Source: Robiginitomaculum sp. (GTDB lineage: Bacteria; Pseudomonadota; Alphaproteobacteria; Caulobacterales; Maricaulaceae). Taken from it: a stretch of DNA of 64,000 bases. Of this stretch, positions 1 to 64,000 are shown piece after piece. Numbering within the stretch: the stretch's first letter is position 1; each line of letters starts with the position of its first letter. Both the position numbers and the translations under genes were made by a program. Under the pieces are notes generated by a model that made no database searches, was not told the origin of the DNA, and saw nothing but the letters and a program-made list of their open reading frames with translations. Location: contig JAJFFS010000016.1 of NCBI GenBank assembly GCA_021776515.1, forward strand, positions 124,001-188,000, written 5' to 3'.

Positions 1-68
1 AATAAAGAGATTAGATGTTCACGCTTAGGGGTCAATGAAACTTGATGTGAGTTACACCATATTTGCAC

Positions 69-95
69 AAAAAAACCTCCCGCAAATGCGGGAGG
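69..95 (-). terminator. Rho-independent terminator-like hairpin, minus strand
   Basis: Perfect 8-bp stem CCTCCCGC / GCGGGAGG around an AAAT loop (76-95), with a run of seven A on the plus strand just left of it (69-75). Read on the minus strand this is a stem followed by seven T, the form of an intrinsic terminator. No convincing minus-strand gene lies immediately to the right, so it may end an untranslated or antisense transcript. The rest of 1-253 shows no other structure I can support. Confidence 0.6.
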
Positions 96-253
96 TCAGG
101 ATTTTGTATCACTTGCAAACACAATACCGGGAGAGGCGTTGCATTCACTCCATACCAAAGCAAACTTCGTGCCAATGGTAATGGCACGGATTAGGGCAAA
201 TGCACTATTAAACAACCGTATCGCGCAACAATAATTTGTGGAATAGTTCAGCG

Positions 254-2038
254 ATGAAGACAGAGGCAGGAATATCAAGCTCCACAGAAGATGATGCTGG
301 GCGGTTGCGCGCCCGGGCAACAGAAATGCTTGTGGGCGTTGGTATTTTTGCCTCCATTATGCACTTTGCCGTTGTCATTTTTATGGCTGCTGTCTTGTGG
401 CCCGTAAGCAACCACACCTTCATTATCGTCTGGGCAATAGGGTTAGGTGCCAGTGTGCTTTTTCAGATTGCCTTGATAGAGCGCAAGGGGGGGCGCACCC
501 TGACGATCAAGGAAGCAGCCCTGGTGCAAAAATATTATGATGGCGCTGCACTTGGTGTAGGTTTTTTTTGGGGCTTTGCCGGTGTCGTTCTTTTCCCTGA
601 AGCTGATCCGGGCCGCGTGCTTTTCCTGATTTTTGTGATGGGCGGTATGGCGATGAGCTCCGTCAGCACACAGCATGTTTACCTGCGCACATGCCTGTTT
701 TCCATCATCCCGAGCATAGCCCCGCTAGGGGTTCGTTATATATTTTCAGACCTGCCGTTTAACATGGCATCGGGTGCTTTATTGTTGGTTTATTCTGTTG
801 TGTTGGTCAATATGGCCATCAGGCTGTACCACTTTGCACATCGTGCTTTTACCATGCAGCTGGAGCAGGAACGTCTGCTGGAAAAATTATCTACACAAGC
901 CATTGCCCTTAACGATGCCCGTAGCGATGCAGAACAGGCCAATGCTGCCAAATCGCGCTTTCTTGCTCAGGCCAGCCATGATTTGCGCCAACCATTGCAC
1001 GCTATCAGCCTTTTTGTGGAATCATTGCCCGAAGCCAGGAACACCGCGGAGCACGACAACATAATGAACCGTGTTCGCCAATCGCTGGATGTACTGACCA
1101 AATTGTTCGACTCGCTGCTTGATGTTACCTTGCTGGATACGGGTGGCCTAGAGGTCCGCCTGACGGTGTTTAGACCCAGTGATACCATAGACGAAGTCAG
1201 GCAGGATTTCGGTCTCGTTGCCGAAGCCAGCCGTGTTGAAATACGAACAATCGGTTCCAGTCTGGCTGTCAAAAACGATCCGGTTTTATTACGGCGCATG
1301 TTGCAAAATCTGATCTCAAACGCCATACGACATACCGAAGGCGGACGTGTACTCATTGGCTGTCGGCGCCGGGAAGGCAAGCTTTGTATTGATGTAACTG
1401 ATACAGGCCCAGGTATTGAAGCGATTGATCAAAAACGTGTTTTTGCTGAATTCACACGACTGGCCTCTGCGCGTATGGGCGCATCTGCGCAACCGGGACT
1501 GGGTCTTGGGCTATCTATTGTCAAGCGCATTGCAGAAGAGTTGGGGCTGAATATCAGTGTCTTTTCCAGGGTTGGGCATGGCTCGACGTTTAGAATAGGC
1601 GGCCTGGATATTGCTGATGCCAAAGATATTGATAAGGGCGCAGCCGCACCTTCACCACAAGGTGTTGTTAACGGAGCCTCGGTTTTTGTGCTTGATGACG
1701 ACCCGGAAACTCTGGCGGCAACACAAATGCTGCTGGAACGCTGGGGCTGTAACGTACAAATATCTCAAGACTGGCAAGACCTGGATGATGCTACAATGGA
1801 CGTAATGATCTGTGATTATGAAATCAGTCCCGAAAAAAATGGCCTTGATGTTATGAACGAGATGGCAGCAAGCCCAGCGGGCGCACCACCAACCATCATG
1901 ATCTCGGGCAATACGTCAGCTGAACTTCGCCGTGAGGCCGAGGCCCGTTCAATTCCCCTTTTGCATAAGCCCATACGCCCGGCACAGCTTCGCTCAGCCC
2001 TTTTGAATGCGCTGGCCGTCTCAGGAAAATCCTCGTGA
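254..2038 (+). CDS. Membrane-bound hybrid sensor histidine kinase with C-terminal receiver domain
   Basis: 594-residue signalling kinase. The first ~190 residues contain about six hydrophobic helices and no recognisable periplasmic sensor domain. A short coiled-coil linker follows, then a HisKA domain with the phospho-acceptor His in ASHDLRQPLHA (near residue 242). The HATPase_c domain has an N-box in NLISNAIRH and G-boxes DTGPGI and GLGLGLSIV. The C-terminal receiver has LDDDPE and the phospho-acceptor Asp in MICDYE (near 521), with the conserved Lys in HKPIRP. The ATG at 254 was chosen; an in-frame TTG at 236 is possible. The 3' end overlaps the convergent response-regulator gene by 18 bp, suggesting the two form one pathway. 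The signal sensed is unknown. Confidence 0.88.
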   Translation: MKTEAGISSSTEDDAGRLRARATEMLVGVGIFASIMHFAVVIFMAAVLWPVSNHTFIIVWAIGLGASVLFQIALIERKGGRTLTIKEAALVQKYYDGAALGVGFFWGFAGVVLFPEADPGRVLFLIFVMGGMAMSSVSTQHVYLRTCLFSIIPSIAPLGVRYIFSDLPFNMASGALLLVYSVVLVNMAIRLYHFAHRAFTMQLEQERLLEKLSTQAIALNDARSDAEQANAAKSRFLAQASHDLRQPLHAISLFVESLPEARNTAEHDNIMNRVRQSLDVLTKLFDSLLDVTLLDTGGLEVRLTVFRPSDTIDEVRQDFGLVAEASRVEIRTIGSSLAVKNDPVLLRRMLQNLISNAIRHTEGGRVLIGCRRREGKLCIDVTDTGPGIEAIDQKRVFAEFTRLASARMGASAQPGLGLGLSIVKRIAEELGLNISVFSRVGHGSTFRIGGLDIADAKDIDKGAAAPSPQGVVNGASVFVLDDDPETLAATQMLLERWGCNVQISQDWQDLDDATMDVMICDYEISPEKNGLDVMNEMAASPAGAPPTIMISGNTSAELRREAEARSIPLLHKPIRPAQLRSALLNALAVSGKSS

Positions 2039-2635
2039 AGCGGCAAACGAGGCCGCTGCCGAGCGGCTGGAAAGATCAAGGGTGCGCAATAAAGCAGAAA
2101 CATGGATACGCACAGTATAAGGAGAAATATCCAGCTCGCGGGCAATTTCCTTGTTGGACAAACCTCTGGCAATAAACCGAAGCACATCCAATTGACGCGG
2201 TGTCAAAGATGATAAATCGTCGCTACCTTGCGCAATTTCAGCAGGACCGGAAGAGCGCACAACCAGTGTCTCTCCGTCCATCACAGATAAAAAGGCCGCG
2301 CAAATATCCTCAGGCCGCGCCGTTTTTGAAACAAAGGCGTTTGCACCTGCCGCCATGACGCTATCTATCAAGGCATTATCGTGGGTCATGGATACAGCAA
2401 TGATTGGGGACAGCGGTAATTTTTGACGCAATGCTGGAAAATCTTTGATGGCATCAAAGCCCGGAAACAGCAGGTCCAGAACAACCAGATCTAGCGGGGG
2501 TCTTTTCTCAATTTCGCGCTCCAGCCCCGCTCTATCTCCTGCTTCTATAATCTCGGCATCGGCAAACAGATTGCGCATCATAATGGCCATGCCACTACGA
2601 AATACCGGATGGTCATCAACAAGAAGAATTTTCAT
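2021..2635 (-). CDS. NarL/LuxR-family response regulator
   Basis: Two-component transcription factor of 204 residues. The N-terminal receiver opens with MKILLVDDHPVFRSGM, has the phospho-acceptor Asp in VVLDLLFPG (near residue 50) and a switch Ser/Thr plus Lys in FVSKTARPED. The C-terminal LuxR-type helix-turn-helix contains LTPRQLDVLRFIARGLSNKE followed by a recognition helix around SPYTVRIHV. The start at 2635 is fixed by a strong AGGAGG about 8 nt upstream. The gene is convergent with, and overlaps by 18 bp, the hybrid kinase at 254-2038, its probable partner; this pairing is inferred from position only. Confidence 0.88.
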   Translation of the reverse strand: MKILLVDDHPVFRSGMAIMMRNLFADAEIIEAGDRAGLEREIEKRPPLDLVVLDLLFPGFDAIKDFPALRQKLPLSPIIAVSMTHDNALIDSVMAAGANAFVSKTARPEDICAAFLSVMDGETLVVRSSGPAEIAQGSDDLSSLTPRQLDVLRFIARGLSNKEIARELDISPYTVRIHVSALLRTLDLSSRSAAASFAASRGFS

Positions 2636-2792
2636 GGAAGTCTCCTCCTGCACTTACTGCCCAACGCCTTCGGAAATAATGTTTTGATAGAAACTATAAT
2701 GCCAAGCATCCTATAACCTATCACGAGGGCTCCTCAATTAGAACGAATGTGCTAAGACGCATCATGAGTAAAGCTATGCCTCGGAGTGTTGC

Positions 2793-3239
2793 ATGACCAA
2801 TGTTTACATAGACGCCGATGCTTGCCCGGTCAAAGACGAGGTGCTGCGTGTTGCCGACCGTCACAAAGTGCGCGTTTATGTGGTCTCCAATGGTGGGTTG
2901 CGTCCGAACCATCACCCCCTGGTAGAGAATATCATCGTGGCACAAGGCCCGGACGTTGCCGATGACTGGATTGCCGAGCGGGCTGGAAAAGGCGACGTGG
3001 TCATCACCGGGGATATTCCCCTGGCCAGTCGCTGCATCGCGTCGGGCGCGCGGGTGCTGCAACACAATGGCGAGATATTCACGCCCGAAAATATTGGCCA
3101 TATCCTCGCCACCCGTGACCTCATGACCGATCTGCGTTCTGCCAATCCACTTATGCAGGGCGGCGGCAAAGCTTTCTCCAAAGCGGATCGGTCGCGGTTT
3201 CTTGACGCCCTTGAGCGCGAAATGCGAAATGTGAAATAA
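2793..3239 (+). CDS. DUF188 / YaiI-YqxD family protein
   Basis: 148-residue cytosolic protein of the widely conserved YaiI/YqxD (DUF188) family, whose biochemical role is not established; the family has a PIN-like nuclease fold. It begins with the family signature MTNVYIDADACPVKDEV, with the acidic residues Asp7 and Asp9, and continues with VYVVSNGG and a DWIAERAGKGDVVITGDIPL block containing further conserved acidic residues. Length is normal for the family. GGAG lies 6 nt before the ATG. It stands alone between the two-component genes and the sulfotransferase-like gene; a weak stem AACCTG/CAGGTT at 3246-3266 could end its transcript. Confidence 0.9.
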   Translation: MTNVYIDADACPVKDEVLRVADRHKVRVYVVSNGGLRPNHHPLVENIIVAQGPDVADDWIAERAGKGDVVITGDIPLASRCIASGARVLQHNGEIFTPENIGHILATRDLMTDLRSANPLMQGGGKAFSKADRSRFLDALEREMRNVK

Positions 3240-3320
3240 GTCCAGAACCTGGCAATATGGCAGGTTTACGGCAGGCTTGGGCGGATCATGAACACACGTT
3301 TGGTATAATTTGGTACATTT

Positions 3321-3360
3321 GGTAAACCGTCGCCGTAATTCGTAATTCCGCCGTAATTCC
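3321..3360. repeat. Dispersed repeat, copy A (GTAAAC-GTCGCCGTAATT core)
   Basis: Core GGTAAACCGTCGCCGTAATT followed by two more CGTAATT units. The same core recurs at 21163-21204 (diverged) and 21391-21436. All three copies are intergenic. No coding or clear hairpin function is visible. Confidence 0.6.
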
Positions 3361-3483
3361 ATGCGCTGCTGGAGCATAGACATGTTTGACCATCCTTATC
3401 ATAATGCGCATCCAACCCGCAGTCGTACCGATTACCGGATACGCTTGGTGAGGTAAGCCGAATTACAATAGTGACTGCAAAAT

Positions 3484-4143
3484 ATGTATATCGATTCCTT
3501 GAACCTGTTATTCATTCACTGCCCAAAAACGGGCGGGAACACGATTGCGTCAGTTTTTTTGCCCTACTCGTCTGATAATAAGGTAGTGAGTGGGCATCAG
3601 GATGGTGTCAATAGATTCGAAATTGTTGGAAAATATACAAAGCGCAAACACCAAACTCTTGATGAATATTATAATTTAGACGGGGGGGAGTATGTTAAGA
3701 CATGCAAAATTTTTACTTCATTAAGGCACCCTGTAGACAGGATGGTTTCTTGGTATTTTAGCCCACACAGGTGGATGTGTTCAAACAACCCTGACTCAGG
3801 CGATATTGCAGAAGAATATTATTATAAAGACAGCTCTTTCGACATCTCAGATTTTTCGAATCTGGTGAATAATGAGTTTAAAGCACAATCTCATTGGTTG
3901 ACGTTGGAAGGTAGTGCCATCAACCCGACTTTTATCATTGATTTTTCCAATTTTGCTGATTCATTGTCCATTCTCTGTCGAACTTTGTCCGTTGATTACA
4001 ATTCATCCTTAATCGTTAACAAATCCTTCAAAGCACGAAAGGCCATTGAGGATATCGTGCGAGATCCTGCGGTAAGGGACATTGTCAGAAACTCCCCTCA
4101 CTCAGCTGACTGGGATAATTTCCCTGAAATGAATTGGGATTGA
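3484..4143 (+). CDS. Sulfotransferase-family-like protein
   Basis: 219-residue protein. The N-terminal FIHCPKTGGNTIAS matches the 5'-phosphosulfate-binding loop of PAPS-dependent sulfotransferases (family consensus xPKxGxT/S). SLRHPVDRMVSWYFSP matches the downstream 3'-phosphate-binding Arg/Ser region (RxPxxRxxSxY). Such enzymes sulfate carbohydrates or small molecules. The gene is visibly more AT-rich than its neighbours and has rare-looking codon use, suggesting horizontal acquisition. The neighbouring dTDP-sugar genes make a polysaccharide target plausible, but this is inference. No strong ribosome binding site is seen before the ATG at 3484. The C-terminal half has no motif I recognise. 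Confidence 0.65.
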   Translation: MYIDSLNLLFIHCPKTGGNTIASVFLPYSSDNKVVSGHQDGVNRFEIVGKYTKRKHQTLDEYYNLDGGEYVKTCKIFTSLRHPVDRMVSWYFSPHRWMCSNNPDSGDIAEEYYYKDSSFDISDFSNLVNNEFKAQSHWLTLEGSAINPTFIIDFSNFADSLSILCRTLSVDYNSSLIVNKSFKARKAIEDIVRDPAVRDIVRNSPHSADWDNFPEMNWD

Positions 4144-4235
4144 AACTGCAGGTTTCAACAATCGAAATACGATGACAGCGTCTTTGCTTTATGTCCCGGT
4201 GGCAAAGCCAGACTGTTATGATAAAATTTCCCGTG

Positions 4236-5570
4236 TCAGACCCAGATACCGAACACGGATACCCCGCATATAAGTATTGTATCCACACCATTATCCACCT
4301 CGCGAAGGAAAAGCAGATTCGAATTTGAAATTGGCGAAAGCTCGGTGGTCGGGATCGTGATCTGGCCACCCTGGATAGAGCCGTCCGGTTGGCCAAAAAT
4401 GTTGGTAAAACTGCCATTGGCACCCGTAGGGGTGACACCGGCATCTGCCCGGACACCATTAGCGGATATAACCGCTTTGACCAACAACCCCGCTTGCCTG
4501 AAAACCGCGCCCAACATGGTCTGCATCATCGGTGATATATCAACGGCAACTACATTGGTCGTGATCTGGCCGACCAGAGGCTCACCGAGCTGCAATGTCT
4601 CCCCATTGGCCCAACTTGTGATATCGGCGCTATCGGTCACCTGGAGTTGTGTCGTTCCGGGAGACGCCTTAACCCATGCCGATTCCTCGGGTGTCTTGGA
4701 GGTATTCCAGACCCTGACATAGGAAACACCGGCCATCCACGATTGCCTGAAAATCTTGTCGGCGTCGCTGGTCGTCAGGGTGATGACATCACTTGATATA
4801 GATGAGATAACCGATATCCGTGGGTTGCCGCTGCGCGCCGCATCGAAACGCCAGATCGAGTTTTCAAGTTGACCGCCAGGCGTTAAAATAAGATTGTTCA
4901 TCACCTTGCGAGTCAAATCGTGCTCCAGCCCGGTGGGAAAACGCACCGCGCCTGTTGCCTTGTCAGCGATTAACGCTTCGTTCCATGCAGATCCGTCGGG
5001 GCTAACTTTCACGTGCCAGTCATCATCGCCAGTGGTGCCAAACTCGGCACGACCTGACCAATTTGATTGAAACAGAACAGAAGCGGTATCTGCGGCGCTG
5101 TTCTTGTTGACCTTGACCTGATGCCCGGCGCCTTCATGATTAAACAAAGTGGCCGCAGAGTTGATGGCAAACTTGTTTGTTGAATCTGCTGTGGCATTAA
5201 CCCCAAGCATAGGGATGTTTTGCAGATCACTATCGGCAACCTGCTCCCAGGTCGTTGCTGACCAGACATAAAGCTGGCTTTCATCAACCACCCAGACCAG
5301 CCAGCCATCTTGCGGTTGATAAAACGCCCAGGCACCATCCTGAAATGCTGTGATTTCCAGATCATGGGTTGCCCAGTTCCCGGTAGCTCCGACGCCGACA
5401 ATATAGCGTTCGCCATCGGCTGGTGTTGGTGGCGGTGATAATAAATCACGATCCAGCACAGAGAGTTGGATAATGGCATCCAGAGCACGAATGGCATCGT
5501 TATGGGTAACGTGTTTTTGCGCTTGCGCCTCCATGATGAAAGGCAGGTTTAAATTTGGTGTCTCTTGCAT
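4236..5570 (-). CDS. DUF2793 domain protein (phage/gene-transfer-agent-associated)
   Basis: 444-residue protein. The N-terminal ~110 residues are a DUF2793 domain: LPFIMEAQAQKHVTHNDA, then LDRDLLSPPPTPADGERYIV and GAWAFYQPQDGWLVWVVDE. DUF2793 is known from alphaproteobacterial prophage and gene-transfer-agent surroundings, usually in large structural or fibre-like proteins. The remainder is rich in short beta-like segments and Thr/Ser, consistent with an appendage or adsorption protein, and shows no catalytic motif. The start at 5570 (MQETPNLNLPF) was chosen over an upstream in-frame start at 5747, whose extra 59 residues are AT-rich and unlike the family. No other phage gene is nearby, so it is an orphan. 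Confidence 0.75.
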   Translation of the reverse strand: MQETPNLNLPFIMEAQAQKHVTHNDAIRALDAIIQLSVLDRDLLSPPPTPADGERYIVGVGATGNWATHDLEITAFQDGAWAFYQPQDGWLVWVVDESQLYVWSATTWEQVADSDLQNIPMLGVNATADSTNKFAINSAATLFNHEGAGHQVKVNKNSAADTASVLFQSNWSGRAEFGTTGDDDWHVKVSPDGSAWNEALIADKATGAVRFPTGLEHDLTRKVMNNLILTPGGQLENSIWRFDAARSGNPRISVISSISSDVITLTTSDADKIFRQSWMAGVSYVRVWNTSKTPEESAWVKASPGTTQLQVTDSADITSWANGETLQLGEPLVGQITTNVVAVDISPMMQTMLGAVFRQAGLLVKAVISANGVRADAGVTPTGANGSFTNIFGQPDGSIQGGQITIPTTELSPISNSNLLFLREVDNGVDTILICGVSVFGIWV

Positions 5571-5875
5571 TGGCCTGATGGCTCCAGTTTTTAGTGTCTG
5601 GAAATGATAAGGCAGGCGAAGAGGGGTGGGATTTGTTTTGTTAATGCTGTCTACAAATTTTTTTAAAATTTTGAAAAACAATTCATAAAAACAAAAAGAT
5701 ACGCAAAGGTCATGGTTTTCACAGGTTGGAATGTCCTGTTTATCCACGGCATTAACAGGGGTCGTGTACAGCCTGTCCGTTTCATTTTACTATCGCCTGT
5801 GTATTGCTTGCTGCTATTAATAAATTTTCATACAAGCAGCCAAAATGCACTCTTGATCACGGGCAGATACAGAAA

Positions 5876-6931
5876 ATGAAAATACTGGTTACAGGCGGGG
5901 CAGGGTTTATAGGCTCGGCACTTTGTTATTATCTTGTAAAAGACGTAGGCGCCAAGGTGCTGAATGTAGACGCATTAACCTACGCAGCAAATCCTGCATC
6001 GCTGCATTCTCTCGAGGATCATCCGGGCTACCGTTTTGTAAAAGCAAATATTTGTGACCGTAAGGCCATACAGAAGGTATTTGAAGAATTTCAACCTGAT
6101 GCTGTGATACACCTTGCCGCGGAAAGTCATGTTGATCGTTCAATTACCGGCGCGGCGGATTTTATCCAGACCAATATTGTGGGCACATTTACTTTGCTGG
6201 ATGTGGCCAGGGTATATTGGCAAGATCTTACAGATGAACGAAAAACAGATTTTCGTTTCCTTCAGGTTTCAACCGATGAAGTCTATGGTTCGTTGGGCGC
6301 AGATGGCCTGTTTCACGAAACGACGGCGTATGACCCCTCTTCGCCATATTCAGCCAGCAAGGCAGCATCCGACCATTTGGCTATTGCCTGGCATCGTACT
6401 TACGGTTTTCCTGCATTAATATCGAACTGCTCCAACAATTATGGCCCGCGTCAATTTCCTGAAAAGCTAATTCCTCTGGTTTTTATTAACGCCTTGCATG
6501 AGAAAAACCTCCCCGTTTATGGTGATGGCTCCAATATCCGGGACTGGCTTTATGTAGATGATCATGCGCGGGCGTTACATCTTATCATGACCAGGGGACG
6601 CCTTGGTGAAAAATATAATGTTGGCGGCAGAAACGAACATACAAACTTGCAAGTTGTGCACCGTATATGTGATTTGCTTGACACAATGCGCCCGGCAGAT
6701 AAATCGTGCCGGGAGTTGATCACCTATGTGACTGACCGTCCTGGCCATGACCACAGATATGCTATTGATGCCACCAGGCTGGAAACGGAATTAGGGTGGA
6801 GTGCACAGGAAAATTTTGAAACAGGAATGGAAAAAACCATTGCCTGGTATTTGGACAATGAAGACTGGTGGCGCCCATTGCACAATAGAGTATATGGAGG
6901 TGAGCGGCTGGGGCTTGCGGCAAAAAAATGA
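5876..6931 (+). CDS. rfbB: dTDP-glucose 4,6-dehydratase
   Basis: Converts dTDP-glucose to dTDP-4-keto-6-deoxyglucose, the second step to dTDP-L-rhamnose and related sugars. 351 residues, normal for RmlB. Extended SDR features: NAD-binding [10 protein letters not shown] at the start, the substrate loop [12 protein letters not shown], the catalytic STDEVYG and [10 protein letters not shown] (Tyr-xxx-Lys), and [15 protein letters not shown]. The start at 5876 puts the Rossmann strand at residue 2, as usual. The stop overlaps the rfbD start by 4 nt (ATGA), so the two are translationally coupled. rfbA and rfbC are not adjacent and must be elsewhere if the full rhamnose pathway exists. Confidence 0.95.
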
Positions 6932-7824
6932 ATGCTACCAGAGTAAAGGTTTTAGTCGTAGGTGCTAGCGGGCAACTGGCGCGCTCGTTACTGGCCGCTG
7001 ATCTGGTTCAGGCATTTGATGTGCTCAGCGCAAGCCGACCGTTAACCGATTTGACCAAACCGGAAACAATAACAAAGGCGCTAACCGATCATCGCCCGCA
7101 ATTTGTCATCAATGCAGCAGCCTATACCCAGGTAGATAATGCAGAAACCCAAAGCGCCGAGGCCTTCGCTGTAAACGCGCAAGGTGTACGCCATCTGGCG
7201 AACACTTGTGCCGCAAGGAATATTCCCCTTATCCATGTTTCAACCGATTATGTATATGATGGTAAGAAAGCTGAAGTTTACGACGAGACTGATGCAACAG
7301 ACCCTGTTGGCGTATATGGCAAATCAAAATTGGCTGGCGAGGAAGCTATTCGAGAAGCGGGTGGCCCTCATGTCATTTTGCGAACAGCCTGGGTGTATAG
7401 TCCCTATGGAAATAATTTTGTTAAAACCATGCTACGGCTGGCCAAAGCAAACGATAAGTTGCGTGTTGTGAATGATCAGCATGGTTGCCCTACCTACGCT
7501 CCGCATCTGGCCGAAGGCATTATTCGGATTATAGAAAAGCTTGAACACGCGCAGAGCGTGGATGAATTATGGGGCACTTATTGTATGGCGGGAGGTGGTG
7601 AAACCAGTTGGCATGATTTTGCTTGTGAAATTTTTTCGCAATCACAAAATCTGGGCGGACCCAGTGCGAAATTAACGCCTATTCCGACTGCCGATTACCC
7701 TACATCAGCGCAGCGTCCGGAAAATTCCTGTCTGAATTGTGACAAGCTGGAACGTAGTTTTGGCATTCGTTTGCCCCATTGGAAACAGGGGACTGCATCC
7801 TGTGTGGCTCGCCTTTGTTCGTAA
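6928..7824 (+). CDS. rfbD: dTDP-4-dehydrorhamnose reductase
   Basis: NADPH-dependent last step of dTDP-L-rhamnose synthesis. 298 residues, normal for RmlD. It shows [14 protein letters not shown] as the nucleotide-binding glycine loop, [12 protein letters not shown], the catalytic VSTDYVYDG and YGKSKLAGE (Tyr-xxx-Lys), and [17 protein letters not shown]. Its ATG overlaps the rfbB stop by 4 nt. Together the pair supplies an activated deoxysugar for surface polysaccharide; the adjacent sulfotransferase-like gene fits that theme. No clear terminator is seen in the 77 nt before putA. Confidence 0.93.
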
Positions 7825-7901
7825 AACCATAGTGTGAATGAACTGGTCCCGACCCTAGGGGCTTCTATTTTATTTATAAAGGCTGGGGAAAGGTGCGGAA
7901 T

Positions 7902-10900
7902 ATGGCTATTGAGCGTGAGGCAAGTTTTCTGCGACAGGGCCAGACACTCGCCGACCTTTACCTTGCCGATGAAGACCGTTTGTTGGCTGAATTAATTGTG
8001 CAAGCGGGGTTGGGCGAGGGTCAACGCCAGTTCATTGATACAGACGCCATTGATTTGGCGACACAGGCGCGGGCGGGTACCCGCCGCGGGCAAATCATCG
8101 ATCAGTTCTTGCAGGAATATGGGTTATCAACGGGTGAGGGCGTGACGTTAATGCGCCTGTGCGAAGCCCTTATACGAACGCCCGATGCGCTGACGGCTTA
8201 TGCGCTAATACGCGATAAAATAGGCAGCGGAGACTGGGCAGAACATGCGGCGCACTCAACCTCTCCACTGGTTAATGTCTCCACGCGGGGCCTGCAACTT
8301 TCATCCGCATGGATTTCCACAACCGGCGGCGTCAAGGCGAAAAACCTTGCTGCCAAGCTTGGTGATGCTGTGCTGCGCCGTGCTGTGGAACAGGCTATGG
8401 CGCTTATGGGCGAGCATTTTGTTCTGGGCGGGAGCATTGAAACGGCCATGCGTAAATCCCGGCAGGGCGAAAAAAATGGCTCTGCCTACTCCTATGACAT
8501 GCTGGGCGAAGCCGCGCATACGGAGCATGATGCACAACGCTATTTTGACGCCTATCTGCACGCCATCAATGCGCTTGCCAGCCAGTCCCATCAATACGTA
8601 TCAATGTCTGAAGCGCCGGGTATTTCGGTCAAGCTGTCCGCGCTTCACCCGCGTTATGAATATGCGCAGCGCGATCGCTGTATCCCGCAACTGGTCGCGC
8701 GTCTCAGGCAATTGGCAATGGTGGCCAAATCCGCAGGCGTCGGCCTTACCATTGACGCCGAAGAAGCCGATCGTCTGGAACTGTCTTTGCAGATTGTCGC
8801 GCATCTGCTTCAGGACGCCGCGCTTGGTCATTGGGATGGCCTTGGCGTCGTGGTCCAGGCTTATCAGCGCCGCGCCAGGGAAGTCATTGCCATGTTGGTT
8901 GAGATGGCAAACAACGCGTCGCGCTCTATCACCGTTCGTCTGGTCAAAGGCGCGTATTGGGATATGGAGATTAAACGGGCTCAGGAATTGGGCCTGTCCA
9001 GCTATCCGGTGTTTACCCGCAAGGAAAATACCGACATCAGCTATCTGGCCTGCGCCCGACAATTGCTGGATGCTGGCGAAATAATCTTTCCACAATTTGC
9101 GACACACAATGCGCATACCGCCGCTGCGGTCATGAACATGGCCGGCAACCGCAAAACCTATGAGTTCCAGCGCCTTCACGGCATGGGGCAATCCCTGCAC
9201 GAAGCCCTGGTTACAAAAGCCGGTGTGCGCAGCCGTATTTATGCGCCCGTTGGTCGGCATAAGGATCTTCTGCCCTACCTTGTACGCCGTCTTTTGGAGA
9301 ACGGCGCCAACAGCTCGTTTGTCAATCAATTGCTTGATCCGGCGTATCCGATCACCGACATTGTTCGTGACCCGCTCGGTATCGCCAGTGAAAACAAAAT
9401 GGCGGCAAACCCCGCTATCCCGACACCCGCAGATTTATTTTCAGGCACCCGGCGTGCTGCTGCCGGTATTGATCTGACCCAATCAACCATTGCGGCGGCC
9501 ATCGAACCCATCGCGCAAAACGTTGAACATTTTGACACGACCTCGTTTCAAGCGGGCGCAACCGGTAACGGGGAGCCCGTGTCTGTCATTAATCCGGCGA
9601 CAAATTCAGAAATTGGTTCAGTTTATTACGCGTCGAGAGAAGATTTGCTCAATGCGCTCGCTATTGCAAAAACATCTGTCTGGGCAGGGCAGACCATTGC
9701 TAGTGAGCGTGCTGCCTGTCTTAATCGTGCTGCTGACCTGCTCGAAGCAGAGCAAAACACTTTCTTGCGTCTGTGTGTTGCGGAAGCGGGAAAATCTTAT
9801 CCTGATGTCATTTCAGAGCTAAGAGAAGCTGTGGATTTTTGCCGGTATTACGCCAACCAATGCTGCGCACCGGCTATGGAACAAAGGAAAGCCCTTGGCG
9901 TCGTGGCCTGTATTTCCCCATGGAATTTTCCTTTGGCCATTTTTATTGGCCAAGTGGTTGCTGCTCTTGCGGCCGGTAACAGTGTTATTGCCAAACCGGC
10001 AGAGCAGACGCCGCTAATTGCCATTGAGACGGTTCGGCTTTTGCACCGCGCGGGCATTCCCGAAAATGCGCTGCATCTCATTATTGGTGATGGCCCTGAT
10101 CTGGGGGCGCAATTGGTTGCCTCGCCCGTGGTCAACGCAGTGTGTTTTACCGGCTCGACCAGAACCGCCAAACATATCGCTGCCAGCCTTGCAGATACCG
10201 GGCGGGCGTTGACGCCTCTTATTGCCGAAACCGGTGGTATTAATGCGATGCTGATTGATTCTACCGCGCTGTTGGAGCAAGCCGTCAGCGATGTTGTCGC
10301 CTCGGCCTTTCAAAGCGCCGGGCAACGGTGCTCTGCGTGCCGCGTTGTTTGCGTTCAGGATGATGTTGCCGATGACTTTATCCGTATGCTGGCCGGTTCA
10401 ATGGCGCTGCTTAGTGTGGGCGACCCGGCATATCTGCGCACCGACGTTGGCCCTGTTGTGGATGCCGCTGCGCAGAGTGTTTTGAGACGGTATATCAAAG
10501 ACAAACGCAAGGTGTTTGGCGTGCTTGCGCAAACGCCCATCCTTGATGATGCGCCGGATGGTTTTTTCGTTGCCCCCATCGCCTTTGAAATTCCTGAAAT
10601 TTCATGTTTGAGCGAGGAAGTGTTTGGGCCTGTCTTGCATGTTTATCGCTATCAGGCGGCAGACCTTGAACGTGTAATAAACGACATCAACACCCTCGGT
10701 TATGGCCTGACAATGGGTTTGCATACGCGGATTGATGATCGGGTGGATTATGTTGCTGCGCGCGCCGAAGTGGGCAATCTTTATGTAAATCGAAACCAGA
10801 TCGGGGCCGTTGTTGGCGTTCAACCCTTTGGGGGGCATGGGTTATCCGGGACAGGACCAAAAGCCGGGGGGCCGCATTATCTTAAGCGGTTATCGCGCTC

Positions 10901-11564
10901 GGTAGAGCATACCACGCATACCTATGGTTCTGTTTCTGCGATTGCTGAGCAAAACCTGGAGCCAGATACAGCGATTGATGACAACGTATTGCAGGCCGCA
11001 AAGCGCCATTTCCATAAGGCTCGTCCCCTTGACCGGGAGGTGATTTTTACATCGGTTCCCTTTTATATACGCCAGATGGCCACGCCGGGTGCGTTGATAT
11101 TCGGCAAGGCTGTAACGCTGCCCGGGCCAACCGGCGAAACCAATACGCTAACCCTGTCCGGGCGCGGGGTATTGCTCTGCCTTGGTGGCGACAGTCCAGA
11201 CGACCTTGAAAAGCAAATACTGGCCAGCCTAGCTGCTGGAAATAGTGTGATTGCATCCGTAAACGCCCAGGGCGCCGAGCGACTTAATGCCATGCTTTCC
11301 CCTCTGCACGCCGCCGGCCTGGCGGAGGGGATGGTGACACTGGTTGCACAAGAAACTACCGGGACATGGCTGAACGCTGCGATCGATGGCGTTGTGTGTG
11401 ATAATGACCAGCGGGAAAGTGTAGCGGCACATCTAAACCGCCGGGAAGGCCCGATTGTGCCTGTTTTGTCCTGGCGTGATGATCCGGAGCGGTTTTGCGT
11501 GGAACGTACCTTAACTGTCAACACAACGGCGGCAGGGGGCAATGCCAGCCTGCTTGCCATGTAA
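7902..11564 (+). CDS. putA: Bifunctional proline dehydrogenase / L-glutamate gamma-semialdehyde dehydrogenase
   Basis: Oxidises proline to glutamate in two steps, passing electrons from FAD to quinone and then to NAD. About 1220 residues. The PRODH barrel (roughly residues 100-480) carries VRLVKGAYWDMEIKRAQ and YAPVGRHKDLLPYLVRRLLENGANS. The aldehyde dehydrogenase domain (roughly 560-1000) has ISPWNFPLAIFIGQ, the Glu in LIAETGGINAML and the nucleophilic Cys in SAGQRCSACRV. A further C-terminal ~200 residues resembles the extra ALDH-fold domain of long PutAs. There is no N-terminal ribbon-helix-helix, so it is not the self-repressing E. coli type. ATG 7902 follows AAAGG; GTG 7893 is an alternative. 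It is monocistronic. Confidence 0.95.
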   Translation: MAIEREASFLRQGQTLADLYLADEDRLLAELIVQAGLGEGQRQFIDTDAIDLATQARAGTRRGQIIDQFLQEYGLSTGEGVTLMRLCEALIRTPDALTAYALIRDKIGSGDWAEHAAHSTSPLVNVSTRGLQLSSAWISTTGGVKAKNLAAKLGDAVLRRAVEQAMALMGEHFVLGGSIETAMRKSRQGEKNGSAYSYDMLGEAAHTEHDAQRYFDAYLHAINALASQSHQYVSMSEAPGISVKLSALHPRYEYAQRDRCIPQLVARLRQLAMVAKSAGVGLTIDAEEADRLELSLQIVAHLLQDAALGHWDGLGVVVQAYQRRAREVIAMLVEMANNASRSITVRLVKGAYWDMEIKRAQELGLSSYPVFTRKENTDISYLACARQLLDAGEIIFPQFATHNAHTAAAVMNMAGNRKTYEFQRLHGMGQSLHEALVTKAGVRSRIYAPVGRHKDLLPYLVRRLLENGANSSFVNQLLDPAYPITDIVRDPLGIASENKMAANPAIPTPADLFSGTRRAAAGIDLTQSTIAAAIEPIAQNVEHFDTTSFQAGATGNGEPVSVINPATNSEIGSVYYASREDLLNALAIAKTSVWAGQTIASERAACLNRAADLLEAEQNTFLRLCVAEAGKSYPDVISELREAVDFCRYYANQCCAPAMEQRKALGVVACISPWNFPLAIFIGQVVAALAAGNSVIAKPAEQTPLIAIETVRLLHRAGIPENALHLIIGDGPDLGAQLVASPVVNAVCFTGSTRTAKHIAASLADTGRALTPLIAETGGINAMLIDSTALLEQAVSDVVASAFQSAGQRCSACRVVCVQDDVADDFIRMLAGSMALLSVGDPAYLRTDVGPVVDAAAQSVLRRYIKDKRKVFGVLAQTPILDDAPDGFFVAPIAFEIPEISCLSEEVFGPVLHVYRYQAADLERVINDINTLGYGLTMGLHTRIDDRVDYVAARAEVGNLYVNRNQIGAVVGVQPFGGHGLSGTGPKAGGPHYLKRLSRSVEHTTHTYGSVSAIAEQNLEPDTAIDDNVLQAAKRHFHKARPLDREVIFTSVPFYIRQMATPGALIFGKAVTLPGPTGETNTLTLSGRGVLLCLGGDSPDDLEKQILASLAAGNSVIASVNAQGAERLNAMLSPLHAAGLAEGMVTLVAQETTGTWLNAAIDGVVCDNDQRESVAAHLNRREGPIVPVLSWRDDPERFCVERTLTVNTTAAGGNASLLAM

Positions 11565-11625
11565 CAGTGCGATAAACGCCAACCGCTTTAAAATTTTCAT
11601 TGACCCGGGCACACTGATATTACGA

Positions 11626-11877
11626 TCAGTCTTCTGCGCCTTTGTAACGTGTGCCGAACAGCACATCAAAAATGGGGTATGAAATATTGAAATTATAGTC
11701 GCCCATCAGTCGCATATCATGGTGCTGTGTATGATGTTGGCGGAGCGCCTTCATGAAGGGTAGCCTAGCGATCACACCATTGGCGTCCAGATGGTAAGCC
11801 AGATGCAAAAACTCATAATTCAAAAAATAAAATGTTGCGGTGAGGGAAAATAGTATCGAGTGACATGTTACTTTCCT
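11626..11877 (-). pseudogene. C-terminal remnant of a fatty acid hydroxylase / sterol desaturase superfamily protein
   Basis: The open frame from the stop at 11878 down to 11628 encodes about 83 residues: a hydrophobic start (CHSILFSLTATFYFLNYEFL) and then LRQHHTQHHDMRLMGDYNF. The HxxHH histidine cluster and the closing FDVLFGT are typical of the C-terminal end of integral-membrane di-iron hydroxylases. Full proteins need at least two more upstream His boxes, which are absent because the acyl-CoA synthetase gene begins only 16 nt beyond. The only usable start is a TTG at 11823. It is most simply a 5'-truncated gene left by a deletion or rearrangement. Confidence 0.65.
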
Positions 11878-11893
11878 TTATGCTTGGGCGGTA

Positions 11894-13738
11894 TCAGGCT
11901 TTTTTGTCAGCATACATCGCATCAATCAGGCTTTTGTGTTTTTTGTAAAAAGCATCACGCTTGAGCTTCATCGTTGGCGTCAGAACGGTGTTGTCCAGCG
12001 CCTTGGAAGCATCAATAATTTGGAACCGTTTAATTTGCTCGACACGCGAAAATTGCTTGTTCACCCGGGAAATTTCTTTTTCTACAACATTGTATAATGG
12101 TGAGGAGCGGTCAAAAGCCTTGTCACCCAGATCAGGAAGATTATGGCTTTTCGCGTACCCGGTCGCATTGGCAGGGTCCAGCAAAACCAGGCATGTCAGG
12201 TATTTACGACCTTCTCCAACCACCATGCAGTCAGAGATCAGGGAGTGAAATTTCAACTCGTTTTCAATCAAGGCCGGTGAAATGTTCTTCCCGCCGGAGG
12301 TTATGATGATGTCCTTCTTGCGCCCTGTTATGTATAGAAAACCATCCTCATCAAAACGGCCAAGGTCGCCCGTGTGCAACCAGCCATCATTTAGCGTTTC
12401 CCGGGTCGCATCTTCCTTGTTGATATAGCCAAGGAAGACGTGATCGCCTTTGATAAGAATTTCGCCATCATCGGCAATTTTAACTTCACTATCAAGAACG
12501 GCCTTGCCAACCGAGCCAAGCTTTCGCTGGTTCAGTGGAGACGCCGTTGCTATGCTGCCATTTTCAGTCAAGCCATAAGTTTCGCGCACATCCAGACCGA
12601 TGGCTGCTATCCATAGCAGTAAATCGGGCGATACCGGCGCGGCACCGCAGATAACAAAATGGGCACGGTTCATACCGATCATGGTGCGTATTTTACGCAT
12701 GATCAGCGGGTTTGTAATTTTTTGTAGCCCCGCCAGCAAGGCGGGCACCTTGCGGGCGCTATATTTGTATTTTGCTGCCCGTCGTCCGATGGAGAGGGCC
12801 ATGTAATATGGCCAACGTCGCCAAAATGGGCCTTTTTCAACGGCACCGGTAATGGCTTCGTGAAATTTCTCCCAAATACGCGGCACGGCAAAAAATACAT
12901 GCGGCGAAATTTCACGAATTTCGGTGGCAAGTGTATCCCTGCCTTGTGAAAAACTGACCTGCGCTCCATGAACCATCGGGCGTATGCTTGTCAGCATACG
13001 CTCTGCAATGTGGCTTAGCGGCAGGAAGGAAATCAGATGATCACCTTCACCCATGTGCATAAACTTATCATGCACGGCGGTTTCAAACATAATATTGCGA
13101 TGGGTCAGCATGGCCCCCTTGGGGGGGCCGGTTGTGCCGGATGTATAGATGAGAATGGCAACGTTATCAGATGAAACGGTATTGGCTAATTGCCCGAACC
13201 GGTCTTTGTCCTGTTTTTCTACCTGACAACCTGTTCGGGTAAGGTCTTCAAAAGAAAGAATGTTCTCGCTATCCGCTGTTTCCGTTTCTACATCGCCAAA
13301 AACAATGATTTTTTTCAACCTTGAAAGCTGAGGCCGGATGCTTTGTAGCTTGTCCAGTTGCGTCTGGTCACTGACAAAAATGAAACTTGCTTCACAATCT
13401 TCAATAAAATATTTGATTTGTTCCGGTGTGCTTGTCGGATAGATGCCAACAGAAGCACCGCCGGCGCACATGATGGCCATATCCGCATAGAGCCAGTGCG
13501 GGCAGCTTTCGCTCAAAATACAAACGCGGTCGCCTTTTGTTATACCGATTTCGGCAAGGCCAAGGGCGGCGTATTTTACCTGCTCTGCATATTCTGACCA
13601 GATAATCGAGTGCCACTTCCCGGCGCGTTTTTCATGCAATGCCAGGTTTGCAGCGAAGCGGGCTGTTGAGCACAAAAACTGCTGGGGAATTGTTCTTCCC
13701 CGTAACGCTGCGGCATTATTTTGTATTTCTGTTTTCAT
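11894..13738 (-). CDS. Long-chain acyl-CoA synthetase (AMP-forming)
   Basis: 614-residue AMP-binding enzyme that activates a fatty or similar carboxylic acid as its CoA ester. Motifs: P-loop LIYTSGTTGPPKGAML, SFLPLSHIAERM, the A5 motif ETYGLTEN, the A7 motif WLHTGDLGRFDEDGFLYITG and the A8 motif GRKKDIIITSGGKNISP. The C-terminal TPTMKLKRD is where long-chain synthetases replace the usual catalytic Lys region. The sequence is closest in style to FadD15-type long-chain ligases. It is the last intact gene of the minus-strand catabolic operon; its start overlaps the Zn-alcohol dehydrogenase stop by 4 nt. The substrate is unknown. Confidence 0.9.
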   Translation of the reverse strand: MKTEIQNNAAALRGRTIPQQFLCSTARFAANLALHEKRAGKWHSIIWSEYAEQVKYAALGLAEIGITKGDRVCILSESCPHWLYADMAIMCAGGASVGIYPTSTPEQIKYFIEDCEASFIFVSDQTQLDKLQSIRPQLSRLKKIIVFGDVETETADSENILSFEDLTRTGCQVEKQDKDRFGQLANTVSSDNVAILIYTSGTTGPPKGAMLTHRNIMFETAVHDKFMHMGEGDHLISFLPLSHIAERMLTSIRPMVHGAQVSFSQGRDTLATEIREISPHVFFAVPRIWEKFHEAITGAVEKGPFWRRWPYYMALSIGRRAAKYKYSARKVPALLAGLQKITNPLIMRKIRTMIGMNRAHFVICGAAPVSPDLLLWIAAIGLDVRETYGLTENGSIATASPLNQRKLGSVGKAVLDSEVKIADDGEILIKGDHVFLGYINKEDATRETLNDGWLHTGDLGRFDEDGFLYITGRKKDIIITSGGKNISPALIENELKFHSLISDCMVVGEGRKYLTCLVLLDPANATGYAKSHNLPDLGDKAFDRSSPLYNVVEKEISRVNKQFSRVEQIKRFQIIDASKALDNTVLTPTMKLKRDAFYKKHKSLIDAMYADKKA

Positions 13739-14784
13739 GATCCCGGTTCGACAATAACGCGAACGACGCTGACTTCCTTTCTGGCCAGATGTTGTAACGC
13801 ATCATTGGCCCGGGAAAGGGGGTAGCGTGCCGAAACTGAATTTGTGAGGTCAAGCCTCCCGGCTGCGACCAAAGCAAACAGATCAACAATGTCGGCTTTG
13901 TTCATACCAAACGAGCCAAGCACGGATTGTTCGCGGCCGACAAAGGCGACCGTGGGTGGTAGCGAAGGGCGTTCCATGCCCACACCAACAAGAACACAGC
14001 GCCCGGTTTTATCAAGAAGACGTATGGCCGTTTCGGCAGTTTTTGCGCGCCCTACAAATTCAAGAGCCAGATCAACCCCCATGGCCCCCACATCGGCCCG
14101 CATTTGTTTGATAAAACCCGCATCAGTGGGATCGTAGGCATAGTTAGCACCCAGCGACAGGGCTCGTTCCCGTGCTTCTTCCTGCACATCTATGGCAATA
14201 ATTTTGCCAGCCCCCATCAGTCTGGCCAGTATTACTGCATGCGTACCCAGGCCACCACAACCGATGACGGCGACGCTCTCTCCGGCTTGTAACTGGCCGC
14301 GACCACGCAAAGCGTGATAGGGGGTCGAAACTCCGTCTGTGATGATGGCAGCAATATCAAAGGGAACTTCATCAGGAATGGCAATGAGCGAGTGGGCGGG
14401 CGCGGTTACATAATCAGCCAACGCGCCGTTGCGGGCCATGCCGTAAACCTTTGATCTGTCGCACAGTGACTCGCGCCCGATCACGCAAAACCGGCATGTG
14501 CCGCAAAAGGCGGAAGGAAACATGGCAACGCGATCACCAACAGTGTAGTTCGTGACGCCTGTGCCAAGGGCAGCGATGGTTCCGGCGGCCTCATGGCCAA
14601 GGGTGATGGGGGTGTGCTCTACTGGCAGGTCGCCATCAACGGCCAGATGAAGGTCTGTTCCACACAGGCCACAAGCAGCAACCTTTATCAATACTTCGCC
14701 CTCTTGAGGTTCAGGCACAGGCAAGGTTTCTATGCGCAAGGCTTCACCAGGCTGGATTAATTGCGCGGCCTGCATGTCAGTCAT
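13735..14784 (-). CDS. Zinc-dependent alcohol dehydrogenase (MDR family)
   Basis: 349-residue medium-chain dehydrogenase/reductase. Catalytic zinc ligands appear in CGLCGTDLHL and GHEAAG. The structural zinc site is CGTCRFCVIGRESLC, with four Cys. The NAD-binding segment is VAVIGCGGLGTHAVILA. It probably interconverts an alcohol and aldehyde, or reduces or oxidises an acyl-derived intermediate, in the surrounding catabolic pathway. ATG 14784 was chosen because GGAG lies 6 nt upstream; an ATG at 14796 has no such site. It overlaps the TetR gene by 8 nt and the synthetase by 4 nt, so it is in the same transcript. Confidence 0.9.
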   Translation of the reverse strand: MTDMQAAQLIQPGEALRIETLPVPEPQEGEVLIKVAACGLCGTDLHLAVDGDLPVEHTPITLGHEAAGTIAALGTGVTNYTVGDRVAMFPSAFCGTCRFCVIGRESLCDRSKVYGMARNGALADYVTAPAHSLIAIPDEVPFDIAAIITDGVSTPYHALRGRGQLQAGESVAVIGCGGLGTHAVILARLMGAGKIIAIDVQEEARERALSLGANYAYDPTDAGFIKQMRADVGAMGVDLALEFVGRAKTAETAIRLLDKTGRCVLVGVGMERPSLPPTVAFVGREQSVLGSFGMNKADIVDLFALVAAGRLDLTNSVSARYPLSRANDALQHLARKEVSVVRVIVEPGS

Positions 14785-15418
14785 GGCTGTCTCCATTATT
14801 TGTTTGGGGCAGCAGCCCATGCATAAGCAAATCAAGAATGTGTTTCATATCCCGGTCTGTCGGGTGGCGAGATGAACCCAAATTTTTCCGCGATTCTCGC
14901 AATATGGTCAGGCCCAGAAAAGACGCCCACAGAAGGTCACTGGCAATGCGCCCGCCGTCTTGCCCCAGTGCATCTTCAAGAATTGTAGTCAGGCGTTGAA
15001 AGTTATCACCTGAACGACGGGTGATCTCGTCGCGCACTTCATCTGACACATCTGTTGCCGACCGGGGTCGGGCGAGAAATGCGGATAATTGATAATATTC
15101 AGGGTGTTCTTTTTGTACGCGGGCAAAAAATTTCCAAAGGCGCGTCAGGGTATCTTTCGGGGTAAGGTCGGTAGCGGCAATTTTCGCCAATCCATGGTGC
15201 CAGAACTCAATACCCTCAAACAAAAGTGAGGTGTAAATTTCATCTTTGCTTTTAAAATAGAAAAAAATGGTGGCTTCGGAAAGCTCGCATTGCTCGGCAA
15301 TTTGCTTGGTTGTTGTGCCGGTAAATCCGCGCTCCAGCAGCAAGGTACGCGCCGCATCCAGAATTGTGTCTTTACGTGCAGTACGTTCTCGCGCCCTTCG
15401 TTCTTTTACCCCCATCAT
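14777..15418 (-). CDS. TetR-family transcriptional regulator
   Basis: 213-residue repressor-type protein. The N-terminal helix-turn-helix lies in KDTILDAARTLLLERGFTGT and TTKQIAEQCELSEATIFFYF, the standard TetR layout. The all-alpha C-terminal ligand domain is about 150 residues. It is encoded within the catabolic operon, so it may autoregulate the operon in response to an acyl-CoA intermediate, as FadR/PsrA-like TetR proteins do; that role is inferred. ATG 15418 or ATG 15415 both sit behind GGGAG. A TTG at 15421 is less likely. The start abuts the upstream dehydrogenase stop. Confidence 0.88.
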   Translation of the reverse strand: MMGVKERRARERTARKDTILDAARTLLLERGFTGTTTKQIAEQCELSEATIFFYFKSKDEIYTSLLFEGIEFWHHGLAKIAATDLTPKDTLTRLWKFFARVQKEHPEYYQLSAFLARPRSATDVSDEVRDEITRRSGDNFQRLTTILEDALGQDGGRIASDLLWASFLGLTILRESRKNLGSSRHPTDRDMKHILDLLMHGLLPQTNNGDSHD

Positions 15419-16560
15419 CAAACTCCCAACATGCGCGCAATGGTTTCGCGCTGAATTTCACTGGTTCCCTCTCCTAATTCTAGCACTTTACAGTCCCGGT
15501 AAAACCGTTGGGCATTACTTTCGCGCATATAGCCTTGCGCACCGCACAGGTGCAGCGCCCGCTCGCACGTCCATGTTGCCGTTTCTGTGGCGAACAATTT
15601 GGCCATTGAGGCTTCACGGTCATAGGGCGCTTCGGCATCTACCAGTCGTGCGGCATGCAGGGTTAGCTGCCAGGCTGCTTCCAGTTTGGTGGCCATGTCA
15701 GCCAGGGTAAAGCGAACAAACTGATGCCGCGAAACGGGTTTACCTCCTTGCATGCGCTGGTTGGTATAGCTGATGCTTTCTTCCATGGCCGAGCGCCCCA
15801 GCCCAACGCCAAAAGCGGCGCTGGCGATGCGGCCCAATGTCAACACTTTGAGGGCTTGCAGAAATCCAAAATTTTCCGGCCCGAGCAAATTGGCCGCCGG
15901 GATGCGGCAATCATCGAACACAATCTCTGCCATTTCCGAGGCACCCATGCCAAGTTTCTTGAAGGGCGCACTGACACTGACGCCCTTCATGTCCCGTTCT
16001 ACAATAAACAGCGACATGCCTTTTAAGCCCTTTTCCGGCTCGGTTGACGCAACGATAATCATGAAATCAGCAAACGGTGAATTGGTGATATAGAGCTTGG
16101 AGCCGTTCAGGATGTAGTCGTCACCGTCTTTGACAGCCCGGGTCGAAACGCATGAAATATCCGCACCGGCACCGGGTTCAGCATAGCCCCAGCAGCCAAC
16201 TTTTTTGCCCGCCAGTGCGTCCGGTAACCAGTGTTGTTTTTGCTCATCGCTGCCAAGGTGAAACACGGCGGCACTGGCCAGTGCCGTATGCACATAAATC
16301 CCAAGGGCGATAGCAGCAGAGCCCCGTGACAATTCTGCACAAAGAAGGGCGTAAAGCACAGAGCCACCGCCTGAGCCGCCAACCTCCTCGGGGAAAGCGG
16401 CACCAAGCCAGCCCAGCTCTCCCAGTTTTTGAAACAGCTCTTGCGGGTATTTTTCCTCTATGTCCCAGCGTGCGGCATTGGGGGTAATTTCTTTCTCCAC
16501 GAAAGCCCTTACCGTATCACGAAACTGAATTTCTTCGGGGGTTAGTGTCGGGTCTATCAT
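15418..16560 (-). CDS. Acyl-CoA dehydrogenase
   Basis: 380-residue FAD enzyme introducing a 2,3 double bond into an acyl-CoA. It shows the FAD-binding GYAEPGAGADISCVST and GSKLYITNSPFADF, and the C-terminal LCGAQGYMRESNAQRFYRD followed by EGTSEIQRETIARML. The Glu in GYMRES is at the MCAD-type catalytic base position; the helix-G position used by isovaleryl- and long-chain enzymes holds Arg (LTLGRIASA). The order and style resemble short or branched-chain acyl-CoA dehydrogenases. It overlaps the hotdog thioesterase gene upstream by 4 nt. The natural substrate cannot be told from sequence. Confidence 0.9.
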   Translation of the reverse strand: MIDPTLTPEEIQFRDTVRAFVEKEITPNAARWDIEEKYPQELFQKLGELGWLGAAFPEEVGGSGGGSVLYALLCAELSRGSAAIALGIYVHTALASAAVFHLGSDEQKQHWLPDALAGKKVGCWGYAEPGAGADISCVSTRAVKDGDDYILNGSKLYITNSPFADFMIIVASTEPEKGLKGMSLFIVERDMKGVSVSAPFKKLGMGASEMAEIVFDDCRIPAANLLGPENFGFLQALKVLTLGRIASAAFGVGLGRSAMEESISYTNQRMQGGKPVSRHQFVRFTLADMATKLEAAWQLTLHAARLVDAEAPYDREASMAKLFATETATWTCERALHLCGAQGYMRESNAQRFYRDCKVLELGEGTSEIQRETIARMLGV

Positions 16561-16976
16561 TGTTTTTCCTCATCCTTGTTCGCGTGAATATGAAACACAC
16601 CTGAAAATTTGGCGCAGACCTCGTCAGTACCATCTTTGATTTCTGTCTCAAGAAAGGCGACATGGCGACCACGCTTTAACAATCGGGTTTCAGCCTGCAA
16701 CAATCCGGGCTTACCGGCGCGGATAAAGTTGGAATTAATGGCGATACTGCCCAAACGGCATTTCCCGGGCAGGTCGGCAATTAACGTGACGCCCATGCCA
16801 ATATCGGCCATGGCAAATAAAAATGCTCCATGAACGACGCCGAAAATATTACATTCATCCCCGGTACACTGATGAGTTGTCAGAACGACACCATCGTCCC
16901 GGATTGTATTGGCAATACCAAGCCTATCGGTAAACGGGTCAAAGCCGATATTATCGGGTAAATCTCTCTGTGTCAT
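16557..16976 (-). CDS. PaaI-type hotdog thioesterase
   Basis: 139-residue single hotdog domain of the PaaI/YbgC-like group, likely hydrolysing an acyl- or aryl-CoA to rescue CoA. The family region NIFGVVHGAFLFAMADIGMG contains the characteristic HGG/HGA helix start and acidic residue, and GSIAINSNFIRAGKPGLLQAE follows. Within the operon it overlaps the dehydrogenase start by 4 nt and lies 19 nt downstream of an enoyl-CoA hydratase. A housekeeping or overflow role in the catabolic pathway is the likely job; the exact substrate is unknown. Confidence 0.85.
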   Translation of the reverse strand: MTQRDLPDNIGFDPFTDRLGIANTIRDDGVVLTTHQCTGDECNIFGVVHGAFLFAMADIGMGVTLIADLPGKCRLGSIAINSNFIRAGKPGLLQAETRLLKRGRHVAFLETEIKDGTDEVCAKFSGVFHIHANKDEEKQ

Positions 16977-16995
16977 TTTGATTGCCGGTATTTAT

Positions 16996-17775
16996 TTACT
17001 CACCACGAAAAACAGGTTTTCTTTTTTCCCGAAATGCGGTGACACCTTCACGATGATCGGCACTTTGCAGGCATTGAACTTGCGCGAATATCTCATAATC
17101 AAATTCTGCCTCCATCGTCAGATCAAGCGACTTGCGAATGGCATTTTTAGTAAATGCGGTGGTGCGCGGCGCACCGGCGGCAAGACGGCCAGCCAGTTTG
17201 GCGATGGTCTCGTCAAGCTCATCCTCAGGAACGACTTGCGTTACCAGACCAATGGCCTGCGCTTCTTCTGCCTTAACGGTGCGCCCTGTCATCATCATGT
17301 CTGTGGCGCGGCCAAGACCGATAAGGCGCGGCAGAAAATAACCGGCGGACATATCGCACCCGGCCAGAGCCAGTTTTACAAACGGCGTACAGAATGTGGC
17401 TGTTTCCGTGGCAATACGAAAGTCACAAGATAGGGCAAGGCCCAGACCGCCGCCAAACACATTGCCATGACACCGCGCAATGACGGCTTTGCCGCCCGAG
17501 GAAATAAGACGGATGGGGTTAAGGTAATGATCGACAATACGCTCCCAGTCGGCGGGTGTGCGGTCGATCATCTGGCCAATATCGGCACCGGCACAAAAAG
17601 ACCGCCCCGCACCGGCAATAACAATGGCCCGAACATCGGGGTCGTTATTGGCGTCTGTAAGCGCCGCGATCAGCTTATCCAGCAAGGGGGCATCAATCGC
17701 GTTCAGTCTTTCGGGGCGGTTTAGTGTCAGTGTCCGAACCGTATCTCTGGTTTCAATTTGCAATGTATCTGTCAT
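16996..17775 (-). CDS. Enoyl-CoA hydratase/isomerase family protein
   Basis: 259-residue crotonase-fold enzyme. It shows the CoA-binding and oxyanion loops AIVIAGAGRSFCAGADIGQM and ARCHGNVFGGGLGLALSCDF. At the position of the second catalytic Glu of hydratases it has FVKLALAGCDMS rather than PExxxG, so the classic hydratase Glu is not evident. It could be an isomerase, a C-C hydrolase or a hydratase with a different acid. The start forms TAATG with the upstream thioesterase stop, showing tight coupling. Confidence 0.88.
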   Translation of the reverse strand: MTDTLQIETRDTVRTLTLNRPERLNAIDAPLLDKLIAALTDANNDPDVRAIVIAGAGRSFCAGADIGQMIDRTPADWERIVDHYLNPIRLISSGGKAVIARCHGNVFGGGLGLALSCDFRIATETATFCTPFVKLALAGCDMSAGYFLPRLIGLGRATDMMMTGRTVKAEEAQAIGLVTQVVPEDELDETIAKLAGRLAAGAPRTTAFTKNAIRKSLDLTMEAEFDYEIFAQVQCLQSADHREGVTAFREKRKPVFRGE

Positions 17776-18206
17776 TATTTCCTCGGTCTTAAAGCGTAGG
17801 TGAACTGACCTTCAAAAACTGAAGTGCCTTCCTCATCGGTCATGCTAACGGTTACGGCAATATCGGCGCGTTTGGTCTCGGCAAATAGCTGGCGTGCGTC
17901 TGCGGCACCTGTTTCATCAAGTGTGGCGTGGGCACTGACATCGCCCTTGGGGCGGCGCGTATAGCGAATGTGCGCATCTTTAAGCAGCACAAACGCTTCA
18001 CCCACGGGCAATGTACGGTCAGCAACAACACCGGCAACGGTTTCGGCCAGCGTATAAAGCGCGCCAGCGTGAAACGAGCCGACATAGTTCGCAAGATCAT
18101 CACGAAAGGGTATCCGCAGAACCACGCGCTGCCCGGCATCTTCGTCAACTTTGACGTCGTGCCAGACAACGTAGGGAATGCTTGCCAATAATTTTGCCAA
18201 TGGCAT
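17775..18206 (-). CDS. Hotdog-fold thioesterase-like protein
   Basis: 143-residue protein with the hotdog pattern: a GSFHAGALYTLAETVAGVVA helix and a strand-rich C-terminal half around HIRYTRRPKGDVSAHATLD. This is closest to DUF4442/YiiD-C-type thioesterases and differs clearly from the other hotdog protein at 16557-16976. It probably acts on a CoA thioester of the pathway. It sits 1 nt from the amidohydrolase gene upstream and shares TAATG with the downstream crotonase. The specificity is unknown. Confidence 0.78.
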   Translation of the reverse strand: MPLAKLLASIPYVVWHDVKVDEDAGQRVVLRIPFRDDLANYVGSFHAGALYTLAETVAGVVADRTLPVGEAFVLLKDAHIRYTRRPKGDVSAHATLDETGAADARQLFAETKRADIAVTVSMTDEEGTSVFEGQFTYALRPRK

Positions 18207-18207
18207 T

Positions 18208-19062
18208 TTACAGATCCAGCTTGAAGGCGCGGATCAAATTATCACGTACCATTTTGCGATAAATTTCATCCGAAACGCCAAGGTCTTCAATTTCCTTCAA
18301 GGTTCTTTCAAAGGGCAGCAAAGGATAATCGGTTGCCCAGATAACCTTGTTCTTGCCCCATGTTTTTGCGAAATGCACAAAACTTTCCGGCCATTGACGG
18401 GCTGAGCGGGCAGAGGTTTCCACATAGACATTGGGGTGTTTCCACGCCAGCGTCATCATTTCGTCGTGCCAGGGCTGGCCAAGATGGCAACCGATAATGA
18501 CAAGATCAGGAAAGGCCAGCGCCACTTCATCAAGATAAATCGGCCTGCCGCATTCAGAAGGCAGAAGCGGCCCCGTATGACCAACCTGTATCGCAACTGG
18601 AACACCCAGTTCCGAACACTTCATGTAGACAGGCCAGTAATGCTTGTCATTGGGGGCAAGGCCGGTCATGCCATCGCCATACATATAGGGTTCCAGACGA
18701 ACGCAGCACATGCCCAGTTCCTTGACGATGTATTCCACGTCGGCGGCAACTTTCATGGGTTTATCCATGACATTGACACTGCCTGCGGGGATGAACCTGT
18801 CCGGGTGCTGCTTGGCAATTTCGGAAACTTCCTCATTGGTCATCACCGGATCGCCCTTATAGTAAAAGGACGACAGGATCAGCTTGTCCACACCAGCGGC
18901 ATCCATTTCGGCCAGCAGGTCTTCAACAGACTGGCCTTCGGTCATGTGTTTGGGGGAGTTATATTTGCTGAAGATATGCAAAAATTCCTTGGGCCAGCGT
19001 TTGGCCCCTTCAGGGCTGACGTATGTTGCCCACGCATCAATTGCGATTTTTTCTCTCGTCAT
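18208..19062 (-). CDS. Amidohydrolase-family (ACMSD-like) TIM-barrel protein
   Basis: 284-residue metal-dependent hydrolase or decarboxylase of the amidohydrolase_2 group. Features are AIDAWATYVSPEGAKRWP at the N-terminus (the usual first HxH is not obvious), VAIQVGHTG in the middle barrel, VIIGCHLGQPWHDEMMTLA with a metal-type His, and a C-terminal ATDYPLLPFERTLKE with the conserved Asp. In aromatic and alicyclic degradation clusters such proteins open rings or remove CO2 from CoA-independent intermediates. Here it is enclosed by acyl-CoA genes (gap of 3 nt to the hydratase), so it likely acts in the same pathway. The reaction is unknown. Confidence 0.8.
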   Translation of the reverse strand: MTREKIAIDAWATYVSPEGAKRWPKEFLHIFSKYNSPKHMTEGQSVEDLLAEMDAAGVDKLILSSFYYKGDPVMTNEEVSEIAKQHPDRFIPAGSVNVMDKPMKVAADVEYIVKELGMCCVRLEPYMYGDGMTGLAPNDKHYWPVYMKCSELGVPVAIQVGHTGPLLPSECGRPIYLDEVALAFPDLVIIGCHLGQPWHDEMMTLAWKHPNVYVETSARSARQWPESFVHFAKTWGKNKVIWATDYPLLPFERTLKEIEDLGVSDEIYRKMVRDNLIRAFKLDL

Positions 19063-19065
19063 AAT

Positions 19066-19857
19066 TTATCTCCCTGTGAAAACTGGTGAGCGTTTTTCAA
19101 TAAAGGCCTGAATGCCTTCCTTTGCGTCTTCGCTCTGGCGAATAGGTTCTGCCTGGAATTGTTCCAGGCGTAGTGCTTCTTCAAGTGGTAAATGTGCCCC
19201 CTGATAGGCGGCATCGCGGGCTGCCCGTACGGCCAGCGGGCCGTTGGCGGCGATTAAATTTGCAATCTGCATTGCCTTTTCCATTAGCTGGTCTGGTGCA
19301 ACGCAATGGTTGATGAGCCCCCAACGCAAAGCCTCTTCGGCAGTGATAGGCGCGCCGGTGACAATCATCTCAAGGGCTATGCCAAACGGCAGCGCGCGTG
19401 GCAGCCTTTGTGTGCCACCGGCACCTGGCAAAATGCCGCGTTTAACCTCGGGCAAGCCAAAGCTGGCATGGTCGGCGGCAATGCGAATATCGCATGCCAG
19501 CGCCAGTTCAAGGCCGCCAGCAAGGCAGTGCCCGTTAATGGCAGCTATTACCGGCTTGCGTGTGTCAAAATTGCGGGTCAAGCCACCAAGGCCGGGGGCC
19601 TTTTCGCCATGTTCGCGCCGTTCCAGCGGGGTCATTGAGGCGTAAAAGGCACCGATTTCTTTCAGATCAGCCCCGGCGCAAAAGGATTTATCCCCCGCGC
19701 CGGTAAGAACCGCAACGCGCTGGTCCGCATCGTCACGAAAGCTGGTCCAGACATCGATCAGCTGGTCGCGCATAGCCGCGCTTAACGCATTGCGTGCCTC
19801 TGGCCGGTCAATGGTGACAACCAGAACGCCGCCCTTTATGTGCGTCTTGATTGTCAT
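19066..19857 (-). CDS. Enoyl-CoA hydratase
   Basis: 263-residue crotonase. It has AVLTGAGDKSFCAGADLKEI, the GHCLAGGLELALACDIRIA loop and GLPEVKRGILPGAGGTQRLP, which contains the PEVKxGxxPGxGGTQRL signature with the catalytic Glu of true enoyl-CoA hydratases. It hydrates a trans-2-enoyl-CoA to the 3-hydroxyacyl-CoA. It differs from the other crotonase of the operon in keeping this Glu. It is coupled by TAATG to the upstream dehydrogenase, which would supply its substrate. Confidence 0.92.
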   Translation of the reverse strand: MTIKTHIKGGVLVVTIDRPEARNALSAAMRDQLIDVWTSFRDDADQRVAVLTGAGDKSFCAGADLKEIGAFYASMTPLERREHGEKAPGLGGLTRNFDTRKPVIAAINGHCLAGGLELALACDIRIAADHASFGLPEVKRGILPGAGGTQRLPRALPFGIALEMIVTGAPITAEEALRWGLINHCVAPDQLMEKAMQIANLIAANGPLAVRAARDAAYQGAHLPLEEALRLEQFQAEPIRQSEDAKEGIQAFIEKRSPVFTGR

Positions 19858-21008
19858 TAGCGTTGCCGTGAAGACGACAGGCCTGTTGCACCGGATATGA
19901 TTTCACGCAAGACCTCGCTGGTCCCTGCGCCGATAGTAAAGGCCAGACTGTCGCGATAAAGCCGCGCCATCTGACATTCTTCCATATGGCTCATGCCGCC
20001 ATGAATTTGTGCACACTCGCGGGCCACCGAGATGGCGGTTTCTGTGCAGAACAGTTTCGACATGGAAATTTCGGCATTGCACGGCTCGCCCCGCACATAG
20101 AGGTCTATGCCCTGATACATCAGGGCTTCGGCGGCATGGATGGAGGTCAGGGCATCGGCAAGCCGGTGCCGCCAAACCTGAAAATCAAGCAATGACTGGC
20201 CAAATGCCTGGCGGTCATGGCCGTGCTGACGCGCGGCATCCCACATCAGGCGCATTTGCGCACAAGCGATGAGCGACAGCACCAGTCTTTCGCCGCTGAA
20301 CCCATGCATGATTGGCTTGAAACCGCCATTTTCCTGGCCCAGCATATTGCGGGCGGGAACCCGGCAATCATCAAAGAATAGTTCCGCCGTATCAGAGGAA
20401 TGGGTGCCAATTTTTTTAAGACGCTTGCGCGTCAGGCCCGGTGTGTTTGTGGGAACAACAATCAACGAAATGCCGGCATGTCCCGGGCCACCGGTACGCA
20501 CCGCTGTGGTAACAAAATCAGAAATTGTGCCGTTGGTGATGAAGGTTTTGGAGCCGTTGATAATATAGTCATCACCATCACGCACCGCCTTGGTGCGCAA
20601 AGAGGCAACATCAGAACCGGCACCCGGTTCGGTAACGCCCAGTGATCCAACCATCTCACCCGTAATCGCAGGTTTGAGAAAGGTTTCTTTCAAATAATCA
20701 GAACCCGCCATTTCGATGATTTTGGTGGCAAATTCGGCATGGGTCATAATGGCGACAGCGACGCCAACAGACCCGCATTTCATAAGCTCCTGCACCAGCA
20801 CGCTGGTATACCAGAAGTCCAGACCCGAGCCGCCGTATTCCGGCGATAGCCGCACGCCCAGATAACCCAATGCACCCAGCTTGTTGAACAGCTCGCGCGG
20901 CACCTGCCCCTCGTGCTCCCACGAGACCGCGTGGGGGGTCACTTCGCGCTCTACAAAAGAGCGTAACGAATGGCGGAACTGTTCATGGTCTTCGGTAAAG
21001 CCTTGCAT
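19857..21008 (-). CDS. Acyl-CoA dehydrogenase
   Basis: First gene of the minus-strand catabolic operon; 383 residues. FAD-binding motifs are LGVTEPGAGSDVASLRT and GSKTFITNGTISDF. The C-terminal HGGMSHMEECQMARLYRD is followed by GAGTSEVLREIISG. Helix G contains GFSGERLVLSLIA with Glu at the isovaleryl-CoA/long-chain catalytic position, and the C-terminal MEE also offers Glu near the MCAD site. Start 21008 (MQGFTEDHEQF) was chosen because GGAGG lies 7 nt upstream. The promoter should lie in the repeat-containing region 21009-21442. Confidence 0.9.
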   Translation of the reverse strand: MQGFTEDHEQFRHSLRSFVEREVTPHAVSWEHEGQVPRELFNKLGALGYLGVRLSPEYGGSGLDFWYTSVLVQELMKCGSVGVAVAIMTHAEFATKIIEMAGSDYLKETFLKPAITGEMVGSLGVTEPGAGSDVASLRTKAVRDGDDYIINGSKTFITNGTISDFVTTAVRTGGPGHAGISLIVVPTNTPGLTRKRLKKIGTHSSDTAELFFDDCRVPARNMLGQENGGFKPIMHGFSGERLVLSLIACAQMRLMWDAARQHGHDRQAFGQSLLDFQVWRHRLADALTSIHAAEALMYQGIDLYVRGEPCNAEISMSKLFCTETAISVARECAQIHGGMSHMEECQMARLYRDSLAFTIGAGTSEVLREIISGATGLSSSRQR

Positions 21009-21162
21009 TGTCGCAACCTCCATCAGGCATTCATTCGCAGAGTGGATTTAAATTAAGGATAACTTATTTGTCAAGTGATGCTCAGGTTAAAATATGAAAA
21101 ACACCAACCCACCGGGTAAAACAGGGCGGGGCGAAGGCAGATAAGACTGGCAGTAATGCATT

Positions 21163-21204
21163 CAGTAAACTGTCGCTGTAGTGGCGGGGATCATAAACAA
21201 GCGG
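21163..21204. repeat. Dispersed repeat, copy B (diverged)
   Basis: AGTAAACTGTCGCTGTAGTGGCGG, followed by ATCATAAACAAGCGG. The first part matches the core of copies A (3321-3360) and C (21391-21436). The second part resembles GGATCATGAACACACG just upstream of copy A. Confidence 0.5.
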
Positions 21205-21220
21205 AAAAATAAAATGCAAT

Positions 21221-21319
21221 CGTGTCATCCCGGAAAGGCTTTTGCCTTATCCGGGAACCATAGTGCAGATGCAATACCCCATAGATCCCGGATAGCCTGA
21301 CGGCTTCCGGGGTGACACA
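21221..21319. repeat. About 100-bp intergenic element with terminal inverted repeats, copy 1
   Basis: Starts with CGTGTCATCCCGGAA and ends with TTCCGGGGTGACACA, whose reverse complement matches the start at 13 of 15 bases. Inside are CCTTATCCGGGA and ATCCCGGATAGCC, so the whole can fold on itself. The same architecture and length recurs at 51462-51561, with different central sequence. It codes for nothing visible. It is a MITE- or RPE-like palindromic element. Confidence 0.75.
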
Positions 21320-21390
21320 TCTTGCCAGACCTCAATACCTCACTCCTCCCACTGTTAGAGATGGTGAGCTAGAGCATTTCCGGTGGATTT

Positions 21391-21436
21391 AGTAAACTGT
21401 CGCCGTAATTGGCGGTAATTGTAATTCGTAATTGTA
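21391..21436. repeat. Dispersed repeat, copy C
   Basis: AGTAAACTGTCGCCGTAATT followed by GGCGGTAATT and GTAATTCGTAATT. It shares the core with copy A and ends just beyond the 3' end of the HNH gene. The 434-bp gap 21009-21442 holds only this, copy B, the 99-bp palindromic element and presumably the promoter of the operon beginning at 21008. Confidence 0.6.
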
Positions 21437-21442
21437 TGGGCA

Positions 21443-22414
21443 TCATGTTCGAAAAACAGGTTTGAATTTTTCCACCCTAGTGCGGGGGTTGAATTGCAGT
21501 TCCATTGCTTCTAAAGGCTGCGGCTTCTTAATAATGCCAGACCAATCTAGGAATGTTGGAAGGCCATAGTCAATAATAAGCGGCTCATCTTCCTCATTCC
21601 CTTTTACAACATTGCGCCAGTGGATTTTTATTGTGCCCATTGGCAGCGGCGGAAGATGAGAGTCCTTTGTATCAGGCATGAGATCAATCTGAAAACAAAC
21701 CGAGCCAATTGATAATGTAAACATCATGTATGGAACATTATTGTAGTTGGGTTTACGCCTAAGTACCGTAGCTGCAGTTATCGGTGGCGCATTGCCGATA
21801 TAGGCAAAAGAAATACCGACTTCGAGGAAGTTAAAATGCTCACTTTCATTTACGTCTTGAAGCCAATTTCGTAGTTTTCTGAATTTAGATAGTTCTTCAA
21901 ATGGCAACAACGCTAACCCGATTTTTACCAAGGCTTTATATGCGTGACGTGGAATAAATGGCGTTACAGGCAGCGGTGCCCTTAAGGTAAGAATGCCTGT
22001 TTTAGAATCTATACCAATAACATCACTAAATGAGTGACCACCAACCATCATGGAGAGTTGAGGCTTCCCATCTGCCCCGTTTATTCGTCGTATTTGAGAA
22101 TTACTGCCTGTGCGTCCCGACTGGCGAATCTTGTTTCGTTTGCCCTTTGTACCACCGAGGGTGAGCACAGATTCTATAGACTTAACCAGTGATTCATCAT
22201 AGCGGCCAAAGGCCGCGTTACAGTCATCACATTCATCCAACGATATTATCCATTTGTTTCCCAATGCTTCGGGAATGGTATGGGCTGTTGTCCGAAATTT
22301 ACGCGAAGATATTGTGCCACAAAAGCGGCATTCACCTTTGTCACCGATGTATATTTTCTTATCTGACAAGCTGGCTTGAACTGCATTTGCTATTTCATAT
22401 TGCTCTAAGTTCAT
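21443..22414 (-). CDS. HNH endonuclease-like zinc-finger protein
   Basis: 324-residue protein. Near the N-terminus (about residues 25-70) is CRFCGTISSRKF, then TTAHTIPEALGNKW and DECDDCNAAFG: two CxxC pairs enclosing an HxIPE-type His, the layout of HNH_5-like nucleases. The remaining ~250 residues match nothing I recognise. ATG 22414 has GGAGG 5 nt upstream. The gene is AT-richer than its neighbours, unrelated to the catabolic genes on either side and bordered by repeats at its 3' end, so it looks inserted. It could be a defence or mobile nuclease; no partner gene is present. Confidence 0.7.
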   Translation of the reverse strand: MNLEQYEIANAVQASLSDKKIYIGDKGECRFCGTISSRKFRTTAHTIPEALGNKWIISLDECDDCNAAFGRYDESLVKSIESVLTLGGTKGKRNKIRQSGRTGSNSQIRRINGADGKPQLSMMVGGHSFSDVIGIDSKTGILTLRAPLPVTPFIPRHAYKALVKIGLALLPFEELSKFRKLRNWLQDVNESEHFNFLEVGISFAYIGNAPPITAATVLRRKPNYNNVPYMMFTLSIGSVCFQIDLMPDTKDSHLPPLPMGTIKIHWRNVVKGNEEDEPLIIDYGLPTFLDWSGIIKKPQPLEAMELQFNPRTRVEKFKPVFRT

Positions 22415-22552
22415 GCCCGCCTCCATCTTTTGACCTCAATTACGTCTATAGCTTACTAAATGCACTTAATGTATGCGAGCAGTTTTCATTTGGTGGTGAT
22501 TACGCTTTGACGCTCATACAAACCTTCCACGATGCAAACAAAGTCAAGAAAT

Positions 22553-23728
22553 TTAACCCTCAACCGCAAACGTCAGTCCTGCGTTTTTGACCAGGCGATC
22601 AACCAGCGCATTGCCCATGGCCGCCGCGGGTGTCCATACGCCGCCCGACGTATCGGTGCGGTCTCGTGAAATACATATTGCGGCTTCGGCGATCATTTTG
22701 GATGTTGAACCATAACCCGGGTCCCGGTCCCCGGTAACGCCGACGTTAACCAGCTCTCCCTCATCTGTGCTGCCAATGAACAGGATATTGTAAAAGCCTG
22801 TGCGGCGCTCTTCTTCGTCTGGCCCTTCGCCTGGTTTGGGCGCATCATCACCCATTAATGATCTATCCGAGGCAACGGCCATGGCGATTTTTTCGCCCTT
22901 ATCGCCGGGGCCGGTCATGACCATTTCCGAATACAAAAAGTCCTCACCATAAGGGTGCCCCATCAGCGCATTGGAGCGATGTACATTTTTGGTGTTGATC
23001 GGGGCCATGATGAAGGGGGCGAGCCAGCTTTGCAGTTCGGGTTCAAATTTTGGTTTTGAACCGTCTGGCTGCGCAGGGCCTTCAAAGCCTGGCGTTAGCG
23101 CAAACGGGCTTTTCAAAAGGGTAATCAGGTCCCGGTCTTTGCTGGCGGCAGCAATGGTGGCTTTCAGACTGTCGGCGGTGCCGCCGGAAAATGTGCCTTT
23201 CATTGCCCGCACACGCCCTTTGACTTCGCTACAGGGTTTGCCAAACCGCTTTTGTGCTTCTTGTTGCAAGACAAACACCCCAAGGTCCAATGGTATGGAA
23301 TCAAATCCGCAGGACAAAACAATCCGTGCGCCGGTTTTTTTTGCGGTCTCGCTATGGGCGTCGATCATTTGGCGCATCCATGCCGGTTCACCGCACAGGT
23401 CCACATAATCCGTTCCGCTTTGGGCGCAGGCTGCGACAAGGGCGCTGCCATAAAACTGATAAGGTCCAACCGTAGAGATGACCACTTTTGTACGCTGGAC
23501 CATGGCGTTCAAGCTTTCGGGGTCACTGGAATCGGCTATGACAAGAGGCGTATCTGCCGGCGCATCAATTTCATCGCGCACTGCGGCAAGCTTTTTCTCG
23601 CTGCGCCCGGCCATGGCCCATCTGAGCGCTTCGCCGCGCTGATTGCGCTGGACCAGATACTCGGCCACAAGGCGGCCCGTGAAACCACTGGCCCCATAAA
23701 TGATAATGTCGAACGGTACGTCTGCCAT
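22553..23728 (-). CDS. Saccharopine dehydrogenase-family NAD(P)-dependent reductase (trans-acting enoyl reductase-like)
   Basis: 391-residue protein with an N-terminal Rossmann segment FDIIIYGASGFTGRLVAEYL, then VVISTVGPYQFYGSALVAAC and YVDLCGEPAWMRQMID, the pattern of the saccharopine dehydrogenase-like family that includes mycobacterial trans-acting enoyl reductases. It likely reduces or rearranges a lipid-type intermediate. ATG 23728 was chosen because AAAGGAGA lies 4 nt upstream. It is transcribed divergently from the thiolase-like operon at 23894. Its role in the island is inferred from position only. Confidence 0.82.
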   Translation of the reverse strand: MADVPFDIIIYGASGFTGRLVAEYLVQRNQRGEALRWAMAGRSEKKLAAVRDEIDAPADTPLVIADSSDPESLNAMVQRTKVVISTVGPYQFYGSALVAACAQSGTDYVDLCGEPAWMRQMIDAHSETAKKTGARIVLSCGFDSIPLDLGVFVLQQEAQKRFGKPCSEVKGRVRAMKGTFSGGTADSLKATIAAASKDRDLITLLKSPFALTPGFEGPAQPDGSKPKFEPELQSWLAPFIMAPINTKNVHRSNALMGHPYGEDFLYSEMVMTGPGDKGEKIAMAVASDRSLMGDDAPKPGEGPDEEERRTGFYNILFIGSTDEGELVNVGVTGDRDPGYGSTSKMIAEAAICISRDRTDTSGGVWTPAAAMGNALVDRLVKNAGLTFAVEG

Positions 23729-23893
23729 GTTATCTCCTTTAGGGCTTGAGCTATAGGCTCGCTGAAATGAAAATTGCATATTTTCAAATTGACCACAACA
23801 TAATTATTGAGTATCACTCAGTGCAATTGTAAAGCAGTGATGAAAAGCTTGTGCTAAAGCTGTTGTATGTATGAGGCCAAATAGGAAAGCAGG

Positions 23894-25033
23894 ATGACGA
23901 ACAACGCTGTCATTGCCGGTATTGGCCATACAGACTTTGGCAAACTTCCTGAGCGCACCGCTTTTGGTCTGCAAGCCGAGGCAGCCCGGCGGGCCATTGA
24001 GGATGCGGGGCTAATACCGGGCGATGTTGATGGCCTGATAACCGATCCGGGGCCGGCCCAGGGCATTCTTGATGGGATTACGCCGCATTATCTGGCCCTT
24101 GGGCAATATCTGGGTCTTGATCCGGCTTATGTTGGTTCTGATATTCTTGGCGGGACCAGCAGCGTTGCCATCATTCAGCGGGCAATGCTGGCGATTGAGG
24201 CGGGCCTGTGTTCAGTTTGTCTCTGTGTTTATGGTGATTCAGCATTATCGACGCCCGGCTCCTATAGCTATGGGCGCGGTGATGATGCGGCTTTTGGCCT
24301 TTTTGGTGCGGTTGGTATGCACGCTCTGGCGGCGCAGCGCCATAGGCATAAATGGGGCACCCGGCCAGAACAGCTTGCCGAAGTGGCCCTTGCCGCACGG
24401 GCGCACGCGGCGCAAACGCCTCATGCCCAAAACAAACGCCCTTTGACTCTGGACGGCTATATGGCGGCGAAATATATCGTCGAGCCACTAAGAGCGCCCG
24501 ATTGTTGTTTGATGTCCGATGGTGCCGCTGCGGTCGTTGTTACCGCTGCTGACCGGACGGCAGATCTACGCCAGCCCCCAACCAGAATTTTGGGACACGG
24601 TCAGGCCAGCTCGCTTTCTACCTGGGCCTCGCCCGATCATTTCGACACGCTGCCCGCCGCGCGGTGTGGGCCGCAAGCCCTGGCCCGCGCCGGTTTGACC
24701 CCGGACGGTATTGATCTGGTGATGCTCTATGATTGTTTTACTATTGTGGTTCTGATGCAGCTGGAAGATTACGGGTTTTGCAAAAAGGGCGAGGCTGGTG
24801 CTTTTGTCGAGGGCGGGCGGATCGGTCCATCGGGAAGTCTGCCGGTGAACACCTCTGGTGGCTTACTGGCCGAAGGCTATGGCGGCGGTATGATGCATGT
24901 GATTGAGGCCATAAGACAATTGCGCGGGACGGCGGATAAGCGCCAGATCAAAGACGCTGAAACGGCCCTGATCAGCGGCCATGGGCTGGGTATGAATACC
25001 CATGCAACATTGGTTTTGGGGAAATCCGGATGA
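23894..25033 (+). CDS. Thiolase-fold lipid-transfer-type protein (probable Ltp2-like retro-aldolase subunit)
   Basis: 379 residues with thiolase-superfamily fold: AVIAGIGHTDFGKLPERTA at the start, NTSGGLLAEGYGGGMMH and a C-terminal SGHGLGMNTHATLVLGKSG. The nucleophilic Cys of thiolases is missing (GGTSSVAIIQRAM at that point), and the C-terminal CGG motif is replaced by GHGLG. It keeps LYDCFTIVVL, matching the Tyr-Asp region of Ltp2-type proteins. Ltp2 enzymes pair with a DUF35 protein to cleave beta-hydroxyacyl-CoA side chains by retro-aldol reaction. The next gene is a DUF35 protein overlapping by 4 nt, so the same chemistry is likely here. Confidence 0.8.
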   Translation: MTNNAVIAGIGHTDFGKLPERTAFGLQAEAARRAIEDAGLIPGDVDGLITDPGPAQGILDGITPHYLALGQYLGLDPAYVGSDILGGTSSVAIIQRAMLAIEAGLCSVCLCVYGDSALSTPGSYSYGRGDDAAFGLFGAVGMHALAAQRHRHKWGTRPEQLAEVALAARAHAAQTPHAQNKRPLTLDGYMAAKYIVEPLRAPDCCLMSDGAAAVVVTAADRTADLRQPPTRILGHGQASSLSTWASPDHFDTLPAARCGPQALARAGLTPDGIDLVMLYDCFTIVVLMQLEDYGFCKKGEAGAFVEGGRIGPSGSLPVNTSGGLLAEGYGGGMMHVIEAIRQLRGTADKRQIKDAETALISGHGLGMNTHATLVLGKSG

Positions 25034-25461
25034 ACACCAATAGCCAAAGCACCTATCCCCTGCCACAACCCACCTCGTTCACCAAAGCGTTCTGGGATGC
25101 CTGTCAGGACAAGGTTTTGACGGTGTATGCCTGTAATGATTGCGGCCATTTATTTTTGCCGGGCGGTCCGGTTTGTCCACAATGCTGGTCATCAGGTCTG
25201 GTTTCACAGCCGGTTTCAGGCCGTGGTACGGTGTACAGCTTTGTCATTTACCAGCGCACATACCATCCGGCCATTCCCGCGCCCTATGTTGTGGCATTAA
25301 TCGCGCTGGAAGAAGGCCCGCGATTAATTTCAAATATCATCAATTGCGCCTCAGGAAATATTGTTATCGACATGCCAGTACGGGTTATGTTTGAAACAGA
25401 AGACGGATTTATGTTGCCGCGATTTGAACCTTTTAACCCTGACCAGAGAAACGAGGGATAA
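25030..25461 (+). CDS. DUF35 OB-fold / zinc-ribbon protein, partner of the thiolase-like subunit
   Basis: 143 residues. The N-terminal rubredoxin-like zinc ribbon is CNDCGHLFLPGGPVCPQCW with two CxxC pairs. The C-terminal OB-fold includes GRGTVYSFVIYQRTYHP and VALIALEEGPRLISNI. DUF35 proteins bind acyl-CoA and activate thiolase-fold partners (as ChsH2-DUF35 does for Ltp2). The ATG overlaps the upstream stop by 4 nt, which supports a one-to-one complex. It is 3 nt from the citrate-synthase-like gene. Confidence 0.88.
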   Translation: MNTNSQSTYPLPQPTSFTKAFWDACQDKVLTVYACNDCGHLFLPGGPVCPQCWSSGLVSQPVSGRGTVYSFVIYQRTYHPAIPAPYVVALIALEEGPRLISNIINCASGNIVIDMPVRVMFETEDGFMLPRFEPFNPDQRNEG

Positions 25462-25464
25462 GCT

Positions 25465-26325
25465 ATGCCCAGTGACAAACCACAACGCACCAAGGACCAT
25501 ATTGGCAAATATGTGGCTTCGGGTGATTGGAGCCAGTACTGGACCACCCGTATCAGCAAGGCACAAAATGGCCGCATCCATGTTCGTGGTTATCCGGTGG
25601 AAGAGTTGATTGAAAACCTGAGCTATACCCAATCTGCTTATCTGATCCTTACCGGCGAGGTGCCTGATAAACGCCAGGCAGACATTTTTGATCTGGTGTT
25701 GCGCAGTGGTATGGATCAGCAATTTGTTAGCTCCGCCGCAGGCGCCGCCCGCTTTACCGCATCGGCCAATCCTGACAGTGCCATTCCGGCCCTGGCCAGC
25801 GGCATATTGGCCAGCGGTTCAGTTACCGGATCGCCGCAGGAACCGGCAGAAATGCTGATCGAGGCCGTAGGGTGGAAACTTGGCCTTGATGAAACTGCCC
25901 AAAGGGTTGTGGATTTGTGGATGGAACGCAGGGGCACAGTTCCCGGCCTCGGCCATCCTTTGCATAAAACCGCTGAGCCGCGTGTAACCGTTGTGCGCCG
26001 GGTCGCGCAGGAGCTGGATGGCTGGCGCGAACATGGACAAGTGCTGGATGCTATCGAAGACGAGATTGAAAACCGCAAGGGCAAGCGCATTCCCATCAAT
26101 CTTGCCGGTGCTCTGGGGGCTATCACTGCTGATCTGGGATTTGATCCGCTTATCATTGGTGGTTTGGGGGCAATGAGCTATGGGGCGGCCCTCTTGGCCC
26201 ACATTACCGAGGAAGTACGCGAGGGCGTTCCCTTGCGCATTATTCCTGATCAATTGGGCGCGCATTATGCCGGGCCGGATGAACGCCATTTGCCCAAAAT
26301 TGATGGTAAGGAGGACAAGTCATGA
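25465..26325 (+). CDS. Short citrate synthase / citryl-CoA lyase-family protein
   Basis: 286 residues, far below the ~370-430 of housekeeping citrate synthases. Family features present are GRIHVRGYPVEELIENLSY, the catalytic-His segment VPGLGHPLHKTAEPRV and a C-terminal HITEEVREGVPLRI. It probably makes or breaks a carbon-carbon bond between a short acyl-CoA and a keto acid, in citryl-CoA-lyase style. It lies within an operon of CoA enzymes (3 nt after the DUF35 gene, 4-nt overlap with the next ligase), pointing to a pathway-specific rather than TCA role. The substrate is unknown. Confidence 0.8.
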   Translation: MPSDKPQRTKDHIGKYVASGDWSQYWTTRISKAQNGRIHVRGYPVEELIENLSYTQSAYLILTGEVPDKRQADIFDLVLRSGMDQQFVSSAAGAARFTASANPDSAIPALASGILASGSVTGSPQEPAEMLIEAVGWKLGLDETAQRVVDLWMERRGTVPGLGHPLHKTAEPRVTVVRRVAQELDGWREHGQVLDAIEDEIENRKGKRIPINLAGALGAITADLGFDPLIIGGLGAMSYGAALLAHITEEVREGVPLRIIPDQLGAHYAGPDERHLPKIDGKEDKS

Positions 26326-27875
26326 TCCATCCCTATTCTCATTATCCTGCCCGGGCGGCGCGGCACTGGCCAGATCGTGTGGCACTGGTAGAAGGGCCAC
26401 GCACGTGCACCTATACCGAGCTTGACCGACAAGGCATGGTTATTGCCAATGCGCTTTTGCAACTTGGGCTACAGCCCGGCGATCGTGTTGCTGTATTACA
26501 GCAAAACTGCATTGAATATGTTGAGGCGGTTGTTGGCATTGCCCGTGCGGGCGGCGCATTGGTGCCGCTATTGGGGGCGCTCACAACAGCTGAACACGCC
26601 TTTATATTGGAAAATTCCGGGGCGCGCTTTGCCATTGCGCTGTCTGCTGGCCGGGTGGAGCATTTGCGCACTGCCGCCGCAGATAATGTGCCTGTGCTGG
26701 CATTTGAGGATGCAGAAGGCACCATTAATCTCATCAAAGCGGCCACGACGCCTGATGCGCCGGTTGTTGTGGATTGTCCGCCAACGCAATTGGCGCAGAT
26801 ACTGTTTACCTCCGGCACGACAGGCAAACCCAAGGGCGTCACCCATTCGTATGCCAGCGTTTCCGCGGCGATGAATTTCTGGGCCAATACGTTTGACCTT
26901 ACCCCGGATGATCGCCTTCTGGGACAGCTTGCCCTTAGCCATTTTTGTGGCCGGGCGATGGACAGTTGCTGGGTTGCCGGTGCGCAACTGGTTATTTTAC
27001 CCGAGGCAGACCCGGCGGCGGTTCTGGCGGCAATAGATACGCACAAAATTACGATGATGCTGATGGTGCCAACGCTGCTCCGAATGTTGCTTGACCACCC
27101 TGATGCGGTGGCTGCTGACCTGACCAGCCTGCAGGCCGTGGTTTATGCCGCATCTCCTGCCGCGCCATCACTGGTGGAGCGTGCCAATAAACGGCTGGGT
27201 TCGGTGTTGCATACCGGTTTTGGCCAGACGGAGGCCTATGGCCTTAACACCTATATGGGGCCAGCGGAGCATAATGAGGCGCTGGCGGCAGGCGGGGATC
27301 GCCTCACCTCTATCGGGCGCGAATGTCCCTCGGCGCAGGTGAGGATACGCGATGAAGAAGGCAAGGATGTTCCCATTGGCGAAGTGGGCGAGATCTGGTT
27401 ATGCGCCCCATGGGCGACGCCGGGTTTCTGGCAGCGCCCGGACCTTGATGAGCAGCGTCTCACGAATGGCTGGCTGCGCACCGGTGATCTGGGTCGGGTC
27501 GAGGCAGACGGATATTTCTATCTGGCAGACCGCAAGGAAGACATGATTATCACCGGCGGCTTTAACGTCTATCCAGCTGAAGTTGAGAACGTTTTGATGG
27601 CGCATGACGCGGTTGCTGAATGCGGGGTTTATTCTGTACCCGATAGCAAATGGGGCGAGGCGATCAATGCCTCGGTTGTATTACGAGACGGCCATGAGGC
27701 CACGCCGGAAGAGCTGCAGGCGTTTGCCAAAAGTCAATTGGCACGCTTCAAGGCACCAAAGATTGTACGGATTGTGGACGAATTGCCCAAAACACCCGTT
27801 GGCAAGATATTACGGCGCACCTTGCGCGAGCCATTTTGGCAGGGGCAAAGCAGAAATGTGCACGGCGTAGAGTAA
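26322..27875 (+). CDS. AMP-dependent acyl-CoA ligase
   Basis: 517-residue ANL-superfamily ligase. The P-loop is ILFTSGTTGKPKGVTH. Later motifs are HTGFGQTEAYG, WLRTGDLGRVEADGYFYLAD, RKEDMIITGGFNVYPAEVEN and the C-terminal ELPKTPVGKILRRTLRE with the catalytic Lys. This arrangement fits medium-chain or aromatic acid CoA ligases rather than long-chain FadD. It activates a carboxylate, presumably the entry substrate or a cleavage product of this operon. It ends 14 nt from the convergent carboxylase gene. Confidence 0.9.
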   Translation: MIHPYSHYPARAARHWPDRVALVEGPRTCTYTELDRQGMVIANALLQLGLQPGDRVAVLQQNCIEYVEAVVGIARAGGALVPLLGALTTAEHAFILENSGARFAIALSAGRVEHLRTAAADNVPVLAFEDAEGTINLIKAATTPDAPVVVDCPPTQLAQILFTSGTTGKPKGVTHSYASVSAAMNFWANTFDLTPDDRLLGQLALSHFCGRAMDSCWVAGAQLVILPEADPAAVLAAIDTHKITMMLMVPTLLRMLLDHPDAVAADLTSLQAVVYAASPAAPSLVERANKRLGSVLHTGFGQTEAYGLNTYMGPAEHNEALAAGGDRLTSIGRECPSAQVRIRDEEGKDVPIGEVGEIWLCAPWATPGFWQRPDLDEQRLTNGWLRTGDLGRVEADGYFYLADRKEDMIITGGFNVYPAEVENVLMAHDAVAECGVYSVPDSKWGEAINASVVLRDGHEATPEELQAFAKSQLARFKAPKIVRIVDELPKTPVGKILRRTLREPFWQGQSRNVHGVE

Positions 27876-27889
27876 CGCCAGCCTGCCTT

Positions 27890-29902
27890 TTACGCTTTGA
27901 TTTCCAGCAACAGGGTATTGGCCGCGATCTGCACGCCGGGGGCAAAATGAATGGCCTCTATCTGGCCATCAATGTCGGCGGTAAGTTCGTGTTGCATCTT
28001 CATGGCTTCAAGAATGGCCAGTCGGTCCCCTTTGCTAACCGTATCGCCGGGCGTAACAAAAACCTCAATCAGCTTTCCGTGCATGGGTGTTGTAATGGTC
28101 CCGGCACTGGCGGCCCCCTCCTGCATTTGCGCCGGAACCACATGAATGTTTTGCACAGATAAATCGCGGCCATCGATGGATAATTGCAATTGTGAACCGG
28201 TTGCATCATTTTGGGGTTGATGAAAGAGAATGTCCTTGCGCGTGCCGTTGAGGTCCAGCGAAGCATGGTGATCGGCAATGCGTAACACTTTGAGCGCAAA
28301 CACGTCACCGCCACTGCAAATCTGATAGCGATCTGCGCCAACCGGCGTGACCGTCAGATCAAGACAGGCATCGTTATCTGCAAAACGATAGGGCGCGGCG
28401 ATTGAGGTTGCGCTTGTCCAGCCCATAAGCGGGGGGGCAAGAAAAAGGGAGCGGGCCAGCGCCTGGCTACGGGCGCAAACGTAAAAAAGCACAGAGGCGA
28501 CAGCGGCATCTTCAAGCCTCAAGGCTTCGGGTGCAAAACACGCTTCGGTAAAGTTTTGAGCTATAAAGCCGGTGCTTGCCTGACCATTTACAAATTCAGA
28601 CTGTTCCAGTGCGTCAATCAGGAATGACTTGTTGGTTTTAACACCAAACAGGGCCGTTTCACCTAAGGCCTGAACAAGCCTGCACCGTGCCTCTTCGCGG
28701 GTTGCGCCATGGGCAATGATTTTGGCCAGCATGGGATCATAAAAAGGCGAGACAACACTGCCCGTTTTAATGCCGGTATCAATGCGTACGCCGCCGCCCA
28801 CTGCCGGGTGCCAAAGGTCAATCGGGCCGGTGCAGGGCAGAAAATCCTGATGGGTATCTTCCGCATAAAGGCGGGCTTCGATGGCGTGCCCTTCAAGCGC
28901 TATATCATCTTGCGTAAAGTCCAGCTCATGGCCCTGGGCAATGCGGATTTGCAGTGCCACGAGGTCCAGACCTGTCACCATTTCCGTTACCGGGTGCTCA
29001 ACCTGCAAGCGGGTGTTCATTTCCAGAAAATAAAATTCGCAGGCGCTGTCCAGCAAAAATTCAACCGTTCCGGCACCGACATAATTAATGTCTTGCGCGG
29101 CTTTGATGGCGGCCCCGCCCATGGCGTCACGCAAGGCACTGGTCATGCCGGGCGCGGGGGCTTCTTCAAGCACTTTTTGGTGGCGCCGTTGCACCGAGCA
29201 ATCGCGTTCGCCCAAATGAACAACATGACCATGGTTATCCGCGAGGATTTGAATTTCAACATGGCGTGGATTGATCAGCGCGCGTTCAAGGATCAGCGCC
29301 CCGTCACCAAAGGCGTTTTCGGCTTCGCTACGCGCTGTTTTGATGGCAGAGGCAAGGTTGGTTTTATCTTCAACCAGCCGCATACCACGCCCACCGCCAC
29401 CTGCGGCCGCCTTGACCATAAGGGGAAAGCCAATGTCTTTTGCGGCCTCTGCCAAGGCGGTATCTGACTGATCTTCGCCCTGATAACCGGGGATGCAGGG
29501 AATGTTGGCCTTGATCATGGCGCGTTTGGCCTTGGCCTTGTCGCCCATCAGGTCAATCGCCTCTGCGCCGGGGCCAATGAAGATGAAACCAGCCTTGGCA
29601 CACGCACCCGCAAAACCGGCATTTTCAGATAAAAACCCATAGCCAGGGTGGATGGCCCCGGCATTGCTTGCCCGGGCCGCGTCCAGAATGCGTGTCGCGT
29701 TTAGATAAGAATCCTGTGCCGGTGCCGCGCCCAGCAAAACCGCCTCATCGGCCATTGTCACGTGCGGGGCATCGGCATCCGCGTCGGAATAGACGGCAAT
29801 TGTGCGCAGCCCAAGCGCCTTGGCGCTGCGGATAATGCGACAGGCAATTTCGCCGCGATTGGCGATAAGCACGCTTTGAAATGGTGTTGGCTTTTTATTC
29901 AT
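27890..29902 (-). CDS. Acyl-CoA carboxylase alpha subunit (biotin carboxylase + biotin carrier)
   Basis: 670 residues. The N-terminal biotin carboxylase opens with SVLIANRGEIACRIIRSAKA, and the ATP-grasp region contains KAAAGGGGRGMRLVED, HLGERDCSVQRRHQK and EMNTRLQVEHPVTEM. The C-terminal biotinyl domain ends near ILEAMKMQHELTADI with the biotinylated Lys in AMKM. The length and domain set match methylcrotonyl-, geranyl- or propionyl-CoA carboxylase alpha subunits. Start 29902 places the first strand normally and is preceded by a weak GGGAA. It lies 13 nt behind the beta subunit, in one operon with an AtuA-family gene, which favours an acyclic-terpenoid-like (geranyl-CoA type) substrate. Confidence 0.92.
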   Translation of the reverse strand: MNKKPTPFQSVLIANRGEIACRIIRSAKALGLRTIAVYSDADADAPHVTMADEAVLLGAAPAQDSYLNATRILDAARASNAGAIHPGYGFLSENAGFAGACAKAGFIFIGPGAEAIDLMGDKAKAKRAMIKANIPCIPGYQGEDQSDTALAEAAKDIGFPLMVKAAAGGGGRGMRLVEDKTNLASAIKTARSEAENAFGDGALILERALINPRHVEIQILADNHGHVVHLGERDCSVQRRHQKVLEEAPAPGMTSALRDAMGGAAIKAAQDINYVGAGTVEFLLDSACEFYFLEMNTRLQVEHPVTEMVTGLDLVALQIRIAQGHELDFTQDDIALEGHAIEARLYAEDTHQDFLPCTGPIDLWHPAVGGGVRIDTGIKTGSVVSPFYDPMLAKIIAHGATREEARCRLVQALGETALFGVKTNKSFLIDALEQSEFVNGQASTGFIAQNFTEACFAPEALRLEDAAVASVLFYVCARSQALARSLFLAPPLMGWTSATSIAAPYRFADNDACLDLTVTPVGADRYQICSGGDVFALKVLRIADHHASLDLNGTRKDILFHQPQNDATGSQLQLSIDGRDLSVQNIHVVPAQMQEGAASAGTITTPMHGKLIEVFVTPGDTVSKGDRLAILEAMKMQHELTADIDGQIEAIHFAPGVQIAANTLLLEIKA

Positions 29903-29915
29903 ATCAAATTTCCCG

Positions 29916-31538
29916 CTACATTCTGGCAATGCCAAAACTGTTGGGTTTGACGTGGCGATGGCCAGCCTCCCAAACTGTCGCCAGAAGAAAACCCAGCGCT
30001 TTGCGGGTATCGCGGGGGTCAATCATACCATCATCAAGACAATGGCCTGATGTATAAAAAGCGCTGGATTGCGAGTTAAAAAGCTCTGCCAGCATTTTCT
30101 CCTGCATGTCCATCTGCTGTTTATCAGTTTTTATGCCGGTTTTGGAGGCGGCGGCTTCGGCGACGATCGACATAACCTGCGCCGCCTGTTCACCGCCCAT
30201 AACCCCCATGGAGGCATTGGGCCAGGAGAAACAAAAATCAGGGTCATATCCGCGCCCGCACATGCCATAATTACCGGCGCCATAACTGGCACCGATCATA
30301 AATGTGATACGCGGAACGCTGACATTGGTGACCGCCTGGATCATCTTGGATCCATGCTTGATCATGCCGCCTTGTTCGTATTCCTTGCCAACAAGATAGC
30401 CGGTGGTATTTTGCAAAAACACCAGCGGCATATCGGCCTGATCGCAAAGCTGCATAAACTGGGTGGCCTTGGTGGCCCCGTCGGGATCAATCGGGCCGTT
30501 ATTGCCAATGATCCCGCAAGGCTGGCCATAAACCTGCGCCTGTACGCACACCGTCGAAACGCCATAGCGCGGTTTGAAATCGGTAAAGTCCGATCCATCA
30601 ACAATACGGGCCATGACCTCGCGCACATCATAGGGCTTGCGATAATCGGTGGGAACGATGCCCGGCAATTCATCAGGGCTGTAAACCGGCTCACGAAATG
30701 GCCGTGCTGGTCGGGGCGCACAGCGATCATTCCAGCCAAGGCGTGAAACCACTTCGCGGGCGATTAAAACCCCTTCGCCATCATCCTCAGCAAGGTATTC
30801 TGCCAGCCCTGAAATGCTGGCGTGCATTTGCGCCCCGCCCAGCTCTTCGTCGGTGGCAATTTCGCCGGTGGCGGCCTTGAGCAGTGGCGGTCCGGCCAGA
30901 AATGCCTTGCCGCGATCTTTAACCGCGATTACATAATCAGAAAGTCCCGGCATATAAGCCCCGCCCGCCGTTGCGGAACCGTGAAGGACAGAAATAACCG
31001 GCAAGCCTGCCTTGCTAAGCCGCGCAAGATTGGCAAATAGTGCGCCGCCGGTGACAAAGGCTTCGACCGTGTAGTTAAGCAGATCGCCGCCGGCACTTTC
31101 AACCAAATGGACGAAGGGCAGGTTTTGTTGCAGGGCGATCTCCTGTGCGCGGCGCAACCGATACCCCCCGGCGGTGGTCAAGGAACCAGCCTTGATACCA
31201 CTGTCATCGGTGACAATGGCGCACCGCACGCCATTGATAAACCCAATACCGGCCATGATGGTTGAACCGGGAATTGATTTTTCCTCATCATCGGTATCCA
31301 GCAGATACCCGGCAATATTGCCAATTTCAAAATACGGCATACCGGGGTCAAGAAGCCGCGCCAGTCTCTCGCGCGGCAATAACTGGCCGCGTGCATCAAA
31401 GCGCTCTTTGCGTTTTGCCGACTGCGCCGGTGCGCGGGCGTTTAACGCACCCAGTTTATCCACCAGCGTCATCATATCGGCGCGGTTATTCTGAAAGGCG
31501 CTGGATTGCGTATCCACTTTGGACTGAAATACTGTCAT
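29916..31538 (-). CDS. Acyl-CoA carboxylase beta subunit (carboxyltransferase)
   Basis: 540-residue carboxyltransferase that moves CO2 from biotin to an acyl-CoA. Motifs: GSATAGGAYMPGLSDYVI, FLAGPPLLKAATGEIATDEE, LGGAQMHASISG, then the second crotonase half with GIIGNNGPIDPDGATKATQF and MIGASYGAGNYGMCGRGYDP. These match the methylcrotonyl/geranyl-CoA carboxylase beta group. Whether the substrate is methylcrotonyl- or geranyl-like cannot be settled by eye. It overlaps the AtuA-family gene upstream by 4 nt and pairs with the alpha subunit at 27890-29902. Confidence 0.92.
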   Translation of the reverse strand: MTVFQSKVDTQSSAFQNNRADMMTLVDKLGALNARAPAQSAKRKERFDARGQLLPRERLARLLDPGMPYFEIGNIAGYLLDTDDEEKSIPGSTIMAGIGFINGVRCAIVTDDSGIKAGSLTTAGGYRLRRAQEIALQQNLPFVHLVESAGGDLLNYTVEAFVTGGALFANLARLSKAGLPVISVLHGSATAGGAYMPGLSDYVIAVKDRGKAFLAGPPLLKAATGEIATDEELGGAQMHASISGLAEYLAEDDGEGVLIAREVVSRLGWNDRCAPRPARPFREPVYSPDELPGIVPTDYRKPYDVREVMARIVDGSDFTDFKPRYGVSTVCVQAQVYGQPCGIIGNNGPIDPDGATKATQFMQLCDQADMPLVFLQNTTGYLVGKEYEQGGMIKHGSKMIQAVTNVSVPRITFMIGASYGAGNYGMCGRGYDPDFCFSWPNASMGVMGGEQAAQVMSIVAEAAASKTGIKTDKQQMDMQEKMLAELFNSQSSAFYTSGHCLDDGMIDPRDTRKALGFLLATVWEAGHRHVKPNSFGIARM

Positions 31539-33355
31539 GTCAGCATCTTTGCGAGTGTTTGAGGAACCGGAACCGGGTGAGCCAGTAAAATTTGAGCGTA
31601 GCCCTTTCCTTGCGGGTCATTGCGAATTGAGGCCATGCCGCCGCCGCCCAGTACGGCATCAATAAGAAAGTTTATCGCAAGGCTGCCCGGCATGTAGAAA
31701 CGCTGAACTTTATCTATATCCGCCCCCCCGTCAATAAAATGCGCAAATCGCCTGGCCACGGTCCTTTCGGTCAGGGCGGCCCAAATATAGGGTAGATACT
31801 CTTCTTTACGGGCGATAATACCAATATTGGCTTTGTCTCCCTTATCGCCAGAGCGCCCCCAGGCCAGCTTGATAAGGGGAATTTCGACAAATCTGTCTGT
31901 GGTTTTGAGGCCGGGAGGGGGCAGGGGCCTTTCGATAAGTGAGGGATTAACGGGTGTGCCTGCCGCATCGGAAAATTGTTGCGCTTTGCCGTTCATATCA
32001 ACGTGGATAATGATGTCTTCTTTGGGCGTTAAATATGAGAACAGGCGCACCACGGGCGAGGGTTTCGGGCGTCCGCCCGCAAACCCGGACAGCCCCGGCG
32101 GCGAGGCAAGGCCCAGCCCGGTAATTTCCTTTAGCAGCATCCCAAGGGCCATGGCATCCTCATGCCGGGCGGCAATTTTAAGGGCTACTTCGCGGGCGCT
32201 ATCAATTTCACAAAAATCACCAAACTGGCTTTCCGCACCGATGATCTCAATGCTGGTTTCGGTGAAAGCACCAAGGTTGACCCGGTGCAGCGCCTCGTTT
32301 GCCCGCGTGAAAGCAGCTTCGGCAAGCTTGCGTGCTTTTTTGTCTGCATCAAATCCATAATAGCTGAGCATCACCCCGGCGCGAAATCCGTCCGCATGGG
32401 TAAGCGATGTTTTATAGGTATCCGGTGCCGGGTAACCTCTGGCGGGGGATACAGTGACGCGGGTATTGCTTTCCTGCTGGATGCGAACTTCAGAAAAATC
32501 ACAAACCACATCGGGTAGAATGTATTGTTGCGGGTCGCCAATTTCATAGACTAGCTGTTCACAAACGGTACCAACACTGACCAGTCCGCCGGTCTCTTCC
32601 GCCTTTGTTACGGTGAAAGAACCATCGGCATTTATGTCGCCAATAGGGTAGCCGATATTGGCAATATCGGGGACATCCTCCCAATCGGTAAAATTGCCAC
32701 CACTGACTTGCGGGCCACATTCCAGAATATGCCCGGCCAGCGATCCGCTGGCCAGTTTGTCGTACTCATCCGCGCTCCAGCCAAAGGCATGAATACACGC
32801 ACCAAGCGTTACCGCGCTATCGACGCAGCGCCCGGTGATAACAATATCGGCCCCCTGATCCAGCGCCACTGCGATCGGGAAAGCACCAAGATAGGCGTTT
32901 ATGCTGGCGATTTTTTCCGGATCGGGAAATACAGCACTGGTGAACATTTCGCCTGGCGCACTAGCGGCGATATTGGTCTTTTGCTCCATCAGATCATCGC
33001 CGGTAATAACCGCAACCTTGAGGTCCAGCCCGGCATCCTTGATCAAGGCCCGCACCATAGCGCCGCAAGCAGCGGGGTTTACCCCGCCCGCGTTTGAGAT
33101 AATTTTGACGCCCTGACGGGCAATCTCTGAGAGGTTTGGCTTCAGCACCGCTGTGATGAAATCTATGGCAAAGCCGGCATTGGCATTTTTGGCTTTGGCG
33201 CGGGCCATGATCGACATGGTGATCTCCGCAAGATAGTCAAAGACTATATAATCAAGTCCGCCTGCGGTAAGAAATTGTGGTGTTGCCATGGCGCTCTCGC
33301 CCCAATAACCACTGGCACCACCGATCCGGATTGTCTTTGTTGTATTTGCCGTCAA
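31535..33355 (-). CDS. AtuA family (DUF1446) acyclic-terpene-utilization-like protein
   Basis: 606 residues. The start IRIGGASGYWGESAMATPQF is the DUF1446 signature, followed by YIVFDYLAEITMSIMARAKA and KIISNAGGVNPAACGAMVRA. A C-terminal AtuA-like domain (about the last 110 residues) contains LIKLAWGRSGDKGDKANIGI. In Pseudomonas, AtuA is required for citronellol/geraniol use, though its reaction is not known. Here it starts an operon with carboxylase beta and alpha, as in atu-like loci, and is divergent from a two-subunit acyl-CoA dehydrogenase. The substrate assignment remains inferred. Confidence 0.88.
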   Translation of the reverse strand: MTANTTKTIRIGGASGYWGESAMATPQFLTAGGLDYIVFDYLAEITMSIMARAKAKNANAGFAIDFITAVLKPNLSEIARQGVKIISNAGGVNPAACGAMVRALIKDAGLDLKVAVITGDDLMEQKTNIAASAPGEMFTSAVFPDPEKIASINAYLGAFPIAVALDQGADIVITGRCVDSAVTLGACIHAFGWSADEYDKLASGSLAGHILECGPQVSGGNFTDWEDVPDIANIGYPIGDINADGSFTVTKAEETGGLVSVGTVCEQLVYEIGDPQQYILPDVVCDFSEVRIQQESNTRVTVSPARGYPAPDTYKTSLTHADGFRAGVMLSYYGFDADKKARKLAEAAFTRANEALHRVNLGAFTETSIEIIGAESQFGDFCEIDSAREVALKIAARHEDAMALGMLLKEITGLGLASPPGLSGFAGGRPKPSPVVRLFSYLTPKEDIIIHVDMNGKAQQFSDAAGTPVNPSLIERPLPPPGLKTTDRFVEIPLIKLAWGRSGDKGDKANIGIIARKEEYLPYIWAALTERTVARRFAHFIDGGADIDKVQRFYMPGSLAINFLIDAVLGGGGMASIRNDPQGKGYAQILLAHPVPVPQTLAKMLT

Positions 33356-33417
33356 AATAATTCCCTTTGAAAAGAATGTGCTTTAGACTTCTGAGGATGA
33401 AACACGATGGAGTTTTG

Positions 33418-34626
33418 ATGAGCAAGGCTAATCAGCACGAAGTTGACGAATTTGCGAAGGACGCCGATGCGTGGTTTCGTGAAAACGTAAACCCTGATCC
33501 CGGCTTTATGTTGCCACTGACGTTTATGGAAGTGGGGACAGACCAGCAGTTTGAATTTTTACAAAACTGGCAGGGCAAGGTTTATGAAGCTGGCTTTTTG
33601 GGGGTGGCATGGCCTCGTGAATATGGTGGCGGCGGGCTGGCCCCGGCATTTCAAAACGCGGCAACCGATGCCATGCGCCGCTATAATGCGCCGATTATGC
33701 TAAACGCCATCGGCCTTAACTGGACCGGACCATTGCTGCTGGATATAGGCACCCAGGCGCATAGGGAAAAATATATCAAAGGCATTCTTTCGGCGGAAGA
33801 CATCTGGTGCCAGGGGTTTTCCGAGCCGGAAAACGGCTCTGACCTTGGCAATGCGCAATTGCGTGCGGTGCGCGAAGGCGATGAGTACGTACTGAACGGG
33901 TCCAAAATCTGGACGACGCTGGGCAATTACGCCAAATATATGATCCTGCTGGCGCGGACCAATACCGAGGCACCAAACAAATATGCGGGCCTGAGCTTCT
34001 TTCTGTCCCCGATGAAAATTGAGGGCGTTGAAACCCATCCGATCCGCAAGCTTACGGGCGAATATGGCTTTACCCAGACATTCTTCACCGATGCGCGCAT
34101 TCCCGCTGACGGATTGATGAGCGAAGAGGGTAGCGGCTGGCTGGTGGCCATGAAAACGCTGGAATATGAGCGCGGCGCCCGCGACGGTCTGGCAGGCGGC
34201 TATATGATAACGCCGCTTGATGCTTTTGCGGTTATTGAACTGGCCAAAAAGGCACAACGTGATGGCGCTCCGGTAATGGATGACCCGGTCATGCGCGACC
34301 AGCTGGTTGAATTTATTATTGAGGCGCAAAGCCTGAACTTGTGCAAGGAGCGCGGCCATATCGCCCCTCTGAACGAGGAAAGACCTATGGGGTTATCCTT
34401 GTCGGGCAAGTTGATGGGCACCGAATTTGTCCGCCGCATCAATGAATTTGCCATCGCCATGCAAGGTACCAAAGGCGGGTATTATGTCGGCGATCCGAAC
34501 GCCGTTGATGACGGGTTGTGGACACGCGGTTACCTGAACGCCTTTTCTGCCACCATTGGTGGCGGCACGTCAGAAATTCAGCACAATATCATTGCCGAGC
34601 ACATCCTCGGCCTACCAAAGCGTTAG
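33418..34626 (+). CDS. Acyl-CoA dehydrogenase, large subunit of a probable heteromeric pair
   Basis: 402 residues. FAD/substrate motifs: CQGFSEPENGSDLGNAQL and NGSKIWTTLGNYAKYM. Helix G reads MKTLEYERGARDG, with Glu at the isovaleryl-CoA/ChsE4-type catalytic position. The C-terminal IGGGTSEIQHNIIAEHILGL is intact but there is no MCAD-type Glu. The next gene encodes a second, shorter dehydrogenase 9 nt downstream, the arrangement of alpha2beta2 enzymes known from steroid side-chain degradation. ATG 33418 was chosen because GGAG lies 5 nt upstream. Divergent from the AtuA operon. Confidence 0.88.
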   Translation: MSKANQHEVDEFAKDADAWFRENVNPDPGFMLPLTFMEVGTDQQFEFLQNWQGKVYEAGFLGVAWPREYGGGGLAPAFQNAATDAMRRYNAPIMLNAIGLNWTGPLLLDIGTQAHREKYIKGILSAEDIWCQGFSEPENGSDLGNAQLRAVREGDEYVLNGSKIWTTLGNYAKYMILLARTNTEAPNKYAGLSFFLSPMKIEGVETHPIRKLTGEYGFTQTFFTDARIPADGLMSEEGSGWLVAMKTLEYERGARDGLAGGYMITPLDAFAVIELAKKAQRDGAPVMDDPVMRDQLVEFIIEAQSLNLCKERGHIAPLNEERPMGLSLSGKLMGTEFVRRINEFAIAMQGTKGGYYVGDPNAVDDGLWTRGYLNAFSATIGGGTSEIQHNIIAEHILGLPKR

Positions 34627-34635
34627 GCGGGACAC

Positions 34636-35757
34636 ATGGAAAATCTTGGCCAGATGGGGTTCAGTGAGGAACAGGCAGACCTTCTTGAGGTTGCGAAGAA
34701 GTTTTGCCGCGACAAATCCCCCATGGATAAAGTCCGCGCACTGATAAAAGACGAGGCGGGGTATGACCCGGATGTCTGGGAGGACATAGCCCGTCTTGGG
34801 TGGCTGGGCATTGCTATCCCCGAAGAGTATGGCGGCGTTGGGCTTGGTCTTGCCGAAATTGTTCCGGTGATGGAACAGCTGGGGCGTTTTTTGCTGGCTG
34901 GGCCATTTTTCTCGACAACTATGGCGGCGCAAGCCTTGCTGGTGGGCGGAACCGAAGAGCAGAAGAAAAACTACCTTCCCAAAATCGCCGAGGGGCGTAT
35001 TGCCACGCTGGCGCTTACCGAAGACAGCGGTGATTTGAACCTTGAAAACATTGCTGCCAGTGCGCGCAGAACCGAAGAAGGCTTCGCGCTTTCGGGCAAT
35101 AAATACTTTGTTGGTGATGCGGCGGCGGCTGAGTGGATTATAGCCTCTGTCCTTTTTGAGCAAAAACCGGCATTGGTGCTGATTGAACGATCCTCTTTGC
35201 CCACGGGTGCCTTGCGTCGTGAAACTATCATTGACGAGACAAGGCGCGCTTACGCACTTGATCTGGATGGTGTGACGGTTCCGCCAAGCGCTATGCTGGA
35301 CCCCGCTTTGGCCAGCGCCGCGTTAGCGTATATTCACCTTTGCGCCAATCTTTTGGCCGCGGCGGAAATGTGCGGCGGTACGCAAAACGTGATTGATTAT
35401 ACCATTGAATACCTCAACACGCGCAAACAGTTCGGCAGAACCATAGGCTCGTACCAATCGCTAAAACACCCAACCGTTGACGCTTATGTTGCCTATGAAC
35501 AGGCGCGCTCGCACCTTTACAGTGCCGCCCATTGTTTTAACCAGCAAGGCACTGGCGAGATAGCAATACGCATGGCCAAGGCCCAGGCTGACAAGGCGTT
35601 TTCTTACGCTGCGGATCGTTCCATCCAGTTTCATGGCGGCTTTGGTTTTACCTATGATTGTGACGCCCAGCTCTATCGCCGCCGGGCCATTTGGCATGCT
35701 TCACAGTTTGGCGATGCGGCTTATCACAGAAAAAAACTGGCTGAATTGCTGTTTTAA
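34636..35757 (+). CDS. Acyl-CoA dehydrogenase, small subunit of a probable heteromeric pair
   Basis: 373 residues. The central domain is shortened relative to normal members. The C-terminal domain has NTRKQFGRTIGSYQSLKHP, FHGGFGFTYDCDAQLYRRRA and ends early at KLAELLF without the usual EGTSEI tail. Where single-gene enzymes have the catalytic Glu (HGGYG..E) this one has Asp or Cys, and no helix-G Glu is evident, so it probably lacks its own base. It likely completes the FAD site of the partner encoded 9 nt upstream. It ends 33 nt before the convergent nitric-oxide-reductase-like operon. Confidence 0.88.
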   Translation: MENLGQMGFSEEQADLLEVAKKFCRDKSPMDKVRALIKDEAGYDPDVWEDIARLGWLGIAIPEEYGGVGLGLAEIVPVMEQLGRFLLAGPFFSTTMAAQALLVGGTEEQKKNYLPKIAEGRIATLALTEDSGDLNLENIAASARRTEEGFALSGNKYFVGDAAAAEWIIASVLFEQKPALVLIERSSLPTGALRRETIIDETRRAYALDLDGVTVPPSAMLDPALASAALAYIHLCANLLAAAEMCGGTQNVIDYTIEYLNTRKQFGRTIGSYQSLKHPTVDAYVAYEQARSHLYSAAHCFNQQGTGEIAIRMAKAQADKAFSYAADRSIQFHGGFGFTYDCDAQLYRRRAIWHASQFGDAAYHRKKLAELLF

Positions 35758-35790
35758 CCAGGGTTGGTGCCTGCGACTGGGCCTTGGTTG

Positions 35791-36366
35791 TTATGCTGTG
35801 GCGGGTGTTTTTGTTGGCATGACAGCTCGCTTCGTGTGAACGATAAAGAGCGGTGCGATCCAAAATACTGAAAGACCTAGGGCCAGAAATAAAAACCCAT
35901 AGCCCAGACGATGTTGGTCGCTGACAAGATAGGCGTTGCAGATGCGCACCGGCGCGTGGATATAAAGAAAAGCCAGTACGCCCAGCATGGAAACGACTTC
36001 GGCCTTGATAATGCCGCGTAATAATGGGTGCGCGCGTGCCCAGCCAATAGCAAGAGGTGCGCCCACGCCAAACGGCAGGGTAATAAATTTGGCCAATTCC
36101 ATTGTCGGTGAAGACAACACCGCATCAATTGACCGGGGCAGCATCCAGAAAATGATTGTAAAAAAAGCAACGAGCAGGGTGGCAACACCGCCCCGGTTCC
36201 ACTCACTCCGGCGCCCGGTGCCATTCGGGGTAATAAGCACACCGCTCCATGCCAACAATGGTAATTGCACCAGTATGTGGCTTACCGGATCGGCTTCCAG
36301 GGGGATACGCAAGGCAAAACAAAACCCAACAACCAAAATGGCAACAAGGTAAGAGGGGGGCTTCAT
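35791..36366 (-). CDS. Small integral membrane protein of the oxidase/NO-reductase operon (orf1-like)
   Basis: 191 residues with about five or six hydrophobic helices (e.g. YLVAILVVGFCFALRIP at the N-terminus, VFWIAPLFIVH near the end) and a charged C-terminal tail. No catalytic motif is visible. It is last in the operon subunit II - subunit I - SenC - this gene, overlapping the SCO gene by 4 nt. In nitrifiers the sNOR locus norS-norY-senC-orf1 has the same order with a small membrane protein last, so this is probably the orf1 equivalent. Function, perhaps assembly, is unproven. Confidence 0.65.
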   Translation of the reverse strand: MKPPSYLVAILVVGFCFALRIPLEADPVSHILVQLPLLAWSGVLITPNGTGRRSEWNRGGVATLLVAFFTIIFWMLPRSIDAVLSSPTMELAKFITLPFGVGAPLAIGWARAHPLLRGIIKAEVVSMLGVLAFLYIHAPVRICNAYLVSDQHRLGYGFLFLALGLSVFWIAPLFIVHTKRAVMPTKTPATA

Positions 36367-36974
36367 GATAGCGTGCGCTTTAGCGCCTCAAGGGCGCCAT
36401 CAAAGTCATCGGTATCAACGATAGAGCTTAACTGCCCGGTCGGGCTGATGACATGAATGGCTGTGTTGTGTTCATAACCGCCAAATGTGTCCGGATCACC
36501 TTTGATGACGACAACGCCAAAGGCTTTTAGCAAAGCAGGAAGGTCGTTCACCGTCGGGCGGGCAATGGTCCAAACCTCGCCATCCGCATGGTGCAGCTCG
36601 CCATAACGCGCCAGATGCGAAACATCATCAACATCAGGGTCGAAACTGACCGAGAAAAGGCGAACCCTGTCCCCCAGCCCCTCGGCAATTACCAGATCGC
36701 GCAGGCGGGCCATATCCCCCCCGGCACTTTGGCAAATCGTTGGGCAGGTGGTGTAGATGAATTCAACCATAACGGCCTTGCCAGGTGCGCCTGGCAAGGG
36801 TTCTGCGGACCCTTTCATGGTTTCCAGCATGAAAGATGATACCATTGGCGCTTCACGCTGAACGGCAAGGCGTCTGGCCCCTTCGGCGGTGAGCGCCTGA
36901 AGGCCGTCGGTAGCCTTGAAAAAGAGCACTGAACCAGCGATGAGAACCGCCAGAGATGCCAAAAATGCCTTCAC
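36363..36974 (-). CDS. SCO1/SenC family copper chaperone
   Basis: 203 residues: an N-terminal membrane anchor (KAFLASLAVLIAGSVLFF) and then a thioredoxin-fold domain facing the periplasm. The copper-binding CxxxC is TTCPTICQSAGG, and the third ligand His lies in HNTAIHVISP. SCO proteins load copper into the CuA site of subunit II, which fits the complete CuA motif in the first gene of this operon. GTG 36974 was chosen because it lies 4 nt after the subunit I stop with GAGA 7 nt upstream and places the anchor at the N-terminus; an ATG at 37013 would overlap subunit I by 35 nt. Confidence 0.9.
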   Translation of the reverse strand: MKAFLASLAVLIAGSVLFFKATDGLQALTAEGARRLAVQREAPMVSSFMLETMKGSAEPLPGAPGKAVMVEFIYTTCPTICQSAGGDMARLRDLVIAEGLGDRVRLFSVSFDPDVDDVSHLARYGELHHADGEVWTIARPTVNDLPALLKAFGVVVIKGDPDTFGGYEHNTAIHVISPTGQLSSIVDTDDFDGALEALKRTLS

Positions 36975-36978
36975 GTTT

Positions 36979-38421
36979 CTATCTCGTACGTTTCTTTCGC
37001 AATCCTTGGGCATAGGAAACAACAAACAATAGTGCGCCAAGGATTACCAATAAGGCAAAGCCCGTGGCCAGACGGTCCTGAAGGAACCATTCAGGCACAT
37101 GCACCGCCCAGCGCCGTGGTACCGATAGCGCCCCGGAAATGAGGAACATCAGGGTAAACCCGACCCCACCCAACAGATAGACAGCGAAACCAGCAAGGTC
37201 GAGGATATTCAGCCCCTTTTCACGGGGGTCTTTTACCAGCCAGGCCATAAAACCAAAAGTTATGGCCACCTCGCCCAATAGCAAGTAGATATGGAAGTGA
37301 CCGGGTACCCATTGGGTGTTGTGCATGACTTTGTTTACAGCAATCATGCCGTCAATAATCGCCGGAGCTGAACCTATAGACCATCCGGCAACGCCCAGTA
37401 CAAGCAGCGCCGAAGCAAGGTCCCAGTACATTACTCTTGACTGGCGCAGATAGACCAGAAGTGAAAATGCGGTCACAGCCAGAAGCGGGATACCAGACAG
37501 GTAAGAGACAACTTGCCCCATAATGAGTGCCCAGGCGGGCATGGCCACATCTTGCAGCAAATGGTGCGGGTAAACCGCCAGAACAAAGAGAAATACCATC
37601 GTCCAGGCTATGGCAAAGGGCCGCGTCGTTTTCCAGGGCTTGCCAAGATATTCCGGTAAAATCTCATAAACGGCAATGACAGCCATATAAATGCTGGCGT
37701 TGATAAAAACGTGCCCAAAGAAGAAAATCATATTCTTGGCCAGCAAGGCATTAACAGCAAAATCAGGTATCATCAGATTGACAAGACTGCTGACCAACAC
37801 CGTTGCCCCGACAACTATGCCCATGACATTAAAAAGAGTAGAGGCCATGGCCGCAACCACAGTGGGTGGCGGTGCATTTTCTGCTCGTCCGTTGCCAAAA
37901 GCCAGAGGCCAGGCCAGTGCACCGCCTATGCTGCCATAGGCAGCAATTAATTTACGGGCAATTTCAAGGTGAAGAAGCAGAAACGCGACACCGATAAATA
38001 TATAACCAAGAAGAAAGGTGGCGGCGGCCTCATTGCTCCAAAACCCGCCAGACATTGCCGGTAGCGGGAATAGAAATGTCCAGGCACCTGCATAGCCGCC
38101 AATGAAAATGCTGCCTAGAATCAATACAACACCGGTGAGAAACAACCCAAGAAAGGTCCAGAAAACCCCGGCGAGCAAGGGAACATAGCGGCCGGTGAAA
38201 TACCATAATATGGATATTCCCGTCAGGCCGGCAGTGCCCACCATACCCGCACCATGTGCGGTCATGATTTGATAAAACAGGGCCTGATCAATTTCAATCA
38301 TTCCCCCTTGCGCCGCGCGCATAATGAAGCCGAAGACCATCATAAGAAGTAAAACCACACCGGCTAAAAGCATTGTGAATTTCACGGCAGCTTCCTGTGG
38401 TTGATGTTTTGCTTTTATCAT
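36979..38421 (-). CDS. Heme-copper oxidase-superfamily subunit I, probable sNOR-type nitric oxide reductase (NorY-like)
   Basis: 480 residues, about 12 membrane helices. All metal ligands are present: low-spin heme His56 (MTAHGAGMVG) and His377, high-spin heme His375 (WVPGHFHIYL), and CuB ligands His237 (FFFGHVFIN) and His286-His287 (YPHHLLQD). In A- and B-type oxygen reductases the motif is GHPEVY, with the Tyr cross-linked to His; here it is GHVFIN, so that position is Asn241. Loss of this Tyr is a hallmark of NO reductases in the superfamily. It overlaps subunit II by 4 nt and is followed by senC. Automated annotation may call it cytochrome c oxidase; the gene order and NsrR neighbour favour NO reduction. 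Confidence 0.8.
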   Translation of the reverse strand: MIKAKHQPQEAAVKFTMLLAGVVLLLMMVFGFIMRAAQGGMIEIDQALFYQIMTAHGAGMVGTAGLTGISILWYFTGRYVPLLAGVFWTFLGLFLTGVVLILGSIFIGGYAGAWTFLFPLPAMSGGFWSNEAAATFLLGYIFIGVAFLLLHLEIARKLIAAYGSIGGALAWPLAFGNGRAENAPPPTVVAAMASTLFNVMGIVVGATVLVSSLVNLMIPDFAVNALLAKNMIFFFGHVFINASIYMAVIAVYEILPEYLGKPWKTTRPFAIAWTMVFLFVLAVYPHHLLQDVAMPAWALIMGQVVSYLSGIPLLAVTAFSLLVYLRQSRVMYWDLASALLVLGVAGWSIGSAPAIIDGMIAVNKVMHNTQWVPGHFHIYLLLGEVAITFGFMAWLVKDPREKGLNILDLAGFAVYLLGGVGFTLMFLISGALSVPRRWAVHVPEWFLQDRLATGFALLVILGALLFVVSYAQGLRKKRTR

Positions 38422-38936
38422 TGTTCTGCCCCTGATTGTGCGACAACCTTAAACTCTGAAATCATGTCATGATGAGCAGCGCCGCAATATTCCAGGCAAA
38501 TAACCTTATAGGTTCCTGGTCGGTCAAAAGTATATTTTACCTGATTAACATACCCTGGCATGACCTGGGTCTGGACAAGTAATCGGCCATCAGGATCGGT
38601 CACCCCGAACCCGTGTGTTACGTCCGCAGCATGGGTGTTAAAGATAATTGGATGCCCTATGGGCACCTCTTCGGTATCGATGTCCCACGCCCATTGAAGA
38701 CCAGTTACGTTAACCGTGGTGCTTGGCCCCGTGACAGCAACTGAATGTGGCCAGGACTTAAGTGACACAATGGTTACAACAGCACCTACTGCCAGTAATA
38801 CCAGAATGAAACGGGATCGGGTTCGCTCTGCATTTTTCATTGTTTGTCCCGCTCCTGAAGCCCAGATCGCGGCAATAAAAAAATAGGCAATGAGTGCCAT
38901 CAGAAAAAGGGCAATAGCCAGTACAGTCATTTGCAT
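38418..38936 (-). CDS. Cytochrome c oxidase subunit II-like CuA protein (NorS-like)
   Basis: 172 residues from ATG 38936. Two N-terminal membrane helices (TVLAIALFLMALIAYFFIAA and the segment around FILVLLAVGAVVTIVSL) precede a periplasmic cupredoxin domain. The CuA centre is complete: His in DVTHGFG (near 108) and CLEYCGAAHHDM, giving Cys-x-Glu-x-Cys, His and Met. It should take electrons from cytochrome c and pass them to the subunit I hemes. A GTG at 38951 and an ATG at 38930 are other possible starts; none has a strong ribosome site. First gene of the operon, 22 nt below the palindromic NsrR-like operator. Confidence 0.85.
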   Translation of the reverse strand: MQMTVLAIALFLMALIAYFFIAAIWASGAGQTMKNAERTRSRFILVLLAVGAVVTIVSLKSWPHSVAVTGPSTTVNVTGLQWAWDIDTEEVPIGHPIIFNTHAADVTHGFGVTDPDGRLLVQTQVMPGYVNQVKYTFDRPGTYKVICLEYCGAAHHDMISEFKVVAQSGAEQ

Positions 38937-38958
38937 AGTGGTTTCTTTCACATTTTAT

Positions 38959-38979
38959 ATACGCATATTGTATGCTTAT
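38959..38979. promoter_or_regulatory. NsrR-type palindromic operator between norS-like and nsrR-like genes
   Basis: Inverted repeat ATACGCATAT - T - GTATGCTTAT (8 of 10 arm positions pair), with core GCATAT-T-GTATGC. NsrR sites in other proteobacteria are built on GCATnT-N-AnATGC half-sites one base apart, which this resembles closely. It lies in the 89-bp divergent gap, so it could control both the operon and the regulator itself. Assignment is by motif and context only. Confidence 0.6.
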
Positions 38980-39025
38980 TATTTTTAATATTGCCCTGTC
39001 AACGATAATTGCCCACAATCGGCAC

Positions 39026-39469
39026 ATGCAAATTACGGCTTTTTCCGACTACGCTCTTAGAGTGTTGATGTATCTTACCGTGACCAGTGACAGGCTGGTG
39101 ACCAGTCGTGAAATATCTAACTCTTATAATCTTTCATTCAATCATGTTGCCAAGGTAACACAATTCCTTGCCCGGGAAGGTTATGTCAAAGCGGTAAGAG
39201 GCCGTGGGGGTGGTTTGCGCCTCGCCAAAAGGCCTGACGAAATTTCCATAGGCAGCGTGCTGCGTCTGGCCGAGGCCGGATCAGAACTGGTGGAATGTAT
39301 GCGCGGAGGGACGGTGCAGTGCGCGCTGGCCCCGGTGTGCGGTCTTTCACCAATTTTTGCGGAAGCCAATGAAGCTTTTTTCAAAACTCTGGATCAACGC
39401 ACATTGGCGGATGCCTTGCCCAGAAAAAAAGAAGTGCAGCAAATACTGGGATTGATCAAGCCTGGCTGA
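39026..39469 (+). CDS. nsrR: Rrf2-family nitric-oxide-sensing repressor NsrR
   Basis: 147 residues. The N-terminal winged helix starts MQITAFSDYALRVLMYL and includes REISNSYNLSFNHVAKVTQF and VRGRGGGLRLAK, the Rrf2/NsrR signature. Three Cys for an Fe-S cluster lie in VECMRGGTVQCALAPVCGL (spacing C-x7-C-x5-C), with the C-proximal part matching NsrR rather than IscR. NsrR loses its cluster on contact with NO and releases its targets. It is divergent from the NO-reductase-like operon with a palindrome between them. ATG 39026 was chosen because this is where family similarity begins. Confidence 0.88.
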   Translation: MQITAFSDYALRVLMYLTVTSDRLVTSREISNSYNLSFNHVAKVTQFLAREGYVKAVRGRGGGLRLAKRPDEISIGSVLRLAEAGSELVECMRGGTVQCALAPVCGLSPIFAEANEAFFKTLDQRTLADALPRKKEVQQILGLIKPG

Positions 39470-39578
39470 CATAGGCGGCAACCATGCGCCATATATTTTT
39501 GGCGAGAACTGATCACATGCATTGTTTGCAATAATCAGGCGCGGGTAAATTATTCCAATTGCGGGTGTTATTTGTTGT

Positions 39579-39602
39579 AAAAATGCACAATTCTGCATTT
39601 TT
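39579..39602. repeat. Perfect inverted repeat downstream of nsrR
   Basis: Nine-bp arms AAAAATGCA / TGCATTTTT around CAATTC. It sits 110 bp after nsrR and 10 bp before a possible promoter of the ilv-leu leader. It could be a weak terminator-like stem or a regulator site; GC content is low for an efficient terminator. Confidence 0.45.
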
Positions 39603-39611
39603 TGTATTATT

Positions 39612-39640
39612 TTAGCATATTAATGCTTGTGCAATAGAAT
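39612..39640 (+). promoter_or_regulatory. Possible sigma70-type promoter of the ilv-leu leader
   Basis: TTAGCA (39612-39617) and TAGAAT (39635-39640) separated by 17 bp. Transcription would start near 39647, giving a leader of about 265 nt up to the attenuator terminator. Chosen for spacing and position; the match is only moderate. Confidence 0.35.
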
Positions 39641-39710
39641 GATGACGTTATTAAGCAATCAATATTCACCATTGTGCAGTGCAATGGTGAGGCGAAAACG
39701 GAGTTTGGTT

Positions 39711-39857
39711 GTGAATTATCGCACCAGCAATTTGGAGCACAAAGCCAGCAAGGCCCTCAGCCTTGCGGTGCCCAATGTCGTGCTCAATTCCGTGACCGTC
39801 CTTCTAGTCAGTGTGATTATTGTAACCGTTCTATTAGGAACGGGGCACCCAGGATAA
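39711..39857 (+). CDS. Branched-chain amino acid-rich leader peptide of the ilv-leu attenuator
   Basis: 48-residue leader. Starts at GTG 39711 with GGAG 7 nt upstream (39700-39703). Between residues 23 and 42, 15 of 20 residues are Val (8), Leu (5) or Ile (2); VTVLLVSVIIVTVLL illustrates this. Shortage of any of the three charged tRNAs would stall ribosomes over the first strand of the downstream hairpins. The peptide itself needs no function. Its stop lies 24 nt before the terminator stem, and the first structural gene, ilvD, starts 87 nt after the stop. Confidence 0.8.
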   Translation: MNYRTSNLEHKASKALSLAVPNVVLNSVTVLLVSVIIVTVLLGTGHPG

Positions 39858-39888
39858 CGCAAAATAAAACGCGTTCACTGAAGCCCCG
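39826..39888 (+). promoter_or_regulatory. Pause and antiterminator hairpins of the ilv-leu attenuator
   Basis: Strand 1 CCGTTC (39826-39831, inside the last Val-Leu codons) pairs with strand 2 GAACGG (39838-39843). Alternatively CGGGGC (39841-39846) pairs with GCCCCG (39883-39888), which is the left side of the terminator. A small AACGC/GCGTT stem (39856-39875) would stack inside the antiterminator loop. The pairings are mutually exclusive, as in classical amino acid attenuators. Confidence 0.7.
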
Positions 39889-39914
39889 CTCTTAAAAAAG
39901 AAGCGGGGTTTTTT
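39884..39914 (+). terminator. Attenuator terminator upstream of ilvD
   Basis: Stem CCCCGCT (39884-39890) / AGCGGGG (39902-39908) followed immediately by six T (39909-39914). It lies between the leader peptide and ilvD and points into the operon. It should terminate when ribosomes finish the leader peptide freely. Confidence 0.85.
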
Positions 39915-39944
39915 ATTGCGCAAACAACAGGAATTAAAGTTTAG

Positions 39945-41630
39945 ATGTCACAGCCCAAGTCAAAACGTAGCGATGCGATTATCAAAGGACCAGCCCACGC
40001 GCCGGCGCGGGCCATGCTGCATGCAACCGGCTTTGAGACTGCGGATTTTGATGCCCCCATTATTGGCGTGGTCAATACCTGGACGACGGTTACGCCGTGC
40101 AATATGCACCTGGATAAACTGGCCGAGCCGGTTCGTGCCGGTATTGCCGAGGCGGGAGCGCGCGCCGTCGATTTCAATACCATTGTGGTTTCCGATGGGG
40201 TGACCATGGGCGCGGAGGGTATGCGGGCCTCATTGATCTCGCGCGAGGTTATTGCCGATTCTATTGAATTGGCAGTGCGTGGTCACAGTCTTGATGGGGC
40301 TATTATTCTGGTCGGGTGTGACAAGACTATCCCGGCAGCGGCTATGGCGTTGGCGCGTATGAATATACCAGGGCTTATCCTCTATGGCGGTACAATCATG
40401 CCCGGGGAACTTAATGGTAAAGCCTTGTCCATTCAGGATGTGTTCGAGGCCGTAGGGGCCGAGGCCAGCGGCACCATTTCTGAAGAAGAACTTGGGGAGA
40501 TAGAGCGCGCCGCCTGCCCGGGCGCCGGGGCCTGCGGTGGCCAGTTTACCGCCAATACCATGGCCATGGCGATGAGTATGCTGGGGCTGTCCCCCATGGG
40601 GGTCAATGATATACCGGCCATTCATCCGGGAAAAAATAATGCTGCGAAGGCTTGTGGCCGCCGCGTGGTGGAACTGGCCAAAGAGGATGTTTGCGCTCGT
40701 CAGTTTATCAATACGCAATCGCTGGAAAATGCGGCTTTGGCGGCCTCGGCCTCGGGCGGTTCCACCAATGCCATTCTGCACTTGCTGGCCATTGCCCATG
40801 AAGCCGGCGTTAAATTTGATCTGGAAGACTTTCACAGGGTCGCCGAGCGCGCCCCGGTCATCGCTGATCTGAAACCCAGCGGGCAATTTCTGGCTAATGA
40901 TTTGTTTCTGGCCGGGGGTACACGCCTGTTGGCGGCACGTTTGCGCGATGCCGGTTTGTTGGGTGACACCCCTACGGTTAGCGGCAATACCCTGTTTGCA
41001 GAGCTGGACAAACTGGCCGAGACGCCAGGCCAAAAAGTGATTGTTGACGTTGCAACGCCCTTACAACAAAGCGGCGGTTATCGTATTTTATACGGTGATC
41101 TGGCCCCGGATGGGGCAGTTCTGAAAGTTTCCGGGTCGGCAGACAAGGTTTTTGAAGGTCCGGCCAAAGTTTTTGAGAGCGAAGAAGATTGTTTTGCCAG
41201 CGTGCAAAAAAGCGACATTAAGCCCGGCGATGTTGTCATCATTCGTAATGAAGGCCCCAAAGGCGGCCCCGGCATGCGCGAAATGCTGGCCGTTACGGCG
41301 GCACTTGTAGGCCAGGGAATTTCTGACGATGTAGCGCTGATCACCGATGGGCGTTTTTCCGGGGCCAGCAAGGGTTTTGTTATTGGCCATACTGCGCCCG
41401 AGGCCGCGCACGGTGGACCCATCGCTTTGGTGCGTAATGGCGACCGTATCCGCATTGATTCTGGCAAACGGCGTATCGATGTAGATGCCGACCTTGCTGC
41501 CCGTCGCGCCGAATGGACGGTGCCCAAGCGCCGTAGCTTTGGCGGTGTTTTTGATAAATACGCCTACCTTGTTTCCTCAGCCTCAAAAGGGGCTGTCACC
41601 ACAATTTTACAAACGGAGAATAACCAATGA
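39945..41630 (+). CDS. ilvD: Dihydroxy-acid dehydratase
   Basis: Dehydrates 2,3-dihydroxy-isovalerate and 2,3-dihydroxy-3-methylvalerate to the 2-keto acids, third step of Val/Ile synthesis; needs an Fe-S cluster. 561 residues. Fe-S and active-site motifs: [35 protein letters not shown], and near the end [20 protein letters not shown]. The length is normal for the IlvD/EDD family, and BCAA gene context separates it from Edd. First structural gene of the nine-gene operon, 31 nt after the attenuator T-run. Its stop overlaps ilvC by 4 nt. Confidence 0.96.
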
Positions 41631-42604
41631 ACACTCGTGAAGCAAAAATTGCCATTATCGGCTATGGCAGTCAGGGCCGCGCCCATGCCCTGAACCTGCG
41701 TGACAGTGGCTTTGATGTCATTGTTGGTGTGCGCGACGGCGGGGCCGGTCATAAACGAGCAAACGAGGACGGGCTGCGCACGGCCAGCCCCGCGGATGCA
41801 GCGGCAGAGGCCAGCCTGATTGCCATGTTGACCCCGGACCTTAGCCATGAAGAAATTTTTCGTGACTGCATTGTTCCTGGTTTATCGGCAGGGGATGCGT
41901 TGCTGTTTGCCCACGGTTTTACCGTTCATTATGGCCGTGTTGTGCCTCCAAAAGAGATTGACGTCATCCTTGTAGCCCCCAAGGGTCCAGGCGACCTGGT
42001 GCGCCGCGAGTACGAGAGAGGGCGCGGCGTGCCTTGTCTTTATGCGGTACATCAGGACGCCAGTGGCCGCGCCGGGCAAAGGGCGCAAAGTTATGCGCAA
42101 GGCATTGGCGGTGCCGAGGGTGGCGCCATTCAGACCAGCTTTGCCGAGGAAACCGAAACTGACTTGTTTGGCGAACAGGCGGTGCTGTGCGGCGGCGCAA
42201 CCGAGCTGGTCATTGCCGGATTTGAAACGCTGGTTGAGGCGGGATACCAGCCCGAAGTGGCCTATTTTGAGTGTATGCACGAACTGAAACTGATCGTGGA
42301 TCTGCTCTATGAGGGTGGCCTTGCGAAAATGCATGAGTTTATTTCTGAAACCGCCATTTATGGCGATCTGGTCTCTGGTCCCCGCATCATTAATGACGAG
42401 ACCCGTGCACGTATGCGTGAAGTGCTGGCCGATATTCAAAACGGTAATTTTGCCCGGGACTGGATCAAGGAAAACCAGGATGGGCAGCCGCAATACAAAG
42501 CACTTTTGGAAAAAGACCTGAACCACCCGATTGAAAAGGTTGGTGCACGCCTGCGCAAAGATATGGCGTGGTTAAACCCAACTGCCAAAGCGGCAGCCGA
42601 ATAG
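41627..42604 (+). CDS. ilvC: Ketol-acid reductoisomerase (class I)
   Basis: NADPH- and Mg-dependent second step of Val/Ile synthesis. 325 residues, class I length. The N-terminus is short, beginning [20 protein letters not shown], where most class I enzymes carry about 15 more residues before the glycine loop. Catalytic acidic residues are seen in [14 protein letters not shown] and [17 protein letters not shown], followed by [13 protein letters not shown]. The ATGA overlap with ilvD fixes the start, so the short N-terminus is genuine. ilvG follows after 24 nt. Confidence 0.95.
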
Positions 42605-42628
42605 AAACTAAACCTGAAAGATAGTCCG

Positions 42629-44332
42629 ATGAACGCGATACAAACCTCGATTGACCCTGACATTACCCCCGCTGGCAAACAAGCACCTACAGGCGCTGAA
42701 CTTGTTGTGTCGGCGTTACGGGGTCAGGGTGTGGATATGGTGTTTGGGTATCCAGGGGGCACTATTATGCCGCTTTATGATGCGCTACCCGGATCAGGCC
42801 TCAAGCACATTCTGGTGCGTCATGAACAGGCCGCTGCCTTTGCGGCGGACGCTTATGCAAGAACCACGGGCAAGGCGGGTGTGTGCATTGCAACCTCCGG
42901 GCCGGGGGCAACAAATTTGCTGACCGGCATTGCCAATGCGTTTTTGGATTCCGTACCTATGGTTGCTATAACCGGGCAAGTACCTACCAGCGTGATGGGT
43001 ACAGATGCTTTTCAGGAAATTGATATTTTTGGCATGTCCATGCCTGTGGTCAAGCACAGCTTTCTGGTACGTCGGGCCGAGGATATTCCGCAAATCATTG
43101 CTGAGGCTTTTGCCCTTGCTACGTCAGGGCGGCCTGGCCCGGTTCTGATCGATTTACCCAAGGATATTGCGCAGACCCGCGTGGAAAAACCAAAACCTGC
43201 CAAAATCAAGAAGGCAGAGCGCCGTGCGCCGGACCCTGTGGCTATTGCCGGGGCAGAGGCTCTGCTGAAACGTGCCAAACGGCCAGTTCTGTATCTTGGT
43301 GGCGGCGTTGCCAAGGCAGGGGCCGTGGAGGCGTTGCGGCGGTTTAATATGCTGGCCGGTATTCCGGCAGTTTCAACCCTGACGGGCCTTGGTGTCTTAC
43401 CCACCGATAGTGGTGATTTTTATGGCATGTTGGGTATGCACGGTGCCAAAGCGGCTAACACATTAGTTCAGGAGGCGGACCTGCTGCTGGTCTGTGGTGC
43501 CCGGTTTGATGACCGCGCTACAGGCAAGGTTGATAGTTTTGCACCTGATGCCAAGGTCATCCATCTGGATTGCGACCCTGCCGAAATTGGGAAAATCCGC
43601 AATGCAGAGGCGGGGGTGCAAGGAGATCTGAAAACTGCGCTTGAAAGTCTGGCCGTTGGTATTCTGGATATATCGCCCTGGCGGACACGGGCACAAGAGC
43701 TGCGCAACCGGCACACCTTTAATTATAATGCACCAGGGGCCGGTATTTTCGCTCCTGCATTTCTGGAAGAGTTGTCACGCACCGCAGGGGATAACTTTGT
43801 CGCCACTTGTGATGTGGGCCAGCACCAGATGTGGGTGGCGCAGCATTGCCATTTTTCCCGGCCTGAAGCGCACCTGACCAGCGGTGGGCTGGGGGCGATG
43901 GGTTACGGTGTTCCTGCTGGTATTGGCGCTAAACTGGCAAGCCCTGATGATTGCGTTGTTACCGTCACCGGGGATGGCTCAATCATGATGAATATTCAGG
44001 AGCTGGCGACCATTCGTCGTTATGGCGTAGCCTTGAAGATTGTCCTTTTTGATAATTCAACCCTGGGCCTTGTTCGTCAATGGCAGGAACTTTTCTATGA
44101 AGGTAATTTCAGTGAAGTCGACCTTTATGACAACCCGGACTTTGCCGAAGTGGCCCGGGCCTTTGGGGTAGAGGCCTTCACGGTCACACGCCGGGAACAA
44201 ACCAGTGCGGCAATCAAGCGGTTGTTAAACACACGCGGGCCGGTGCTGGCGCATGTGCGCATTGATCCGCGCGAAAATGTCTGGCCGCTGGTACCCCCTG
44301 GCAAGTCCAACGCAGAAATGATGGAGCACTAA
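42629..44332 (+). CDS. ilvG: Acetolactate synthase large (catalytic) subunit
   Basis: TPP- and FAD-dependent first common step of Val/Leu/Ile synthesis. 567 residues. The catalytic Glu is in LVRHEQAAAFAADAYARTTG. The central domain includes GARFDDRATGKVDSFAPDA. The TPP/Mg motif is TGDGSIMMNIQELATIRRYG. The size matches IlvB/IlvG/IlvI. The accompanying small subunit is the short IlvM type, so the isozyme resembles E. coli AHAS II. The stop is 1 nt before the ilvM start. Confidence 0.95.
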   Translation: MNAIQTSIDPDITPAGKQAPTGAELVVSALRGQGVDMVFGYPGGTIMPLYDALPGSGLKHILVRHEQAAAFAADAYARTTGKAGVCIATSGPGATNLLTGIANAFLDSVPMVAITGQVPTSVMGTDAFQEIDIFGMSMPVVKHSFLVRRAEDIPQIIAEAFALATSGRPGPVLIDLPKDIAQTRVEKPKPAKIKKAERRAPDPVAIAGAEALLKRAKRPVLYLGGGVAKAGAVEALRRFNMLAGIPAVSTLTGLGVLPTDSGDFYGMLGMHGAKAANTLVQEADLLLVCGARFDDRATGKVDSFAPDAKVIHLDCDPAEIGKIRNAEAGVQGDLKTALESLAVGILDISPWRTRAQELRNRHTFNYNAPGAGIFAPAFLEELSRTAGDNFVATCDVGQHQMWVAQHCHFSRPEAHLTSGGLGAMGYGVPAGIGAKLASPDDCVVTVTGDGSIMMNIQELATIRRYGVALKIVLFDNSTLGLVRQWQELFYEGNFSEVDLYDNPDFAEVARAFGVEAFTVTRREQTSAAIKRLLNTRGPVLAHVRIDPRENVWPLVPPGKSNAEMMEH

Positions 44333-44333
44333 A

Positions 44334-44615
44334 ATGGAAACGCAAACCCTGCATATTGAATTTGAGTCAGAGGAAGGTGCGTTGTTGCGACTTATCGGCC
44401 TTGTAGAAAGGCGTGGATATGATGTTCGCAGTATGAATTTACCTGTGCCGTCTGAAGGCAGTATGAGCCTGGATGTTGGCGTTATGGCCCGGGATGGCGG
44501 GCGAGATATTGGCGTATTGAGACGGCAAATTCACCGCTTGAGCGGTGTGCGCCGGGTGTTGGGCGGTATGGAACACCAAAACACGAGCGTGGGAGGTCAG
44601 CATGACGACGCATAA
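44334..44615 (+). CDS. ilvM: Acetolactate synthase small regulatory subunit, short IlvM type
   Basis: 93-residue single ACT domain (LHIEFESEEGALLRLIGLVE, RGYDVRSMNLPV) binding the large subunit. IlvH/IlvN small subunits are usually about 160 residues with an extra C-terminal domain that confers valine inhibition; this has only the ACT domain, as in IlvM. It is directly after ilvG, and its last 14 nt overlap leuA, whose ribosome site GGGAGG is inside this gene. Valine sensitivity is therefore uncertain and may be weak. Confidence 0.85.
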   Translation: METQTLHIEFESEEGALLRLIGLVERRGYDVRSMNLPVPSEGSMSLDVGVMARDGGRDIGVLRRQIHRLSGVRRVLGGMEHQNTSVGGQHDDA

Positions 44616-46233
44616 AACAAATAAAGAGAAAGCTACGGAAATAGCTTTTTTTGATACGACTTTACGTGATGGTGAACAGGCACCGGGTTTTTCCATGTCT
44701 GTTGAAGAAAAGCTGATGATGGCCGGTGCCCTGTGTGATCTGGGCGTTGATGTGATCGAGGCCGGTTTTGCTGCGGCATCGCCCGGTGATGCCGAGGCGG
44801 TGCGCCGCATTGCTTCTGAAATGGAAGGGCCAACGATCTGTAGCCTGTCGCGCGCTGGCGAGAATGACATCAAAATCGCGTCGCAATCCCTGAAACCAGC
44901 GGGGAAAAGTCGCATTCATATTTTTTTGGGTACCAGTCCTATCCACCGCACAGCCAAGCTGAATATGAGCACCGATGAGGTTCTGGCGGCAATAGAACGC
45001 TCTGTATCTTTGGCAACAACACTTTGTGATGAGGTTGAGTTTTCCGCCGAGGATGCCATCCGTACAGAGCGGGATTTTCTGGTGGAAGCGCTTGAGTGTG
45101 CAGCTAAATCCGGGGCGCGGGTACTGAACGTACCCGACACGGTTGGCTATACGACACCTGACGAAATCTACGACCTGTTCAAGTTTTTAATCGCCAGGGT
45201 GAGCGGCGCAGAGAATGCCATTTTCAGCACCCATTGCCATGATGACCTGGGAATGGCCGTGGCAAACTCCCTTGCGGCTGTGCGCGCGGGTGCGCGTCAG
45301 GTTGAAGGGGCCATCAACGGTATTGGCGAGCGTGCGGGGAATTGTGCGCTGGAAGAAATGATGATGATCTTTGCCACGCGCAAGGATGTGTTTAATGCGC
45401 AGATTAATGTTGATACGACAAAAATTTATCCAGCCAGTCGAATGCTGGCGAAAATGACCGGCAATCCGGTGCCGCGTAACAAGGCCATTGTCGGACGTAA
45501 TGCCTTTGCTCATGAAGCGGGTATCCACCAGCACGGTGTACTGAATGATCGGCGCACCTATGAAATCATGACGCCAGAAGACATTGGTCTTTCCGGCAAT
45601 GCCCTGATTTTGGGCAAGCACAGTGGCAAGCACGCGCTGGCCGCACGGGCAGAAGAGCTGGGCTTTGAAATTGATGAAGATCGCCTTGCCGCTGTTTTTG
45701 TGTCGTTCAAGGCGCTGGCTGATGAATTTGGCGAGATCGCCGATGCACAGCTAATTGAGCTTATCTCTGGTGTAACGGGAACGGCCAGTGCCGTTTGGTC
45801 CCTAAAACGCGTGGAAATGCGCGCCGCCTATGGGGCGCAGGCAGAACCGTTTGCCCGTGTGGAACTGGAGCACCCTGACCGTGGTCCCGTCACCGATATT
45901 GCTACGGGTGAGGGGCCAATCCATGCTGCCTTTAATGCTGTGCAACACGTTACAGGCCTTACGGCTACGGTTGAGGAATTGGAAATTAATCATGTGGGGG
46001 CCAAGGGGCGTACTGATTGTATTGCCGATATTGTATTGCGTGTCGAGGGCCAGCGCTTTGTTGGTCGTTCGCGCACACGGGATGTCATTCCGGCGGGTGT
46101 TGAGGCTTATGTGGATGCCATAAACCGTGCTGCTGCGACCTTGAACCGCGACGCTTTTGGGCAGGAAAAGCCTGCTATTGAGCCGGATAAAACCCAAAAT
46201 ACAGCCCCGAACAACACCAAGGATGCGGCTTAG
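44602..46233 (+). CDS. leuA: 2-Isopropylmalate synthase
   Basis: Condenses acetyl-CoA with 2-ketoisovalerate, first committed step of leucine synthesis. 543 residues. The N-terminal HMGL-like barrel has FFDTTLRDGEQAPGFSM with the metal Asp, STHCHDDLGMAVANS with the His pair, and NGIGERAGNCALEE. A linker and LeuA dimer domain with the allosteric leucine site follow, ending around HVTGLTATVEELEINHVG. ATG 44602 was chosen because GGGAGG lies 5 nt upstream. The tail after about residue 515 is low-complexity and charged. ilvE follows after 25 nt. Confidence 0.95.
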   Translation: MTTHKTNKEKATEIAFFDTTLRDGEQAPGFSMSVEEKLMMAGALCDLGVDVIEAGFAAASPGDAEAVRRIASEMEGPTICSLSRAGENDIKIASQSLKPAGKSRIHIFLGTSPIHRTAKLNMSTDEVLAAIERSVSLATTLCDEVEFSAEDAIRTERDFLVEALECAAKSGARVLNVPDTVGYTTPDEIYDLFKFLIARVSGAENAIFSTHCHDDLGMAVANSLAAVRAGARQVEGAINGIGERAGNCALEEMMMIFATRKDVFNAQINVDTTKIYPASRMLAKMTGNPVPRNKAIVGRNAFAHEAGIHQHGVLNDRRTYEIMTPEDIGLSGNALILGKHSGKHALAARAEELGFEIDEDRLAAVFVSFKALADEFGEIADAQLIELISGVTGTASAVWSLKRVEMRAAYGAQAEPFARVELEHPDRGPVTDIATGEGPIHAAFNAVQHVTGLTATVEELEINHVGAKGRTDCIADIVLRVEGQRFVGRSRTRDVIPAGVEAYVDAINRAAATLNRDAFGQEKPAIEPDKTQNTAPNNTKDAA

Positions 46234-46258
46234 CAAAAGAGCCGATGGAGAGTGAGTT

Positions 46259-47218
46259 ATGAGTATTTCAGAAGCAAAATATATATGGCGTGATGGCCAG
46301 ATGCTGCCTTGGGCAGAGGCAACCACCCATGTTCTTAGTCACGGTTTGCATTATGGCACATCCATGTTTGAGGGCATTCGTGTCTATGATACGCCAAACG
46401 GTCCTTGTGGCTTTCGCCTTACCGAGCATGTTGCCCGGTTATTTGCCTCGGCAAAAATTTACGCCATGGATATTCCTTTTGAAGAAGAGGAACTGGTCGA
46501 GGCTTGCCGCGAAACCGTGCGGGTCAATCAGCTAACCAGTGCCTATTTGCGCCCCATTGCCTATCATGGTTATGGCGATCTTGGGGTTTGTCCATCGGCA
46601 GATACACCCATTAATGTTGCCATCGCCGCCTTTCCCTGGGGCGCTTATCTGGGCGAGGCTGGCCGGCAAAACGGCGTTGATGTTTGCGTATCTTCCTGGC
46701 GTCGGCCAGCGCCAGGTACGATCCCTATGGCAGCCAAGGCGGCGGGTAATTACCTGTCCGGGTTTCTGATCTCACGTGAAGCCAAACGTAATGGCTATGC
46801 CGAAGGTATAGCCCTGGATGTGGATGGTCGTTTGTCTGAAGGCGCTGGTGAAAACCTCTTTATTATCAAGGGAGGCACACTTTATACGTCGCCTGCAGCC
46901 TCATCTATTTTAAGTGGTATTACCCGCGATACGGTTATGAAACTGGCTACCAAAATGGGCTATACAGTTCGTGAGGAAACGCTGCCCCGCGAAATGTTGT
47001 ATGTGGCTGATGAGCTGTTCTTTACCGGCACAGCGGCTGAAATAACGCCCATAAGGTCGGTTGATGGCACCAAAACTCGTGCCAGAGGGTGCGGCCCTAT
47101 CACCCGCGCTTTGCAGGACAAGTTTTTTGGCCTGTTCAACGGTAAGACACCAGACACAGAAGGCTGGCTGGAACCTATCGGAAAATCCAGTGCAGAGGAG
47201 GCCGCCAATGTCGCCTAA
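46259..47218 (+). CDS. ilvE: Branched-chain amino acid aminotransferase
   Basis: PLP enzyme for the last step of Val, Leu and Ile synthesis. 319 residues, fold type IV. It shows [18 protein letters not shown] at the N-terminus, the PLP Lys in [15 protein letters not shown], and [25 protein letters not shown] and [15 protein letters not shown]. This is the standard IlvE set. The last 11 nt overlap leuC, which starts at the ATG at 47208 preceded by GAGGAG inside ilvE. A clear GAGAGTGAG leader lies before its own ATG. Confidence 0.95.
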
Positions 47219-48623
47219 ATCACTTTTTGACAAAGTATGGGATCGCCATTTGGTGCGAGAGGAGACGGCGGAGCAACCGGCGGTTCTTTATATTGATCGC
47301 CATTTGGTCCACGAGGTTACCTCGCCGCAAGCTTTTTCTGCGCTAAAGGAACGCGGACTGAAATTACGGGCGCCCGAACGCACTTTTGCAACCATGGATC
47401 ATTCAACACCCACCGTTCCACTTGGGCCGGATGGTGCCCCTGTTTTTGCCAGTGAGGATACCCGCGCACAGGTGCAAACCTTGCAGGAAAATTGTGTCGC
47501 ATTTGGCATAGAGCTTTTTGGTTGGGATAGTCCGCACCGTGGGGTTATTCATGTGATGGCACCGGAACTGGGTTTAACCTTGCCCGGCATGACCATTGTT
47601 TGCGGTGATAGCCATACGGCCACTCATGGTGCTTTTGGCGCGTTGGCTTTTGGTATTGGTACAACCGAGGTCAGTCATGTTCTGGCTACCCAATGCTTAT
47701 TGCAGAGTAAGCCAAAATCAATGCGTGTGACCTTGAAAGGGCGCCTTAATTCCGGCATTAGCGCCAAGGATATGGCGCTGGCGGTTATTGCGGCGCTGGG
47801 TTCAGGTGGCGGAACGGGTTATGTCATTGAATATGCTGGCGAGGCGGTGCGAGCGCTGGGTATGGAAGAGCGTATGACGCTCTGTAATATGACTATCGAA
47901 GCCGGTGCCCGGGCGGGCATGATTGCCCCTGATGATGTAACCTATGCCTGGCTTAAAGGACGTAACTATGCGCCCAAAGGCGATGACTGGCAAAAGGCTG
48001 TTGCTGACTGGAAAACGCTGAAAAGCGATGACAATGCTGCTTATGATGCCGAGATCATGCTGGAAGCGCGTCTGATTGCCCCCATGATTACGTTTGGTCC
48101 TTCGCCGGATCAGGCCATGGCGGTAGATTCAATAACACCCCATCCTTGCGGGCCGGTAGAGAGCAAGGGTCTCGATTATATGCGTTTCACACCAGGTCGT
48201 CCGGTTATGGGCGAGAAGGTTGATGTGGTCTTTATCGGTTCTTGCACAAATGGTCGCCTCAGTGATTTGCAAGCCGCCGCACGGGTGTTGCTTGGCCATC
48301 GTATTCATCCGGGTGTGCGTATGCTGGTGGTGCCTGGATCTGAACAGGTGCGCCGCGAAGCCGAGAGTGAAGGCTTGCACGAAATTTTCGAGGCCGCCGG
48401 TGCTGAATGGCGCTTGCCCGGGTGTTCCATGTGTATTGCCATGAATGGCGATATGGCCAAACCGGGTGAATTGGTGGTTTCCACATCAAACCGTAACTTT
48501 GAAGGCCGTCAGGGCAAGGGGGCACGTACCGTGCTTGCCTCACCTGCAACGGCTGCTGCCAGTGCTGTCTGGGGTGAAGTTGCAGATCCACGGCCATTTA
48601 CGGAGGCTCCCCGTGTCGCATAA
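47208..48623 (+). CDS. leuC: 3-Isopropylmalate dehydratase large subunit
   Basis: Aconitase-family large subunit carrying the 4Fe-4S cluster; isomerises 2- to 3-isopropylmalate. 471 residues. It begins [15 protein letters not shown], with [20 protein letters not shown], the first cluster Cys in [14 protein letters not shown] and the pair in [13 protein letters not shown], and [23 protein letters not shown] 47208 was chosen; longer upstream frames would run deep into ilvE. It overlaps leuD by 11 nt. Confidence 0.96.
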
Positions 48624-49200
48624 CTCTGAACAATTCATAACACTGACCTCCAGAACCATGGTTCTGGCACAAGAAAATATTGATACAGACCAGATTATTC
48701 CGGCGCGGTTTTTAACCACGACCAGCCGCAAGGGGCTGGGCCGTGCTGCATTTTATGATTGGCGCTATGACGAGGCGGGCATGGCCCGCAATAGCGACCC
48801 TTTTGCTGGCAAAGACCCTGATGAGCACCAAATACTGGTAGGCGGGTCAAATTTTGGCTGTGGGTCTTCGCGTGAGCACGCGCCGTGGGCTTTGGCGGAT
48901 TTTGGCTTTCGGGCTGTGGTCAGCACTAAAATTGCCGACATCTTCAAAAGCAATGCGCTAAAAAATGGTATTCTTCCTATTGAGGTCAGTGCTGAAACGC
49001 ATGCGGATCTGATAGCCTCACCGGGTACGGAACTGATCATAGATCTGGAACGTCTGGAAATATCACGTCCGGGTAAATGGAAGCAATCTTTCGAGATTGA
49101 TCCCTTTGGCCGGCGTTGTCTCCTGGATGGTGTTGACCCGTTAGGTTTCCTGCAAAGCTGTGAAGATGACATCGTCAAGTTTGAGGCCCGAAATACATGA
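48613..49200 (+). CDS. leuD: 3-Isopropylmalate dehydratase small subunit
   Basis: Swivel-domain partner of LeuC. 195 residues. Key segments: [33 protein letters not shown] and [20 protein letters not shown], the family hallmarks. Starts at GTG 48613 with GGAGG 6 nt upstream; no ATG is suitably placed and the length then matches E. coli LeuD. Overlaps leuC by 11 nt and leuB by 4 nt. Confidence 0.95.
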
Positions 49201-50243
49201 GCCATAACATTGTTGTCCTGCCCGGTGACGGGGTCGGGCCAGAGGTGGCCGAGGCCGCGCTTACTGTACTTGCTGCAATTGCGGCGGCGTTTGACCTTTC
49301 GTTTGAGTTTGATGAGCACGCCTTTGGCGGGGCCGCCATTGATGCGTGTGGTGATCCCTTGCCTGGGCAAACGCTTGCGGCGTGCAAGGCGGCTGATGCG
49401 GTGTTTCTGGGTGCCGTGGGCGGGCCAAAATGGGATGGGGGCAAACAGCGCCCCGAGGCTGGTTTGTTGGGGTTGCGTGCCGGGTTAAACCTGTTTGCCA
49501 ATTTGCGCCCTGTCGATGTTCACCCCGCGCTTGTTGATTATTCTCCGTTGCGGCCCGAGCGTGTATCCGATGTGGATATTCTGATTGTGCGCGAGCTAAC
49601 AGGCGGGCTTTATTTTGGCGAAAAGAAACGCACAAATGATACTGCCAGCGATCTTTGCCAATATTCAAAATTTGAAATTATCCGCGTTGCCCGGGTGGCC
49701 TTTGAAGCGGCAAGGGGGCGAAAAAGTCATGTAACCTCCATTGACAAGGCCAATGTACTGGAAACCAGCCGCCTGTGGCGTGAAACCGTAACGGCTTTGC
49801 AGGCAAAAGAGTTTCCCGATGTGGCATTGCGTCATGAACTGGTGGATTCGGCGGCGATGAAACTCATCACCTCACCCGGCAGTTATGATGTGGTGCTGAC
49901 CGAAAACCTGTTTGGCGATATTTTAAGCGATGAATGTTCTGTACTTTCGGGCTCCATTGGCCTTTTGGGATCGGCCTCTCTTGGTGCCGGGCGCCAAGGC
50001 CTTTATGAACCCATTCACGGCTCTGCCCCGGATATTGCCGGCCAAAATATTGCTAACCCGGTGGGGGCCATCGCCAGCGCCGCCATGATGTTGCGCCATA
50101 GTTTGAACGCGCCGGAGGCAGCCAAAGCTATCGAAGCGGCGATATATAGCGCCCTGCAAAGTGGTGCCCGCACACGCGATCTTGGCGGCGACCTTGGCTG
50201 TACGCAAATGGCCGAAGACATTGCCCGGCGCATTGCCAGATAA
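49197..50243 (+). CDS. leuB: 3-Isopropylmalate dehydrogenase
   Basis: NAD-dependent oxidative decarboxylase completing the leucine branch. 348 residues. It shows VLPGDGVGPEVAEAAL, the substrate loop RAGLNLFANLRPVDV, ELTGGLYFGEKKRTND, the catalytic Lys in DKANVLETSRLWRE, metal Asp residues in FGDILSDECSVL, and GSAPDIAGQNIANPVGAI. Last gene of the operon; its stop is 3 nt from the convergent aminotransferase, leaving no room for a private terminator. Confidence 0.96.
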   Translation: MSHNIVVLPGDGVGPEVAEAALTVLAAIAAAFDLSFEFDEHAFGGAAIDACGDPLPGQTLAACKAADAVFLGAVGGPKWDGGKQRPEAGLLGLRAGLNLFANLRPVDVHPALVDYSPLRPERVSDVDILIVRELTGGLYFGEKKRTNDTASDLCQYSKFEIIRVARVAFEAARGRKSHVTSIDKANVLETSRLWRETVTALQAKEFPDVALRHELVDSAAMKLITSPGSYDVVLTENLFGDILSDECSVLSGSIGLLGSASLGAGRQGLYEPIHGSAPDIAGQNIANPVGAIASAAMMLRHSLNAPEAAKAIEAAIYSALQSGARTRDLGGDLGCTQMAEDIARRIAR

Positions 50244-50246
50244 CGC

Positions 50247-51398
50247 CTAGCCCAGCTCCTCGGCCAGTGCACCCAGACATTTGTCTACATTTTGTGGGCA
50301 GGCGCTGGCACCCATAAGGCCGATGCGCCACACTTTGCCGGCCAGCGCGCCCAGCCCGGCGCCGATCTCAAGATGGTGCTTTTCAAGCAATGCCTTGCGC
50401 ACCGCCGCTTCATCCTTGACCGATGCGGGAATACGCACCGTATTAAGCTGTGGCAGGCGATGTTCTGGCTCTACCAGAAATGAAAACCCAAGCTTTTCCA
50501 GACCATCGCGTAAATGTTCGTGCTGGGTTTGGTGGCGGGAAAAGGCGGCATCCAGCCCTTCCTCGCGCAGCATAAGCAAACCTTCATGCAGGGCATACAT
50601 GGCGTTGACCGGCGCGGTGTGATGGTAGGATCTTGCCCCTGTTTTTTGTGCGCTACCGCTATCGCTACTTGAGCGCGCGCCTTCCCAGTAATTCATCACC
50701 AAGGATAAATCCAGAAACCAGCTTTGCACCGGCGTTACCCGGGCCTCAATGGCGGCAATGGCGCGGGGGCCAAAGCTGACCGGCGACAGGCCGGGCGGCA
50801 CCGAAAGGCATTTTTGCGTGCCTGAATAAATTGCGTCCACATCCCATTCGTCGACCTTCACCGGCACTCCGCCCAGGGACGTCACCGCATCGACGATGGT
50901 TAAGGTGAAATGTTTTTGCGCCAAGGCACAAAGCGTTTTAGCGTCTGATAATACGCCAGTGGAAGTTTCGGCATGGACAAAGGCCAGTATTTTGGCTTCG
51001 GGGTGAGCGATCAAGGTCTCCTCAACCTTTTGCGGATCAACGGGCTTGCCCCACTCCTCATTGATCACCACCGCCGTAGCGCCGGCGCGGGTGACATTTT
51101 CCACCATGCGCCCCCCAAAGACACCATTCACACAGACAATGACTGTATCGCCGGGCTCAATGAGATTAACAAAACAGGTTTCCATACCGGCAGAGCCCGG
51201 TGCAGAAACCGGAAAGGTCAGCGCATTATCTGTTTGAAAGGCATAGCGCAGAAGCAGCTTTATCTCGTCCATCAGGGCAATGAACTGCGGGTCCAGATGG
51301 CCGACGGTGGGCCGCGCCATGGCCTCCAGTATCCGCGTTGGTACATCAGATGGACCTGGCCCCATCAGGGTTTTTGGTGTGGGGTGAAAAGGTTTCAT
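50247..51398 (-). CDS. Class V aminotransferase (alanine-/serine-glyoxylate type)
   Basis: 383-residue PLP enzyme of the AGXT/SgaA group, which transfers an amino group from alanine or serine to glyoxylate. It begins [18 protein letters not shown], has the glycine-rich [13 protein letters not shown], the PLP Asp in [13 protein letters not shown] and the Schiff-base Lys in [15 protein letters not shown], and [18 protein letters not shown]. Alanine, serine and aspartate donors cannot be told apart by eye. It is convergent with leuB and transcribed alone; a palindromic element lies about 60 nt upstream of its start. Confidence 0.85.
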
Positions 51399-51461
51399 GG
51401 CATTGGTCCTAATGGGTGTTTAGTTTGATCGATTTTCATACAGCTATTTGTATGTTTACAA

Positions 51462-51561
51462 TGTGTCATCCCGGAAAGGCAACGGCTTATCCGGGATCCA
51501 TTTCACCAATTATATTCACCATTGGCCCCGGATAATTTCTGGTGAAATTTCCGGGGTATAC
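51462..51561. repeat. About 100-bp intergenic element with terminal inverted repeats, copy 2
   Basis: Starts TGTGTCATCCCGGAAAGGC and ends TTCCGGGGTATAC, with internal CTTATCCGGGATCC and CCCCGGATAATTTC. Same outline and length as 21221-21319, with a diverged centre. No coding content. The rest of the gap 51399-51826 holds only the tRNA gene. Confidence 0.75.
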
Positions 51562-51655
51562 ATTGAAGTGAAACCAAGGGTGCGACTGCGCCCCAGCGAT
51601 CGTTCGCCGCCCCATCGGAGGCATGTGCGCAGCACATTGCCGCGAGATCAAGAAA

Positions 51656-51732
51656 TGGTGGCGGGGGGGAGATTTGAACTCCCGACCTCAGGATTATGAG
51701 TCCTGCGCTCTAACCAACTGAGCTACCCAGCC
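51656..51732 (-). tRNA. tRNA-Met (CAT), elongator type
   Basis: 77 nt including encoded CCA. D-arm GCTC/GAGC, anticodon stem CAGGA/TCCTG with loop CTCATAA (anticodon CAT), T-arm GGGAG-TTCAAAT-CTCCC, discriminator A. The acceptor stem GGCTGGG / CCCCGCC has a T4-C69 mismatch. G1-C72 pairing excludes initiator tRNA-fMet. The Ile2 (lysidine) type cannot be fully excluded, but G2-C71, C3-G70 and A73 match the methionine elongator. Confidence 0.92.
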
Positions 51733-51826
51733 ATTTTTGCTTGTCTTTCAGGTCGCGGGATATACGCGCCCGCGCCTTTGGTTGCAAGCGGTTTAGTGTA
51801 CTATCTCTTCGCTATTTGAGCACTTG

Positions 51827-53236
51827 TTACCGCGCAATATGCAATGGTTGGCCAAGGGCTGTCATGGCGCTTTCAGCAAAGCTCTCGGATAGGGTGGGGT
51901 GTACATGGATGGTGCCGGCAACATCTTCAAGACGGGCACCCATTTCCAGCGCTAAAGCAAATTCACCGGAAAGCTCGGCAACATGGGCACCAACCGCGTG
52001 GATGCCCAGAATAACATGATCAGACTTGCGCGCCGTGACGCGCACAAAGCCGCCATCTGTGCCGCCTTGCATGGCCAATGCCTTGCCAAGCGCGGCAAAG
52101 GGAAACTTGCCGGTAATAACGTCTTCGCCCGCCGATTTGGCCTCATCCGGGGTCAGGCCCACACCAACAATTTCCGGCTCGGTAAAGCACACGGCGGGAA
52201 TGGATGCCGGGTCAAACCGGCGGCGATGCCCGGCCAGTATTTCGGCGACCATTTCACCCTGCGCCGTTCCCTTGTGCGCCAACATTGGCTCACCAATGAG
52301 GTCACCAATGGCATAAACGCCGCGCATGGATGTGGCGCATTGATCGTCCACGCGGATAAATGCGCCGTCCATGTCCACGCCCATCGTTTCCAGGCCCCAG
52401 CCCTCGGTCACTGGTTTGCGCCCCACCGCGACCAGAATTTTTTCGGCAGCGATGTCTTGTGTTTTGCCGTCTTTGTTTTCAAAAGCAATGCCGGTTTTGG
52501 TTAGTTCTTTGGCTTTGGATGAGAGATGCATATCAACGCCGTGGGTTTTTAACCAGCGGGATATGGGCCGGGTCATCTGGGTGTCATAGAGGGGTAGTAT
52601 GCGATCCAGTGCCTCGATAAAACTGATCTTCGTGCCCAGTTTGGCAAAGGCAATGCCCAGCTCCAGCCCGATATAGCCTGCGCCGACAACAGCCATGGTT
52701 TTGGGCAATTTTGTCAGCTCCAGCGCACTGGTGGATGACAGCACGCGCGGGTCGGACGCGGGCAGGAACGGCAGCTCAACCTCTACCGATCCGGTGGCCA
52801 GCACCACATTCTCTGCGGTGATTTTGATCGTTTCACCATCGGCCAGCATCACTGTGCAGGTTTTCGCATCAGAAAATTCTGCCCAGCCGTTCAACACCTC
52901 TGCGCCTGCCGATTTGAGCAACATGCCCACGCCGCCGGTCAGCTTGCCCACCAGATCGTTTTTCCATTGGGTCAGGGCTTTCATGTCCAGCTTAGGTTTG
53001 CCGGTTGTGATGCCCATAGCAGGTGCCTCTGCGTGGGCGGAAATTTCAGTAAACCGACTGGCCGCGTGGATCACCGCCTTTGACGGTATGCACCCCCGGT
53101 TAAGGCAGGTGCCGCCCAGGCCACCACTGTCGACCAGAATGACATCCAGGCCTAATTGCGCCGCACGAATGGCGCACGGATACCCCGCCGGGCCACCGCC
53201 AATAATGAGGACATTTGTTTTTCTTGTTTTACTCAT
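51827..53236 (-). CDS. lpdA: Dihydrolipoyl dehydrogenase (E3) of the branched-chain 2-oxoacid dehydrogenase complex
   Basis: 469-residue flavoprotein reoxidising dihydrolipoyl-E2 with NAD. FAD loop VLIIGGGPAGYPCAIRAAQL, redox-active disulfide GGTCLNRGCIPSKAVIH, NAD loop VVGAGYIGLELGIAFAKLG, and YAIGDLIGEPMLAHKG. The C-terminal active-site His-Glu lies in HVHPTLSESFAE. Last gene of the minus-strand bkd operon, 10 nt after the E2 stop, so it is probably dedicated to this complex. Confidence 0.94.
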   Translation of the reverse strand: MSKTRKTNVLIIGGGPAGYPCAIRAAQLGLDVILVDSGGLGGTCLNRGCIPSKAVIHAASRFTEISAHAEAPAMGITTGKPKLDMKALTQWKNDLVGKLTGGVGMLLKSAGAEVLNGWAEFSDAKTCTVMLADGETIKITAENVVLATGSVEVELPFLPASDPRVLSSTSALELTKLPKTMAVVGAGYIGLELGIAFAKLGTKISFIEALDRILPLYDTQMTRPISRWLKTHGVDMHLSSKAKELTKTGIAFENKDGKTQDIAAEKILVAVGRKPVTEGWGLETMGVDMDGAFIRVDDQCATSMRGVYAIGDLIGEPMLAHKGTAQGEMVAEILAGHRRRFDPASIPAVCFTEPEIVGVGLTPDEAKSAGEDVITGKFPFAALGKALAMQGGTDGGFVRVTARKSDHVILGIHAVGAHVAELSGEFALALEMGARLEDVAGTIHVHPTLSESFAESAMTALGQPLHIAR

Positions 53237-53246
53237 CTTATCGGGC

Positions 53247-54539
53247 TCACATAAAAATTGTTGCCGGGTTTTCCAGCAGGGCTTTAACCTGGCTGATCAA
53301 CCGCGCCGCGTCATAACCATCGACAATACGGTGGTCGAAGCTGGAGGAGAGGTTCATCATTTTGCGTGGCATAAATGCGCCGTCCTGCCATACGGCCCGC
53401 GTTTGCAGTTTGTTGACGCCAATTATTGCGGTTTCCGGGGCATTGATCACCGGGGTAGAGGCAATGCCGCCCAGCGCACCCAGCGAGGTGATGGTGATGG
53501 TTGAGCCGGTCAGCTCTGCTGTCGTGCCTTTGCCATCCCGTGCGGCGGTGCACACCCGGGCGATTTCACTGGCCAGTGCCCAGATGTCCATACTTTCGGC
53601 ATGCTTGACCACTGGCACCATCAAGCCATTTGGGGTGGCGGTAGCAATGCCTATATGCACGGCGTCATATTTGGTAACTACGCCCTCTTCACCATCAAAA
53701 TGCGCATTGGCCAGAGGAAATTCTGGCAGGACCTTGATGAGGGCCATGCTTAAAAACGGCAGCAGGGTCAGCTTGGGCTGGTCTTCATTGCGGGTAGCAT
53801 TCAAATGCTGACGCAGGGCTTCCAGCGCCTCCATGTCCACTTCTTCAACATAGGCGAAATGCGGAATGGTGCGTTTGGAGTTGGCAAGGTTTTGCGCGAT
53901 CTTGCGGCGCAGGCCAATAATCTTTTGTGTTGAAACCCCCGTGCGTTTAACACCGCTAGCCGGAATGGTTTTGGTTGTCAGGCGACCACCCGAGGCAATA
54001 AAATCACCTATATCCTGATGGCTAATGCGCCCCGCCGGACCGGAGCCAGGTACGCTGGCAAGGTCCACGTCCTGTTCCAGCGCACTTTTGCGCACAGCAG
54101 GTGAGGCCAGGGGTTTTGCATTGCCGCCCTGTCCTTGGGCAGGCTCAGGATGAGGCTGGATTGTTTTTTGTTCTTTCGTGGGAAGTGTTTCCGCTTCATC
54201 CACAACCTTAGCCACAACCTCATCCCCGGGTCCTGTCCGGGGCAAGCTCTGAGCTTGCCCAAGGATGGGGGGGGCTTCTTCCCCGGTATTGCCGCCACCC
54301 TCGGTTTCAATGGTGATGATGACAGTTCCAACCGCCAGAACATCACCCGGCTCGCCGGTAATGGTTTTGACTATGCCAGAAACGGGGGAAGGAATTTCCA
54401 CGGTGGCCTTGTCGGTCATAATGTCGACGAGATTATCATCCTCGTTGATTTTCTGGCCGACTTTAACATGCCATTGCACAATCTCGGCCTCAACAACACC
54501 TTCGCCAACATCGGGTAATTTTATGGAATGAAGTCCCAT
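53247..54539 (-). CDS. bkdB: Dihydrolipoyl transacylase (E2) of the branched-chain 2-oxoacid dehydrogenase complex
   Basis: 430 residues. One N-terminal lipoyl domain with the lipoylated Lys in IMTDKATVEIPSP (near 45). A long linker covers about residues 80-150, a peripheral-subunit-binding domain about 150-185 (SPAVRKSALEQDVDLASVPG), then the catalytic domain with SFDHRIVDGYDAARLI at the end holding the active-site His. The linker includes residues encoded by palindromic DNA repeats (54132-54155, 54219-54268), read in frame as HPEPAQGQGG and ILGQAQSLPRTGPGDE. Directly adjoins E1beta with no gap. Confidence 0.93.
   Translation of the reverse strand: MGLHSIKLPDVGEGVVEAEIVQWHVKVGQKINEDDNLVDIMTDKATVEIPSPVSGIVKTITGEPGDVLAVGTVIITIETEGGGNTGEEAPPILGQAQSLPRTGPGDEVVAKVVDEAETLPTKEQKTIQPHPEPAQGQGGNAKPLASPAVRKSALEQDVDLASVPGSGPAGRISHQDIGDFIASGGRLTTKTIPASGVKRTGVSTQKIIGLRRKIAQNLANSKRTIPHFAYVEEVDMEALEALRQHLNATRNEDQPKLTLLPFLSMALIKVLPEFPLANAHFDGEEGVVTKYDAVHIGIATATPNGLMVPVVKHAESMDIWALASEIARVCTAARDGKGTTAELTGSTITITSLGALGGIASTPVINAPETAIIGVNKLQTRAVWQDGAFMPRKMMNLSSSFDHRIVDGYDAARLISQVKALLENPATIFM
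54132..54155. repeat. Palindromic-repeat fragment in the E2 linker, unit 1
   Basis: TCCTTGGGCAGGCTCAGGAT followed by GAGG on the plus strand. Same family as the longer unit at 54219-54268, differing at several positions. It is translated in frame in the E2 gene as part of a HPEPAQGQGG-type stretch. Confidence 0.6.
54219..54268. repeat. Palindromic repeat in the E2 linker, unit 2
   Basis: Contains perfect 10-bp arms GGGCAAGCTC / GAGCTTGCCC around one T (54240-54260), flanked by CATCCCCGGG and AAGGATGGGG. Stems of this kind are typical of dispersed genomic repeats rather than of codon choice in a linker. The frame stays open through it. Confidence 0.65.
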
Positions 54540-55562
54540 TTACGCCTCCAGCGTTTCGATCATGGCGCGTGTTACGCGCTCCTGGCCCGGAAAATACTGC
54601 CATTCAAAAGCATGCGGGTAGGGGGTGTCCCAACCGGTGACCCGTTTTACCGGCGCTTCGAGCGCATAAAAACAGTCTTCCTGAATTTGTGCGATCAGTT
54701 CAGCCCCAAAACCACCAGTGCGCGGGGCTTCGTGCAATACCACACAGCGCCCGGTCTTGTTTACTGATTTGGCAATGGTTTCCATGTCATAAGGCACCAG
54801 CGTGCGCAGGTCGATAATTTCAGCATCAATCCCCGCAAGGCGTGCCGAAGCCAGTGCTACATGAACCATAGTGCCATAAGCAACAACGCTCAGCGCATCG
54901 CCCTTGCGAACAATATCTGCCTTGCCCAGAGGGACAGTGTAATGGCCAGTGGGAACCTCACCCTTTTCATGTTTTGACCAGCTCAGTGCCGGTTTATGCG
55001 GATCACCATCAAAGGGGCCATTATACAGGCGTTTTGGTTCAAACATCAGAACAGGATCTTCGCTTTCACTGGCAGCGATTAACATGCCTTTGGCATCGTA
55101 AGGATTGGAAGGCATGGCCACTTTTATGCCCGGGATATGGGTAAAAAAACTTTCCGGAGACATGGAATGGGTCTGCCCGCCATAAATACCACCGCCGCAC
55201 GGGGTACGCAGCACCAAAGGTGCGGTGAATTGACCCGCAGTGCGAAACCGTAAACGCGAAAGCTCGGAAACGATCTGGTCAAAACCAGGGAAAATATAAT
55301 CAGCAAACTGAATTTCCGCTATAGGGCGCATGCCATTTGCAGCCATGCCAATGGCCATGGCAACAATGGCCGCCTCGTTAATCGGCGTATCAAAAACACG
55401 GGATTTGCCGTGTTTTTCCTGCAAACCCTGGGTGCAACCAAATACACCGCCAAAGTAACCTGCATCTTCACCAAAGGCACAGACGCGCTCATCGTTTTCA
55501 AGCAAAACATCGTGGGCGGAATTAATCGCCTGGATCATGGTCATTTTTGCGCTATCGCTCAT
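54540..55562 (-). CDS. bkdA2: 2-Oxoisovalerate dehydrogenase E1 beta subunit
   Basis: 340 residues. Transketolase-like subunit forming the E1 heterotetramer. Motifs: FGEDAGYFGGVFGCTQGL, RVFDTPINEAAIVAMAIGMA, PIAEIQFADYIFPGFDQIVS and the C-terminal VVLHEAPRTGGFGAELIAQI, with SFE-type ends typical of branched-chain E1beta. It decarboxylates the keto acids of Val, Leu and Ile with the alpha subunit and passes the acyl group to E2-lipoamide. It abuts E1alpha (0 nt) and E2. Confidence 0.95.
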   Translation of the reverse strand: MSDSAKMTMIQAINSAHDVLLENDERVCAFGEDAGYFGGVFGCTQGLQEKHGKSRVFDTPINEAAIVAMAIGMAANGMRPIAEIQFADYIFPGFDQIVSELSRLRFRTAGQFTAPLVLRTPCGGGIYGGQTHSMSPESFFTHIPGIKVAMPSNPYDAKGMLIAASESEDPVLMFEPKRLYNGPFDGDPHKPALSWSKHEKGEVPTGHYTVPLGKADIVRKGDALSVVAYGTMVHVALASARLAGIDAEIIDLRTLVPYDMETIAKSVNKTGRCVVLHEAPRTGGFGAELIAQIQEDCFYALEAPVKRVTGWDTPYPHAFEWQYFPGQERVTRAMIETLEA

Positions 55563-56816
55563 CTAAACCCCCAGGTCTTGACGTTGACGGCGCAAATGCC
55601 AGGGCTGTTCGGCATAAACATCTTCAAACATGGAAGACACAGGCGCGTGCGGGCCTTCCCGCAACGTGCCATAACTTTCAGCCTTTTTATAATTGGCCTG
55701 TACTTCTTTTGTCAGGGCTTCAGTCAATGCCTCGTGCCGGCTTTCATCCCATTCCCCAAGATTGATCAGATGGTTTTTAAGACGTTCGATCGGATCGCCA
55801 AGCGGCCAGGCAGCAGCTTCTTCCTTGGGGCGATAGCGCGAAGGATCATCCGAGGTGGAATGGGCGTCGGCACGATAGGTTACCGTTTCAATCAATGTGG
55901 CTCCGTGACCGGCCCGGGCGCGTTCCGCCGCCCATCCGGTTGCCGCGTAAACAGCCAGAAAATCATTGCCATCGACACGCAGGCAGGGCAGGCCATAGCC
56001 AATTGCCTTGGCAGCAAAAGTTGCATTATTGCCGCCAGCTATGCCTGAGAAGGACGATATGGCCCATTGGTTGTTGACCACATTCAGGATCACAGGTGCA
56101 TTATAAACACTGGCCAGTGTGCAGGCACCATGAAAATCACCCTCTGCGGTAGTGCCATCACCAATCCACGAGGCGGTTACCGTATCTTCGCCCCGTGCGG
56201 CGCTGGCCATAGCCCAGCCCACAGCCTGAGGAAACTGGGTGCCAAGATTGCCAGAAATAGAAAAGAAATTTCCCTCTTTCCAGGTGTAATGCACAGGAAG
56301 CTGGCGCCCCTTTAGATTGTCTCGCTGATTGGAAAGGCAATGACATATCATATCGACCATGTCGCGGTCGCGGGCAAACAACAAACCCTGCTGGCGATAG
56401 GAGGGAAACAGCATATCCTCATATCGCAATGCCATACCTGCCGCAGCGGCCACCGCTTCTTCGCCCATAGATTTCATATAGAATGAAAGTTTGCCCTGGC
56501 GCTGAAGCTTGAACATACGTACGTCATAAAGGCGCGTTTTCAGCATGATGTGCAGTCCCTTGCGCAGGTCTTTTGCTGAAAGTCCGGGGTTCCACTCCCC
56601 TTGCGCTTCGTGCTCATCGTTGAGTACCCGTACAAGAGAATTGGCCAATGTATGGGTGTCACTGGCCGGGCACATTGGATCAGGCCGGGGGGCGGGCGAA
56701 TCCAGTTTGAGGCCTATAGACGAGAAATCCGGCGTGTCGCCCGGGCGGGCGGCAGGTTCCGGAACAATGAAGCCCAGGGTGTTGCTTGATGGCGCGTGCG
56801 TCATATAATTACTCAT
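55563..56816 (-). CDS. bkdA1: 2-Oxoisovalerate dehydrogenase E1 alpha subunit
   Basis: 417 residues. TPP-binding signature GDGTTAEGDFHGACTLASVY ending at NVVNNQWAISS; also MGEEAVAAAAGMAL, LFPSYRQQGLLFARD and SRYRPKEEAAAWPL near the phosphorylation-loop region. The N-terminal ~75 residues, rich in Pro/Asp, resemble the extension seen in Pseudomonas-type BkdA1. ATG 56816 or ATG 56804 are both possible; neither has a strong ribosome site, and an in-frame open stretch reaching 57077 would run into the divergent regulator. First gene of the operon, with the promoter between 56817 and 56965. Confidence 0.92.
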   Translation of the reverse strand: MSNYMTHAPSSNTLGFIVPEPAARPGDTPDFSSIGLKLDSPAPRPDPMCPASDTHTLANSLVRVLNDEHEAQGEWNPGLSAKDLRKGLHIMLKTRLYDVRMFKLQRQGKLSFYMKSMGEEAVAAAAGMALRYEDMLFPSYRQQGLLFARDRDMVDMICHCLSNQRDNLKGRQLPVHYTWKEGNFFSISGNLGTQFPQAVGWAMASAARGEDTVTASWIGDGTTAEGDFHGACTLASVYNAPVILNVVNNQWAISSFSGIAGGNNATFAAKAIGYGLPCLRVDGNDFLAVYAATGWAAERARAGHGATLIETVTYRADAHSTSDDPSRYRPKEEAAAWPLGDPIERLKNHLINLGEWDESRHEALTEALTKEVQANYKKAESYGTLREGPHAPVSSMFEDVYAEQPWHLRRQRQDLGV

Positions 56817-56965
56817 GTTTTGACTGCATATATGGACATTTTTGCCCTTATTTTTGCAGAGTATAGCAATTTCCACCCGTATTATGGCGAATATGATTGC
56901 ATTTGTCCTCAAAAAAGTGCATTGCGATGTATAAATAGTTTCTATTAACCCGAAGGGGCGTGTCT

Positions 56966-57448
56966 GTGACGAATGAAATTGATAATATTGATGCCAAAAT
57001 ATTAAAGCTTGTGCAGAGTGATGCTTCGCTTTCTGTGGCTGATATTGCGACCAAAGTCGGGCTTTCCTCTTCGCCATGCTGGCGTCGCATAAAGCGCCTG
57101 GAGGAAACGGGTATTATTGCCTGTCAGGTTACGATACTTGATCGTGAGCTTCTGGGTCTTAATTTTGAAGTTTTTGTCGCTCTGAAACTGGAACGCCCCA
57201 CGCGCTCAAACCTTCGTGCTTTTGAAAGTGCTGTTCAGAAGCTCCCCGAGGTGCTGGGCTGTGCCACGGTAACCGGGGCTGTGGACTATGTCCTTCATAT
57301 TGTGACCACTGACATGCACACCTATGACGATTTTCTCCGTGATGAGATATTGTCTATGGACCTTGTGCAAACGGCAGTTTCACGCATTGTCATTCGTTCG
57401 GTCAAGGACACAACGGATTTACCGCTGCACCTGATTGCACCGGAATAA
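56966..57448 (+). CDS. Lrp/AsnC-family regulator, probable regulator of the bkd operon
   Basis: 160 residues. N-terminal HTH: NIDAKILKLVQSDASLSVAD and VGLSSSPCWRRIKRLEETG. The C-terminal RAM domain includes VTGAVDYVLHIVTTDMHTYD for effector binding. Divergent from E1alpha, as bkdR is in pseudomonads, where the Lrp-type BkdR activates bkd in response to branched-chain amino acids. The same role is inferred here. GTG 56966 follows AAGGGG by 7 nt; GTG 56960 is too close to that site. Confidence 0.88.
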   Translation: MTNEIDNIDAKILKLVQSDASLSVADIATKVGLSSSPCWRRIKRLEETGIIACQVTILDRELLGLNFEVFVALKLERPTRSNLRAFESAVQKLPEVLGCATVTGAVDYVLHIVTTDMHTYDDFLRDEILSMDLVQTAVSRIVIRSVKDTTDLPLHLIAPE

Positions 57449-57455
57449 GAAGATA

Positions 57456-58241
57456 TTGCGCTTGTTCTCCTCAGAGCAAAAAACACTGGCTGTCTTTGCG
57501 CACCCCGGTCATGAGTTGCAATGCCTGGCAAGTCTAGGCGTATTTAGTGCAAAATCGACCTTTTTAACTGATGCATCTGCGTCCACTGGTCATTCTCGAC
57601 TGGAACAATCTGTTGCCGCGCTGGGTACGTGGGGGCTTGAGGTAAACAGGGGATTGGCAACTGTGTCAGATCGTGAAGTGTATGCGATGATGCTAGAAGC
57701 CGATCAGTACAAAATAGCAAATTTATGTGCTGTAGTGCAGTGTTTTTTGAAACACGAAAAACCTGAAATCATTGTGATTGACTCTGCTGAAGGGTATAAT
57801 CCTGTCCATGATTTTTGTCATTTTCTGGTTTTATTTGCCGCTAGCAAGGTATGCCCATCAGCAAAATTATTAGAAACACCGTTGACTGATCATCCACATG
57901 ACTTGTTAGGAACGGACGAGGCAGAGTGCTTCATCTTAAATCTTGATGAGCAGTCGGCGCACAATAAACGTGCTACAATTGACGGGTATTGTACTATGGC
58001 AGGGGGCATGCTGCACCAGGAAGTTAAAGAAATGCAGGGGCGTTTTGGTGAGGCAGCTATAAACAGGGAAGTACTGCGTCCACCCCTGCCCTTATCCGAT
58101 TACCTTGCACGGTTCGGTGATGAAAAACCTTTTTTTGAACGTCATGGGGAACAAAGGGTACGGGAGAAAAAATATGACAAAATCCTGCGCCTTGATCCTC
58201 ACCTTGCCTTTGCACTTGATGTAATTTCAAAATCAAGCTGA
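57456..58241 (+). CDS. PIG-L deacetylase-like protein with an altered metal motif
   Basis: About 261 residues. TLAVFAHPGHELQCLASLG stands where PIG-L/LmbE deacetylases have AHPDDE, and IDSAEGYNPVHDFCHFLVLF where they have the C-terminal HxxH. The overall fold pattern fits PIG-L, but two acidic residues of AHPDDE are Gly and His. It could be a changed metal site or a non-catalytic relative. No ATG start exists near; a TTG at 57456 (weak AGAAG upstream) or one at 57435 overlapping the regulator is used. It is coupled by TGATG to the glycosyltransferase, suggesting joint action on a sugar. Confidence 0.55.
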   Translation: MRLFSSEQKTLAVFAHPGHELQCLASLGVFSAKSTFLTDASASTGHSRLEQSVAALGTWGLEVNRGLATVSDREVYAMMLEADQYKIANLCAVVQCFLKHEKPEIIVIDSAEGYNPVHDFCHFLVLFAASKVCPSAKLLETPLTDHPHDLLGTDEAECFILNLDEQSAHNKRATIDGYCTMAGGMLHQEVKEMQGRFGEAAINREVLRPPLPLSDYLARFGDEKPFFERHGEQRVREKKYDKILRLDPHLAFALDVISKSS

Positions 58242-59449
58242 TGCACATATTGATCACCAATCATGCTCTGGATGCGTATGCCGGTACTGAGATGTATGTG
58301 CGTGACTTGGCCTGTGCGCTCAAGGATAAAGGGCATAAGGTTTCCTGCTACAGCCCGAAACTGGGCAAATTGGCGCAAGAGTTACGCGATGTCGGTATTG
58401 AAGTGGTGGATGATCCTCGCTTGCTTGCCCGTAAGCCGGACATTATTCATGCCCATCATTATACGGCGACGGCTCCGGCATTGTTGGCTTTTCCGGGAAC
58501 TCCGGCAATTTTTGTATGCCACGGCATACTTCCCTGGCCAGAAACGCCGCTCATCCGTTTTTCCCAGGTTCGCTCTTATGTGGCTGTTGACCTGGCGTCC
58601 CGGGAACGTCTGGTGAATGATCTTGGGGTAACGCAGAACGAAGTGCGCATCATTCAGAACGGCGTTGATACAAAACGATTTTTTACCAAACATCCACCAG
58701 CAACCGACCCGGTGCGTCGTAGCAAGGCACTGGTGTTTTCCAATCAGGCGCAGGATAGCAGCATTGGGGTATTGCGTGAGGCGTGTGAGAGTAACGGTAT
58801 CACGCTTGATGTGAGAGGCAGTGGCGTTGGAAATCCGGCATACGCACCAGAAAACGTGCTGAGTGAATATGGTTTGGTCTTTGCCAAGGCCCGTGCTGCA
58901 ATGGAGGCCATGGCTTGCGGTGCCGTGGTTATTCTTGCCGATTACGGGAAATGGGGCGGTGCTATCCGTGCGGCAGATTTTGATACCCTACGGCTCAAAA
59001 ATTTTGGCCTTCAAGCCATCACAAGGGAGCTGGATGCTACAGCGATAGCCGATGAGATTGCCTCGCTGGACTGGAATGAGGGGGGAATTCTGGCGGGGTT
59101 GGTTAGCAAGAAGGCAAACCTTGATCAGATGGTTTCATCGCTTTTGACGCTTTATGAAGATGTACGTGCTCAAGGCAATGTGAAGGCTGGCAATGGACAC
59201 GCAGAGGCCGCTGCGTTTTTGCACGCCCTTGCGCCACGTTTGTATGAACGCGATGATTTTGCCACTCGCCTCTATGAAGAAACAAAAATAAGGCTTGGTA
59301 ATGAGGCAACAAGCGCTGCATTGCTTGTCGAAGCCATGGTCAACATTGCCAATGTTGGCAATGTTGAATTGGCACAACGTCTGGCGCACCATGTGTTGTT
59401 TCTACAGCCGGGTCATCCTATTGCCGAGGCTATACTGAAAGACAGTTAA
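58241..59449 (+). CDS. Glycosyltransferase family 4-like protein
   Basis: 402 residues, GT-B fold. The N-terminal acceptor domain starts MHILITNHALDAYAGTEMYV (the glycine-rich GGxE-type loop has AGTEMYVRDLA). PDIIHAHHYTATAPALLAF and VRIIQNGVDTKRF match GT4 enzymes. The C-terminal part lacks a clear ExxPxxxxE donor motif, and the last ~110 residues look like TPR-type helices (YEETKIRLGNEATSAALL, VELAQRLAHHVLFLQPGHPI). The start overlaps the PIG-L-like stop by 1 nt. The substrate is unknown; convergent with the secreted-protein gene. Confidence 0.75.
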   Translation: MHILITNHALDAYAGTEMYVRDLACALKDKGHKVSCYSPKLGKLAQELRDVGIEVVDDPRLLARKPDIIHAHHYTATAPALLAFPGTPAIFVCHGILPWPETPLIRFSQVRSYVAVDLASRERLVNDLGVTQNEVRIIQNGVDTKRFFTKHPPATDPVRRSKALVFSNQAQDSSIGVLREACESNGITLDVRGSGVGNPAYAPENVLSEYGLVFAKARAAMEAMACGAVVILADYGKWGGAIRAADFDTLRLKNFGLQAITRELDATAIADEIASLDWNEGGILAGLVSKKANLDQMVSSLLTLYEDVRAQGNVKAGNGHAEAAAFLHALAPRLYERDDFATRLYEETKIRLGNEATSAALLVEAMVNIANVGNVELAQRLAHHVLFLQPGHPIAEAILKDS

Positions 59450-59451
59450 AC

Positions 59452-59958
59452 TTAATTATACCGCCTTGGCAGACGGGGTGCCTCTGTTGAATCAAATTCG
59501 GCATTGATGCGTACAGATTTTTGCTCGCCGGGCTTTGGCGTAAACAGGCTGCGTGCAGGATTGTCAGCTGCCATATAGACCCCTAATGCTGTCATGCAAC
59601 TACCCGCGCTACCGGTGCTGGAGGTGCAGGCGTAATCGAAAAACAAATTGCATTTGGCACTTCGTCCATCAGGCACCGGGTCCACGCCCGCCGGATAACC
59701 GCCTGGCCGGATATGCACACGGACATTACCTGAGAAACCACCCTGCTCAAGTTTGAATTTGGCTTCTGAATTGCCCATACGTCGCCCGCCAGAAGTCTCA
59801 ACAAAACACCTGAGACGGCCATGAGTGACTGTGGGGGACAGGCCGCTAATATCAACAGGGACAACAATCATGAAATCCCCGCGTTCGGGCCCGGCACTGG
59901 CTGGCAGGCCAAAACCGAGAAGTGCGATAAGGCAACCGGAAAAAAGACGCTTTTTCAT
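59452..59958 (-). CDS. Secreted protein of unknown function
   Basis: 168 residues with a Sec signal (MKKRLFSGCLIALLGFGLPASA, cut probably after ASA). The mature part has Cys in RLRCFVETSG, AKCNLFFDYACTSS and GSCMTALGVYM, probably disulfide-bonded, and is otherwise beta-rich. I do not recognise the family. It is 1 nt downstream of another secreted-protein gene of similar composition, so the two form a transcription unit and probably a pair. Confidence 0.65.
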   Translation of the reverse strand: MKKRLFSGCLIALLGFGLPASAGPERGDFMIVVPVDISGLSPTVTHGRLRCFVETSGGRRMGNSEAKFKLEQGGFSGNVRVHIRPGGYPAGVDPVPDGRSAKCNLFFDYACTSSTGSAGSCMTALGVYMAADNPARSLFTPKPGEQKSVRINAEFDSTEAPRLPRRYN

Positions 59959-59959
59959 A

Positions 59960-61117
59960 TTAGCCTCCTATATTGAATGTAGTGCGAATGGCGCCAGTCG
60001 TTCCTGCGACGGGCGCAAGACCGGGTACAAAGCGGCGCGAAGCCGGGTTTATGGCTGCAGGCCCGGGCACGTTGTTAATGCCACCGCCACCGGACCGGGC
60101 AATCTGGAAATCTGCCTGGCATTGAACAGCGCGTAAATCCTCCTTGCTGGCAAAGGGGCGCAGTTTAACGGGCATGTGCGCGGTTTTTCGTATCTGACGA
60201 TCATCTCTTGCCCACAATTTGGCTTGTGCATTGCCGATAACGCTTTGTGCTGAAAACGGTGCATTACCCGGATTGAAGACACCTTCATGGTGTTGCCTGA
60301 CCTGGCTGAAGGCACAACTGATTGTAAGACTGACGACGGCTTGCGGCAGGGCACGAAAATTTAACGGCACATCAATGAACAATCCTTCATCTGTACCGGG
60401 CATTACGCTGTCAGCAGGGATGGCGCCGTGGGGCCGGATACTTTCACCGGCAGGTGGTGTGGCGACAAGGCTGATCTGTGGTGCGCGCAAGACTGATCCG
60501 GACCAACGTGGTGCGGGTGCACCAAGGTTTAATGCCGGATAGGCCCCCCCATAACTGCCATGATAGGCGATGCCGGGGGTTTTGACATAAAGCCGGAATA
60601 CACCATAGCTACCCTCTTCAAGTCCCGTTTCGACGCCAAGGCTGGTAGCGGGAGCCGTATGCGCGACAGAACTGCCTGTGGATGGTCGGGGCAGGGGCGC
60701 AGGTGCCGGAAGACGCGGCATAGGCAGCGGTATTTTTGGTAAAGTCCCTGATGGTAATCGTTTTACTGGTTTTACTGATTTCAGGGACTTACTGGTATTC
60801 AAGGGGCGTAACGTTTTTGACGTTGCCGCGCCCTGATTACAGGTTTTCAGTCTGGCAGCACTTAATTTTGATCCTGGATGTCCGTATTCTCTAATGCGGC
60901 CTATCTTGCGGGCAAGGGCGGTGCAGGCACCCACCCCGGGTGCAGCCCATGGCCCGGATATTGTGCAGCTTGTATTCCTGCATGACCAGACCAGCGATCC
61001 AGCCTGTACGGCTCCGGCTTTGGCGACGGGTTGATAGGTTCTGGCAGTATATAAATAGGTCTTAGCAGAGGCACTGCCTGCAATGCACGCTAATACAATC
61101 CCAAGAACTGTCTTCAT
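59960..61117 (-). CDS. Large secreted protein of unknown function
   Basis: 385 residues. Signal peptide MKTVLGIVLACIAGSASA. A small domain follows with WSCRNTSCTISGPWAAPGVG and CTALARKIGRIREYGHPGSK, ending near a third Cys pair; this Cys-patterned N-terminal unit occurs in other alphaproteobacterial secreted proteins of unknown function. Then a Pro/Lys-rich linker (LKSVKPVKRLPSGTLPKIPL) and a beta-rich C-terminal half with Cys in VVSLTISCAFSQVRQ and AVQCQADFQI. ATG 61117 has AAGGGGAA upstream. The paired gene at 59452 follows directly. Confidence 0.65.
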   Translation of the reverse strand: MKTVLGIVLACIAGSASAKTYLYTARTYQPVAKAGAVQAGSLVWSCRNTSCTISGPWAAPGVGACTALARKIGRIREYGHPGSKLSAARLKTCNQGAATSKTLRPLNTSKSLKSVKPVKRLPSGTLPKIPLPMPRLPAPAPLPRPSTGSSVAHTAPATSLGVETGLEEGSYGVFRLYVKTPGIAYHGSYGGAYPALNLGAPAPRWSGSVLRAPQISLVATPPAGESIRPHGAIPADSVMPGTDEGLFIDVPLNFRALPQAVVSLTISCAFSQVRQHHEGVFNPGNAPFSAQSVIGNAQAKLWARDDRQIRKTAHMPVKLRPFASKEDLRAVQCQADFQIARSGGGGINNVPGPAAINPASRRFVPGLAPVAGTTGAIRTTFNIGG

Positions 61118-61195
61118 GACGTTCCCCTTGTGTTTATGTCCCGTTGTGGAGTCTAACACAAATAAATACATTTGTTCAGGGAAAATATTCCAGTA

Positions 61196-62125
61196 TTAAA
61201 GTTGATGCGAAAATTTGGATGCTGTGCCGGTTTCAAAATAAGCTCGGTCTTGCAATAGCGCTTTGACTATAAAATCATAAACGGTGCGAATACGGGGTGT
61301 TTTGCGTAAATCTTCATGGGCGACTACCCACAAGTCCTCAGAAAAATCCAGGTCGGGTAATATCTGTTCTACGGTGGTGGGCATTTCAGGCCTTTTAAAA
61401 TTGGCCAATAGTCCAATGCCGTATCCAGCCATGACCGCATTGCTCGTGGCCTGAAATGAGTTTGAGCGAAAGGCAATGTTTTTTGGTCTTCGTTGAGGAG
61501 TGTCCATAATATCAGGCCAAAAATTAGATGTACTGCCAATTGAAGCCATGACGCCATCATGTTTGCACAGGTCCTCTGGCAAAAGCGGGCGGCCATGTTT
61601 CTGAATATAGGATTGCGTTGCATAGAGTCCAAATCCGGCGGAAATTACCTTGCGGCCAATAAGGCTGTTTTGATTGCCCGGTCCTATCCAGCGTATAGCT
61701 ATATCGGCCTCACGCCGGGCCAGGTTGACCGGGCGCTGGTCGACAATCACCTCAATCTGTGTTTCCGGGTGTTTCTGATGAAAATCTTGCAAGACATAGG
61801 GTAACCACATGTCTCCAATACCCTCAGTACCAGATAGTGTTACCGTGCCGGCAAGGCTTTGGTCGGCCCCGGCGCGGGCACGCTCAATGGCGTCTGCCTC
61901 CTCCTGCATGCGGCGAATCCGTATCAGTACGGTTTCTCCAAATACTGTTGGTACAAGGCGGCCACCTTCTTTGGTCAGCAACGGCGCACCAAAATAATTT
62001 TCCAGCGCCCTAACGCGGCGTCCGGCGGTTGGTTGGCTGACGCCAAGGCTTTCTCCTGCAGCCGTCAGGCTGCCGCTTTCGGCAACGGCTAACAGTATTG
62101 GAAAGTCTGCCCAGTATTTATCCAT
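61196..62125 (-). CDS. LysR-family transcriptional regulator
   Basis: 309 residues. N-terminal winged HTH: FPILLAVAESGSLTAAGESL followed by GVSQPTAGRRVRALENYFGA. The C-terminal LysR-substrate domain covers about residues 90-300, with SGTEGIGDMWLPYVLQDFHQ and IAIRWIGPGNQNSLIG. No divergent target is adjacent: 62126-62376 is intergenic and leads into a secreted TPR protein on the other strand, which could be a target. The effector is unknown. Confidence 0.9.
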   Translation of the reverse strand: MDKYWADFPILLAVAESGSLTAAGESLGVSQPTAGRRVRALENYFGAPLLTKEGGRLVPTVFGETVLIRIRRMQEEADAIERARAGADQSLAGTVTLSGTEGIGDMWLPYVLQDFHQKHPETQIEVIVDQRPVNLARREADIAIRWIGPGNQNSLIGRKVISAGFGLYATQSYIQKHGRPLLPEDLCKHDGVMASIGSTSNFWPDIMDTPQRRPKNIAFRSNSFQATSNAVMAGYGIGLLANFKRPEMPTTVEQILPDLDFSEDLWVVAHEDLRKTPRIRTVYDFIVKALLQDRAYFETGTASKFSHQL

Positions 62126-62376
62126 TCACAAATGAATGATTATTCTACACGCTTAGTCAAGTGTGTTTGCTGGGTTTCGTGTCAATATATGGACTACCAG
62201 TCATTGTGTGCATTTGCTTTTTAGGTCTATGGCGCGTTGGCACCGGGGCATAGTATCGCCAGGCCAGATAATTCAAAAATGAATGGCTGCTATGTACAAA
62301 AAATAAACAGTGTTCACTTTTCAAACGCAATTAAGGTTCCTATGTTAGCCTTGGTCGTTTGATAAGGAGAAACACG

Positions 62377-62862
62377 ATGTCTTACCGTCATGGAATAGCT
62401 GCGGTCGCAGCCTTTGCCCTTTTGGGTGTTTTTGGTGCCCCTGCGGCTCATGCAGAATCCGGCACACCATCATTTGCCGTGCAAAACGCAGCGGATAGTA
62501 ATATTCGCGGCGGTTACAATGCTTATGCACGCGGTGATTATAAGCAAGCGGGCACATTTCTGACCCGGGCAACGGCAAAAGGGAACAAGAAGTCCCGCCG
62601 TTCCATCGCTTATGCCAACCTGTGCGCCAATTTGGGGCAGCAAAACAATCTGGATGCAGCCCTTGAGGCTTGTGGTACAGCACTGGAACTGGCTCCGACA
62701 AACTGGCGGGCGCTGAATAATCGCGGCGTAGTGAAATATTTGGCTGGCGATAAAATTGCTGCCAACGCTGATTTTACAGTCGCAGCGGCTTCCCCTAAGG
62801 CCGAGCTGGCACAAGCCAATGCAGACCTGATGGCAGGTATCAAACTGGCAACAGCCGAGTAA
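62377..62862 (+). CDS. Secreted TPR-repeat protein
   Basis: 161 residues. Signal peptide MSYRHGIAAVAAFALLGVFG ending AAHA-ES. Mature part of about 130 residues with two or three TPR-like helical pairs: GGYNAYARGDYKQAGTFL, LGQQNNLDAALEACGTALEL and NWRALNNRGVVKYLAGDKIA, consistent with a periplasmic scaffold or chaperone. ATG 62377 has AAGGAG 7 nt upstream. A strong terminator follows at 62937-62967. The role is unknown. Confidence 0.8.
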   Translation: MSYRHGIAAVAAFALLGVFGAPAAHAESGTPSFAVQNAADSNIRGGYNAYARGDYKQAGTFLTRATAKGNKKSRRSIAYANLCANLGQQNNLDAALEACGTALELAPTNWRALNNRGVVKYLAGDKIAANADFTVAAASPKAELAQANADLMAGIKLATAE

Positions 62863-62936
62863 AACACGCTGACGGGCAGGTATCCAACTTCCCCCGGATA
62901 CCCTGCACGCTTCTCCCCGGAGCCCCGTCATACTAA

Positions 62937-62967
62937 CCCCCGCGCCTTAGATGGCGTGGGGGTTTTT
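62937..62967 (+). terminator. Rho-independent terminator
   Basis: Ten-bp stem CCCCCGCGCC / GGCGTGGGGG (one G-T pair) with loop TTAGAT, followed by five T. Ends the transcript of the secreted TPR gene, 75 nt after its stop, and insulates asd. Confidence 0.9.
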
Positions 62968-63077
62968 CTTGGCCACTACCCCTTATTTCCACATGACAGT
63001 CAGAAATAATCATATACCGGGGTATTCGCCGCGACGCTCCTGCGTTATGGGGCATTGTTGAGAAACAGGAAAAGACA

Positions 63078-64000
63078 ATGACTATCAATGTGGCACTTAT
63101 TGGCGCGACGGGAAATATCGGACGCGAAATACTGGCGATACTGGATGAGCGCCTGTTTGGCGTTGGCAATATGCACGCGCTGGCCTCTCGCGCGTCAAAG
63201 GGACGTGAGGTATCTTTTGGTGATCGTACGTTGGTTTGTGAAGATCTGGAACAGTTTGATTTTTCCAGCGTTGATCTGGTGTTTATGGCGGCGGGCGGTG
63301 ATGTAGCCAAAAAATGGGCACCCAAAATTGCTGCTGCCGGGGCGCTGGTTATTGATAACTCATCTGCCTTTCGCATGGACAAGGATGTGCCGCTGATCGT
63401 GCCAGAGGTGAACGCTGATGCCATAATGGGGGCGCGCACAAAAAACATTATCGCCAATCCCAATTGCTCGACCATTCAAATGCTGGTGGCGTTAAAACCC
63501 ATCCATGATGCGGCGAAGATCAAACGCATTGTTGTTTCTACCTATCAGTCGGTTTCCGGTGCTGGCAAAGCGGCCATGGATGAGTTGTGGGACCAAACCA
63601 AGGGTATTTATGTCACCGACAGCCCCACCGCAGAGGTGTTTCCCAAGCAGATTGCCTTTAATGCCATCCCGCAGGTGGATGTATTTATGGGTGATGGGGG
63701 CACGCGTGAAGAACACAAGATGATCAACGAAACCCATAAAATGCTAGGCGCTGACATCAAGGTTTGCGCCACATGTGTGCGTGTGCCCATTTTTGTTGGC
63801 CATGGTGAAGCGGTTAATGTGGAACTGGACAGGCCTTTAAGTGCTGCGGCGACCAAAAGCTTGCTGCGCGAATCTCCGGGCCTGATGGTTGTGGATAAGC
63901 ATGAAGACGGCGGCTATGTCACGCCGGTGGAAAGCGCCGGTGAATTTGCCGTTTATGTGTCGCGTATCCGCGAAGACAAATCCGTCAATCACGGGCTTTC
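63078..64000 (+). CDS. asd: Aspartate-semialdehyde dehydrogenase (3' end beyond window)
   Basis: First 307 codons of about 340. NADPH-dependent reduction of aspartyl phosphate, giving the precursor of Lys, Met, Thr and Ile. MTINVALIGATGNIGREILA is the Rossmann loop, LVIDNSSAFRMDKDVPLIV follows, and the active-site Cys is in IIANPNCSTIQMLVAL (near residue 130). Then STYQSVSGAGKAAMDEL and the His of VCATCVRVPIFVGHGEAVNV. The frame is open to the window edge. The ATG is preceded by a weak GGAAAAG. It stands after a terminator, so it has its own promoter. Confidence 0.95.
   Translation, partial: MTINVALIGATGNIGREILAILDERLFGVGNMHALASRASKGREVSFGDRTLVCEDLEQFDFSSVDLVFMAAGGDVAKKWAPKIAAAGALVIDNSSAFRMDKDVPLIVPEVNADAIMGARTKNIIANPNCSTIQMLVALKPIHDAAKIKRIVVSTYQSVSGAGKAAMDELWDQTKGIYVTDSPTAEVFPKQIAFNAIPQVDVFMGDGGTREEHKMINETHKMLGADIKVCATCVRVPIFVGHGEAVNVELDRPLSAAATKSLLRESPGLMVVDKHEDGGYVTPVESAGEFAVYVSRIREDKSVNHGL

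Follow-up and report, generated by a model that had tools for sequence, protein, structure and literature searches.

A probable sNOR-type nitric oxide reductase operon divergent from an NsrR/RirA-like regulator in Robiginitomaculum

The window, a 64,000-nucleotide stretch of a Robiginitomaculum sp. contig, contains a four-gene operon that is a new member of the known sNOR family and that, as read from its sequence, probably encodes a NorSY enzyme reducing nitric oxide (NO) to nitrous oxide, used for NO removal. The family assignment follows from an asparagine at the position of the cross-linked tyrosine of subunit I, from tree placement, from a published table of active sites and from a Ruegeria pomeroyi copy whose subunit I is 63% identical. 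Among the features of the family, Asn for Tyr, a CuA subunit II, the gene order and a place in the clade of nitrifier NorY (rows from ammonia-monooxygenase genomes) were found.

The layout of the locus (Table 1) agrees with the first-pass annotation, which had described a CuA subunit II, a heme-copper subunit I, an SCO/SenC protein and a small membrane protein encoded by genes that overlap or nearly do so, divergent from a regulator gene: subunits II and I overlap by 4 bp, as do SCO and orf1, and an Rrf2 ORF lies on the strand opposite to the operon. The subunit II ORF reaches a GTG at 38951, the ATG at 38936 being the better start, and the regulator ORF is listed from 38972, with family models beginning at Met 39026. 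The norS-norY-senC-orf1 order, named in excerpts of PMC4940428, was recovered by a mechanical rule in 62 of 80 scan loci and also in both loci from ammonia-monooxygenase (AMO) genomes, bearing out the likeness to nitrifiers that had been claimed. The operon is flanked by acyl-CoA dehydrogenase and ilvD genes, not by nitrogen-oxide genes, and no formate/nitrite-transporter (FNT) gene was found near it, as opposed to 50 of 80 relatives, which we count against the NO reading. An Rfam search gave no match at E 1, and a promoter scan, with 5 sites against 2.2 expected, was uninformative.

Table 1 Features of the sNOR locus, in window positions.
Feature	Position	Strand	Basis
Operon of four overlapping genes (subunit II, subunit I, SCO/SenC, membrane protein)	35791-38936	minus	
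NorS-like CuA subunit II	38418..38936	minus	COX2 Pfam match (E 9e-9); N-terminal membrane helix and CuA cupredoxin domain
NorY-like heme-copper subunit I, 480 aa	36979..38421	minus	COX1 Pfam match (E 3e-40), ba3 alignment, trees, predicted fold
SCO1/SenC copper chaperone with CxxxC	36363..37040	minus	PF02630 (E 4e-13); start uncertain, 37013 or 37040
orf1, small membrane protein	35791..36366	minus	32-row alignment; conserved partner
Rrf2-family regulator	39026..39469	plus	PF02082 (E 2e-33); divergent from operon
Palindromic operator, candidate	38958..38980		AATAAGCATACAATATGCGTATA on minus strand, core GYAT-N5-ATRC

An alignment with Thermus ba3 upheld the earlier description of the active site of subunit I, a full set of heme and CuB histidines with Asn for the cross-linked Tyr: H56, H286, H287, H375 and H377 are all kept, H237 is the CuB His, and GHVFIN pairs with GHPIVY, placing N241 at the position of the cross-linked Tyr that A- and B-type oxygen reductases carry on the CuB-His helix. 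The roles given to these histidines are assumed from general heme-copper knowledge. Asn occupies this position in 89 of 90 aligned sNOR-like rows (87 distinct sequences), the remaining row ending there at a contig end. Lack of a proton channel is a further trait of sNOR, on which the alignment gives a mixed picture: among what we take to be the K-channel residues of ba3, by number and role, Y237, Y244 and S309 are replaced by N241, V248 and L313, and Y248 and T312 are retained as Y252 and T317. The predicted fold of subunit I (pLDDT 88.6) matches cytochrome oxidases, and among the matches listed it is nearest to A-type enzymes (best Z 37.9, versus 32.6 for Thermus ba3), with no NOR structure among the 50 matches listed, an absence to which we attach no weight.

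The subunit I tree that the first-pass annotation had proposed places the window protein with sNOR and outside the oxygen-reductase rows. In a 47-row tree it forms one group with 24 sNOR-like rows (support 100/100), two of which come from AMO genomes with the same gene order, and a 63-row quick tree likewise joins it to the sNOR clade (SH-aLRT 99); in these trees it stands outside the sampled A-type, ba3, cbb3, bNOR, eNOR and cNOR rows. Its union with A-type oxidases was rejected by an AU test (p 5e-8), and we reject an A-type or ba3 oxidase on the tree, this test and the Asn at the Tyr position. From the set of 90 sNOR-like rows, 36 went into the 63-row tree and 25 into the 47-row tree, together with 27 and 22, respectively, of 57 extracted outgroup proteins (two of the 57 being fragments); of 12 AMO genomes, 4 scoring below 300 bits were set aside. 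Six rows (L118, L129, L161, L166, L178 and L183) were excluded from the 47-row tree, most for long branches; one of these, L178, adjoins the sNOR group at 86 in the 63-row tree. As a whole, the sNOR group lies beside A-type at 87/77 on long branches, and holding it with ba3, bNOR and eNOR was not rejected (p 0.24). Excerpts of PMC11388526 and PMC6967387 class sNOR as B-family or B-type, whereas the predicted fold is nearer A-type.

Subunit II carries the CuA motifs DVTH and CLEYCGAAHHDM, and among 84 related subunit II ORFs, the window's included, C.E.C...H..M recurs in 82 (the misses being L085 and L102) and DV.H in 81; CxxxC, a loose pattern, is present in all 80 related SCO ORFs. The orf1 of the window has no Pfam match at 0.001 and none to CtaG (PF09678) at E 10. 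Ten of 32 orf1 members, the window's not among them, reach DUF1404 with E values no higher than 10, the best being 6e-5 and still short of the Pfam cut-off, and hhalign of orf1 against CtaG gave a probability of 30% (E 5.5e-4), with three control profiles at 0.1-0.2%. Going by these profiles, orf1 may be a copper-assembly factor with a very remote likeness to CtaG/DUF1404.

Between the regulator and the operon lies a palindrome of 23 bp containing the NsrR core GYAT-N5-ATRC, whose leave-one-out score of 16.4 compares with a shuffle maximum of 9.8, for a matrix seeded after the repeats had been seen and shuffles of single bases. The site recurs in 38 of 39 divergent loci (the exception is L104), which are kin and so do not represent 38 independent events. 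Allowing at most two mismatches, a limit set to admit the site of the window itself, it occurs at one place in the genome, with none in the reversed control.

The regulator had been called NsrR-type, a description that its operator favours and that is not settled by the protein itself, which scores alike with the NCBIfam models for NsrR (106.1 bits, cut-off 182) and RirA (107.5 bits, cut-off 193). As both scores fall far below cut-off, we name it NsrR/RirA-like only. It has the three Cys expected of an NsrR in the Rrf2 family, spaced C-x7-C-x5-C as in 42 of 55 related ORFs, a spacing that we take to be RirA's. That spacing, the marginally higher RirA score, and three of eight scanned regulators from related loci that score higher as RirA (L041, L045 and L083) would suit a RirA-like iron sensor, with the operon responding to iron or Fe-S status and not to NO. 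We regard this as unlikely, given that GyAT-N5-ATrC is common to the published NsrR motif gATGyAT-N5-ATrCATc, that the other five regulators (L038, L059, L062, L071 and L104) score higher as NsrR, and that a single target site in the genome is unlike a global iron regulator.

For an NO-removing NorSY, NorS would take electrons via CuA, with a cytochrome c of the periplasm as the probable donor, and NorY would relay them from a low-spin heme to the high-spin heme/CuB site with Asn for the catalytic Tyr; copper would be delivered by SCO/SenC and perhaps also by orf1. An Fe-S-cluster Rrf2 repressor may act on the one palindrome to shut the operon as well as the gene that encodes it, and NO, by destroying the cluster, would lift repression. 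Neither NirK nor NirS was found in the genome, which we count against the reading as regards an NO source and which favours NO detoxification over denitrification. A PF00115 search of the genome returned three proteins. Judged on active-site residues, the two besides subunit I look like aa3 and cbb3, which leaves no candidate there for a cNOR or qNOR. That the organism already has these two oxygen reductases is counted in favour of the NO reading.

An NO reductase role for the family is described as no more than proposed in the literature excerpts, and PMC6967387 argues for a high-affinity oxygen reductase in Nitrosomonas, on the grounds that the N. europaea sNOR genes are induced under oxygen limitation and of the heme-copper centre. 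If this applied to the whole family, sNOR would be a high-affinity, NO-tolerant oxygen reductase with NO reduction a mere side activity, which the CuA subunit and the A-type-like predicted fold would also fit; we consider it improbable in view of the near-universal Asn, the two other oxygen reductases and the linked operator with its NsrR core. An ordinary A- or B-type cytochrome c oxidase with its Tyr supplied from another helix, as in cbb3, has in its favour the annotation of the R. pomeroyi copy as an oxidase and the tyrosines Y245, Y252, Y284, Y307 and Y379 (invariant or nearly so in the 90-row alignment), but is very improbable against the tree and AU test and with Y245 sitting 8 residues beyond the CuB His, not 4.

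Additionally, among 17 genus mates, 5 have the second acyl-CoA dehydrogenase at E 1e-100; four of these keep both dehydrogenase genes, the fifth lying at a contig end, and their 10-kb stretches contain neither operon genes nor ilvD. Insertion at a conserved site was accordingly set aside, as no exact empty site emerged from this comparison. The norS-regulator part has a GC content of 0.47-0.49 against about 0.55 around it, giving weak support to horizontal transfer. Tentatively, alphaproteobacterial sNOR may be a self-regulated cassette for defence against NO, sporadic in its distribution, carried on plasmids in some cases and of use to non-denitrifiers too, combining the enzyme, copper assembly by SenC and CtaG-like orf1, a local Rrf2 NO sensor and a single operator.

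The substrate of sNOR is still disputed, and the enzyme is easily annotated as a cytochrome oxidase; as had been warned, the R. pomeroyi copy is recorded as 'cbb3-type cytochrome c oxidase subunit I'. The NsrR-type operator that is conserved next to sNOR in many alphaproteobacteria speaks independently for an NO role, and Ruegeria and Leisingera offer simple laboratory systems for the question of NO versus O2.

Among known systems, the bNOR (CuANOR) of Bacillus also has Asn at the Tyr position, as seen in row L172, which we take to be a bNOR by its motif GHTLVN and which groups with ba3 oxidases, away from sNOR. Table A4 of PMC8756737 gives N as the active site of both CuANOR and sNOR and names 'Silicibacter'. 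The sNOR of ammonia oxidizers (NE0683-86) shares with the window the gene order (per excerpts of PMC4940428), the CuA subunit II, the Asn and the clade; the window differs in being alphaproteobacterial, with a divergent Rrf2 regulator, no adjoining FNT gene and nirK/nirS not found. NsrR is listed as adjoining SenC-NorY-NorS in Nitrosococcus oceani, which counts for the NO reading. It is not a general partner of norSY, which counts against it: in a table of five ammonia oxidizers it appears only in N. europaea, as NE0926, away from norSY. A 2005 survey gives alphaproteobacteria as being without an NsrR orthologue except in one strain. With the beta- and gammaproteobacterial NsrR regulon, the window shares an Rrf2 regulator and the palindrome core, the bases flanking the core being different. 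The R. pomeroyi megaplasmid locus (SPO_RS20765-20740) has the same gene order, a divergent Rrf2 gene and an operator that is a perfect 11-1-11 palindrome, and it alone of the two has an FNT gene after the operon and genes for cbb3, a truncated hemoglobin and DUF2189 close by.

The window operon comprises four overlapping minus-strand genes, with one divergent regulator gene, between acyl-CoA dehydrogenase genes and ilvD. Pfam identified COX2, COX1 and SCO1-SenC in three of the four operon genes and Rrf2 in the regulator; the last membrane protein, orf1, had no Pfam match at 0.001. Scores against NCBIfam cytochrome oxidase models fell far under the cut-offs (CtaD, 37 bits vs 671). Alignment to Thermus ba3 covers the second half of subunit I and sets GHVFIN opposite GHPIVY, indicating that Asn241 replaces the cross-linked Tyr and that the heme and CuB histidines are kept; these residues are assigned the roles of their counterparts in heme-copper oxidases. 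ORFs, Pfam matches and this alignment bear out the gene order, divergent regulator and Tyr-to-Asn exchange described in the first-pass annotation. Upstream of ilvD, an ORF ending in a Val/Leu/Ile-rich run (LSLAVPNVVLNSVTVLLVSVIIVTVLL) precedes a GC-rich hairpin with six T; the pair resembles a leader peptide and attenuator for branched-chain amino acids, and Rfam returned no match for it.

Features of the sNOR locus and the region upstream of ilvD
Feature	Position	Strand
Operon (NorS-like, NorY-like, SCO/SenC, orf1)	35791-38936	-
Operator palindrome	38958-38980	
Rrf2-family regulator	39026-39469	+
ORF upstream of ilvD	39684-39857	+
Hairpin after this ORF	39884-39914	+

To place subunit I, outgroup proteins were drawn from whole genomes and given class names on the basis of their active-site motifs: A-type (GHPEVY or similar), ba3 (GHP.VYFW or GHALVYFW), eNOR (Gln), bNOR (GHTLVN, one protein), cNOR (VEG.WE) and cbb3 (GHNAVGF). 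Nitrifier sNORs were sought through genomes with ammonia monooxygenase (AMO; 12 of 399 matched, eight of them above 379 bits), two of these eight carrying an Asn-type protein (L170 and L171) in loci with the order NorS, NorY, SenC, orf1. In a 47-row tree, the 25 sNOR-like rows form a single group (100/100) that includes both AMO-genome rows, as expected from the first-pass annotation, and the window joins four related loci (L041, L044, L048 and L051) in a group of five, its subunit I being 77% identical to that of L044. A 63-row quick tree was concordant (SH-aLRT 99 for the sNOR group), and uniting the window protein with A-type oxidases was rejected (p 5e-8), which together uphold the sNOR assignment. 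As to A- or B-family ancestry of sNOR, a constraint with ba3, bNOR and eNOR was not rejected (p 0.24).

Relatives were gathered independently of the active-site residue, with scan patterns Y[PWF]HHL[LMY]QD and [ASV][VI]N[KN]VMHN; the alignment has 90 rows (the window, 7 loci, 80 scan loci and 2 AMO-genome rows; 87 distinct sequences). Asn occupies the Tyr position in 89; the sole other row, L111, starts past this position at a contig end. By a mechanical rule, norS, senC and orf1 stand in order in 62 of the 80 scan loci, the remaining 18 including loci cut by contig ends, loci with long read-through frames and six (L077, L116-L120) in which the search turned up no SenC and no orf1. The deep-branching L116-L120 and L040 (Thermomicrobium, SAR324 and Myxococcota MAGs) have an Asn-type subunit I, with SenC/orf1 not found. 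NorY lies in two frames in Parasedimentitalea marina (L039, 8938-10409) and one Rhizobiaceae MAG (L112, 7890-9316). Neighbour-gene counts are lower bounds, only 61 of the 80 scan loci having 3 kb on either side: FNT and Rrf2 genes each occur in at least 50 loci (36 Rrf2 genes being divergent and immediately upstream), DUF2189 in at least 20 and truncated hemoglobin in at least 17. A formate/nitrite transporter family (FNT) gene often lies 3' of orf1 (for example in L038, L044, L060 and the AMO-genome locus L180), genes for a truncated hemoglobin and for a DUF2189 membrane protein are repeatedly found in the vicinity of sNOR (L038, L060, L074 and others), and cbb3 oxidase genes are also nearby in L038 and L039.

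For the operator, we analysed 39 loci in which an Rrf2 gene lies divergently at a distance of no more than 500 bases; inverted 11-1-11 repeats are conspicuous among them. With a matrix seeded by one such repeat and leave-one-out scoring against 200 shuffles, a site beat all shuffles in 38 of 39 loci, including the window (16.4 vs 9.8). The consensus, AATANGYATTTNAAATRCNTATT, shares the core GYAT-N5-ATRC with the published NsrR motif, gATGyAT-N5-ATrCATc (PMC1274295, available text), and with up to two mismatches the pattern occurs at a single place in this genome, at the operon (reversed control, 0). The regulator has Cys spacing C-x7-C-x5-C and is scored alike by NsrR and RirA models; five of eight related regulators score higher as NsrR and three as RirA, and the other Rrf2 protein over the cut-off in this genome is IscR-like. 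The operator thus favours the NO-sensor reading, which the protein itself, scoring equally as RirA, does not prove.

We found no family for orf1 in the literature text searched. Some distant orf1 members, 10 of the 32 aligned, touch DUF1404 when E values as high as 10 are allowed, the best of them (6e-5) still failing Pfam's cut-off; the window protein does not. The orf1 profile aligned to CtaG, the copper factor of caa3 oxidase, with 30% probability (three control profiles, 0.1-0.2%), and the second gene following the sNOR-like pair of Thermomicrobium encodes a true CtaG (PF09678, E 5e-51). The CtaG likeness of orf1 is a lead at most.

Close copies were found in none of 60 relatives of this genome (best E 5e-6) and in 4 of 384 other genomes of the class at 1e-15; plasmids carry copies in P. 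marina and Ruegeria pomeroyi, formerly called Silicibacter pomeroyi. Gene transfer is the likely reason for this patchy distribution; an exact empty insertion site, looked for in genus mates, was not shown. The genome encodes three PF00115 proteins (aa3, cbb3 and the window subunit I) and has no model matches to NirK or NirS, so the operon likely removes NO of outside or other origin, presumably with cytochrome c electrons.

In the available text of the sources, sNOR has an active-site N, lacks a proton channel and occurs in betaproteobacteria, Silicibacter, Deinococcus and Geobacillus (PMC8756737, including Table A4); it is proposed only, outside the four biochemically characterized NOR families, and KEGG labels it coxA (PMC11388526). 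An oxygen reductase role has been argued for Nitrosomonas europaea, and indirect evidence that the sNOR of Nitrococcus mobilis reduces NO is mentioned (PMC6967387). We found no report of an NsrR-type circuit over an alphaproteobacterial sNOR in the literature searched, which does not prove absence, nor a description in the available text of PMC6264515, PMC11707229 and PMC10359470; alphaproteobacteria, one strain excepted, were reported to lack an NsrR orthologue (PMC1274295, in part). In the portions available, norSY-senC-orf1 is NE0683-86 and NsrR, in N. europaea only, is the separate NE0926 (PMC4940428), and NsrR Noc2967 lies close to SenC-NorY-NorS, Noc2969-2971 (PMC3772326). The window operon is an sNOR, of a kind already known and under-studied, to which the conserved operator is a useful addition.
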